Below, in pieces: positions 1 through 34,214 of a stretch of DNA of 34,214 nucleotides. The notes below the pieces were generated by a model. The model was given only the letters and a program-made list of their open reading frames with translations, was not told where the DNA came from and made no database searches. The position numbers and the translations under genes were made by a program. Every line of letters begins with the position of its first letter. Within the stretch, counting starts at the first letter, position 1. Where the stretch lies: positions 60,619 through 94,832 of the forward strand of contig NZBI01000005.1 of the NCBI GenBank assembly GCA_002687825.1. Reading direction: 5' to 3'. The stretch comes from Nanobdellota archaeon (GTDB lineage Archaea; Nanobdellota; Nanobdellia; SCGC-AAA011-G17; ARS1403).

Positions 1-2057
1 AAAGCCAAAAAAGCATTTTCAGAATATTCTTCTTTTCCAGTAATTTCATAAGCAGTCATATAAACTTGAACCATTGAAGAAGCATCTACTGGCTGTTGAT
101 CATAGTAAGCCCTCTCACCACCTCTCATGTACCAACCTTTATGTCCTATTAATACTAATTTACCATTCAAAACAATCAAACTAGATAAAAACTTTAAACT
201 ATTTTCAGCTATTTCCAAATATTTCTCATTTTTTGTAATTTCATAAGCTAAAAACAAAGCTTCAGGAATTTTTCCATTAGAATAAGTTATAGAATCCTCA
301 AACCAATTCCAATCTTTATTAGTATTATTTTCATAATTACTAACTAAACTATCAGCTAACCTAACAATTAAAGTATTAATATTTTCATCATTAAAAACTT
401 TATAATAATGATATAACCCAATCAAACTAAACACCCTAGATCTAACACTTTCTAAATTATCAATATTTTTCAAAGCATTATCAAAAATAAATTTAGCATT
501 TTCTTTTAATCCAGAAGTAACTTTACTATTCATTAATCTTCCACAAGCCCATAAAGTCCTACCAAAACTATCTTCACTACCAACCTTATCTAATAATTTC
601 TTATCATAAGACATCAAATTATGTAGCTCTCCATTTTCCATTTGAGAATGATGTATATAACTTAAGTAAGTACTAATCAGTTTCAAACTCCTTTCAGATC
701 TAGAAAAATCAAAATGCATAGTAGCAACTATCAATGCTCTAGTATTATCATCTAAAGTATATCCAGTGCTTCTATTAGCAACAGAATGTTTAGCATGTTG
801 AATAATTCCAGTGTCATCTGTTAATGTAATCAAATGATTCATTTTAACAGAAGGTATTTTCCTTAACCCTATAGTTTTCTTAACACTAATTAATTTTTTA
901 AAAACTTCTAAATAATTTGTAGCGACATTACTCCAAGTCATTTGTCTAGTATAGTCGTAAGCATCTTTCTCCATTTTTTTCTTAACTTTACTATCTCCTA
1001 ATAATGTATCAAATGCATTCTCAATACTTTTAGCGTTTTGAAATTTAACTAAAATTCCTCTATTATTAGCTAACATCTCTTTAGCATGTAAAGAAGGAGT
1101 TGCAACAACAGCCTTACCAGCACTCATCGCATAAGCCAATGTTCCAGAAACAATTTGATTTCTATCTAAAGCAGAATAAACATATATATCACTAGCTTTC
1201 AAATATTCAATAATCTCTTCTAAAGTCAAATATTTATTATAAAACTTAACATTATCCTTCAACCCTAATCTCTTAACTAACCTAATTAATTTATTTCTAT
1301 ATTCTTCTCCTTCATGTTTTCTAACAACAGGATGAGTTTCTCCAATAACCAAATACAAAACATCAGGATATCTTTTAACAATTTCAGGCAACGCTTTTAT
1401 AACATACTCAATACCTTTACCTTTGTTAATAAGACCAAAAGTAGAAATCACAGTTCTATTCTCTAACCCCAAAGACTTCTTAACATCAGAATTATTTTTC
1501 AAAAAGTCAACAGTTGGCACACCATGATGAACAACATGGATCTTTCTCTTATCAATTCCATAAACACTAGTCAATATCTCAACAGCAACTCCTGCCATAA
1601 CAGTAATAGCTTTACTTCGTTTAGCAATCGCTTTCATAACTCTCAATCTTTCTTCACTAGGATCAGGAACAACACTATGTAATGTAACAACAACGGGCTT
1701 TTCTAATTTTTCTAAAAAAGGAATTAAAAATTCTCCATTCTCTTCTCCACCAAAAATACCAAACTCATGTTCAATGCAAACCAATTTGATTTTATCATTT
1801 CTATTAATTCTTTCAGCAGCTCCAATATAATTTTCAATATCAGATTCATTCAACTGCATTGTAACTTTAGAATTATAGTTATATATACTACTTCCATTTT
1901 CGTTAACAGCTAAAATCTTAGATTTCAAAGTTGGATTAAATTTTTTATCCATCGCCGTCGTCAAATCTTTAGTAAAAGTAGCGATCCCACACTCTCTTGG
2001 AGGGTAAGTCGATACATACAAGATAAATGATCTATCTTTCACACTCTTTTTTTTCAT
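1..2057 (-). CDS. GT4 glycosyltransferase with C-terminal toroid-like domain (3' end outside window)
   Basis: The frame is open from the ATG at 2055-2057 to the left edge, giving about 685 codons with no stop, so the C-terminus is missing. The N-terminus reads VSTYPPRECGIATFTKDL, a hallmark of one GT4 subgroup of retaining glycosyltransferases. The nucleotide-sugar half follows, with FGLINKGKGIEYVIKALP, VIGETHP, EGEEYRNKL and SGTLAYAMSAGKAVVATP. A helical domain begins after about residue 385 (LDDNTRALIVA, SFGRTLWACGRL, PEALFLAYEITKNEKYLEIA, YDQQPVDASSMVQVY). It resembles the six-hairpin (alpha/alpha toroid) regions fused to such transferases. The enzyme probably acts in the cytoplasm on a surface glycan or mannoside, but the sugar cannot be read from sequence. 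It starts 6 nt after the GHMP kinase stop, so the two are surely co-transcribed. Confidence 0.88.
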   Translation of the reverse strand, partial: MKKKSVKDRSFILYVSTYPPRECGIATFTKDLTTAMDKKFNPTLKSKILAVNENGSSIYNYNSKVTMQLNESDIENYIGAAERINRNDKIKLVCIEHEFGIFGGEENGEFLIPFLEKLEKPVVVTLHSVVPDPSEERLRVMKAIAKRSKAITVMAGVAVEILTSVYGIDKRKIHVVHHGVPTVDFLKNNSDVKKSLGLENRTVISTFGLINKGKGIEYVIKALPEIVKRYPDVLYLVIGETHPVVRKHEGEEYRNKLIRLVKRLGLKDNVKFYNKYLTLEEIIEYLKASDIYVYSALDRNQIVSGTLAYAMSAGKAVVATPSLHAKEMLANNRGILVKFQNAKSIENAFDTLLGDSKVKKKMEKDAYDYTRQMTWSNVATNYLEVFKKLISVKKTIGLRKIPSVKMNHLITLTDDTGIIQHAKHSVANRSTGYTLDDNTRALIVATMHFDFSRSERSLKLISTYLSYIHHSQMENGELHNLMSYDKKLLDKVGSEDSFGRTLWACGRLMNSKVTSGLKENAKFIFDNALKNIDNLESVRSRVFSLIGLYHYYKVFNDENINTLIVRLADSLVSNYENNTNKDWNWFEDSITYSNGKIPEALFLAYEITKNEKYLEIAENSLKFLSSLIVLNGKLVLIGHKGWYMRGGERAYYDQQPVDASSMVQVYMTAYEITGKEEYSENAFLA

Positions 2058-2063
2058 ACAATT

Positions 2064-2912
2064 TCATCTCTTCCAGACTTTTAGTCCATTAAAGTCAAAT
2101 TTAATATCTATTAACTTGTTATTAAACTTTTTCATCAGAGCTTTTTTATTCTCCGCGTAAAACAAAATGCAACCACCACCACCTGCGCCACAAACTTTCG
2201 CAGCACTCGCTCCATTATCCATTGCAAACTTAATTCTCTCCTCAATTTTTTTAGTAGTAATTCTAGGATGCAATTTTTTTCTCAACATCCATTCAGTATT
2301 CAAAGCATTAGCAAAGGCATCTAAATCTCCTTTCACCAAAGAAGTTTTCATTTTCTTAGTATTTTCATTAATCTTCTTAAAAGCATCAACAGTTTTTTTA
2401 TTACCTCTAACAAAATTTTTTAAAATAACTTGGTTGATATCACTACCCATCCTAGGTCCAGTGTAATCCAAAAATAATCCTCCTTCTAATTTTTTCTTAA
2501 CATTAGGTTTTAATTTTATTTTTTCAACCTTAACCCTATTATCATTATCAAATTTAAGAAAGTTAATTCCACCCAAAGCAGCTGCATATTGATCTTGCTT
2601 GCCTCCAACAACTTCAGTAGCATTCTCAATTTTATAAGCCCACTCAGGTAAATCATAAGCATCATCAAATCTAGTAGTTAATGCTAACCAAACAACATTC
2701 ATCACTCCACTCGTTCCCAACCCAGATCCTGTAGGAATCTCAGAATGATATTCTAATTTAGTTTTATTAGGTAGCTTAATCAAAGAACCATTAACATAGC
2801 TATCAATAGCAGCATTAAGAACATATCCTTTTAATTTTTTACTAATGGCATGCATATCAGTACTGCCTCCGCCAAAATCTATCCTAACCGGAGCTCTCGC
2901 AAAGATCTTCAT
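2064..2912 (-). CDS. GHMP family sugar kinase (HddA-like)
   Basis: This GHMP-superfamily small-molecule kinase has 282 residues, a little short for the heptose or fucose kinase group (about 320-350). Residues 6-19 (RAPVRIDFGGGSTD) match the N-terminal motif of D-glycero-D-manno-heptose 7-phosphate kinase-like enzymes. The ATP-binding motif 2 is at 60-69 (PTGSGLGTSG), followed by GGKQDQYAAALGG. The C-terminal glycine loop is at 241-248 (CGAGGGGC). The likely role is phosphorylation of a sugar for nucleotide-sugar synthesis, feeding the glycosyltransferase encoded 6 nt downstream. The exact sugar is inferred, not seen. The gene has its own TTTAAA box 26.5 nt upstream of the ATG, so it appears to lead this two-gene operon. 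Confidence 0.88.
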   Translation of the reverse strand: MKIFARAPVRIDFGGGSTDMHAISKKLKGYVLNAAIDSYVNGSLIKLPNKTKLEYHSEIPTGSGLGTSGVMNVVWLALTTRFDDAYDLPEWAYKIENATEVVGGKQDQYAAALGGINFLKFDNDNRVKVEKIKLKPNVKKKLEGGLFLDYTGPRMGSDINQVILKNFVRGNKKTVDAFKKINENTKKMKTSLVKGDLDAFANALNTEWMLRKKLHPRITTKKIEERIKFAMDNGASAAKVCGAGGGGCILFYAENKKALMKKFNNKLIDIKFDFNGLKVWKR

Positions 2913-2935
2913 TACTCTCTCAAGGCTTTCTAAAG

Positions 2936-2941
2936 TTTAAA
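2936..2941 (-). promoter_or_regulatory. TATA-like box of the sugar kinase operon
   Basis: TTTAAA centred 26.5 nt upstream of the kinase ATG (A at 2912). This is the spacing expected if transcription begins at the start codon, giving a leaderless mRNA. Confidence 0.6.
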
Positions 2942-2956
2942 TAGTTTATGTTAGAA

Positions 2957-3568
2957 TTAAAAGCTCAAAGTCTTAACCGCATCTTTCATAATGCCTTCCA
3001 TATTTTTGTCATAAGCCTCTTGAGTTCTTGCCAATCCAGAAGCGTCTCCCATACAACCTTCCATATACGGCGGAGTGCTATCAAGACAAAACCCAACGCT
3101 CTCACATCTTGATGGTGGCATACTCACTCCAGTATCAGGCCAAGCTTCATTAGATTTTCTTAAAACATAAGAAGGAAATCCTGTGATAAGTTTCGCCCTA
3201 GACTCCGAAATTTTTTCTCCTTTGTCAAAAACATGGTGCATAGCAAAAACGACTCTTTCAAACAATTGATCTTCACCCATTTCTCCACCATATTTTTCCA
3301 TTACTCCAGGTTCATAGTCAGTAGGGGCATCTTCAGGCCCAATAACTACTCCAGGTTCATTTCTAAGAACACTCATAAAAAAATCATATCGCTCCCCAAG
3401 TGATGTAAGTGCATCAAGATACAAACCATCTCTCTTTTCAAAAGTACTCTTAAAACCTCTAGATTTTCTTTTAAGAAGATGTTCACTTGCTAATTTCCAA
3501 GAGTCTTCCACAGAAGGAATTTCAATCCAAGGCAATAAATCACTTGCATACCCTCTAAATATCACCAC
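2957..3568 (-). CDS. hypothetical soluble protein, probable leaderless GTG start
   Basis: This is an unrecognised protein of about 203 residues with no signal peptide or membrane segment. It is acidic and aromatic, with WIEIPSVEDSWKLASEHLLKRK near the N-terminus split by short loops, and a Cys-containing stretch near residues 160-175 (CESVGFCLDSTPPYMEGCMG). The longest frame opens at a TTG (3577), but the TTTAAA box at 3591-3596 predicts a transcript beginning near 3567. That places the real start at one of two adjacent GTG codons (3568 or 3565). The first is used here, and the choice rests on promoter spacing only. It is a single gene, 44 nt upstream of the kinase, which has its own promoter. 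No function is proposed. Confidence 0.6.
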   Translation of the reverse strand: MVIFRGYASDLLPWIEIPSVEDSWKLASEHLLKRKSRGFKSTFEKRDGLYLDALTSLGERYDFFMSVLRNEPGVVIGPEDAPTDYEPGVMEKYGGEMGEDQLFERVVFAMHHVFDKGEKISESRAKLITGFPSYVLRKSNEAWPDTGVSMPPSRCESVGFCLDSTPPYMEGCMGDASGLARTQEAYDKNMEGIMKDAVKTLSF

Positions 3569-3590
3569 TATATACAAACAAAACTTGCTA

Positions 3591-3596
3591 TTTAAA
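3591..3596 (-). promoter_or_regulatory. TATA-like box of the hypothetical gene at 2957-3568
   Basis: TTTAAA lies 25.5 nt (first GTG) or 28.5 nt (second GTG) upstream of the candidate starts, but only 16.5 nt from the TTG at 3577. It therefore decides against the TTG. Confidence 0.5.
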
Positions 3597-3614
3597 CATT
3601 TATCTTCTATAGAA

Positions 3615-6600
3615 TTACTTTATCTCAAAATCATGTCCTTTTTTCTTTCCTTTTAATTTCTTTTTCAACTTACTAAAGAAACCTTCTTTCTTAACTGGTT
3701 CAACATCAGCCTTCATTTCTTTCTTCTCTTCTTTTGGTGAAGGTTTTTCTAAAAGTTTCTTTTTCCTACTAAATAATTTATTAAAGAAACTCTTTTTCTC
3801 TTTTGATGAAGATTTTTCTAAAAGCTTTTTAGGTTTTTCTTTCTTAACTTCTTTTTTCTTATCCATTGTTATCGCCATAGGGTCAACTTTCTTTTTCCTA
3901 CTAAATAATTTCTTAAAGAAACTTTTCTTAGGTTTCTCTTCTTTAGGTTTATCTTCTTTCTTGCTTTTCAATTTTTTCTTCAGTTTACCAAAAAATCCCT
4001 CTTTCTTAATTGATTCAAATTCTTGTTTAGGTTTCTCTTCTTTTTTTGGTGAAGCTTTTTCTAAAAGCTTCTTTTTCAACTTACTAAAGAAACCTTCTTT
4101 CTTAACAGGTTTAAAGTCTTGTTTAATTTCTTTCTCTTCAACTTTCTTAGCTCCTTTATGAAGTTCAAAATCATGTTTAATCATATCATCTTTTTTCTTA
4201 AAGTCGATTCTATCTCTAGGAACGTCTTCCCATCTACCAACAACTTTTCCTTTTCCTTTCTTTAAAATCTTCAACAATCCTAAACTAGCAATCCATCTCA
4301 TTTTAGCAAACTTAGGACCTTTAACTTTAACACCGCTAGTTCTAGATATTTTCTTCCTAAATCTTAAAACTAAGAACATTACTAAAATAGCCACAACAAC
4401 ACCCAATCCAATCAAAGAATAAGTACTACTATTAGCAAAAATAGTTATCACTGGCAACCCAGTAAATTTATCTAAAACATTACCCTCGTCCAACCCTCCA
4501 ATAACTTCAACTTCTTCAACAGTTTCATTAACTTCCTCAACTTCTTTAACAGAATTAGTAGTTACAAGAGGTGTATCAACAACATTTTTATTTGCACTAA
4601 CAGCAAAATAACTAAATCCAGGAGTTACAGCAACATATTTCTGATGAATTCCATCAAAACCAGCAGTTAATGTTTCTAACTCAACCCATTTACCATCCTT
4701 ATATCTATTCATAAATATATTAGTAGATTTACCTAAAGCATTAATATTAATCCAACTTTGCTCAACTTTAAACTCAATTTTAGCTTCTTCAACATCTTCC
4801 TCTGAAAAGTCCGTTGAAATTTGTATATATTTATAAACATTAGAAACAACAGACACACTACTTGGCTTACTATCTAATTTAGTGACCGTTATATCCGCAT
4901 TATTCACCGCTTTTTTAAAATTTATGTCCAAACCACTTATACCAACATCTTTACTTATACTTAACTTTTTCCTATCTCCAGCTTTTACATCAAATTTAAA
5001 TGAAGATTTTTTAGTATTGTCCGTTTTTGTACTACTCCCACCACTACTGCTTCCATCACCACTTGAAGGAGAAGAAGAATCATCTGAAGAACAAGAAGCA
5101 AAAGTACTTGAAATATTTTGAGAATCACTTGTACAATAATTAGCATCATAACATAATTTAGTTTTAGAGCCACCCATACAATCACTCCAAGAAGTGCAAT
5201 CTCTACTAAATGTAGATTCAGAAGCACAAGCTACATTAAAATTAAAAGTACTTGAATTTCCACTTTTATCAACTTTATCTGTACATGCAACATCCCAAGT
5301 ATAATTTCCATTAGATAAATAATAAAAATTCTCAGCAAATTCATTAACTGCTCCAGTACTTACAGAACTTAAAGTTTCATTTGTAGTTCCATTAAAAGTT
5401 AAAGTGCAACTTGGAATAGCTAAATCAGTTACATTAAATTGCAAATCAACATTAGCTAAAGAAGTAAAGTTAGTTCCATTCAATGGAGTATTCAAAATAA
5501 CAACAGGAGCAGTTGTATCTATAAATAAAGTTTTATTTCCATTATTAACACAATAATTATTTACATCGCAAGCTTCAACATTCCATAAATAAGTACCCTC
5601 ATCAAATGTATTATTAAATACTAAAGTAGTTTCATTGGTACTCAAATCAAAAGTGCTATTCTCATTCCAGCTAGTAAAATTATGGCTTAATGTAGCATTA
5701 TCTAAATTATACTTACTATCTATAGTAATATTAAATTCAACTAAATTAACATCTGTATAATTATTATCCTCAATGTTATTCAAAGTAAAAGAACCACTAC
5801 TTAACCCAGAAGTATCTCTAACCAAAAATGTTTTTGTAGTAAAATTCTCATTCCCATTTGTATCATTTGCCCAAGCATATATACTATACTCTCCTAATGC
5901 TGTTAAATTATCTGTAATCAATTCTAAACTATTTGTAATATTCGCCAACAAAGTACCATTAGGTAAAGTGATGTTAGCTAAACTAGAATCTAAAAATGAA
6001 TCAACAAATGTTACATTAATAGTTTGATTATCTTGATTTAATTCTAATGTATCATTACTCAAATCTATCTCAAATCTAGGACCAAATAAATCTAAAGCAA
6101 CTATAGAATCATAAATATTTACTCTCTTAAATATCAACCCTTCTCCACCAGTATCATTAACACTTAATCCATTGTCACTTAAATTATTTTCAACTTCACT
6201 AACGGTTAAATTACCACCGCTCTCTAATCTAAAAAACTGTTTTAACAAAGCAATAACACCAGAAACATGCGGTGCAGACATTGAAGTACCAGATCTACTC
6301 TCAGTTCCACCAGTATAACTAGTAGAAGTGATATTTCCACCGGGTGCTAATAAATCTACTAAAGAATTTCTATTACTAAAACTTGAAATTAAATCATCTT
6401 TATCTGTTGAACTAACAGTTGTAGAATTTTGTATACAAGCAGGAACAGAAATCCCAGTACTATTACCATCATTACCACTTGCGACACTCACAATAATATC
6501 ATTTGCAACAGCAGAATTTATAGAATCTCTATAACTAGTATAACTACTATCACAATAACTAGTAGCATTCAAACTAGCTCCTAAACTTATACTTATAACA

Positions 6601-7349
6601 CCAATATTAAAGATAGTTGCATTATTCACACACCAATCAATACCAGAAACAACATCAGAAGTGCTACCTCCGCCACTTGAATCCAAAGCTTTTATAGCAA
6701 TTAAACTAATATTAGGTGCAACCCCAACATAAGTAGTATCATTACTTGCAATTATTCCAGAAACATGAGTTCCATGTCCATGATCATCTATAGGATCTTC
6801 ATCATCATTAACAAAATCATATCCTCCTAAAACCTTACAATTTGTTCCTAAACAACCACCTAAAGCAGGATGAGTATAATTCACCCCAGTATCAATAACA
6901 CAAACAGTTTCTCCAGTCCCTGTTAAATTAGCTGAATCAATTTGCAAAGGATGAACCAAACTAGCATTAATCAAAGGAATAGAATCAGATAAAAAAGCAT
7001 GAACTGGAACATCATATTCAATTTTCTCAACCCTATCATCATTTAATAAAATATCTAACTCAGATTGATCAACTTCAGCACTAAAACCATTAATAATACT
7101 AATTTCACTCTCAACTTCAATATCATTTTTTATATCACTTACAACTTCAGCAACAGTAACTTCTTCAGTAATACTAAAAGCGCCAACATCATTCACAACT
7201 TCATCTTTCAAAATTACAATAACATCTACCTTACCTTCTTCTTCAATTTCCTCAACAACTTCCTCACTTACTAAAACAATATCATCATCTCCAGCACCAA
7301 TAACGCTAATTAATAATAAAAAAACAAAGATAAAGACAAATTTCCTCAT
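3615..7349 (-). CDS. membrane-anchored S8 subtilisin-like protease with repeated basic cytoplasmic tail
   Basis: This is a 1244-residue secreted serine protease. A signal peptide (residues 1-19) is followed by an I9-like propeptide and the S8 catalytic domain. The triad is visible: D153 in VIDTGV, H192 in GHGTHVSG and S356 in GTSMSAPHVSG, with the oxyanion Asn in SGNDG. Ig-like and Cys-containing extracellular modules rich in N-x-S/T sequons fill about residues 420-950. A PGF-pre-type region (NADITVTKL to FSYFAVSA) precedes a membrane helix at about 973-997. The last 245 residues are cytoplasmic and highly basic, with five FF-centred repeats. The start is supported by the Shine-Dalgarno-like GAGGTGA just upstream, and the ATG overlaps the lipoprotein stop by 4 nt. 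It probably processes or degrades cell-surface or external proteins. Confidence 0.93.
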   Translation of the reverse strand: MRKFVFIFVFLLLISVIGAGDDDIVLVSEEVVEEIEEEGKVDVIVILKDEVVNDVGAFSITEEVTVAEVVSDIKNDIEVESEISIINGFSAEVDQSELDILLNDDRVEKIEYDVPVHAFLSDSIPLINASLVHPLQIDSANLTGTGETVCVIDTGVNYTHPALGGCLGTNCKVLGGYDFVNDDEDPIDDHGHGTHVSGIIASNDTTYVGVAPNISLIAIKALDSSGGGSTSDVVSGIDWCVNNATIFNIGVISISLGASLNATSYCDSSYTSYRDSINSAVANDIIVSVASGNDGNSTGISVPACIQNSTTVSSTDKDDLISSFSNRNSLVDLLAPGGNITSTSYTGGTESRSGTSMSAPHVSGVIALLKQFFRLESGGNLTVSEVENNLSDNGLSVNDTGGEGLIFKRVNIYDSIVALDLFGPRFEIDLSNDTLELNQDNQTINVTFVDSFLDSSLANITLPNGTLLANITNSLELITDNLTALGEYSIYAWANDTNGNENFTTKTFLVRDTSGLSSGSFTLNNIEDNNYTDVNLVEFNITIDSKYNLDNATLSHNFTSWNENSTFDLSTNETTLVFNNTFDEGTYLWNVEACDVNNYCVNNGNKTLFIDTTAPVVILNTPLNGTNFTSLANVDLQFNVTDLAIPSCTLTFNGTTNETLSSVSTGAVNEFAENFYYLSNGNYTWDVACTDKVDKSGNSSTFNFNVACASESTFSRDCTSWSDCMGGSKTKLCYDANYCTSDSQNISSTFASCSSDDSSSPSSGDGSSSGGSSTKTDNTKKSSFKFDVKAGDRKKLSISKDVGISGLDINFKKAVNNADITVTKLDSKPSSVSVVSNVYKYIQISTDFSEEDVEEAKIEFKVEQSWININALGKSTNIFMNRYKDGKWVELETLTAGFDGIHQKYVAVTPGFSYFAVSANKNVVDTPLVTTNSVKEVEEVNETVEEVEVIGGLDEGNVLDKFTGLPVITIFANSSTYSLIGLGVVVAILVMFLVLRFRKKISRTSGVKVKGPKFAKMRWIASLGLLKILKKGKGKVVGRWEDVPRDRIDFKKKDDMIKHDFELHKGAKKVEEKEIKQDFKPVKKEGFFSKLKKKLLEKASPKKEEKPKQEFESIKKEGFFGKLKKKLKSKKEDKPKEEKPKKSFFKKLFSRKKKVDPMAITMDKKKEVKKEKPKKLLEKSSSKEKKSFFNKLFSRKKKLLEKPSPKEEKKEMKADVEPVKKEGFFSKLKKKLKGKKKGHDFEIK
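3650..4105 (-). repeat. five FF-basic repeats in the subtilase cytoplasmic tail
   Basis: The region encodes GFFSKLKKKL, GFFGKLKKKL, SFFKKLFSRKKK, SFFNKLFSRKKK and GFFSKLKKKL, separated by Lys/Glu/Pro-rich linkers (for example EKPSPKEEKKE). The DNA copies are alike, for instance ttactaaagaaaccttc recurs at the first and last copies. The repeats lie after the membrane helix, so they face the cytoplasm. Confidence 0.85.
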
Positions 7350-7612
7350 CCTCTCACCTCACTTAAACATTCTAAATATTCAGAAGTTTGTTCCCATTGA
7401 CATTTCTCATCAATAAATTTACAATTACTTAATTCCAAACAAGAATATTCCTCTTTATATTCACAAGTTGTAACATAACCCTCTGCATCACTTTCAGCCA
7501 CACAAACTTGGCTACTACACCCAGCTGGAACACAATTAGAAGTGTTATTCTGGCATCCGCTAACTAGAAACATACTAAGTAAAAAAGACATCATCAGCTC
7601 TTTTCTAATCAT
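7346..7612 (-). CDS. eight-cysteine-cluster lipoprotein
   Basis: This is an 88-residue exported protein. A hydrophobic leader ends in a lipobox-like LVSGC (C20), suggesting lipid anchoring. After C20 there are exactly eight cysteines (27, 32, 37, 50, 58, 64, 71, 82) in the order CVPAGCSSQVC, TTCEYKEEYSC, NCKFIDEKCQW and LECL. This matches the archaeal and bacterial eight-cysteine-cluster domain, which probably forms disulfides outside the cell. No enzymatic role is known to me for this family. The gene overlaps Rpp30 by 4 nt upstream and the subtilase by 4 nt downstream, so translation of the three is likely coupled. A protease-associated or inhibitor-like role is only a guess. Met7 or Met8 are alternative starts. 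Confidence 0.8.
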   Translation of the reverse strand: MIRKELMMSFLLSMFLVSGCQNNTSNCVPAGCSSQVCVAESDAEGYVTTCEYKEEYSCLELSNCKFIDEKCQWEQTSEYLECLSEVRG

Positions 7613-8121
7613 TTTATTCTTTTCAACATCAAACCCTCATCTTTAAAAAAACTATCGATTTTCTCATTCCATATTTTCTTCATCCCTATCAATTTACCAA
7701 ATGCAACTAAATCTTTACCACTTTTCATCTCATATTTACTTTTAGCAAAACTACCAATTATCATATCAACTTTATACTTATTACATAATTTAACATTCTG
7801 AACCATCCTACCTAAAATCACACTTTTTTCTTCATTAGAATTCAAAACATCACTAAAACTAAACCCAATTTTAACATTATTTTTTTTAGCTAATTTACAT
7901 AAAACTTGATTCAACCCAGAATCTCTATAGTGAATTTTATCTTTAATTCCAAATTTCTCAAGACCATATAGTAAATTATTATTTTTATCTTCAACAGCTT
8001 TCCGATTTATCTTCTCATTCTTACCTTCAACAACTCTTAAATCATCTATACAATAAATATTAGAAAACCCAAAATCCTTAGAATATTTAATTAAATTCTT
8101 ATTTAAAACAAAATCTATCAT
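7609..8121 (-). CDS. rnp3: RNase P protein component 3 (Rpp30 family)
   Basis: This is a 170-residue protein of the Rpp30 TIM-barrel family, a subunit of archaeal RNase P that matures tRNA 5' ends. Visible family features are HYRDSGLNQVLCKLAKKNNV, GFSFSDVLNS, NVKLCNKYKVDMIIGSFAKS and the closing DLVAFGKLIGM. These align with the sequence seen in Pyrococcus Ph1877-type proteins. It is shorter than typical orthologues (about 205-240), with the N-terminal barrel strands abbreviated. It is the first gene of an operon with an exported lipoprotein and a secreted protease, an odd partnership for a tRNA-processing factor. The promoter box at 8145-8150 sits exactly 26.5 nt upstream. Confidence 0.82.
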   Translation of the reverse strand: MIDFVLNKNLIKYSKDFGFSNIYCIDDLRVVEGKNEKINRKAVEDKNNNLLYGLEKFGIKDKIHYRDSGLNQVLCKLAKKNNVKIGFSFSDVLNSNEEKSVILGRMVQNVKLCNKYKVDMIIGSFAKSKYEMKSGKDLVAFGKLIGMKKIWNEKIDSFFKDEGLMLKRIK

Positions 8122-8144
8122 AATACTCTAAATTTAACTTAATT

Positions 8145-8150
8145 TTTAAA
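8145..8150 (-). promoter_or_regulatory. TATA-like box of the rnp3-lipoprotein-subtilase operon
   Basis: TTTAAA centred 26.5 nt upstream of the rnp3 ATG, predicting a leaderless transcript. It is a different box from that of the divergent uppS. Confidence 0.6.
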
Positions 8151-8169
8151 TTATTCGATTCGAAAGATA

Positions 8170-8175
8170 TTTAAA
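8170..8175 (+). promoter_or_regulatory. TATA-like box of uppS
   Basis: TTTAAA centred 27.5 nt upstream of the uppS ATG at 8200. No Shine-Dalgarno motif precedes the ATG, consistent with a leaderless mRNA. Confidence 0.6.
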
Positions 8176-8199
8176 GATATTTTTAGTATCTCCAAAAAG

Positions 8200-8910
8200 A
8201 TGAAACCATCAGAAAATAACATACCAAGACACGTAGGTATAATCCTAGACGGCAATAGAAGGTTCAGTAAACGTCTAATGTTAAAACCACATAAAGGTCA
8301 TGAATGGGGTTATGAAAAGGTAAAAAAACTTCTTGAATGGTCTAAAGAGCTCGAAATAAAAGAATTAACTTTATACGCATTTTCTATAGAAAACTTCGAT
8401 AGACCAAAGCCAGAGTTCAATTATTTAATGAAGCTTTTTAAAAAAGCTTTTGATGAAACAGGTAAAGATGAAGAAATTCACAAAAACAAAGTAAAAATAA
8501 ATTTCATCGGTAGAATAGAGATGTTCCCTGAGGATGTAAAAAATTCCATGAAAGAACTTATGGAATCCACAAAGAATTATTCAAATTATGTTGTAAATTT
8601 CGCAATGGCTTATGGTGGAAGGGCAGAGATAATCGATGCTACAAAAAAAATATCCCAACAAATTAAGGACAACGAACTAGACATAGAAGAAATAAATGAA
8701 GAAGTATTCAACAAAAATATTTATATGCAATCAGAACCAGATTTAGTAATTAGAACAAGCGAATCAAGATTATCAGGATTTTTATTATGGCAAGCAAGTT
8801 ACGCAGAAATAATTTTCTTACCAAATTTACTATGGCCAGAATTTGAAAAAGAACATTTCGAACAATGTTTAAATGAATATTCTAAAAGGCAAAGAAGATT
8901 TGGAAAATAA
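8200..8910 (+). CDS. uppS: cis-prenyltransferase (undecaprenyl/dolichyl diphosphate synthase)
   Basis: This 236-residue protein is full length for the UPP synthase family, which adds cis-isopentenyl units to a short allylic diphosphate to make the lipid carrier for glycans. The catalytic motif ILDGNRR (D17, N19, R20) is present. It is followed by GHEWGYEKVKKLLEWSKEL, LTLYAFSIENFDRP, NFAMAYGGRAEI and the diphosphate-binding PDLVIRTSE...LSGFLLWQASYAEI...LLWPEF. In archaea the product is likely a dolichol-type C45-C60 prenyl diphosphate used in N-glycosylation. This fits with the many N-x-S/T sequons in the neighbouring surface proteins. Its stop abuts the stop of the trans-prenyltransferase (8910/8911), so the two prenyl enzymes are convergent. 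Confidence 0.95.
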   Translation: MKPSENNIPRHVGIILDGNRRFSKRLMLKPHKGHEWGYEKVKKLLEWSKELEIKELTLYAFSIENFDRPKPEFNYLMKLFKKAFDETGKDEEIHKNKVKINFIGRIEMFPEDVKNSMKELMESTKNYSNYVVNFAMAYGGRAEIIDATKKISQQIKDNELDIEEINEEVFNKNIYMQSEPDLVIRTSESRLSGFLLWQASYAEIIFLPNLLWPEFEKEHFEQCLNEYSKRQRRFGK

Positions 8911-9942
8911 TTAATGATCTCTCTTAGCAACATATTCAGCAATTTCTAATAAGAATTCTTTAGCATCTTCTCTTATTTCAGCATCTTTAATAATTGTTTT
9001 AGATTCTTCAATAAATTCATCAGATTTTCCTCTACAATATTCTAAAGCATATTTTTTAATAATCTCTCTTATTTTCTCAGCATCTTCTTCCTTCAAATCA
9101 TCATTTAAGTTTTTTAAAATGAATTCTCTTTCTTCATCATTACAATCCTTCAAAGTTTTAATCAACAATAATGTCCTTTTACCTTCTTTCAAATCTGAAT
9201 CACTTGGTTTCCCAGTTTTCTCTTCATCACCAAAAATTCCATTAATATCATCATTTATCTGAAATCCTTTCCCTAAAACAACACCATAATCCAATAATGT
9301 TTTCACATCTTCGGCTCCAGCCAAAACAGCTCCAATATGTAAAGGACCTTCAACAGTGTAAGATGCAGTCTTTAATCTGTAAACTCTTAGAACATCTTCT
9401 TCATTTAATTCACTTGGATTTTTCTTCTCAAAAACAACATCTTTTAATTGACCATAAATACAAGTCTCAAAAACTTTATTCATTATTTCAGTGCCTTTAG
9501 CTTTGTTTTCAAAATCCGTTTTCAATAAGATCTCATTAGCTAAAGTACAAGCCACATCTCCAGCACAGATAGCCATTGAAACTCCAAAATGTTCTTTATC
9601 TATAACATCATATTTTTTCTCATACATTATATGCATAGAATCTTTCCCTCTCCTCAAAACATCTTTATCCATAATATCATCATGAATTAAAAAATAACTT
9701 TGCATTAATTCCATAGCCATACTAGCTTTTATAATTTCATTATCTAATTCTTTAAAACAAAGATATCCATAAACTAACATTCCAGCCCTAATTCTTTTTC
9801 CAGCTCTCAATGTGTAATCTTTCAAAAACTCTAAAACTTCTTTAGAATTCTCATCTTCAGCTTCTTGAATTTTACTATCAAAATATTTATTTAACTCTTC
9901 TTCAACTTTAATTTTAATTTCTTTTAATTTCTCTAAAGACAT
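8911..9942 (-). CDS. polyprenyl diphosphate synthase (geranylgeranyl/farnesyl type)
   Basis: This 343-residue trans-isoprenyl diphosphate synthase condenses IPP with allylic diphosphates. The first aspartate-rich motif is D88-D89-I-M-D92 in FLIHDDIMDKDVLRRGK. The second is FQINDDINGIFGDEEKTGKP, with the archaeal-style GDEEKTGKPSDSD loop. GKRIRAGMLVYGY near residue 48 is the IPP-binding region. The likely product is GGPP for archaeal ether lipids, also serving as the primer for UppS, but chain length cannot be fixed from sequence alone. The gene has its own TTTAAA box, placed at the extreme 3' side of the upstream kinase gene, so it need not depend on read-through. Confidence 0.93.
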   Translation of the reverse strand: MSLEKLKEIKIKVEEELNKYFDSKIQEAEDENSKEVLEFLKDYTLRAGKRIRAGMLVYGYLCFKELDNEIIKASMAMELMQSYFLIHDDIMDKDVLRRGKDSMHIMYEKKYDVIDKEHFGVSMAICAGDVACTLANEILLKTDFENKAKGTEIMNKVFETCIYGQLKDVVFEKKNPSELNEEDVLRVYRLKTASYTVEGPLHIGAVLAGAEDVKTLLDYGVVLGKGFQINDDINGIFGDEEKTGKPSDSDLKEGKRTLLLIKTLKDCNDEEREFILKNLNDDLKEEDAEKIREIIKKYALEYCRGKSDEFIEESKTIIKDAEIREDAKEFLLEIAEYVAKRDH

Positions 9943-9966
9943 AGAACTATCAAAAAATTAACTCTT

Positions 9967-9972
9967 TTTAAA
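9967..9972 (-). promoter_or_regulatory. TATA-like box of the polyprenyl synthase
   Basis: TTTAAA centred 27.5 nt upstream of the ATG (A at 9942), squeezed into the 31-nt gap after the kinase stop codon. Confidence 0.55.
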
Positions 9973-9973
9973 T

Positions 9974-10411
9974 TTAATTGTCTTCTACCTCAACCTTATG
10001 TTTTAATTCCATAGCTTCTTCAAAACAAACATCAAAAATCTCACAATCTAAATTTTCTCTTATTTTATCTTCTTTATATTTCCTTTTCTCTAATCTTCTT
10101 CTCAATTCTTTTAAACCACATTTAACAATAATAACCTTAGAAACATATTTTTTAGGCAAATAATGACTCAAATGTCCATCAATAACCAAATCATCCCCAG
10201 AATTTTTAATAAATTCAATTAGTTTCTTATTCAACTTCTTAATATCAACATCCCAAGTCTTCATTTTCTTATCATAGTTATCTTTTAGTTTATTCTCCTC
10301 AATAAAAGAATTCAAATCAACATAAGAATACTTTAATTTTTTACTTAATTTTTTAGAATAAGTACTTTTACCAACACCTACGCTTCCACTAACACAAATG
10401 ACTTTTACCAT
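9974..10411 (-). CDS. AK6/Fap7-like adenylate kinase family NTPase
   Basis: This is a small P-loop kinase with Walker A GSVGVGKST at residues 9-17, DVDIKKLNKKL, VIDGHLSHYLP, a lid region (CGLKELRRRLEKRKYKEDKIRENLDCEI) and an FDVCFEEA helix. The pattern fits the AK6/Fap7 (hCINAP) branch, which has adenylate kinase activity and helps mature the small ribosomal subunit. The chain is about 145 residues, some 25-30 shorter at the C-terminus than usual. The longest frame starts at a TTG (10471) upstream of the promoter box. The ATG at 10411 is chosen because the shared box at 10436-10441 lies 27.5 nt upstream and translation then opens directly into MVKVICVSGS. The ATG at 10414 is also possible. 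Confidence 0.85.
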   Translation of the reverse strand: MVKVICVSGSVGVGKSTYSKKLSKKLKYSYVDLNSFIEENKLKDNYDKKMKTWDVDIKKLNKKLIEFIKNSGDDLVIDGHLSHYLPKKYVSKVIIVKCGLKELRRRLEKRKYKEDKIRENLDCEIFDVCFEEAMELKHKVEVEDN

Positions 10412-10435
10412 CATATATGTTATATATTGATAATT

Positions 10436-10441
10436 TTTAAA
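10436..10441. promoter_or_regulatory. shared bidirectional TATA-like box (AK6-like kinase / 10465 gene)
   Basis: One palindromic TTTAAA centred at 10438.5 lies 26.5 nt from the ATG at 10465 on the plus strand and 27.5 nt from the ATG at 10411 on the minus strand. No second box serves either gene, so both leaderless transcripts appear to use the same element. Confidence 0.6.
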
Positions 10442-10464
10442 TACATTGTTTCTAACATAAAAAC

Positions 10465-10986
10465 ATGCCAAAATTCAATTCTACTTATTCCGAAGAGCTA
10501 AAAGGAAAAGTACCATCCGAAGAAGAAGGAGGATACATTTTAGGCATGTCTATAGAAATAGGATCATTTAATGCCAGAGAACAATTAAGCAAAAAGGGTT
10601 ATTTCACTAGTAAAAATGACACAACATCGAAAATAGAGGAAGCAAAATTCATCGCGGAAGAGCAAGAAAATATTCTAAGACTACTAGAAGTAGAAAATAC
10701 GGTAGGAGTAATAGAAACCTTAGAACACGCACTAAATGTAATACATGAAAAAGACGAAGTTCCAAGTAGTCAACTATCGAGTTGTATAGACAGACTCAGA
10801 GAACAAGAAGGCAAAATGTATCCTTTGATAATGGGAAGTAGAATTGAAAAAAGACTAAAAGAGTCTAAAAGAAAACATCCTAATCCACCAACGGAAAGAG
10901 ATATGGCTAAGACATTTCTAGACGAAGAATATGTAATGAGACATTCTGTTCTTTACGAACTTAATCATGGATCAAAGTTCCAGTAA
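10465..10986 (+). CDS. hypothetical soluble helical protein
   Basis: This is a 173-residue hydrophilic, mostly helical protein that I do not recognise. It has no signal peptide, membrane helix, Cys motif or nucleotide-binding loop. Long amphipathic stretches occur around residues 50-100 (KIEEAKFIAEEQENILRLLE, TLEHALNVIHEK), and a basic patch at about 131-141 (RIEKRLKESKRKH). It is divergent from the AK6-like kinase, sharing one promoter box. It converges on pyrH with a 26-nt overlap of coding ends. Codon use is slightly less A-biased at third positions than in neighbours (acg, tcg and gcg codons), a weak hint of separate origin. Confidence 0.7.
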   Translation: MPKFNSTYSEELKGKVPSEEEGGYILGMSIEIGSFNAREQLSKKGYFTSKNDTTSKIEEAKFIAEEQENILRLLEVENTVGVIETLEHALNVIHEKDEVPSSQLSSCIDRLREQEGKMYPLIMGSRIEKRLKESKRKHPNPPTERDMAKTFLDEEYVMRHSVLYELNHGSKFQ

Positions 10987-11635
10987 ACTTCTCTTTTTTA
11001 ATTATTTTACTTAAATCCTCAATATTCTTAGTAATATAAGTTTTAATTTTTTCTTTACTAATAACCTTAGCAGCACTTTGATCCAAAACAAAATTCTGTC
11101 CAGGTTTAAATTTTAATTTATTCACTATTTTTGAAAAATCTTTAAAAGAAATTTCAGGAATAAATTTAGCAGTTTTATATTTCTTAGGATTCTTATCAAA
11201 CAACCCCTTAACATTTGTAACATTAACGAAAGCATCTGCCTTTATAGATTTAGCAATATCCGCAGCAGTTCCATCCGAAGTCATCTTAGGTTTAAACTCA
11301 ACCGCACCAGTAACAACAACATTATTCCTTTTCAATAATTTATTAACTTCTCTCAAACTTTCAGGAGCTGAAGAATTAGCACCAATAAAATTACTAACAA
11401 GCATTGCATTTAATCTAGTTGTCTCAAAACCTAAAAAACTTAATTTTTTCTTATCTAATTTTTCTTTTTTCAGAGTATTAATATATTTTCTAGCAACACT
11501 CCCCCCACCAACTACAACAACGATTTTATTTCTTTTTTTTATCTTATTAATTACTTTTTTAAAAGATTTCAAGAATTCATAATCTATCTTATTCGGAACT
11601 ACTCTACTCCCACCTAAACTAATTACTAATTTCAT
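10961..11635 (-). CDS. pyrH: archaeal-type UMP kinase
   Basis: This 224-residue amino-acid-kinase-fold protein matches archaeal UMP kinase in length. It phosphorylates UMP to UDP in pyrimidine nucleotide synthesis. Visible features are the N-terminal VISLGGSRVV, the VVVVGGGSVARKYI glycine loop, FETTRLNAML, and TSDGTAADIAKSI as the UMP-site region (DGTAAD). NVKGLFDKNPKKYKTA as nucleotide-binding loop, FVLDQSAAKVISKEKI and the closing GTLIHD complete the pattern. It overlaps the DUF357 gene by 17 nt upstream, and GGAG about 4 nt before the ATG serves as its Shine-Dalgarno, so it is expressed from the DUF357 promoter. Its 3' end overlaps the convergent 10465 gene. Confidence 0.92.
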   Translation of the reverse strand: MKLVISLGGSRVVPNKIDYEFLKSFKKVINKIKKRNKIVVVVGGGSVARKYINTLKKEKLDKKKLSFLGFETTRLNAMLVSNFIGANSSAPESLREVNKLLKRNNVVVTGAVEFKPKMTSDGTAADIAKSIKADAFVNVTNVKGLFDKNPKKYKTAKFIPEISFKDFSKIVNKLKFKPGQNFVLDQSAAKVISKEKIKTYITKNIEDLSKIIKKEKFTGTLIHD

Positions 11636-11924
11636 CTACTCCAGCAAATAATTTAGAATCATTAACTTCAAATATACCTAACTTTACACCAGCATCTAAC
11701 CACCCATGAGCATAATTTAAAGCCGCAAATGCATTAACTTTATCATCATTTTCCAAAAAATGCTTAGCATCTTGAATGTATCTCTCCACAGTATCTAAAA
11801 AATCTACTCTAGCGTTCTTCAAATAGTCCAATTTAAGACTTTGATTAGAAGTTTTAGCCTTTTCAAACGCTCTTTCAGCTACTTCGAAGTATTTATTCAA
11901 TTTATCATCTGTAATTTCATTCAT
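11619..11924 (-). CDS. DUF357 helical protein
   Basis: This 101-residue all-helical protein matches the archaeal DUF357 family. The hallmark is DYLKNARVDFLDTVERYIQDAKHFLENDDKVNAFAALNYAHGWLDAG (residues about 31-78), a HEPN-like arrangement ending in the conserved AHGWLDAG. The biochemical role of the family is not established, and no catalytic R-x4-6-H of the HEPN ribonucleases is evident. It leads a two-gene operon with pyrH, overlapping it by 17 nt. Its box (11949-11954) is 27.5 nt upstream, pressed against the 3' end of the RelA/SpoT gene. Confidence 0.82.
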   Translation of the reverse strand: MNEITDDKLNKYFEVAERAFEKAKTSNQSLKLDYLKNARVDFLDTVERYIQDAKHFLENDDKVNAFAALNYAHGWLDAGVKLGIFEVNDSKLFAGVDEISN

Positions 11925-11948
11925 AATAAAAAAGAAGATATTTAGTTA

Positions 11949-11954
11949 TTTAAA
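11949..11954 (-). promoter_or_regulatory. TATA-like box of the DUF357-pyrH operon
   Basis: TTTAAA centred 27.5 nt upstream of the DUF357 ATG. It begins 3 nt beyond the RelA/SpoT stop codon. Confidence 0.55.
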
Positions 11955-11956
11955 CC

Positions 11957-13828
11957 TTACTCTAAACTAACTTTCTTAACATCTGCTAATCTCTTAACTC
12001 TATCAATAATATCCCTCAAATGCTCTATACCATCAAAATTAATAGTCAAAGTGCATTCAGCATCTGCGCCAAAATTCTTAGCACTAGCTAAAGAAACATT
12101 AGTCCCAGTGGCAGCGATTGTATTCAACACATCAGCAAATAACCCCACTCTATCTAAGGCTTTTATTTTAAGTTTTAATTCAGAATTAAAATTTTTCAAC
12201 CATTGAACTTTCAAAATCTTTTTCCTAATTCTAGAAACATTCCTACAATCGGTTTTATGAACAATAATTTTAGTCCCTACAGTATTTCCATATCCAATTA
12301 ATTCATCTCCAGGCAAAGGCCCACAACAAGCACTAAACCTAACTTTAAAATCATTCAAACCAGAAACATGCAATATATTATGACTAACTTCTTCATTAAT
12401 TTTTAGAACATTATATCCTCTTCCAGAAACACCTTGTCTAATCTTCAAACTATGTCTAATCTTACTCAAAGCTTTAGAAGTTCTAACAAATTTCAACCAA
12501 TCTCTACTAGGTCTTTGGTTCTTAGAAGTCAATATCTCAACAACATCCCCTGTCTTTAATTCATATCTTAAACTAACAAATCTTCCATTAACTCTAGCAC
12601 CAGTGCATTTCTCTCCAACATCACTATGAACAGCATAAGCGAAATCAATAGGGCTAGAATTTTCACTCAACTCAATAATTTGGCCTTTGGGAGTAAAAGC
12701 AAAAATATTAGTTCCAAACAAATCAATTTTTACAGATTTCATAAATTTACTGGGACTTTGATCCCTAAATTCTAAAATTTGTTTTAACCAACTCAATCTC
12801 CTATCAAACCTCTCCTCTCCACTAACACCTTTATATTTCCAATGTGCTGCCACACCCCCGTCAGCTATATCATCCATTTCTTGAGTTCTTATTTGAACTT
12901 CAACAAGATTGTTATCCTCAGTTAAAATTCCTGTATGTAAAGATTGATAAAAATTAGGCTTAGGATTCGCAATATAATCCTTTAATCTTAAAGGAACTGG
13001 CTTCCAAAAATTATGAATAATCCCTAAAGCTTCGTAACATCTTTCAACATTGTCAGTAATTATTCTCAATCCAATCAAATCCTGAACTTTTTCGAAATCT
13101 AAGCTTTTCAACCTCATCTTCCGATAAATACTATAGAAATGTTTAGGCCTTCCAAAAATCTTAACATCTAAATTATTTCTTTTTAATTCTTCACTTAAAG
13201 CTTTAATAATATTCTCAATATCTTTTTCCCTATTTTTTCTTGTTTTAGAAAACTTATATTTAAAATCTTGATAAATTTCAGGCTCTAAATATCTAAAAGC
13301 AAGATCTTCTAGTTCCCACTTTATATTAGCTAATCCTAATCTGTAAGCTAAAGTAGCGTAAATATCAATAGTCTCTCTACTAATTTTTTTAATTTTCTCA
13401 GGAGTATGATATTCTAAAGTTCTCATATTATGTAACCTATCTGCCAATTTAATAATCAAAACTCTAACATCTTTAGCAGAAGAAACTAACATTTTCCTTA
13501 TATTCTCAACATTATTTGCTCTGACAGATTTCCTCTTCAAAGTATTAATTTCAGTTACTCCATCAACCAGTTCCACAACATCTTTACCAAACTCTTTCTC
13601 CAATTCCTCATAAGTATAAGAAGTGTCTTCCAAAACATCATGCAACAATCCAGCCGCAATAACTTCCTCACCCAATCCTAAAGTATCTAAAATTTTAGCA
13701 ACTTCTTCACAATGTATAAAATAAGGCTCTCCACTTAGTCTTTTTTGATCTTCATGTGCCTTTCTAGCGAAATTATAAGCTCTTTCAATTAATCCCGATT
13801 TATCCTTAGAAAAGTCCAATTCTTGCAT
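11957..13828 (-). CDS. rel: bifunctional RelA/SpoT homologue, (p)ppGpp synthetase/hydrolase
   Basis: This 623-residue long RSH enzyme makes and degrades the alarmone (p)ppGpp. The hydrolase HD domain is intact: H39, H63-D64, E67-D68 and ADRLHNMRT with D130 and N134. The synthetase domain is also intact, with R227/K229/S233/K237-M238 in GRPKHFYSIYRKM, D250 in DLIGLR, Y294 in NFYQSLHT and E310 in VEVQIRT. A TGS domain (about 372-440), a zinc-finger/RIS region with FSACCGPLPGDE and HKTDC, and a C-terminal ACT domain (about 550-623) follow. This is the bacterial Rel/SpoT layout. Such genes are rare in archaea, so acquisition from bacteria is likely. It is divergent from the E1 operon and shares one promoter box with it. 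Confidence 0.96.
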   Translation of the reverse strand: MQELDFSKDKSGLIERAYNFARKAHEDQKRLSGEPYFIHCEEVAKILDTLGLGEEVIAAGLLHDVLEDTSYTYEELEKEFGKDVVELVDGVTEINTLKRKSVRANNVENIRKMLVSSAKDVRVLIIKLADRLHNMRTLEYHTPEKIKKISRETIDIYATLAYRLGLANIKWELEDLAFRYLEPEIYQDFKYKFSKTRKNREKDIENIIKALSEELKRNNLDVKIFGRPKHFYSIYRKMRLKSLDFEKVQDLIGLRIITDNVERCYEALGIIHNFWKPVPLRLKDYIANPKPNFYQSLHTGILTEDNNLVEVQIRTQEMDDIADGGVAAHWKYKGVSGEERFDRRLSWLKQILEFRDQSPSKFMKSVKIDLFGTNIFAFTPKGQIIELSENSSPIDFAYAVHSDVGEKCTGARVNGRFVSLRYELKTGDVVEILTSKNQRPSRDWLKFVRTSKALSKIRHSLKIRQGVSGRGYNVLKINEEVSHNILHVSGLNDFKVRFSACCGPLPGDELIGYGNTVGTKIIVHKTDCRNVSRIRKKILKVQWLKNFNSELKLKIKALDRVGLFADVLNTIAATGTNVSLASAKNFGADAECTLTINFDGIEHLRDIIDRVKRLADVKKVSLE

Positions 13829-13851
13829 AAATGTACTAAAACATCAATGTT

Positions 13852-13857
13852 TTTAAA
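13852..13857. promoter_or_regulatory. shared bidirectional TATA-like box (RelA/SpoT / E1 operon)
   Basis: A single palindromic TTTAAA centred at 13854.5 is exactly 26.5 nt from the ATG of the plus-strand E1 gene (13881) and 26.5 nt from the ATG of the minus-strand RSH gene (13828). The 52-nt spacer holds no other box. Confidence 0.65.
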
Positions 13858-13880
13858 CATATTTAATCACAATTATAACT

Positions 13881-14840
13881 ATGAGATATTCAAGGCAAGT
13901 AGTATTCGAAAAAATAGGATCTAAAGGTCAAGAACTACTAAAAAAATCAAAAGTTACAATTTTAGGTTTAGGAGCAATAGGTACTAGGACCGCAGAATTA
14001 CTAACAAGAGCAGGTGTTGGTTCTTTAACTTTAATAGATAGAGATATAGTAGAATTATCTAACTTACAAAGACAAACTTTATTCATAGAAGAAGATTTAA
14101 ACAAATCAAAATCCTTAACAGCTCTAAAACATCTTAAAAAGATCAATTCTCAAGTAAAAATAAAAGCAGTTTTCAAAGACATTAATCCTAAAAATATCAA
14201 TTTTCTAAAAGGAGATTTAATTTTAGATTGCACAGACAACATGGAAACTAGATTTTTACTAAATGAACATTGTCTAAAAAATAATATTCCTTGGATTTTT
14301 TCATCTATTATAGGTTCTTCAGGAATGGTTTTTAATATTGTTCCAACTAAAACTCCTTGTTTCAATTGCATTTTCAACAAACCAGAAGAAGTTCTAGGAA
14401 CATGTGACACAGAAGGAATTATCAACACAACAGCATCATTAGTTTCATCCTTACAAGTAACAGAAGCTTTCAAAATGTTAACTCAACAACCTTATCTAAA
14501 AAACTTAACTTACTTTGATTTATGGAAGAATAAAATAGAAAAAATAAAAGTAAAAAAATTACAAAATTGTCAAACTTGCAAAAATAATTTCACATATTTA
14601 AACGAAGAATCCTCAGATGATCTAATAAAAATCTGCGGTAATAATTCTTACCAATTAAGAGGTAGAGCTTTAAAATTACAAGAAGTAGCCAAAAGATTAA
14701 AAAAATTAGATAAAGTTATATTAAACAGTGATTGCTTAATATTCAAAGAACTAACAATGTTCCCAGATGGAAGAGCTTTAATCAAAGCTTCATCCCCAGA
14801 AAGGGCAAAATCATTATACACTAAATATATAGGAAATTAA
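13881..14840 (+). CDS. E1-like ubiquitin-activating enzyme (MoeB/ThiF/UbaA family)
   Basis: This 319-residue enzyme adenylates the C-terminal glycine of a ubiquitin-like sulfur carrier. The nucleotide-binding G29-L-G-A-I-G34 loop, the DRDIVELSNLQRQ motif and DCTDN are present. The candidate catalytic Cys is C175 in GTCDTEGI. A four-Cys zinc site is at C160/C163 and C230/C233. The C-terminal 70 residues form the extension seen in archaeal MoeB-like E1s, with YQLRGRALKLQEVAKRL and FPDGRALIKAS. It heads a four-gene operon with 1-nt spacing or overlap. Its partners are the ubiquitin-like protein at 14952 and the thiolase at 15148, so tRNA thiolation (and possibly protein sampylation) is the expected pathway. 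Confidence 0.93.
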   Translation: MRYSRQVVFEKIGSKGQELLKKSKVTILGLGAIGTRTAELLTRAGVGSLTLIDRDIVELSNLQRQTLFIEEDLNKSKSLTALKHLKKINSQVKIKAVFKDINPKNINFLKGDLILDCTDNMETRFLLNEHCLKNNIPWIFSSIIGSSGMVFNIVPTKTPCFNCIFNKPEEVLGTCDTEGIINTTASLVSSLQVTEAFKMLTQQPYLKNLTYFDLWKNKIEKIKVKKLQNCQTCKNNFTYLNEESSDDLIKICGNNSYQLRGRALKLQEVAKRLKKLDKVILNSDCLIFKELTMFPDGRALIKASSPERAKSLYTKYIGN

Positions 14841-14841
14841 A

Positions 14842-14952
14842 ATGTCAGATGATGTATCTTACGGAAAAAGGAAATCTAAAGGAGATAAAAAAGCAAAGAG
14901 GCGTTATAGAGTTTACAAAAAAGGTGGTAAATTCAGAAGTAAAGACGAATAA
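14842..14952 (+). CDS. 36-residue basic protein within the tRNA-thiolation operon
   Basis: This small open frame lies between the E1 stop (1-nt gap) and the ubiquitin-like gene, which it overlaps by one base (TAATG). The product starts MSDDVSYGKRKSKGDKKAKR and ends with RYRVYKKGGKFRSKDE. It is about 40% Lys plus Arg, without Cys or hydrophobic core, so it is probably disordered or RNA-bound. An AGGAA upstream is a weak Shine-Dalgarno. The exact fit between two operon genes argues that it is real. A tRNA-binding accessory role is inference. Confidence 0.7.
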   Translation: MSDDVSYGKRKSKGDKKAKRRYRVYKKGGKFRSKDE

Positions 14953-15146
14953 TGCCAACTATATTTTTAGAGAAGGAAGACGTAACTAAAACAGTAGATG
15001 CTACAACATTAAAAGAAGTTTATGAAAAACTAAACATAAATTCTACAACAGTAATAGCAACTAAAAATGATGAACTAATCATAGAATCAACTAAACTAAA
15101 CTCTAAAGATAAAATAAAAATCCTTCCAGTTATCTCAGGCGGTTAA
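14952..15146 (+). CDS. ubiquitin-like sulfur carrier (SAMP/Urm1/ThiS-like)
   Basis: This 64-residue beta-grasp protein ends in the diglycine tail VISGG needed for adenylation by an E1 and thiocarboxylate formation. The body follows the ThiS/MoaD pattern, with TTLKEVYEKLNIN as the helix, TVIATKNDELI as the next strand and KLNSKDKIKILPVISGG at the end. Translation is coupled to the basic protein by TAATG overlap, and the thiolase starts 1 nt after its stop. The neighbours make it the sulfur donor for tRNA 2-thiouridine. Covalent protein tagging, as in haloarchaeal SAMPs, remains possible. Confidence 0.92.
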   Translation: MPTIFLEKEDVTKTVDATTLKEVYEKLNINSTTVIATKNDELIIESTKLNSKDKIKILPVISGG

Positions 15147-15147
15147 A

Positions 15148-16062
15148 ATGCCATGTAAGTTTTGTAAAACTAATCCTGTAATTAATCTCCCAAATAGCGA
15201 GATAAACTTATGTAAATCCTGTTTCATAAAATATTTTGAAAAAAAAGCCATAAAAACAATAAAACAATACAAATTAATAGAAAAAAATGATCACGTTATG
15301 GTAGCTTGTTCTGGTGGAAAAGACTCTTTATCTTTACTATATGTTTTAAACAAATTATCTTTGAAAGAAAGAAAAATAAAAGTAACAGCATTATTAATTG
15401 ATGAAGGAATTAAAGGTTATAGAGACGATTCTATAAAAGATGCTAAAAAATTCTGTAAAGAACATAAAATAAAATTACATATTGCTTCTTACAAAAAAGA
15501 ACTAGGAAAAACTTTAGACCAAATGAAATCTCAAAATCCAAATAAAATAGCATGCAGCATGTGCGGAGTTTTCAGAAGATCTTTACTAAACAAATCTTCA
15601 AGAGAATTAAAAGCAACTAAGTTAGCAACAGGCCACAACTTAGACGATGAAGCTCAAAGTATCTTAATGAACCAATTAAGAAATAACATAGCATTATCCT
15701 CAAGAATGGGGCCAAGAACAGGAACAGGAAAAGATCCCAGATTTATTCCAAGAATAAAACCTTTCTATTTCCTAACAGAAAAAGAAGTAGCAACTTACGC
15801 TTTTCTAAAAGGATTAATCTCAAAATTTAATGAATGCACTTACAATGAAGATTCCTACAGATTTGAAATTAGAGATCTATTAAATAATTTAGAACAAAAA
15901 TATCCAGGAACAAAACATTCCTTAGTCGCATCTTTCATAGAAATATTGCCAACATTAAAAAAAAGTTTCAAAGGAAAATCAATTGGAATTTGCAAAACCT
16001 GTGGTGAACCAACATCTTCAAACATATGTAAAGTTTGTAATTTAACAAAAGAAATTAACTAA
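15148..16062 (+). CDS. ncsA: tRNA 2-thiouridine synthetase (TtuA/Ncs6 family)
   Basis: This 304-residue PP-loop ATPase transfers sulfur to tRNA uridine. The N-terminal zinc ribbon has C3-x2-C6 and C22-x2-C25. The ATP pyrophosphatase loop is SGGKDS at 55-60. C136-S-M-C139 plus a downstream Cys near residue 230 match the three-cysteine Fe-S/catalytic site of TtuA-type enzymes, and TGHNLDDEAQ is conserved. A second zinc ribbon closes the protein (CKTCGEP and CKVC). Either U34 (Ncs6) or U54 (TtuA) could be the target. The operon supplies the E1 and sulfur carrier, so the pathway is complete apart from the primary sulfurtransferase. Confidence 0.95.
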   Translation: MPCKFCKTNPVINLPNSEINLCKSCFIKYFEKKAIKTIKQYKLIEKNDHVMVACSGGKDSLSLLYVLNKLSLKERKIKVTALLIDEGIKGYRDDSIKDAKKFCKEHKIKLHIASYKKELGKTLDQMKSQNPNKIACSMCGVFRRSLLNKSSRELKATKLATGHNLDDEAQSILMNQLRNNIALSSRMGPRTGTGKDPRFIPRIKPFYFLTEKEVATYAFLKGLISKFNECTYNEDSYRFEIRDLLNNLEQKYPGTKHSLVASFIEILPTLKKSFKGKSIGICKTCGEPTSSNICKVCNLTKEIN

Positions 16063-16258
16063 GCATCAAATCTGCATAGATTCTTTCAAATCGATCACGT
16101 CTTGAACCTCTATAAGCACTTAATTTAGTATCAATTTCACCCAATGCAGAATCATAAAAATTCTCATTTACTCCTAATCCATCAAATCTAAGGCGCTCAG
16201 CTCTCTCAATAATAATTGCTATATCTCTTTCTTCCTGAGTCATTCCCCATTTAATCAT
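16055..16258 (-). CDS. small hypothetical helical protein (paralogue A)
   Basis: This unrecognised 67-residue protein is mostly helical. The longest frame opens at a TTG (16270), but the TTTAAA at 16281-16286 lies 25.5 nt from the ATG at 16258, which is therefore chosen. The next in-frame Met (GMTQEERD) is another option. The end YDSALGEIDTKLSAYRGSRRDRFERIYADL aligns over about 30 positions with the next gene, suggesting tandem duplication. It overlaps the 3' end of the thiolase by 8 nt (convergent). Confidence 0.6.
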   Translation of the reverse strand: MIKWGMTQEERDIAIIIERAERLRFDGLGVNENFYDSALGEIDTKLSAYRGSRRDRFERIYADLMLS

Positions 16259-16280
16259 AAAAATACACAAATAATAAAAA

Positions 16281-16286
16281 TTTAAA
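16281..16286 (-). promoter_or_regulatory. TATA-like box of the 16055-16258 gene
   Basis: TTTAAA centred 25.5 nt upstream of the ATG at 16258. It decides the start in favour of that ATG over the TTG at 16270. Confidence 0.5.
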
Positions 16287-16308
16287 AAATCTTCTATTTT
16301 AAAATTGG

Positions 16309-16575
16309 CTAAGCTTCTCCATAATCATAATCCAAAATTCCTCTCTTTTCTCCTTCCAAGTTTTCCAATTGTCTCTTAAAATAATCACTAAATTCCCCGC
16401 TATAAGAACTAATTTCTCTAGAGATTCTAGCCTGAACAATATCTATATATGGCCAATTAATCTTGTCCATAGGTGTCGAACTAAAAGTACTAGAACACTC
16501 ATCAAGACCCCTTCTTATGGATTCCTCTAATTCAGTTAAGTGAACAACATGTATAGCTAATCCAGGAAACAACAT
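16309..16575 (-). CDS. small hypothetical protein (paralogue B)
   Basis: This 88-residue protein of unknown function has no membrane helix or metal motif. The stretch IDIVQARISREISSYSGEFSDYFKRQLENL lines up with the end of its downstream neighbour. The two share I, S, Y-x-G, D-x-F, R and L at matching spacing, so the pair are probable paralogues. It is divergent from the methyltransferase and shares one palindromic TATA-like box with it. The start codon ATG at 16575 is 25.5 nt from the centre of that box. Confidence 0.6.
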   Translation of the reverse strand: MLFPGLAIHVVHLTELEESIRRGLDECSSTFSSTPMDKINWPYIDIVQARISREISSYSGEFSDYFKRQLENLEGEKRGILDYDYGEA

Positions 16576-16595
16576 ACTTTAATAATAGAATAGGT

Positions 16596-16605
16596 ATTTA
16601 TAAAT
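16596..16605. promoter_or_regulatory. shared bidirectional TATA-like box (paralogue B / methyltransferase)
   Basis: ATTTATAAAT is a perfect 10-bp palindrome centred at 16600.5. It is 25.5 nt from the minus-strand ATG (16575) and 28.5 nt from the plus-strand ATG (16629). The start-to-start distance is 54 bp. Confidence 0.6.
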
Positions 16606-16628
16606 AATTCTATGATTCAAAGATATTT

Positions 16629-17111
16629 ATGGACTACTACGATACAATTTCAGAAGGTTATGAAGAGCTACACAAAGAAGAACAACTAAAGAAAATAAAA
16701 TTAATAAAAAAATTCTTAAAACCAAAACCAACAAATAAATTATTAGATATAGGCTGCGGAACAGGTTTAACAACAATCCCATGGAAATGCAAAAGATATG
16801 GAATAGATCCAGCAAAAAAACTATTAGCAAAAGCTAAAAGTAAAGACAAAGTAATCTACAAAGAAGCAAAAGCAGAAAATATTCCTTTTAAAGATAATTT
16901 CTTCGATATTGTAATCTCCATAACTGCAATTCAAAACTTCTCAAATATAGAAAAAGCATTAAAAGAAATCAAAAGAGTTGGAAAAGATAAATTTATTCTA
17001 ACTTTCTTAAAAAAATCATCTAAAAAAACTAAAATTGATAAATTAATCAAAAAACATTTCAAAATTAAAAAAATTATAGAAGAAGAAAAAGATTTAATCT
17101 ACTTAACATAG
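16629..17111 (+). CDS. class I SAM-dependent methyltransferase
   Basis: This 160-residue Rossmann methyltransferase of the Methyltransf_11 type has motif I LLDIGCGTG (residues 38-46). The acidic end of strand 2 follows (GIDPAKKLLAKA), then KAENIPFKDNFFDIVISITAIQNF for motifs II-III. The C-terminus is truncated relative to typical 200-residue members and ends in a Lys-rich KLIKKHFKIKKIIEEEK. The substrate cannot be inferred. It stands alone on its strand, divergent from paralogue B. Confidence 0.85.
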   Translation: MDYYDTISEGYEELHKEEQLKKIKLIKKFLKPKPTNKLLDIGCGTGLTTIPWKCKRYGIDPAKKLLAKAKSKDKVIYKEAKAENIPFKDNFFDIVISITAIQNFSNIEKALKEIKRVGKDKFILTFLKKSSKKTKIDKLIKKHFKIKKIIEEEKDLIYLT

Positions 17112-17115
17112 AAAA

Positions 17116-17123
17116 TTTAATAA
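17116..17123 (+). promoter_or_regulatory. TATA-like box of the small membrane protein pair
   Basis: TTTAATAA begins 30 nt before the ATG at 17146, the same spacing as the other leaderless promoters. Confidence 0.45.
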
Positions 17124-17145
17124 GAAATAAAGACAACCCCTATTT

Positions 17146-17247
17146 ATGAAAAAAAGAGGTATTCTAGATCCAATTTCCATAATTATAATTATTCTTATAG
17201 TATTATTAATAATTTATCTAATAAAAAAACAATATTTTGGAGGATGA
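17146..17247 (+). CDS. 33-residue single-pass membrane peptide
   Basis: The frame encodes MKKRGILDP, a run of about 17 Ile/Leu/Val residues, then YLIKKQYFGG, i.e. one membrane helix with basic flanks. A TATA-like box at proper spacing precedes it. Its stop (TGA) is directly followed by the ATG of the next membrane protein, and its last codons supply that gene's Shine-Dalgarno (GGAGG). This suggests a translated leader or a small partner subunit. Confidence 0.6.
   Translation: MKKRGILDPISIIIIILIVLLIIYLIKKQYFGG
17239..17243 (+). promoter_or_regulatory. Shine-Dalgarno GGAGG
   Basis: GGAGG lies 4 nt before the ATG at 17248. It is one of the few strong ribosome-binding sites in the window, and it occurs before an internal operon gene as expected when first genes are leaderless. 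Confidence 0.55.
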
Positions 17248-17478
17248 ATGGAAAAGAAAAATAATCTAATCGATGTTATCCTAATACTCTTCGGTTTATT
17301 CATAGCATATCAACTTTTAAGAATCATATTGGGAGGTAGTTGGCAAACAGAAAGTGTAATTCTAGCATTTCTTATATTCAATCTAGGCTTAACTTGGAAA
17401 ATAAATTCGGGTTTTGGAAAACTCAATGCAAAATTAGAAGGTCATCTCGGATGGCACAAAGGAAAAGACAGTAAATAA
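17248..17478 (+). CDS. small two-helix membrane protein
   Basis: This 76-residue protein has two hydrophobic segments, residues about 8-28 (IDVILILFGLFIAYQLLRII) and 36-52 (SVILAFLIFNLGLTW). Its hydrophilic end contains KLNAKLEGHLGWHKGKDSK. I do not know a function. The conserved-looking LEGHLGWHKG tail is probably cytoplasmic by the positive-inside rule. It follows the 33-residue membrane peptide with no gap. Confidence 0.7.
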   Translation: MEKKNNLIDVILILFGLFIAYQLLRIILGGSWQTESVILAFLIFNLGLTWKINSGFGKLNAKLEGHLGWHKGKDSK

Positions 17479-17480
17479 AA

Positions 17481-17609
17481 TTATATTTTACCTTCTTCAT
17501 AACATTTCTGACTACAAAAATTCAAAATCTCTTCACCAAATGGAACTTCCATTACAGCTTCCTCATTTTCTTCATCTACTTGATTCCCACATTCACAACA
17601 GTCAACCAT
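17481..17609 (-). CDS. tiny zinc-binding (TRASH/MYM-like) protein
   Basis: This 42-residue frame runs from the ATG at 17609 to TAA at 17481. It begins MVDCCECGNQ and contains FCSQKCYEEG. C4-x2-C7 with F-C32-x3-C36-Y gives a four-cysteine treble-clef-like site of the TRASH/MYM type, used in metal sensing or handling or as a protein-binding zinc ribbon. It lies 7 nt downstream of the surface-protein gene. A TTTAAA inside the end of that gene is only about 22.5 nt from the ATG, so an own promoter is uncertain. Confidence 0.72.
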   Translation of the reverse strand: MVDCCECGNQVDEENEEAVMEVPFGEEILNFCSQKCYEEGKI

Positions 17610-17616
17610 TTTTTAA

Positions 17617-19083
17617 TTAGTCAAAAATTTTAAACATATTTCGATCATTAGAACCTTTTTTATCATCTTCAGACTTAACAGGATTTTCTCTTTTAACTTT
17701 ACTAACTAAATGATTAATATCTTCTTGTTTGATAGTATCATCTTTAGTATGTGTTCTTTCAAGAATATGCTTACCTTTTTCAGCAACATTCTTCAAATCT
17801 TTCTTTCCTGTTTTGATAAAACTTTTACCTTTCCTAACAACCATATAAATAAAAAATAGAAATACAAAAGTCAAAGCTCCCCATCCAGCATAACTACTCC
17901 CACTAAATCTTCTGCCTTCCAAAACAACACTACCAGTTATAGCATTTCCACTATCTACAGTAACTTTATATTCTCCAGCATAGGAAACTTCCTTATTCAA
18001 ATCAAACGTAATTGTCTGATTAGGTTTCAAAATTGTCTCTTTAACAAAAACTACTTCACTAGCCCCTTCTAGTTTTACTTCAATAGGACTATCATAATCA
18101 ACATTTCCTGTATTTTTAACAAATAAATCACTACCCATTAACCACGTCTCTTTAGTTTTACTCTCTTCAACAATAAAATCTTTTACAACTTCTAAACCAC
18201 CACCATTAGCTCTAATTTTCCAAGTTCCAGGTACAGAAAATCCGTCTAATTCAACATCAAAAATATCATTTGTAGGAACATTTTTTGTATATTCAAGTCC
18301 TCCTTCAGGATTAAAAACTTCAACAACAACATCACCCTTAATCACTCCACCGGATTGATCAGAAATAAAAGCATCTCCACTAATAGTAGTTCCAGGAGCA
18401 TAAGAATCTAAAACATTCAAACCAATAACAGTCGGAACTGCAGCAATTTTAAAGCTTGCAAAATCTTCTCCTTTATTACCATTTAAATCTTCAACCTTAA
18501 ATAAAATTTCATGTTTACCAGCAATTATATCTAAAGGCAAAATATGATTATAACTAAATTCACCACTTTCCAAATTAATTAAATTTTCAACTCCATCTAT
18601 AGTCAAACTTGCTCCTCCATTTTCGACAATTTCTCCATTTAATTTATGTGCACTTCCAGTAATAACAACAACATCTCCAGGTTCAGCAAGTAATTTATCA
18701 ACTATAGCATTAGCTTTTAATTCATCCGTAATCAAAAAAGTATTTGAGGTCCTCTCAAAATCCTCAACAGCACCTTCAACACTAACTAAAAAATTACAAC
18801 TTCCCATCAATCTCTCTCTAGTAGGAATCTCCAAATCAAAATCATGTACTTCATCAGCAACTAAATCAATTAAACTAAAATAAGCAGGTAAAGATTCATC
18901 ATCACAATAAAGATCTATCTTCAAAGCTCCAACAACTCCTTCACTATATGAAATACTACTTTTAACATTAATTTTCTCTCCAATATTATATTTTTCTCTA
19001 GTAAAATCATCTATTGTAATCTCAGCTAATACTAATTGTATAGAAAGTAAAACTAATACTAAGTATATCAAACTCTTTTTCAT
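17617..19083 (-). CDS. exported Ig-like surface protein with C-terminal membrane anchor
   Basis: This 488-residue protein has a signal peptide (1-20, ending VLA|EI). It carries several beta-sandwich modules, including EPGDVVVITGSAHKLNGE and YAPGTTISGDAFISDQSG segments typical of archaeal Ig-like repeats. A late CARDB-like module (FVKNTGNVDYDSPIEVKLEG) precedes a membrane helix near residues 400-418 and a 70-residue charged cytoplasmic tail. It is probably a cell-envelope protein with a structural or adhesive role. Its TATATATAAA element (19104-19113) faces away from thrS and is separate from the thrS box. Confidence 0.82.
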   Translation of the reverse strand: MKKSLIYLVLVLLSIQLVLAEITIDDFTREKYNIGEKINVKSSISYSEGVVGALKIDLYCDDESLPAYFSLIDLVADEVHDFDLEIPTRERLMGSCNFLVSVEGAVEDFERTSNTFLITDELKANAIVDKLLAEPGDVVVITGSAHKLNGEIVENGGASLTIDGVENLINLESGEFSYNHILPLDIIAGKHEILFKVEDLNGNKGEDFASFKIAAVPTVIGLNVLDSYAPGTTISGDAFISDQSGGVIKGDVVVEVFNPEGGLEYTKNVPTNDIFDVELDGFSVPGTWKIRANGGGLEVVKDFIVEESKTKETWLMGSDLFVKNTGNVDYDSPIEVKLEGASEVVFVKETILKPNQTITFDLNKEVSYAGEYKVTVDSGNAITGSVVLEGRRFSGSSYAGWGALTFVFLFFIYMVVRKGKSFIKTGKKDLKNVAEKGKHILERTHTKDDTIKQEDINHLVSKVKRENPVKSEDDKKGSNDRNMFKIFD

Positions 19084-19103
19084 AAGGAACTTTAAGTATA
19101 ACT

Positions 19104-19113
19104 TATATATAAA
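19104..19113 (-). promoter_or_regulatory. TATA box of the Ig-like surface protein
   Basis: Read on the minus strand it is TTTATATATA, starting 30 nt before the ATG (A at 19083). Confidence 0.5.
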
Positions 19114-19133
19114 TTTACTGTCAATCCATTATC

Positions 19134-19139
19134 TTTAAA
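19134..19139 (+). promoter_or_regulatory. TATA-like box of thrS
   Basis: TTTAAA centred 27.5 nt upstream of the thrS ATG at 19164, with no Shine-Dalgarno, again a leaderless layout. Confidence 0.55.
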
Positions 19140-19163
19140 TAGTTAATATTTCTAAATTAAATC

Positions 19164-20903
19164 ATGGATAAATCATTAGAAAAGGTAAGACATTCCACGG
19201 CACACATATTAGCTATTGCTATAAAAGAACTATTTCCAAAAGCTAAACTAGGAATGGGCCCTGCAATTGAAGAAGGGTTCTATTATGATTTTGACAATTT
19301 AACTATAACTGAAGACAGCTTAAAAAGAATAGAAAAAAGAATGAAGCAAATAATAAAACAAAACTTAAAATTTACAAAATCCAAAGTACCAAAAGCAAAT
19401 GCTAAATCTTTATTAAAAGATGAACCATATAAATTAGAATTATTAGAAGATTTAACAGATAAAGAAATTTCTTTTTACACTTCAGGAGAATTTAAAGACT
19501 TATGTAAAGGTCCTCATGTTTCATCCACTAAAAATCTAAAAGCTTTCAAATTATTATCTGTAGCAGGAGCATATTGGAAAGGTGACTCTAAAAATAAAAT
19601 GCTTACAAGGATTTATGGAACTGCCTTCAAAACTGAAAAAGAATTAACAGAATATTTAGTACAAAAAGAAGAAGCTGAAGCTAGAAACCATATAAAATTA
19701 GGAAAACAACTAGGAATTTTCACAATAAATAAATTAGTTGGGAAAGGATTACCCTTATGGCTTCCAAAAGGAAACATCATTAAAGAAGAAGTAGAAAAAT
19801 TAGCGAAAGAAAAAGAAACAGAAGCAGGTTATCAAAGAGTAACAACTCCCCACATAGCAAAAAAGGAATTATTCCTAAAATCAGGACATTTACCATATTA
19901 CGAAGAAGATATGTATCCTGGAATGAAGATGGATGATGGAGTATATTTTCTAAGAGCAATGAATTGTCCAGAACATCATTTAATTTTCAAACATCAATTA
20001 AGAAGTTACAGAGATCTACCATTAAGATTAGCAGAATATGGGACATGTTATAGAAATGAATTATCTGGAACTTTAGCAGGCCTATTAAGGGTAAGAATGT
20101 TAAGTATGAATGATGCTCATATTTACTGTAGAAAAGATCAAATTGAAGAAGAAATGAAGAGTGTTATTAAACTCACTGATGATTATTATAAGATCTTTGG
20201 ATTAGGAGATTATTGGTTCAGATTATCTTTATGGGGACCAAAAAATAAATCTAAATACATTAATGAACCTGAAAACTGGAAATATTCAGAAGAGACAATA
20301 AGAAAAGTCTTAAAGAAATTAAAAGTTAAATTCGTTGAGGTGGAAGACGAAGCAGCATTCTATGGACCAAAACTAGATGTACAATTCAAAGCTGTAACAG
20401 GAAGAGAAGAAACATTATCCACAACACAGTTAGATTTTGCAGCAAAAACAAGGTTTGATTTAAGATATCAAGACAAAAACGGAGAGATGAACAATGAAGT
20501 TTTCGTAATTCATAGAGCGCCTTTATCCGTTCATGAAAGATTCCTAGCATTTTTGATAGAACATTATGCAGGGAAATTTCCATTATGGTTAGCTCCCGTA
20601 CAAATTAAATTATTATCCTTAACTGATAGAAACGCAAAACATGTAGAAAAGCTAGCTAAAGAATTCAAAAAAGAAAATCTAAGGGTAGAACTAGATACAA
20701 GATCAGAATCTATGTCTAAAAAAGTTAGGGATGCTCAAACTGAATTAGTTCCCTTAATCTTAACAATAGGAGATAAAGAACAAAAAGCTAACACTTTAGC
20801 AATAAGAACTTTGGATGGAAAAGTTAAATTCGGAGTCAAAACTAAAGATTTCATAAAAAAAGTAAAGACAAGTGTAGAGACAAGAAAAGATGCAAACATT
20901 TAA
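19164..20903 (+). CDS. thrS: threonyl-tRNA synthetase, bacterial type without TGS domain
   Basis: This 579-residue enzyme charges tRNA-Thr. The N-terminus goes straight into the bacterial/eukaryotic editing (N2) domain: H10-S-T-A-H14, then C114-KGPH118 completing the HxxxH/CxxxH site that clears Ser-tRNA. The usual N-terminal TGS domain of about 60 residues is absent. The class II catalytic core has zinc ligands C268 (MNCPEH), H319 (NDAH) and H450 (VIHRAPL), then the anticodon-binding domain with PLILTIGDKE. Most archaea use a D-aminoacyl-deacylase-like editing domain instead, so this gene likely came from bacteria. It overlaps the next gene by 14 nt. Confidence 0.96.
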   Translation: MDKSLEKVRHSTAHILAIAIKELFPKAKLGMGPAIEEGFYYDFDNLTITEDSLKRIEKRMKQIIKQNLKFTKSKVPKANAKSLLKDEPYKLELLEDLTDKEISFYTSGEFKDLCKGPHVSSTKNLKAFKLLSVAGAYWKGDSKNKMLTRIYGTAFKTEKELTEYLVQKEEAEARNHIKLGKQLGIFTINKLVGKGLPLWLPKGNIIKEEVEKLAKEKETEAGYQRVTTPHIAKKELFLKSGHLPYYEEDMYPGMKMDDGVYFLRAMNCPEHHLIFKHQLRSYRDLPLRLAEYGTCYRNELSGTLAGLLRVRMLSMNDAHIYCRKDQIEEEMKSVIKLTDDYYKIFGLGDYWFRLSLWGPKNKSKYINEPENWKYSEETIRKVLKKLKVKFVEVEDEAAFYGPKLDVQFKAVTGREETLSTTQLDFAAKTRFDLRYQDKNGEMNNEVFVIHRAPLSVHERFLAFLIEHYAGKFPLWLAPVQIKLLSLTDRNAKHVEKLAKEFKKENLRVELDTRSESMSKKVRDAQTELVPLILTIGDKEQKANTLAIRTLDGKVKFGVKTKDFIKKVKTSVETRKDANI

Positions 20904-21354
20904 AGAAGCAATTAAAGATCTATCCAAACAAGAAATCTTCACCAACTTCAAAGGAGATTTAGTAAGTGTTTTTGGAATTTTAGAAAAAAATAATATAACT
21001 TGGCAATTAAATTACAAAGATAATGAAAACAATATAACAACCTTCACTCCTTCAGAAAGTAAGAAATCAGAAAAACAAAAAGCTTTGGAAGAAGACACCA
21101 ACTTACAAACAATAAACGCAGAAGAAGTAAAAGTTGACATTGACAAAGCTCTAGAAATTCTAAACAATATTTTAAAAGAATATAATGAAGAAATAACAAA
21201 AACAATAATCTCCTTACATAAAAAAGATTTAATTTTCTGGAACTTCACTTTACTAACAACTTCATTAAAAGTCATTAATATTAGAATAAATGCAATTAAC
21301 GAAGAAATAATCTTAAACAAAGTTAATTCTGTTTTAGAATTTAGAAAAAATTAA
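20890..21354 (+). CDS. hypothetical protein co-transcribed with thrS
   Basis: This 154-residue, acidic, mostly helical protein is one I do not recognise. The middle is low-complexity (SESKKSEKQKALEEDTN). The second half is an amphipathic helix pair (KALEILNNILKEYNEEITKT) followed by a strand-rich stretch (FWNFTLLTTSLKVINIRIN). The frame overlaps the thrS end by 14 nt, so it depends on the thrS promoter. No function is proposed. Confidence 0.65.
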   Translation: MQTFKEAIKDLSKQEIFTNFKGDLVSVFGILEKNNITWQLNYKDNENNITTFTPSESKKSEKQKALEEDTNLQTINAEEVKVDIDKALEILNNILKEYNEEITKTIISLHKKDLIFWNFTLLTTSLKVINIRINAINEEIILNKVNSVLEFRKN

Positions 21355-21425
21355 TTGAAAGTTAGCTATCAAACAGTTGTAACTTAAATATATAAGTAAG
21401 AAATATTTCTAAGATACAATAGGTG

Positions 21426-21539
21426 ATGCTATTGTCTGATGAAGATATAAAAAAGAGATTGAGAGAAATAGACGAGGAAGTGGATAAAATAGCCGAAGAG
21501 TCAGAAAACATTGCAAAAATGTTCTTCTCATTATTTTGA
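21426..21539 (+). CDS. 37-residue acidic helical peptide
   Basis: The frame MLLSDEDIKKRLREIDEE... ends in AKMFFSLF and is a single charged amphipathic helix with a hydrophobic end. GGTGAT at 21422-21427 matches the archaeal Shine-Dalgarno, so a GTG (21423), this ATG or the TTG at 21432 could be the start. An AT-rich box around 21384-21395 is a possible promoter. It overlaps the convergent gene end by 9 nt. It is real only if conserved. Confidence 0.45.
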   Translation: MLLSDEDIKKRLREIDEEVDKIAEESENIAKMFFSLF

Positions 21540-21929
21540 TTCTCTATTTTCTACAAGTCCCAAACTAACAGACTCTTTGACTTTAGATTTGAGGGCCAAG
21601 TTCTTTTGAAGAAGCATATCAAATCCTTTATTCAAAGTCACAAATCTCAATTCCATTAAGATTTTTTCAACCGCCATAGTAGAGAGTAGAATGATGATAA
21701 AAATAGCTGCTATTGAACGAGAATTATAATCAAATACTAAAATTACGTACAAAAATCCTAATTGTTCAACTAAGTAAATAATTATAAAAAATAAGTCCAA
21801 AACGGTTTTATTTCTTAAGATAAAATGTTTAGAATTGTGAGCACATCTTTCGATGTTCCACCAAATTTTGCCACATTTTGTCCTAGGATCCTCTTTTCTC
21901 TTAGGATAAATTTCATCAGACAGTTCCAT
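21531..21929 (-). CDS. hypothetical two-helix membrane protein
   Basis: This protein of about 132 residues has two adjacent membrane helices (DLFFIIIYLVEQLGFLYVIL and SIAAIFIIILLSTMAVEKIL), a Cys/Trp-containing N-terminal segment (KCGKIWWNIERCAHN) and a charged C-terminus. A start at Met6 of the longest frame (21929) is preferred, because TTTTAAAA at 21951-21958 is 25.5 nt away from it and only 10.5 nt from the first Met (21944). I do not recognise the family. It follows the MoxR-DUF58-VWA cluster but has its own promoter. Confidence 0.6.
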   Translation of the reverse strand: MELSDEIYPKRKEDPRTKCGKIWWNIERCAHNSKHFILRNKTVLDLFFIIIYLVEQLGFLYVILVFDYNSRSIAAIFIIILLSTMAVEKILMELRFVTLNKGFDMLLQKNLALKSKVKESVSLGLVENRESK

Positions 21930-21950
21930 AAAACCAAGAAACATATATTA

Positions 21951-21958
21951 TTTTAAAA
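21951..21958 (-). promoter_or_regulatory. TATA-like box of the 21531-21929 membrane protein
   Basis: TTTTAAAA centred at 21954.5, 25.5 nt from the ATG at 21929. It decides the start over the upstream ATG at 21944. Confidence 0.45.
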
Positions 21959-21982
21959 CTATTTATGTAATTCATAATCTAA

Positions 21983-22885
21983 TTAAGGTAAACTTCTATA
22001 TTTAGTATTCATCAAACTCCATTCTAATAACAATAAACTCAACCCAATTAACATAAAAGATATAGTTAAATTATAACTTAATCTCTGAACTTTACTCTTA
22101 GAAATATCAGAAAAAGCATCTTTTAACTCTTCTAAATTCTCAACTTTAAAATATTGCCCTCCTGTTTGCGAAGCAATTTCCATTAAAGGCTCTTCATTTA
22201 GTCTACTCAAAACATCGCTCCCTTCAATAAACCTTCCTCCTGTTGGAGTACCAATCCCAATAGTATGGACTAAAATTTTCTTTTCATTCAAATATTGTAT
22301 AGCTCCTCTAGGACTTAAACCAACATTACTCTGCCCATCTGTTAATATAACTAAAACATTTCCTTCTTCTTTTTCGAATAACAAATTAGAAGCAGTAACC
22401 ATAGAATCCCCAATAGCCGTACCTCCAATTTCTTCAATACCAATTCCATTAATTGCTTTTCTTAAATCTCTTTTACTTTCAGTCATTTTCTGTTTGATAA
22501 ACGTAGTCCCTGTGAAAGTAGCTACGGCCATATTAACAACTCCAGGAAAAGAATTTAAAAAACTCAAGGCCGCATCTTTAGCAGCTTCAATTCTATTGGG
22601 CTCATAATCTTCAGCCAACATACTTACACTAGCATCTATCAAAACAGCATAATCAAATGTACTTCCTTGTCCAGTATACCAATAAGTTGTACCAGCTGCA
22701 GAAAAAACCAAAAAAGAAATAATAATAATTCTTAATAACAACAAAGAAAAATTCTTACTAGTGACTTTCTTCCCAGTTAATTTTTCAATAACTTCATAAT
22801 TAGCAAACCTCAACGCTTTTCTTTTAGTATATTTTAAACTAAAAAAATGAATTATAACTAAAATTGGAAGAACTATGAAAAACAA
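21983..22885 (-). CDS. membrane-anchored von Willebrand factor A protein (BatA/BatB-like)
   Basis: This protein of about 300 residues has a VWA domain flanked by membrane helices: two at the N-terminus (FFIVLPILVIIHFF and LLLLRIIIISFLVFSA) and one at the C-terminus. The MIDAS metal site shows D-A-S-V-S (IDASVSM), a Thr in GGTAIGDS and D in LTDGQSN. It is probably the partner engaged by the MoxR ATPase and DUF58 protein encoded upstream. The TTG at 22885 is the only standard start. The frame continues upstream as PIVTFDNPEYLL, matching the F-x-N-P-x-x-L opening of BatA-like proteins, with no ATG, GTG or TTG. An ATA (22915, overlapping the DUF58 stop as ATAG) or ATT (22921) start is therefore possible. 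Confidence 0.88.
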   Translation of the reverse strand: MFFIVLPILVIIHFFSLKYTKRKALRFANYEVIEKLTGKKVTSKNFSLLLLRIIIISFLVFSAAGTTYWYTGQGSTFDYAVLIDASVSMLAEDYEPNRIEAAKDAALSFLNSFPGVVNMAVATFTGTTFIKQKMTESKRDLRKAINGIGIEEIGGTAIGDSMVTASNLLFEKEEGNVLVILTDGQSNVGLSPRGAIQYLNEKKILVHTIGIGTPTGGRFIEGSDVLSRLNEEPLMEIASQTGGQYFKVENLEELKDAFSDISKSKVQRLSYNLTISFMLIGLSLLLLEWSLMNTKYRSLP

Positions 22886-22911
22886 TAAATATTCAGGGTT
22901 ATCAAATGTAA

Positions 22912-23796
22912 CTATCGGAATTTTTGCTCCCTCCTAGCAAACATTTTAATAAGAGGATTAACAAAATCCTTATCTGTACTTAAGCTCAAAAACTCTGAAC
23001 CAGCTTTCTTAAAAACTTCCTCTAATTGATATTCTTGTTTTTTAACATACTTAGAATATTTCTTACTTATAGATTTAGGATGTAAAGATAACTTCTCACT
23101 ACCATAAGGATCTTCAACAACAACATCTCCAACATCTTCTGGCAATTCCCTATCTCTAGGATCTCTAACCATCAAAGCAATAACATCAAATTTAGCAGAA
23201 ACTTTTTTAATATATTTTTCCCAACCCTTTTGCAATCCAATAAAATCAGAAACAATGAATAATAAACTACTTCCTTCTAAAAACTGCAAAGTAAAATCTA
23301 AAGCCTTATTCAAATCATACCTCCCCCCGTATAATTTTGAATTTGTCAAAGCCCCTAATAAAAAATAATATTGCTTCTCTCCACTCTGCGGCTTAATCCC
23401 TCTAACTATTTTGTCATTAAACATCCCGATCCCAATACTATCATCATTCTGCATAGAAGCGTAAGAAAGACTAGCAATTAGTTCAGCACCATATTGATTT
23501 TTCAATCTCTCAGTACTTCCAAATAACATACTAGTACTAACATCAAATAGAAAATAAATATTTAAATTCCTCTCTTCTTTAAATTCTTTAATTAACAAAC
23601 CATTAGTTCTAACACTCGCCTTCCAATCTATCAAAGAACTATCATCCTCCGGCATATATTTTCTAAATCCATCAAATTCTAGACCACTACCTTTAAAAGC
23701 ACTTTTATAATTTCCAGTCATTTTAGAAGTCGTGAAACCTTTAGTAACAATATCCAATTGAGTAACTAAATTTTTAACTTTTAATTTGAATGCCAT
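22912..23796 (-). CDS. DUF58 protein
   Basis: This 294-residue DUF58 family protein is the usual companion of MoxR ATPases. The signature FKGSGLEFDGFRKYMPEDD followed by SLIDWKASVRTNGLLIKEF is clear. The C-terminal two thirds fold as a VWA-like domain with FLFDVSTSM as a MIDAS-like site. There is no membrane helix. It starts 5 nt after the moxR stop and overlaps the probable true start of the VWA gene, so all three are one transcript. In bacteria such sets act as a chaperone-like system for complex assembly or stress, and the archaeal target is unknown. Confidence 0.9.
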   Translation of the reverse strand: MAFKLKVKNLVTQLDIVTKGFTTSKMTGNYKSAFKGSGLEFDGFRKYMPEDDSSLIDWKASVRTNGLLIKEFKEERNLNIYFLFDVSTSMLFGSTERLKNQYGAELIASLSYASMQNDDSIGIGMFNDKIVRGIKPQSGEKQYYFLLGALTNSKLYGGRYDLNKALDFTLQFLEGSSLLFIVSDFIGLQKGWEKYIKKVSAKFDVIALMVRDPRDRELPEDVGDVVVEDPYGSEKLSLHPKSISKKYSKYVKKQEYQLEEVFKKAGSEFLSLSTDKDFVNPLIKMFARREQKFR

Positions 23797-23801
23797 TTTA
23801 A

Positions 23802-25238
23802 TTAAGGAACTGGAACTTTTGCAAGAATCTCTTTAATAATATCATCCCTATCAATATTTTCAGCTTGTCCTTCGTAATTTAATAAAATCCTATGCCTCAA
23901 GACATCAGGAGCTACTTCTTTAACATGTTGCGGCGTAACAAATTCTTTCCCACTCATTAAAGCTTCAGATTTAGAAGCTATATATAATCCAATACTTGCC
24001 CTAGGGGAACTACCAAACCTCAAATATTTAGAACTTTTCAAATTATATTTTTCAGGATGTCTAGTAGCATCTACTAACCTTACTATATATTCCTGAACAG
24101 AATCATTAACATAGATCTGTTTAACAGTATTCTGCATTTTAAGTATATCTAAAGGTCCAATAACACTTCTCAATTGAAATTCATCAAAATGCCTTATAGT
24201 AATATTATTAGCCAAAATAGCTCTTTCTTCTTTTTTAGTTGGATAATCTATATATAATTTAAACAAAAATCTATCAATTTGCGCCTCAGGTAATTGATAT
24301 GTACCTTGAGTTTCAATAGGATTCTGAGTAGCCAATACAAAAAAAGGAGCATCGATACCAAAACTTTGCCTACCAATTGTAACTTGTTGTTCTTGCATAG
24401 CTTCCAATAATGCACTTTGAACCTTAGCTGGGGCTCTATTAATCTCATCTGCTAATAAAAAATTAGTAAAAACAGGACCTTTTATAACAAAAAAACCTTT
24501 ATTCTTCTCATAAGAAGTAATTCCCACAATATCTGTAGGTAATAAATCCGCAGTAAACTGCACCCTTTTAGTCTTAGAACTAGTAACCTGTGCCAAAGAT
24601 CTCATAATCAAAGTTTTAGCAATTCCAGGCACCCCTTCTAATAAAACATGACCATTAGAAATAACTGCTCTTAATATACTATCAATAACTTTATCCTGTC
24701 CAACAACAGATTTAGCCATTTCTTTTTTAACATTTTCAATATCAGTACGAAATTTATGTAAATCATGAGGACTAACATGTCCAGTCCTACTAATTTTTTG
24801 AGGTTTAAGCTTAGAACCAATTTTTTCAACTATAGAGCGCATCTTATTCTTTATAATTCCATTATGAGACTTCTCAGCCTTTGAATGACTATGATTTAGT
24901 TTAGAATCTTTCTTCTGTTTATCTTTTATAGCTTCATTGTGAAATCTTCCAACCTTTGAATGACTATGATTTAATTTAGAGGTTTTTTGTTTTCCTTTTA
25001 TAATACCATTGTGAAACTTCTCAGCTTTTGAATGGCTGCTATCTAACTTAGAACTTTTTTTAAGTTTATTTTTCACAATATTTTTTTGAATTTTTGAGTG
25101 ACTACGATCTAATTTAAAATTTTTCTTCTGTTTACCTTTTATAATACCATTGTGAAACTTCTCAGCTTTTGAATGACTACGATCTAATTTAGAATCCTTC
25201 TTCTTGCTACTAACTACAGACCTCACCTTCTTTTTCAT
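23802..25238 (-). CDS. MoxR-type AAA+ ATPase with N-terminal basic repeat extension
   Basis: This 478-residue protein is about 150 longer than standard MoxR ATPases. The core is complete: Walker A GVPGIAKT (about residue 200), Walker B LLADEINRAP (about 265), sensor region ATQNPIETQGTYQLPEAQIDRF split by its conserved prolines, and the C-terminal lid with PRASIGLYIASK. The first 150 residues consist of five Lys-rich repeats based on SKLDRSHSKAEKFHNGIIKG. These have no counterpart in typical MoxR proteins and are very probably disordered. It leads the MoxR-DUF58-VWA operon. Its box (TTATATAAA, 25261-25269) is 27 nt upstream of the ATG. Confidence 0.93.
   Translation of the reverse strand: MKKKVRSVVSSKKKDSKLDRSHSKAEKFHNGIIKGKQKKNFKLDRSHSKIQKNIVKNKLKKSSKLDSSHSKAEKFHNGIIKGKQKTSKLNHSHSKVGRFHNEAIKDKQKKDSKLNHSHSKAEKSHNGIIKNKMRSIVEKIGSKLKPQKISRTGHVSPHDLHKFRTDIENVKKEMAKSVVGQDKVIDSILRAVISNGHVLLEGVPGIAKTLIMRSLAQVTSSKTKRVQFTADLLPTDIVGITSYEKNKGFFVIKGPVFTNFLLADEINRAPAKVQSALLEAMQEQQVTIGRQSFGIDAPFFVLATQNPIETQGTYQLPEAQIDRFLFKLYIDYPTKKEERAILANNITIRHFDEFQLRSVIGPLDILKMQNTVKQIYVNDSVQEYIVRLVDATRHPEKYNLKSSKYLRFGSSPRASIGLYIASKSEALMSGKEFVTPQHVKEVAPDVLRHRILLNYEGQAENIDRDDIIKEILAKVPVP
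24835..25215 (-). repeat. five tandem repeats in the MoxR N-terminus
   Basis: Units of about 22-27 codons encode SKLDRSHSKAEKFHNGIIKG, FKLDRSHSKIQKNIVKNK, SKLDSSHSKAEKFHNGIIKG, SKLNHSHSKVGRFHNEAIKD and SKLNHSHSKAEKSHNGIIKN. Units 1 and 3 are almost identical in DNA (both contain taccattgtgaaacttctca), showing recent duplication. Confidence 0.88.
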
Positions 25239-25260
25239 AGTTTTAAAAAACAGTTCTGGA

Positions 25261-25269
25261 TTATATAAA
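25261..25269 (-). promoter_or_regulatory. TATA box of the moxR operon
   Basis: On the minus strand it reads TTTATATAA, centred 27 nt from the ATG at 25238. Confidence 0.5.
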
Positions 25270-25315
25270 AGTATGTTACTACTTTAAAAAAATTATAAAG
25301 ATTTATTAATAACTA

Positions 25316-25422
25316 TATACCTAAGTACTATCAAGATAATACACAGATATAGATAAGAAATATTTAAATATTACCTAAATTAACTTAGATTTAGTAAAAT
25401 AGACCAAAGGTATACCTAAGTA
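25316..25422. promoter_or_regulatory. repeated TACCTAA sites flanking the RHH gene promoter (candidate operator)
   Basis: TATACCTAAGTA occurs at 25316-25327 and again at 25411-25422, the second copy ending on the A of the start codon. A third site, TTACCTAAATTAACTTAG at 25371-25388, carries TACCTAA plus an inverted CTTAG just upstream of the probable TATA box (25390-25399). TACCTAAGTA is itself near-palindromic. The layout suits binding by the RHH protein encoded here, that is, autoregulation. Confidence 0.5.
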
Positions 25423-25865
25423 TGAACAAAACACAAGAAAGAGCATTAAACTGGCTTATTCAAGAAGGACACAAAAAACAAGATATTACATTTAAACAGA
25501 GTTCTCCATGTTTTTTCATAAAAGATAAAAAATATGATGTTAAACGTTTATACGGAAATCAAATAATTTTCTACAACAATCAATATAAACAACTCAAAAA
25601 ATTCCCAAACACAACAATTTTAGTCTTTAGGGATAATGAATCCTCTCCTTATCAAAAAATAAATTTTAGCGAAATAAAAGACCTCCCTTCTAGATACAAA
25701 GATATTGAAATCAATTGGGTAGACATCTCAACTCAAGTAAGAACTCTAAGAATTTCAGATAAAACAAAAGAAAGATTACAAGAACATGGCAAAATGGGAG
25801 AAGATTTTGACAATTTAATCAATCGTCTACTAGACACATTAGAAAAACATGAAAGAAAGAAATAA
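25422..25865 (+). CDS. PD-(D/E)XK-like plus ribbon-helix-helix protein
   Basis: This 147-residue protein has two parts. Residues 106-138 (VRTLRISDKTKERLQEHGKM, then GEDFDNLINRLL) match archaeal ribbon-helix-helix DNA-binding domains. Residues 1-100 read like a small restriction-endonuclease-like fold, with QSSPCFFIKDKKYDVKRLYG and then NNQYKQL followed by TTILVFRDN. D39-V-K41 stands where the (D/E)-x-K pair falls, but the expected first Asp is Cys30, so nuclease activity may be lost. That fold assignment is from pattern memory only. It overlaps the giant membrane protein by 17 nt and is divergent from moxR. Its promoter carries repeated sites fit for autoregulation. Confidence 0.72.
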   Translation: MNKTQERALNWLIQEGHKKQDITFKQSSPCFFIKDKKYDVKRLYGNQIIFYNNQYKQLKKFPNTTILVFRDNESSPYQKINFSEIKDLPSRYKDIEINWVDISTQVRTLRISDKTKERLQEHGKMGEDFDNLINRLLDTLEKHERKK

Positions 25866-28800
25866 GCTAGGAATAAGTATTTTACTTGTATTCATTTTAT
25901 TAGTCACTAGTATAACTGCTCAAGAAAAACCTCCTGAAGAAGATGGTACTTATGTAACGAGCTCAGATATTCAATCTCAATTCTCAGATCCATCAATTAA
26001 ATTATCATTTAGATCTTGGGGAGAAGGAAGAGAAACAACAATTAATTTAGATGATTATTTCATAGGACAAAGAAAATCTGATAATAGATTCCTTTTCATA
26101 TCGCCTCCAGAAATAGATATTACCATAGATCAAGAAACAAGTTTAGCAGTTTTAAAATCTAGGGGTAGGTGGATTGGGACTAAAGAAGTAGTTTTCACTC
26201 AATCCTCCATTTATAATTTAGAAAAATCAATTATCGAATTAGAGGATTTTGAATCAGAATTAATCAAAAAACGTATTCCTCCAAAAATCAAAAATGAAAT
26301 AGAAACACTAAGAGATGCTCCAGCATTTAATATGTTAGAAAACATAATTGATAGTTTAGAAAAAAGAAAAAGTCAAAAAACACCAGAGATTACAGCAAGA
26401 TTTGCACAAAATAGATTAAGTGTAAATGTAGGAGAAGATATCGATTTAAGTGTTGGAATTCAAACCGAAACTCAAGGAATCAAAACTAAAAAACCAGAAT
26501 TAAGTTTAAACATAAGACCAGGACAAGTAGATGGTGCTGAAGAAGAATTAGAAGAATCAGCATTTCCAATTGTACTTCTTTTCCCAATAATATTAATCGG
26601 TGGAAGTTTACTCCTAGTTTTAGGGATCTATATTGTGAGGAACAAGAGAAGTATAAAACAGATGGTTCCTAAAGTAAAACAAACAAAACCAGAGTTATTA
26701 GCTAAAAATATCAAAATAATAGCAAATTATAGAAATGAAGTTAAAGAAGTAAAATCAAAATTAAATTCTATACCAATAGAAAAATCAGCTAAGAAATCAT
26801 TTGAAATAATCCAAAACTTCTTTGATACTTTAACAAATCCAAATTTCGAATTTACATATTCAGAAATAAAAAAAGAAATTTTAGAAGAAGGATTAAATAA
26901 ACAGACAGAAAACTTCTTAATCAAATTCTCAAAAGAATTAGTAGATTTCAAATACAGCAACCAAGCAGCATCAAAACAAGGGTTATCTCAAGTATTAAAC
27001 AAGGTAAATAAGGCAATAGAAATGTCTGTAAAAGATCTATCTAAGATACAATTACAAGAAGAAGTAAAATTAGAAAAGAAAAGACCAATAATAAATTTAG
27101 TAGTCAAATTAAGAAATTATCTAAAAGGTACAGAATTACCAAAAACTCCTGAGAAAAAAGATGAAAAAGTCCATTCAACTAAAAAGAAACATTCAACTTT
27201 AAGCACAAGCATCTTCAAAAGAATCTTTTCTTTCTCAAAAAGAACTTCTGCTAAAGAAGTAGAGAAAATAGCATTACAAAAGTACGAAGCTAAGGAAAGA
27301 AAGAAAACAGAAAATAGAACTAAAATTGAACACTTCTTAAAAGAATTCTTCCATAAAAATTTTGGATTATTCAAAACACAAAAAGAGATAAATCAAATCA
27401 GAGAAAACAAAAGAAAGATAGCTTTAGCCAAAGAAAGAGCAAAATTAAAGATCATAGAAAAGAAAAGAAAAGAAAAACAGTTAAGAAAATTACAAAGAAG
27501 ACATGCTATTAAGAAATTCTTCCATGATATTTTCGGATTATACAAAACATCAAAAGAAATAGAATCAGAGAAAGAAGAAAGAAGAAAATTAAAATTAGAA
27601 AAAGAGAGAATTGCAAGAGAAATTAAGTTAGCAAAACTTAGAGCTAAAAAGAAAAAATCAGATGAATTCAAAAATTTCTTCAGAATCTATTTTGGATTAT
27701 TTAAATCAAAAGAAGAAGTAGAAAAAGAAATCAGAACAAGATTATTAGCAAGACAAAAGAAAAAGATAGCAAGACAACAAGCGACATTAAATTTCTTCAG
27801 AAAATTAGGTTTATTCAAAACAGACGGAGAAATACAATCAGAAAGGGAAGCTAAATTACTAAAAGAAAGATTAAAAGAAAGATTAAAAGAAGAGAAAAGA
27901 AGAGAAAAATTAAGAATAAGAACTACTAAAAAAAGAGCAAGAATAGCATTCTTCCATGATAATTTTGGCTTATTCAAAACACAAGAAGAAAAAGAGACCA
28001 TAATTAGAGCAAAATTCGAAGAAACAAGAAGAGAAGAAAACAAAAAATTAAGAGAAAAGAGAGAAGTTCAAAGAGAAAAAGAAGAAAAAGAAAGATTGAA
28101 AGAAAGAGAAAAAACAAGAATTCAAGAATTAAAAAATAAAATAAAACTACAAAAAAGAAAAGCTTTCTACTCCTTCATACATAATACTTTAGGAATAAAA
28201 ACTCTAAAAGAAAAACATTTAGAAAAAATAAGGGAAGCAAGATTAAAATTAAAAACGGTAAAAGAGAAAAGAAAAATCAAAGAGGAAAAACAACAAAGAT
28301 TTAGATCCTTCTTCCATGATAATTTCGGATTATATAGGACTCATGAAGAAAAAGAATATTATGCAATTAAAAAATTAAAAGACAAAAGAAGAAAAAGCAT
28401 TGCAAGAAGAAAGGCTTTCTTAACATATTGTCATGACAAGTTAGGATTATTTAAAACAAAGTCAGAAATAGAAAATGAGAAAGAAAGAAAACTAAGATTA
28501 GAAACAAAAGTAAAGAAAGAAAAAATAAAAACAAAAATAGAAAGAAGAAGAGCTTGGAGAAAGTTTTTCCACAATAATTTTGGATTATATAAAACAAAAG
28601 AAGAATTACAATTATTAAGAGAAAGAGAAAGAGAAAAAAGAATAAGAAGTCAAAATAAAAAAATAAGAGAAGCAAAAGCAAGTTTAACAAAGAGACATCT
28701 AAGAAACAAAGCAATCCATAAATTCTTACACAACTTAGGTTTCTTCAAAACAAAAGAAGAACTACAAAAATTAAGATTGGAAAAAAGACTAGATAAAAGA

Positions 28801-30525
28801 AAGCATGAAAGATCAAAGCTAAGGAATTTAAAAAGAAGAGAAAAGAGACAGTTAGAAATTAAGAAATATTTACATGATCATTTCGGATTATTCAGAACAA
28901 GAGATGAAAAGATAAAGTTAGAAATAAAAAATAGGAAAGAAAAACAAAGAAAGAGAGAATTAAAGCTTAAACTAGAATTTGAAAAAGAGAAAATCAGAAA
29001 GAAAAGAAGAGAATTAATCCACGGTTTCTTACATGATAAATTAGGATTCTTTAAAACATACAAAGAAAAACAGAAAGAAGAAAGAAGAAAGAAAGTAAAA
29101 AAATTAGAATTAGAAAATAAAGTAACCGAAAGATTTAGCTTCTTCAAAAAATTATTCAAAAAAGATGAAATAACAAAAAGTGACGAACTTCATGTTTTAA
29201 TAAAACTAGAACAAAACGCCATAAGAAGAGGGGAAATAAAAAAAGCAAAACAATTGCAAAGAAAAATTAATAAAATATACAAGAAAATAAACTTCCAAAA
29301 AAACCATCCAACCTTAACAAGAGACTATAACATAATAAAAAATAGCTTAAAATCTTTTAAATCAGTAGAATCTCAAACCTCATTCACTTCAAAAATTAAA
29401 TCCCTATTTTCAAAAGAGCCAGAAAAGAATAAAATAGATGAAATTCTTTTCTTGATTAATAGATGTGAAAAATCTCTAAATTCCAACAGAAGAAGAGACT
29501 CCCAAGATTTATTTGCAAGAATAGTAAATATGTATTCAAAATTAAATAATACATCTAAAAAAATAATAGAAAAAAATATCTTAAATCTAAGATCTGAAAC
29601 CGCAGCAATCCTAGTAAAAGAATCCTTAGAAAAGGCACATGAATCTTTAAGAGAAGGAAGAATAAAAGAAGCGAAAACACTATACAAAGAAATAAAGCAA
29701 AACTTCTATTATCTCCCATTAAGACACAGAGAAAATTTACTAGAACATAAAAATTCATTATCTGAAAAATTACAAAAAAAGAAAAAATTCATAATTTCAT
29801 TGCCAAGAATACCAATTCCCGAATTCAATATCTTAACATTTTACAACTTACAAAAAGAAAAAATGATGGACAAATTTAAAGAATTAAAGATAGTTTCAAA
29901 AGTAAAACCCCTAAAAGAAAAAGAATCTCTTACAAACTATTTACTAGCAAGAAAACCCAAATTCATTTCAATTCAAACCAATACAATACCAAAGTCTCAA
30001 ATCAGAAAAAACAGAAAGAGAACAGTTAGAGAAATTTTCAAACATATTGATATTGGCCATTCTCATTTAAAAAGAAAAGATCATTTAAGAGCCAAAGAAA
30101 AATACAAAGAAGTTTTAGAACTATTCAAAGATTCCTCTCATGAACTTCCATTAGAATTCCAAAAATTAGTTCATAGAAAATTAAAACCTCTGAAAGAAAA
30201 AATATTGCACGTTAGTCTTAAAAATTTTATGTCAGAAATAAATCTAGCAATCAAAAAGGGAGAGCATTCGACAGCAAAGGAACTAGAAAAAAAAGTAAAG
30301 TCGATATACTCACATTTATCCAAAACTGAAACTCTCCCTTTCACACCTCCCAAAAGCAGTTTCAAACAAATAAATGATTTAATTAATTCACTAGATCCTA
30401 ATTCAAAAAAAGCAAATCAAAATTATAAAAAAATAACTAGTATCTACAACACTTTATCAATTCGACAAAAAAGACAAGTTTATTCTAAAATGTTAAAAGC
30501 CTACAAAGAAATAGTTGAGAATTAA
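25849..30525 (+). CDS. giant membrane protein with about twelve FFHDxFGLFKT cytoplasmic repeats
   Basis: This 1558-residue protein starts with a signal peptide or anchor (LGISILLVFILLVTSITAQ). An extracellular region of about 210 residues follows, including a beta-domain (ITARFAQNRLSVNVGEDIDL). A membrane helix lies at about 239-262 (FPIVLLFPIILIGGSLLLVL). The rest faces the cytoplasm. Residues about 490-1075 alternate FFHDxFGLFKT-type motifs with Lys/Arg/Glu-rich helices likely to be coiled coil. Residues about 1105-1558 form TPR-like helical pairs (EAKTLYKEIKQNFYYLPLRH, RAKEKYKEVLELF). I know no described family with this layout. It overlaps the nuclease-like/RHH gene by 17 nt and faces away from the MoxR operon. 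A scaffold or cytoskeletal tether at the membrane is a plausible inference. Confidence 0.85.
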   Translation: MKERNKLGISILLVFILLVTSITAQEKPPEEDGTYVTSSDIQSQFSDPSIKLSFRSWGEGRETTINLDDYFIGQRKSDNRFLFISPPEIDITIDQETSLAVLKSRGRWIGTKEVVFTQSSIYNLEKSIIELEDFESELIKKRIPPKIKNEIETLRDAPAFNMLENIIDSLEKRKSQKTPEITARFAQNRLSVNVGEDIDLSVGIQTETQGIKTKKPELSLNIRPGQVDGAEEELEESAFPIVLLFPIILIGGSLLLVLGIYIVRNKRSIKQMVPKVKQTKPELLAKNIKIIANYRNEVKEVKSKLNSIPIEKSAKKSFEIIQNFFDTLTNPNFEFTYSEIKKEILEEGLNKQTENFLIKFSKELVDFKYSNQAASKQGLSQVLNKVNKAIEMSVKDLSKIQLQEEVKLEKKRPIINLVVKLRNYLKGTELPKTPEKKDEKVHSTKKKHSTLSTSIFKRIFSFSKRTSAKEVEKIALQKYEAKERKKTENRTKIEHFLKEFFHKNFGLFKTQKEINQIRENKRKIALAKERAKLKIIEKKRKEKQLRKLQRRHAIKKFFHDIFGLYKTSKEIESEKEERRKLKLEKERIAREIKLAKLRAKKKKSDEFKNFFRIYFGLFKSKEEVEKEIRTRLLARQKKKIARQQATLNFFRKLGLFKTDGEIQSEREAKLLKERLKERLKEEKRREKLRIRTTKKRARIAFFHDNFGLFKTQEEKETIIRAKFEETRREENKKLREKREVQREKEEKERLKEREKTRIQELKNKIKLQKRKAFYSFIHNTLGIKTLKEKHLEKIREARLKLKTVKEKRKIKEEKQQRFRSFFHDNFGLYRTHEEKEYYAIKKLKDKRRKSIARRKAFLTYCHDKLGLFKTKSEIENEKERKLRLETKVKKEKIKTKIERRRAWRKFFHNNFGLYKTKEELQLLREREREKRIRSQNKKIREAKASLTKRHLRNKAIHKFLHNLGFFKTKEELQKLRLEKRLDKRKHERSKLRNLKRREKRQLEIKKYLHDHFGLFRTRDEKIKLEIKNRKEKQRKRELKLKLEFEKEKIRKKRRELIHGFLHDKLGFFKTYKEKQKEERRKKVKKLELENKVTERFSFFKKLFKKDEITKSDELHVLIKLEQNAIRRGEIKKAKQLQRKINKIYKKINFQKNHPTLTRDYNIIKNSLKSFKSVESQTSFTSKIKSLFSKEPEKNKIDEILFLINRCEKSLNSNRRRDSQDLFARIVNMYSKLNNTSKKIIEKNILNLRSETAAILVKESLEKAHESLREGRIKEAKTLYKEIKQNFYYLPLRHRENLLEHKNSLSEKLQKKKKFIISLPRIPIPEFNILTFYNLQKEKMMDKFKELKIVSKVKPLKEKESLTNYLLARKPKFISIQTNTIPKSQIRKNRKRTVREIFKHIDIGHSHLKRKDHLRAKEKYKEVLELFKDSSHELPLEFQKLVHRKLKPLKEKILHVSLKNFMSEINLAIKKGEHSTAKELEKKVKSIYSHLSKTETLPFTPPKSSFKQINDLINSLDPNSKKANQNYKKITSIYNTLSIRQKRQVYSKMLKAYKEIVEN
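27325..29075 (+). repeat. about twelve diverged FFHDxFGLFKT repeats
   Basis: Core motifs begin near 27340, 27510, 27670, 27790, 27940, 28170, 28305, 28420, 28560, 28715, 28860 and 29020. Protein forms include FFHKNFGLFKT, FFHDIFGLYKT, FFRIYFGLFKS, FFRKLGLFKT, FFHDNFGLFKT, FIHNTLGIKT, YCHDKLGLFKT, FFHNNFGLYKT, FLHNLGFFKT and YLHDHFGLFRT. The period averages about 50 residues (range about 38-75). The linkers are charged helices, and the coding strand is strongly purine-rich. Confidence 0.88.
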
Positions 30526-30566
30526 TAGCATCTATCTCTCACAAGAACATATCCTAAAAACAAAGT

Positions 30567-30572
30567 TTTAAA
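30567..30572 (+). promoter_or_regulatory. TATA-like box of rtcB
   Basis: TTTAAA centred 27.5 nt upstream of the rtcB ATG at 30597, inside the only gap (71 nt) after the giant gene. Confidence 0.55.
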
Positions 30573-30596
30573 AGTTTTCTATATATAAATTCAAAG

Positions 30597-32054
30597 ATGG
30601 AAAAGCAAAAAAATATAAAAAAAATTAATGATGTAACCTGGGAAATACCTAAAACTTACAAAGAAGGTATGCTAGTTCCATCTAGAATTATAGCTAAAAA
30701 AGAAATATTAGATGCTATGGATCCGGGTGTATTCGATCAAGTAACAAATTTAACCTTCCTACCAGGCATACAAAAATATTCAGTTTGTCACGCGGATGGA
30801 CATTGGGGATATGGGGCTCCCATAGGGGGGGTAGCAGCATTTGATACAAATGAAGGAATAATCTCTCCAGGAATGGTTGGTTTTGACATTAACTGTGGAA
30901 TGAGAATTCTAAAAACAGATTTAACAATTAAAGATGTTCAACCAAAAATAAAAGAGTTAGTTAATACATTATTTGATTTAGTTCCCGCCGGAGTCGGTTG
31001 CAAAGGTTTTGTAAAATTAAAAGATAAACAATTTAATGATATAATGGAATCTGGAGCAAAATGGTGTATAGAAAATGGATATGGTTGGGAAAAAGACCTA
31101 CAGAAAATTGAAGACAATGGTATGCTAAAAAATGCAGACCACACAAAGGTATCTCAAAAGGCCAAATCTCGTGGAATTAATCAACTAGGAACCTTAGGTT
31201 CAGGCAATCATTATCTAGAAGTCCAAGTGGCTCATGCAGAAGATATTTTCGATAAAGAAACAGCAAAAAAAATGGGAATTGTTGATGAAAATCAAGTTCT
31301 AATAATGCTACACTGTGGTTCAAGAGGATTTGGACATCAATTAGCAACAGATTACATGAAATTATTTGATAACACCATGCAAGAACATAATATTAAAATT
31401 CCAGACCGTGAATTATCCTGTGCACCATTTCAATCTCAAGAAGGTCAAGATTATTATTCAGCCATGAAGTGCGCAGGAAATATGGCATATTCCAACAGAC
31501 AAGTAATTTTACATCAAATAAGAGAAGGATTCAAAAAAGTATTTAATCAATCTCCAGAAAATTTAGGAATGGATTTAATTTATGATTGTACACACAATAT
31601 AGCAAGAGAACACAAAATAACCATAGATGGAAAGAGAAAAAATGTGTTAGTCCATCTAAAAGGTGCGACAACTTCCCTTGGACCAAACCATGAAAGAGTT
31701 ACTAAAGCTTACAAAGATATAGGATCTCCAATCATAATAGGTGGAAGTATGGAAACTGGATCATATTTATTAAAAGGAACAACAAAAGCAGAAGAAGAAA
31801 CATTCGGAACAACATGTCACGGAGCTGGTAGAACTATGTCAAGAACTAAAGCTAAAAAACTAGTTAGAGGCGATAAACTGCAAAAAGATATGGAGAAGAA
31901 GGGAATTTACGTTAAAGGAGTCTCAATGTCTGGCCTAGCAGAAGAAAGTGGAAAAAGTTACAAAGATATAAACGAAGTAATAGATTCTGTAGAAAAAGCA
32001 GGAATATCAGAAAAAATAGTCAGACTAAGGCCCATTGGAAATGTGAAAGGTTAA
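30597..32054 (+). CDS. rtcB: RNA-splicing ligase RtcB
   Basis: This 485-residue GTP- and Mn-dependent ligase joins 2',3'-cyclic phosphate and 5'-OH RNA ends, in tRNA splicing and RNA repair. Metal ligand C100 sits in GFDINCGMR. HADGHWGYGAPIGG, GSGNHYLEVQ, HCGSRGFGHQ and the guanylated histidine H408 in TCHGAGRTMSR are all present. Length is standard, and there is no intein, which many archaeal rtcB genes carry at these motifs. It is convergent with archease, its known activator, with a 4-nt overlap of their stops. Confidence 0.97.
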   Translation: MEKQKNIKKINDVTWEIPKTYKEGMLVPSRIIAKKEILDAMDPGVFDQVTNLTFLPGIQKYSVCHADGHWGYGAPIGGVAAFDTNEGIISPGMVGFDINCGMRILKTDLTIKDVQPKIKELVNTLFDLVPAGVGCKGFVKLKDKQFNDIMESGAKWCIENGYGWEKDLQKIEDNGMLKNADHTKVSQKAKSRGINQLGTLGSGNHYLEVQVAHAEDIFDKETAKKMGIVDENQVLIMLHCGSRGFGHQLATDYMKLFDNTMQEHNIKIPDRELSCAPFQSQEGQDYYSAMKCAGNMAYSNRQVILHQIREGFKKVFNQSPENLGMDLIYDCTHNIAREHKITIDGKRKNVLVHLKGATTSLGPNHERVTKAYKDIGSPIIIGGSMETGSYLLKGTTKAEEETFGTTCHGAGRTMSRTKAKKLVRGDKLQKDMEKKGIYVKGVSMSGLAEESGKSYKDINEVIDSVEKAGISEKIVRLRPIGNVKG

Positions 32055-32461
32055 ATATCCAATATAATCCTAGCCTTCCAACCATCTTTAGTTTTCTTAA
32101 GAAAATAATTATGTAACGTAATAGCCTTAACATCCACTTTTAATTCATGTTTTTCAGGATTAATTTTCTCTCCTTCAACAACAGCCTCTAATTTATCATC
32201 TTTAATTTTTATAGAAAATTTACTAAACAACATATACTTAGCATCTTTCAAATATATTAACTCTTCAACAAAATCAAACAATAATTTTCCAACATCATCA
32301 TTCTTCAACTTAATCTTTTTCTTTATTTTCCTCTTAACTTTTTTTAAGTCGCATTGAATTTCAAAAGTAGCCAAAGCAACATTCTCAAATAACTTATTCA
32401 ATGTTTTACCATTAGCTTCAAACATTACATCTGCCGTATGATCTATAAATTTGTATTTCAT
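32051..32461 (-). CDS. archease, RtcB activator
   Basis: This 136-residue archease promotes RtcB guanylylation and multiple turnover. The family signature is FIDHTADVMFEANGKTLNKLF at the N-terminus (the D-H-T-A-D metal-binding residues), LLFDFVEELIYLKD in the middle and DVKAITLHNYFLKKTKDGWKARIILDI split across the C-terminal strands, ending in the conserved Asp-Ile. Unusually it is not in line with rtcB. It is the last gene of an operon with an AbrB antitoxin and a RelE toxin, overlapping the toxin stop by an ATGA junction. Confidence 0.93.
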   Translation of the reverse strand: MKYKFIDHTADVMFEANGKTLNKLFENVALATFEIQCDLKKVKRKIKKKIKLKNDDVGKLLFDFVEELIYLKDAKYMLFSKFSIKIKDDKLEAVVEGEKINPEKHELKVDVKAITLHNYFLKKTKDGWKARIILDI

Positions 32462-32706
32462 TGTTCATCCTTATGATATAAATCTAACAAAATAACCTTA
32501 TTTTCTTCCTTTAAATACTTATAAGATAAACGAAATGGAGAAACATAAACCTCTCTAGTTCCTTTTCTAACATTTTTCATAGGTTTGCCAATTTCTGGAT
32601 TCTCAACAATTTTTTTAACTTGCTTTTTTATTTTTTCTTTAGTAAATTCATCTCTTATTTTAGATATTTTTCTTAAAAAATTCGACTTAAATTCTGTTTC
32701 TAGCAT
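32458..32706 (-). CDS. RelE/ParE-family toxin
   Basis: This 82-residue toxin of the RelE superfamily typically cleaves mRNA on the ribosome. The fold is visible as an N-terminal helix pair (SNFLRKISKIRDEFTKEKI), NPEIGKPMKNVRKGTREVYV, FRLSYKYLKEENKVILLDL and the archaeal RelE ending YHKDEQ. Basic and aromatic residues (R, K, Y near the C-terminus) are those used by the family for RNA cleavage. The ATG overlaps the antitoxin gene by 7 nt and the stop overlaps archease by 4 nt, so all three are translationally coupled. Confidence 0.88.
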   Translation of the reverse strand: MLETEFKSNFLRKISKIRDEFTKEKIKKQVKKIVENPEIGKPMKNVRKGTREVYVSPFRLSYKYLKEENKVILLDLYHKDEQ

Positions 32707-32966
32707 TTCTCCAACTCTTTAAGAAATTTATCTGCAGGCATAGAAATAAATTCACCCCTATCATAAGCCTTCCACGCTTCTTCTGTTCTTCTAGCAAACT
32801 CGATATCTTCCTTCAATTGTTTATCCATTGCACTAGCTTTTTTTATAATGAGTTTATCTTCACTCTGTATAATAACCAATTTTTCACCTTCCTTAATGTC
32901 CTTCCTCATTTCACTAGGAATAACAACTTGCCCTTTTGAACTCATTTTAGTTATATCAATATTCAT
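32700..32966 (-). CDS. SpoVT-AbrB domain antitoxin
   Basis: This 88-residue protein has an N-terminal SpoVT/AbrB swapped-hairpin DNA-binding domain: MSSKGQVVIPSEMRKDIKEG with ITK before it, then LVIIQSEDKLIIKKA. The C-terminal 40 residues (EDIEFARRTEEAWKAYDRGE and the FLKELEKC end) form the toxin-neutralising tail. It heads the antitoxin-toxin-archease operon. A perfect inverted repeat between its TATA box and start codon is a ready-made operator for autorepression. Confidence 0.9.
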   Translation of the reverse strand: MNIDITKMSSKGQVVIPSEMRKDIKEGEKLVIIQSEDKLIIKKASAMDKQLKEDIEFARRTEEAWKAYDRGEFISMPADKFLKELEKC

Positions 32967-32971
32967 CTTAA

Positions 32972-32987
32972 GTAAGACAAATCTTAC
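32972..32987. promoter_or_regulatory. inverted-repeat operator of the toxin-antitoxin operon
   Basis: GTAAGA-CAAA-TCTTAC is a perfect 6-bp inverted repeat with a 4-nt spacer. It lies between the antitoxin ATG (32966) and its TATA-like box (32991-32998). Binding there would block transcription initiation. Confidence 0.65.
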
Positions 32988-32990
32988 ATT

Positions 32991-32998
32991 ATTTATAA
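32991..32998 (-). promoter_or_regulatory. TATA-like box of the toxin-antitoxin-archease operon
   Basis: ATTTATAA (TTATAAAT on the minus strand) is centred 28.5 nt upstream of the antitoxin ATG. Confidence 0.5.
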
Positions 32999-33016
32999 GT
33001 CTTTCTAAATATATTT

Positions 33017-33082
33017 AATATATCAAATATCAAAACAATAACAAAAACATTTATATATAACCATGTATAACAAATATATCAA
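33017..33082 (+). promoter_or_regulatory. promoter of the small RHH gene with flanking direct repeats
   Basis: TTTATATATAA (33050-33060) is centred 27 nt before the ATG at 33082. AATATATCAA occurs at 33017-33026 and at 33073-33082, the second copy ending on the A of the start codon. This is the same geometry as in the 25422 cassette, though the sequence is AT-rich and chance is possible. Confidence 0.45.
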
Positions 33083-33216
33083 TGGGTAAAGAAAAGGTTA
33101 CCACAATTAGAGTTCTAGAATCAACAAAGTATCAGTTAGGAGAATATGGAAAAAAGAATGAAACTTACGATGATATAATCAAAAGACTAGTAGAGGAGGT
33201 GCTAAATGAAAAATAA
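33082..33216 (+). CDS. 44-residue ribbon-helix-helix protein
   Basis: This is a free-standing RHH DNA-binding domain: MGKEKVTTIRVLESTKYQLG, then EYGKKNETYDDIIKRLVEEV. It aligns with the C-terminal domain of the 25422 protein (T-I/L-R-V/I, T-K-x2-L, G-K-x2-E-x-Y/F-D, I-x-R-L). It is short like antitoxin or autorepressor RHH proteins, but no toxin follows. Instead its last 11 nt overlap the start of a secreted repeat protein. Control of its own transcript and of that surface gene is the likely job. Confidence 0.85.
   Translation: MGKEKVTTIRVLESTKYQLGEYGKKNETYDDIIKRLVEEVLNEK
33195..33201 (+). promoter_or_regulatory. strong Shine-Dalgarno GGAGGTG inside the RHH gene
   Basis: GGAGGTG ends 4 nt before the ATG at 33206. 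It lets the surface protein be translated from the RHH transcript and is the best ribosome-binding site in the window. Confidence 0.7.
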
Positions 33217-34214
33217 CATCTTCAAATTAATTTTAGTAATTTTAATCTTAATGATTACAGTACAAACTGCATTTTCATCAGATTTAATGGCTTTAGAAGC
33301 AAACATTTTCGATAACACAGGAGCACCTTTAACAGGAAATTTAACTGTAGAAATCTATGATGCTTTAACAGATGGAACCTTAATTTACAATTCAACAAAC
33401 GATTTCATAGATAACATCACAGATGGAAAAGTAGATGTTATGCTAGGTTCCGGTTCAGTACCATTAAATTTAACTTATGGAGAAAGATATTTCATGGATA
33501 TTTTCGTAAATGATGAAGATATTAATTTCTCAGGAGAAGGTAGACAAGAATTCACATCTCCAATTGGAAATATTACTCTAAACAAATTAAACTTTTCAAC
33601 TTCATTAATTCCAGAAGCTAATGTTACTTTCGATATAGGATCCTCTGAAAGGTACTTAAATAATTTATATGTTCAAACTTTAAACATCTTAACCCAAATA
33701 ACAACATCCCAAATAGCTACTAATGCAATTACTTCAGCTTTAATAGCAGAACAAACCATAACTGCAGATGATATAGCAACTGATGCAATAAACACAACTC
33801 ATATTTTAGACGGAACAATAACCTCAGATGACATTGCAGATACCAGTATTAATGCTTCTCATATCGTATCTACTTTAGACGTCACTAACTACACTGCCGG
33901 CACCCAGGTAACCGTAAGTGGACATGTTATCTCCTCCAGCGCCATACCAGCTACCAATGTTGCTTTCTTAAACGAATCCTGGCTTAACAACACTTACGTG
34001 GAACTAGAAGGGGGGGATACTATCTTAGGAGCTTTAGCAGTAAATGGTTTGTTAACAATTGGCAACTTAGTCACCGGCTTCGTAAACACCACCCATATCT
34101 TAGATAGAACCCTCGGAAGTGATGATCTAGCTGACTCCAGCATCAACACTTCTCTAATCTTAGATAGAACAATAACCTCGGATGACATTGCAGATACCAG
34201 TATTAATGCTTCTC
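33206..34214 (+). CDS. secreted repeat-containing surface protein (3' end outside window)
   Basis: The frame is open from the ATG at 33206 to the window edge (336 codons) and is incomplete. A signal peptide (FKLILVILILMITVQTAFSS) is followed by a beta-domain (ANIFDNTGAPLTGNLTVEIY), a hinge (PEANVTFDIGSSERYLNNLY), then repeats of the type TITSDDIADTSINASHI. These resemble the ITSADIADG repeats of phage-tail-like and adhesin stalks. A 46-bp DNA repeat recurs 354 bp apart. From about 33885 codons shift to C-ending forms (acc, gcc, tcc, agc), unlike the A/T-ending codons before, suggesting a recombined segment. It is coupled to the RHH gene by an 11-nt overlap. Confidence 0.8.
   Translation, partial: MKNNIFKLILVILILMITVQTAFSSDLMALEANIFDNTGAPLTGNLTVEIYDALTDGTLIYNSTNDFIDNITDGKVDVMLGSGSVPLNLTYGERYFMDIFVNDEDINFSGEGRQEFTSPIGNITLNKLNFSTSLIPEANVTFDIGSSERYLNNLYVQTLNILTQITTSQIATNAITSALIAEQTITADDIATDAINTTHILDGTITSDDIADTSINASHIVSTLDVTNYTAGTQVTVSGHVISSSAIPATNVAFLNESWLNNTYVELEGGDTILGALAVNGLLTIGNLVTGFVNTTHILDRTLGSDDLADSSINTSLILDRTITSDDIADTSINAS
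33815..33860 (+). repeat. 46-bp direct repeat, copy 1, in the surface protein
   Basis: It matches 34169-34214 at 45 of 46 positions (one A/G difference in cctcA/Ggatg). It encodes TITSDDIADTSINAS. The offset of 354 bp is 118 codons, so the frame is kept. Confidence 0.85.
34169..34214 (+). repeat. 46-bp direct repeat, copy 2, in the surface protein
   Basis: This is the second copy of the 33815-33860 element, running to the window edge, so the repeat may extend further. Confidence 0.85.

Follow-up and report, generated by a model that had tools for sequence, protein, structure and literature searches.

The window, i.e. the whole 34,214-nt stretch of DNA that was analysed, belongs to a Nanobdellota archaeon genome of 775 kb in 25 contigs. 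It exhibits an ORF for a small RHH protein and, overlapping the end of that ORF by 17 nt, an ORF for a giant membrane protein; both lie at the positions and have the sizes reported in a first-pass annotation. The same annotation had placed a divergent MoxR-DUF58-VWA cluster beside them, and Pfam identifies these neighbours (AAA_3, DUF58, and VWA with BatA). According to Pfam and the gene tables the three genes stand in tandem, forming a Bat-type cluster. The features are collected in Table 1. The MoxR gene contains a 75-nt tandem repeat at 24850-25204.

Table 1. Features of the MoxR/RHH/giant locus (positions are those of the window)
Feature	Position	Strand	Evidence
VWA protein, BatA-type N-terminus, third gene of the MoxR cluster	21983..22885	-	PF00092, E 3.1e-19; PF07584 (BatA), E 8.5e-6
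DUF58 protein	22912..23796	-	PF01882, E 2.2e-43
MoxR AAA+ ATPase with a long repetitive N-terminal extension	23802..25238	-	AAA_3 PF07726, E 3.9e-58
Divergent MoxR/RHH intergenic region	25239..25421	.	divergent arrangement kept in seven genomes
Operator-like box TACCTAAGTA, copy 1	25318..25327	+	
Operator-like box TACCTAAGTA, copy 2, overlapping the RHH start codon	25413..25422	+	
RHH protein, 147 aa; aa 1-100 PD-(D/E)XK-like, aa 107-145 DUF7557 RHH	25422..25865	+	PF24434, E 8.7e-8; AF2; 7 orthologues
Giant membrane protein, 1558 aa, start inside the end of the RHH gene	25849..30525	+	orthologues in seven related genomes; ORF list
Giant: signal sequence, aa 1-24	25849..25920	+	hydrophobic N-terminus; AF2 helix 3-26; conserved AQ after it
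Giant: exported head, aa 25-239, beta-rich, conserved IDQxTxxAxL...G motif	25921..26565	+	profile A6
Giant: transmembrane helix, aa 240-264	26566..26640	+	hydropathy maximum at aa 242; AF2 helix 241-264
Giant: cytoplasmic helical domain, aa 280-411	26686..27081	+	AF2, pLDDT mostly 70-87
Giant: repeat rod, 12 FFHDxFGLFKT copies, aa 492-1085	27322..29103	+	repeat profile; AF2
Giant: C-terminal helical units, aa 1110-1558, TPR-like Y...Y..L....K..Y pattern	29176..30522	+	profile A7

Each of the seven related genomes from this family contains the giant. The order VWA-DUF58-MoxR, divergent from the RHH gene followed by the giant, is kept at seven of the seven readable loci, the window included (the contig of G004 stops short of the RHH gene; that of G005 stops within the MoxR frame). 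The coding overlap between the RHH gene and the giant ranges from 4 to 17 nt at these loci. The gene pair is conserved and coupled, and it recurs beside MoxR. Genes downstream of the giant are usually RtcB or archease. In a search of 145 genomes the full RHH protein was confined to this family; no distant full-length relative was found there, the other matches being mainly to the RHH part or interrupted by stops. Relatives of the RHH protein that carry names come from Woesearchaeota/Nanoarchaeota metagenome assemblies.

The export signal and single membrane helix read in the giant at first pass agree with its hydropathy profile (an N-terminal signal-like stretch and one strong membrane helix) and with the AF2 helices; the tail of the protein is strongly basic. 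TPR-like helices had also been described, and the pattern is indeed present in the C-terminal units, whereas the Pfam matches to TPR lie below the cut-offs (TPR_2, 14.7 bits against 27, E = 0.034). A match to SbsC_spectrin-like (E = 0.001) is likewise below the Pfam cut-off. The profile of the C-terminal units (A7) matches at 29437-29598 and 30358-30522. A fold search with the AF2 model of the giant, which was built from seven sequences, gave no significant match, the beta-rich head being modelled with pLDDT mostly 30-50, too low for its fold to be read; a sequence search of solved structures with the head and RHH profiles returned nothing convincing.

The charged rod was said to contain about twelve FFHDxFGLFKT repeats, and a repeat profile identifies exactly 12, of which 11 score 44-53 bits and one is degenerate (8.6 bits). 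With 64 copies over the eight orthologues, the repeat is far from chance. Its number varies from 1 in G006 (981 aa) to 15 in G001. The motif columns are tightly conserved (Gly, Thr and Glu at 90% or more across divergent copies), and the motif exhibits a hydrophobic face at positions -3, 0, +1, +5, +7 and +8 with Lys/Arg on its flanks. The repeat has no match in Pfam or NCBIfam. As this holds together with the linkage kept at all readable loci, both the novelty of the repeat and the pairing of the two genes, on which the first-pass annotation depended, stand.

Linkers, measured from the motif Thr to the first Phe of the next motif, take lengths of 18, 21, 29, 32, 36, 39, 40, 43, 47, 51, 58, 65, 81, 83 and 90 residues over the giants. 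These lengths are phase-locked at 3.62-3.64 residues (R = 0.73, equalled by 0 of 20,000 random sets, p < 5e-5; bootstrap 95% range of the pitch 3.60-3.77). A coiled-coil linker was rejected, R being 0.28 for the lengths and 0.02 for hydrophobic residues at a pitch of 3.5. The linkers are 60% charged with about 1% Gly+Pro; they exhibit no hydrophobic stripe at any tested pitch, and hydrophobic conservation is restricted to the motif. A continuous amphipathic helix was rejected on the lack of such a stripe. The AF2 model (rod pLDDT mostly 60-85) predicts helices at 511-562, 568-615, 621-652 and 659-706 that break exactly at GLFK with the Thr as N-cap, so that the structure prediction for a repeat plus linker gives helices interrupted precisely at the motifs. 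The giant combines a new repeat with helical linkers that are locked in phase, and these results fit a rod of straight single helices and hydrophobic hinge patches, all in one orientation. The rod DNA exhibits purine-rich tandem tracts.

The linkers resemble single alpha-helix (ER/K) domains in being highly charged and helical with no hydrophobic seam and a pitch near 3.6. Unlike those domains, the rod is basic rather than balanced, E-to-K pairs are enriched at i+3 (z = 7.6) and weak at i+4 (z = 1.7), and a conserved hydrophobic hinge motif interrupts the helices. The rod seems to be a naturally occurring example of helical phase under selection; part of the phasing could stem from 7- or 11-residue indels in the low-complexity DNA that encodes the helices, rather than from selection on geometry.

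The first-pass annotation was right that the repeat belongs to no known family, but the repeat is not peculiar to the RHH-giant pair. A genome search with the profile recovered it from G005, where two more large exported proteins carry it in their cytoplasmic tails, and from a 1451-aa protein of G062, which belongs to another family. Beyond these, it occurs in 12 genomes from further families of the class; in one of them, G279, it lies in open frames of 8,692 and 10,932 residues. In the examples inspected, the motif lies C-terminal to a membrane helix. The linkers of three such tails exhibit the same phase at 3.6 as those of the giants (-4 versus +4 degrees), with four distinct lengths only (49, 50, 54 and 83). 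In G278, of yet another family, a MoxR-adjacent protein matches both the cytoplasmic domain and the repeat. From its occurrence in tails across families, the repeat is a class-wide tail element and no invention of this operon. Since the tails of other exported proteins bear it too, the role of the rod need not be MoxR-specific. In uncultured archaea, the repeat profile flags a group of large tails on surface proteins. A tentative extension, which we consider possible though well short of even, is that FFHDxFGLFKT marks an undescribed class of DPANN cytoplasmic tail, a modular phase-locked rod borne by many unrelated exported proteins, which here sits on a MoxR partner and would form a cortical scaffold for the MoxR machine.

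A search with the head of the giant finds, in other families of this order, shorter proteins of about 360-490 aa. In G016 and G025 such a protein is encoded divergently beside MoxR-DUF58-VWA, with neither an RHH gene nor repeats. The A6 profile, made from 13 head sequences, matches 67 of the 145 genomes. Of the 40 non-family genomes that contain both an A6 match and MoxR, 17 place a head or cytoplasmic-domain relative no further than 6 kb from MoxR, where about 1.5 would be expected (Poisson p = 5e-13, a value that counts kin genomes as independent, with distances taken by hand from the tables). Outside the family, according to the gene tables, the partner gene may lie divergently to MoxR, stand in convergent orientation next to VWA, or immediately precede MoxR. 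The domain at aa 280-411 is the part of the giant most often found beside MoxR, and in one family it exists as a free 120-aa protein. The giant thus belongs, by profiles and gene order, to a broader family of MoxR partners that neighbour MoxR-DUF58-VWA in many archaeal families. The earlier suggestion that MoxR may act on the giant becomes both stronger and more specific with this family, and the giant is best read as a membrane partner of MoxR-DUF58-VWA. The C-terminal units (A7) are also matched in many of the same MoxR-adjacent proteins, so that the repeats sit between two apparently older modules; we infer that the ancestral partner joined the C-terminal units to the head or to the cytoplasmic domain, and that the rod was inserted between them in this family.

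MoxR-class AAA+ proteins with a VWA partner are known from NorQ/NorD and RavA/ViaA, and NorQD is a MoxR/VWA pair that remodels its target (PMC13036017). Those systems act on known respiratory enzymes and, unlike the present locus, have no membrane rod protein. Our literature search found no paper covering both Woesearchaeota and MoxR. MoxR-DUF58-VWA clusters are widespread and their substrates mostly unknown; a conserved membrane partner now seems tied to this machine across many archaeal families, and the 120-aa cytoplasmic domain, which also exists alone, offers a concrete bait for it.

In the arrangement that we propose, the locus would be a divergent two-operon unit. On one side, MoxR-DUF58-VWA would constitute a membrane-linked AAA+/VWA remodelling machine; on the other, a small RHH regulator would be followed by the translationally coupled giant, acting as the machine's membrane partner. 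The expected contact of the giant with MoxR, and with DUF58 and VWA, is its cytoplasmic helical domain (aa 280-411). Between this domain and the C-terminal units the family would have added the long rod, in which each helix would run from the motif Thr to FFHDxF, with Gly-Leu-Phe-Lys serving as hinge and the FF..F face as hydrophobic docking patch. As linker length changes by whole helical turns only, successive patches would share one orientation. The rod may then act as a scaffold or spacer built in segments, whose adjustable length would set the position of the C-terminal units and of clients; alternatively, its repeated identical patches may dock to a partner or to other copies. Either role would agree with a MoxR system that drives the maturation or assembly of exported proteins.

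The main rival reading, which we consider rather unlikely, takes the rod as a membrane- or nucleic-acid-binding element and the giant as a cortical skeleton, or as a tether, that acts independently of MoxR. Its basic helices would lie along the acidic inner face of the membrane (or bind DNA, RNA or ribosomes), and the FF..FGLF patches would insert like in-plane amphipathic anchors. A net charge of about +8 to +14 per 50 residues across most of the rod agrees with this, as do the strong hydrophobic face of the motif between its Lys/Arg flanks, a constant helical phase that would turn all patches to one surface, and the sharing of the motif with other membrane-anchored tails. Against it, the linkers lack a hydrophobic stripe (R = 0.04), the helix breaks within the motif, unlike a continuous amphipathic anchor, and the MoxR linkage of the head is left unexplained.

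We regard it as unlikely that the giant is a genuine, if divergent, BatD within a Bat operon that has kept its function. The layout speaks for it: a signal peptide, an exported beta region, a membrane helix, a cytoplasmic helical domain and TPR-like units are shared, the gene stands next to MoxR and a BatA-type VWA as in the Bat operon (MoxR, DUF58, BatA/BatB VWA, BatC TPR, BatD), and in Borrelia a BatD-TPR fusion is found beside MoxR/VWA (PMC5700661). However, Pfam BatD (PF13584) has 0 matches in the window genome, while three control genomes match, and it is absent among the matches listed for the 13 head sequences; we therefore call the giant BatD-like in layout, not BatD. The locus further differs from the Bat operon in that the partner is divergent from MoxR and accompanied by an RHH regulator and a rod of 1-15 copies. 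The function of the Bat proteins is itself unsettled (PMC3557215), which weakens this reading as an explanation.

That the rod is a neutral expansion drifting by slippage, with only the head, cytoplasmic domain and C-terminal units of importance, appears quite improbable. The wide range in copy number, the variable linker lengths and the purine-rich tracts are what slippage would leave, but the conservation of the motif Gly, Thr and Glu across divergent copies, the retained helical phase and the occurrence of the motif in other families argue against it.

Returning to the giant as a MoxR partner under RHH control, we turn to the small protein encoded upstream. The C-terminal RHH domain, reported at first pass, is matched by DUF7557 and its signature is present in all seven members; it also resembles VapB (PF02697, E = 0.026). 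The N-terminus had been called nuclease-like. AF2 predicts the order a-b-b-b-b-a-b for aa 1-70 (pLDDT about 75-92 over aa 1-100), and this predicted topology, with its (D/E)xK strand, resembles that of PD-(D/E)XK nucleases; Hjc, YaeQ, XisH and PvuII are among the top Foldseek rows, none of them significant (E = 0.3-2), and the best match against viral models (E = 0.016, to an unnamed protein) is not decisive. Nuclease-like probably describes the fold only: the metal-binding PD Asp is replaced by Cys, Asn or Ala in seven of seven orthologues (SP[CNA]F), the (D/E)x(K/R) being retained. With this Asp lost in all seven, nuclease activity is unlikely and the protein is probably no nuclease. A defence-like pair, with the RHH protein as active nuclease or as antitoxin to a toxic or effector giant, is very improbable despite the nuclease-like topology and fold names and the VapB resemblance, given the lost Asp, the non-significant fold scores, the presence of the pair in every family member with a readable locus rather than sporadically, and the membership of the giant in a membrane-system partner family.

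The intergenic region between the two operons contains repeated palindromic operator-like sites near the RHH gene's own putative promoter. Boxes close to TACCTAGGTA number 2-6 in the MoxR/RHH intergenic region of all seven RHH loci, against 0 in seven MoxR intergenic regions without RHH, and the distinct distances between boxes follow a 10.5-bp phase (R = 0.90, n = 11). The box was recognised by eye ahead of testing, and for the window genome by itself its count exceeds that of shuffled sequence only marginally (p = 0.054), so the strength of the observation lies in the seven-genome comparison. Phased boxes present only where the RHH gene is present tie these candidate operators to that gene and point to a local regulator. 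The RHH protein would bind the boxes between the two operons, repressing locally, and probably controls both. CopG/MetJ/VapB regulators likewise combine an RHH domain with short palindromic boxes repeated on one DNA face, here judged by sequence; unlike them, the present protein is fused to a degenerate PD-(D/E)XK-like domain and its sites are confined to its own divergent promoter region. Overall, the locus most likely encodes an elaborated membrane partner of a MoxR-DUF58-VWA machine under RHH control, a reading that we hold with slightly better than even confidence, and the boxes provide a testable candidate regulator for the whole two-operon unit. In the 775-kb genome TACCTARGTA occurs at three sites, two of them in the MoxR/RHH intergenic region; the third lies inside the coding frame of a surface-type protein and was taken as a chance occurrence.

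A gene for a large S-layer-like surface protein lies, in two of the compared archaeal genomes (G046 and G035), directly upstream of the cytoplasmic-domain protein (a relative of the cytoplasmic helical domain of the giant membrane protein) and of MoxR-DUF58-VWA, all on one strand. This upstream position on the same strand suggests that the MoxR-DUF58-VWA machine has a surface-protein client.

The window encodes other exported proteins with cytoplasmic tails. The tail of the subtilase is repetitive, rich in aromatic and basic residues, and built of KKEGFFSKLKKKL-type units. The exported protein with beta domains is adjoined by a threonyl-tRNA-synthetase-like gene, and this pairing is kept in those related loci that extend that far. 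A second RHH gene followed by an exported-protein gene is also present, the start of the surface-type protein sharing 11 nt with the DUF7557 RHH ORF. In genome G279, the tails at the ends of both very long open frames carry the FFHDxFGLFKT repeat of the giant protein.

The N-terminal extension of the window MoxR contains KLDRSHSKAEKFHNGIIKGKQKK units of about 25 aa each, encoded by the 75-nt repeats; no such repeats were seen in those MoxR starts of its relatives that were read. The two MoxR inteins share a common insertion point, at about position 78 of the AAA_3 profile.

Coordinates of features in the window and in loci (L) of the compared genomes (G)
Feature	Location	Strand	Remarks
Secreted subtilase	window 3615-7349	-	C-terminal membrane helix, basic cytoplasmic tail
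Exported protein	window 17617-19083	-	beta domains, one membrane helix, charged cytoplasmic tail
MoxR tandem repeats	window 24850-25204	- (gene)	75 nt x five, imperfect; N-terminal extension
DUF7557 RHH ORF	window 33082-33216		44 aa
Exported surface-type protein	window 33206-34213		next after the 44-aa RHH ORF
Intein-interrupted MoxR	L107:2906-5494, L034:2-3544		G037 and G005
Intein-interrupted RtcB	L037:13458-16358		G007
Large S-layer-like surface protein gene	L102, L103		G046, G035
Open frames of 10,932 and 8,692 residues	L119, L120		both G279, same class as the window genome

Follow-up and report, generated by a model that had tools for sequence, protein, structure and literature searches.

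The window, a 34,214-nucleotide stretch of DNA (G000:C5:60619-94832) from an archaeal genome of 775 kb in 25 contigs, ends with a small gene that runs into a gene for an exported protein. The small gene (33082..33216, plus strand) encodes a 44-amino acid tail-less ribbon-helix-helix (RHH) protein of the Pfam family DUF7557, a probable autoregulator, assigned by profile match, predicted helices and alignment. The second ORF (33206..34214, plus strand), which shares 11 nt with the first, encodes the 5' part of a fibre-like protein with a hydrophobic N-terminal signal, a conserved beta-rich N-terminal domain and degenerate repeats TITSDDIADTSINAS. Contig C5 (94,832 bases) stops at the end of the window and cuts this ORF, so that the full length of the protein is not readable; since the contig end falls within the degenerate repeat, the assembly probably broke on it. 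The Shine-Dalgarno sequence of the exported gene, GAGGAGGTG (33193..33201, plus strand), lies within the RHH coding sequence. A TATA box, TTTATATATAAC (33050..33061, plus strand), is kept in four genera and stands 21-32 nt 5' of the RHH start codon, a distance at which the transcript probably has almost no leader. It is flanked by two copies of the operator-like repeat AATATATCAA on the plus strand, one conserved 5' of the TATA box (33017..33026) and one ending on the A of the RHH ATG (33073..33082).

The 44-residue protein passes the cut-off of DUF7557 (PF24434) narrowly, with 25.3 bits against 25, and scored 23.7 bits in the genome-wide search. In a monomer model, thus without the dimer strand, its predicted secondary structure is RHH-like, with helices at residues 13-22 and 29-43 after an extended stretch (pLDDT 76.6). 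Foldseek comparison of this small model with the PDB gave no match, and PDB sequence and fold searches returned nothing useful; the model of the fibre N-terminal domain (pLDDT 56.7) was too poor to serve as a fold-search query. There are 0 residues after the DUF7557 domain, the toxin-binding region of type II antitoxins being absent, and no toxin match was found for the downstream gene. The neighbouring genes are the housekeeping genes RtcB and archease, in a synteny maintained across genera. An AbrB/MazE-like antitoxin and RelE/ParE-like toxin pair occupies the minus strand at 32458-32966, between this cassette (cassette 2) and the archease gene.

A similar arrangement (cassette 1) is found further upstream in the window. 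A 147-amino acid protein (25422..25865, plus strand) carries a C-terminal DUF7557 domain at residues 107-145 (31.9 bits), and its gene overlaps by 17 nt that of a long exported coiled-coil protein (25849..30525, plus strand). The operator-like repeat TATACCTAAGTA is present on the plus strand at 25316..25327 and at 25411..25422, where its last letter is the A of the RHH ATG, and this cassette contains the only two occurrences of TACCTAAGTA in the 775-kb genome. The original prediction, that both cassettes consist of an RHH gene whose end overlaps the start of an exported-protein gene and that the two RHH domains align well, is borne out by the ORFs, the profile matches and an alignment that also took in two relatives, in which the domains of cassettes 1 and 2 are 33% identical. 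The histories of the two cassettes are not alike. Cassette 1 is intact in seven of the eight genomes of its family, the whole RHH gene being present and the pair retained; in cassette 2 the partner is swappable.

Direct repeats of 12 and 10 bp had also been predicted to end exactly on the A of the RHH start codon, and they do so in both cassettes of this genome. As a conserved rule, this position fails in three relatives (G002, G004, G005), where it is a nearby motif that is conserved. Start-codon-anchored repeats of 10 and 12 nt each had p ~0.003 against shuffles, and at 339 other gene starts in this genome the anchored repeat never exceeded 9; for cassette 2 in this genome alone only the anchored test was significant, the longest-repeat test being not significant (p 0.19).

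Comparison of upstream regions revealed promoter repeats kept between genera in four RHH families. In cassette 2 the TATA box ATTTATATATAAC and the AATATATC elements are common to G000, G002, G004 and G005, and the repeats span these four genera, less clearly in G002 and as 18-bp tandem repeats in G004 and G005. The promoter of cassette 1 has between two and seven TACCTARGTA-like sites (at most two mismatches) in seven genomes, often 10-11 bp apart; none of 338 background gene starts has at least three such sites, a count that describes rarity and is not an independent test, as the motifs were picked from the same sequences in which they were later counted. In a distant RHH family, ACTAAGTAA is present in five genomes, both close to the TATA box and at the start codon, and a third family has GTAAC/GTTAC pairs 10 bp apart and one at the start codon in three genomes. 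The helical spacing of these promoter sites suggests cooperative binding.

The conserved N-terminal domain of the fibre is present in 41 of the 378 genomes of the class, and the upstream gene was read and tallied by hand for 43 near-complete copies. An overlapping small DNA-binding gene precedes the fibre gene in 11 of them (p ~1e-6 against the background, in which 16 of 389 genes overlap a small upstream gene of any kind), with the class partly assigned by eye and including sub-threshold Pfam matches. These eleven comprise the RHH gene of the window, a 57-amino acid RHH (G000 C17 and G003), a 47-amino acid RHH (G251), RHHs of 48-51 amino acids from the distant family (G331, G276, G196 and G246, each with an 11-nt overlap) and winged helices (G377, G238 and G319); for several of the small upstream proteins the Pfam match is absent or sub-threshold, and RHH then denotes a sequence pattern. 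Six further fibres are preceded by an ORF6N, AlbA_2 or larger HTH protein, or by an in-frame RHH fusion (G002), and in one family the larger DNA-binding proteins overlap the start of the fibre gene. The coupling is therefore not obligatory: in the remaining 26 of the 43 copies, no DNA-binding gene overlaps that of the fibre. Unrelated small regulators have thus taken the position before the fibre gene several times.

The reverse search started from the distant tail-less RHH family, which is present in 18 of the 181 genomes of that archaeal family. The downstream gene could be read for 13 close members, and in 12 of these it encodes an exported protein (p ~2e-9), which is either the fibre, with or without its N-terminal domain, or a pilin-like membrane protein. 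In two exceptional cases the fibre gene is broken (G323) or the gene lies 37 nt downstream without overlap (G442). The pilin-like protein follows the RHH gene at L186, L188, L190, L192 and L194, and this family is therefore not tied to fibres. Taken with the fibre survey, the reverse test indicates that either member of the pair is exchangeable while the arrangement persists. The predicted recurrence of the module is thus supported across several archaeal families, in which tail-less RHH genes of unrelated lineages overlap genes for exported proteins and have conserved repeats in their promoters.

The arrangement had further been proposed to be something other than a toxin-antitoxin pair. The main rival to that proposal is that the RHH protein is an orphan antitoxin, left from a type II pair inserted at a hotspot, which still autoregulates and overlaps the fibre gene by accident. 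Most of the DUF7557 proteins read are indeed antitoxins overlapping toxin genes, and toxin-antitoxin genes are abundant at the fibre locus of relatives. In the 30 loci read, DUF7557 proteins with at least 22 residues after the domain adjoin small toxin-like genes in nearly all cases, mostly of RelE/ParE type and usually with an overlap of 13 nt; the other two DUF7557 genes of this genome (79 and 72 amino acids) belong to ordinary toxin-antitoxin pairs. Proteins with a tail of at most four residues have an exported neighbour in cassette 1 (four relatives) and in cassette 2, the sole exception being the orthologue of the cassette 2 RHH in G005, whose end overlaps by 4 nt the PIN-like gene that directly follows. 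This exception would suit an orphan antitoxin, but the PIN genes of G005 have small convergent partner genes of their own. The promoter repeats of the RHH gene are moreover retained in four genera, and tail-less RHHs unrelated to this one stand before genes of the same fibre family and before those of other exported proteins. Because of the tail rule and of this recurrence, the orphan-antitoxin reading is weakened and we consider it unlikely. At the two loci of the window, the missing tail and the exported partner support the proposal. Gene overlap, considered as a diagnostic of the module, was rejected, as DUF7557 antitoxins overlap their toxins in the same geometry; the diagnostic features are the partners and the anatomy.

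The overlaps could also reflect mere compaction of a small genome with a coincidental exported partner, since 18% of the genes in the background, ~330 kb of this one genome read with a simple ORF caller, overlap their upstream neighbour. In the same background only 4.1% overlap an upstream gene of at most 100 amino acids, and such an overlap is absent from all 60 signal-peptide genes that lie outside these loci; with the enrichments of both surveys and the conserved operator-like repeats, this makes compaction alone very improbable. That the cassette is a viral or proviral module, consisting of the tail fibre of an archaeal virus and an RHH repressor, is more doubtful still: viruses often have RHH repressors and fibres that bear chaperones, and a Peptidase_S74 lies at the end of the fibre locus in one relative, but the fibre has a signal peptide, no relative was found in IMG/VR and the syntenic neighbours are housekeeping genes.

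We therefore favour, with a probability of roughly 0.7, an autoregulated tail-less RHH switch to which a surface fibre would be translationally coupled. The RHH protein is a relative of toxin-antitoxin antitoxins minus the toxin-binding tail, and its dimer is predicted from the promoter sequence to bind the repeats that surround the TATA box and start codon of its gene, thereby repressing or limiting its own transcript. The exported fibre gene would share this transcript. With its start codon overlapping the end of the RHH gene and its Shine-Dalgarno sequence within the RHH frame, translation of the fibre would follow that of the RHH protein, and the outcome could be a self-limiting or switch-like dose of a putative surface fibre. 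These tiny uncultured organisms are believed to spend their lives attached to other archaeal cells. If the fibre acts in host attachment, a small regulator placed on its gene repeatedly and independently would offer a direct handle on attachment control, in the form of predicted operators and a 44-residue protein. The tail rule further suggests that antitoxin-type domains, once without the toxin-binding tail, may become ordinary regulators.

A limited literature search found no paper on such an RHH-fibre module. Regulators of the PapB/PapI type (PMC12388093 for PapB) and FaeA-like regulators are comparable in that a small DNA-binding protein heads the operon of the surface fibre that it controls; they are not RHH proteins, serve bacterial chaperone-usher fimbriae and show no orthology. 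In the present module the regulator gene runs into that of the fibre itself, and its place is taken by unrelated regulators. CdrS of haloarchaea (PMC7439475, PMC8406309) is likewise a short archaeal RHH encoded by the co-transcribed upstream gene of an operon, but its partner is ftsZ2, a cell division gene, instead of an exported fibre, and the parts of these papers that we consulted do not describe a gene overlap. Type II RHH antitoxins (PMC4803016), among them DUF7557 members beside RelE- or MazF-like toxins, share the RHH domain, the expected autoregulation and the downstream overlap; they have a C-terminal toxin-binding part, whereas the RHHs described here lack it and adjoin an exported protein. 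TrcR (PMC10272220) is an autorepressing RHH that binds over its own promoter and start site, as is predicted here, but it is cyanobacterial and controls a tRNA operon.

The fibre locus is moreover a hotspot in relatives. Toxin-antitoxin, ORF6N, AlbA_2 and YhcG genes stand before the fibre, and behind each of them comes an incomplete copy of the fibre 5' end. In G002 and G007 (L066, L067, L068) these form repeated units of a gene and a truncated fibre 5' end, with the full fibre gene last; the array genes are AbrB-like, ORF6N, AlbA_2, YhcG and PIN with a small convergent gene. A separate Woesearchaeota contig (L175) has the same array pattern with AlbA_2. Site-specific, integron-like insertion of the array units was considered and rejected, as the variable truncation points of the 5' copies make a single fixed site unlikely; these points would fit homology-based insertion on one side with imprecise joining on the other. 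A speculative scenario is that the locus is a cassette-exchange system, in which each new unit, a regulator or toxin-antitoxin gene with a fresh fibre 5' end, would enter the fibre gene and bring it under a different control; the displaced 5' ends would stay behind in truncated form and may be a reservoir for switching host-attachment fibres.

Several minor observations concern these loci. At L066:1-2397(-) an RHH is fused in frame to an exported fibre, which would place the RHH on the cytoplasmic side of the signal sequence. In G063, the Peptidase_S74 lies in the ORF that follows an interrupted fibre ORF; the fibre gene of the window is cut before its C-terminus. Elsewhere in the genome of the window, G000:C7:11647-14565 (L153) encodes another long exported protein, of 972 amino acids; by eye, its end looks like a fibre chaperone domain. 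Tiny convergent ORFs of about 39-65 amino acids beside PIN-like genes (L069:15666-15785(-), L069:16428-16547(-), L066:4764-4961(+) and L070:6575-6721(+)) share a helical motif and are possible opposite-strand antitoxins. Finally, two RtcB genes (L067:7458-10358 and L069:10379-13282) are ~2x the normal length, which suggests inteins, and LAGLIDADG-like ORFs are found nearby.
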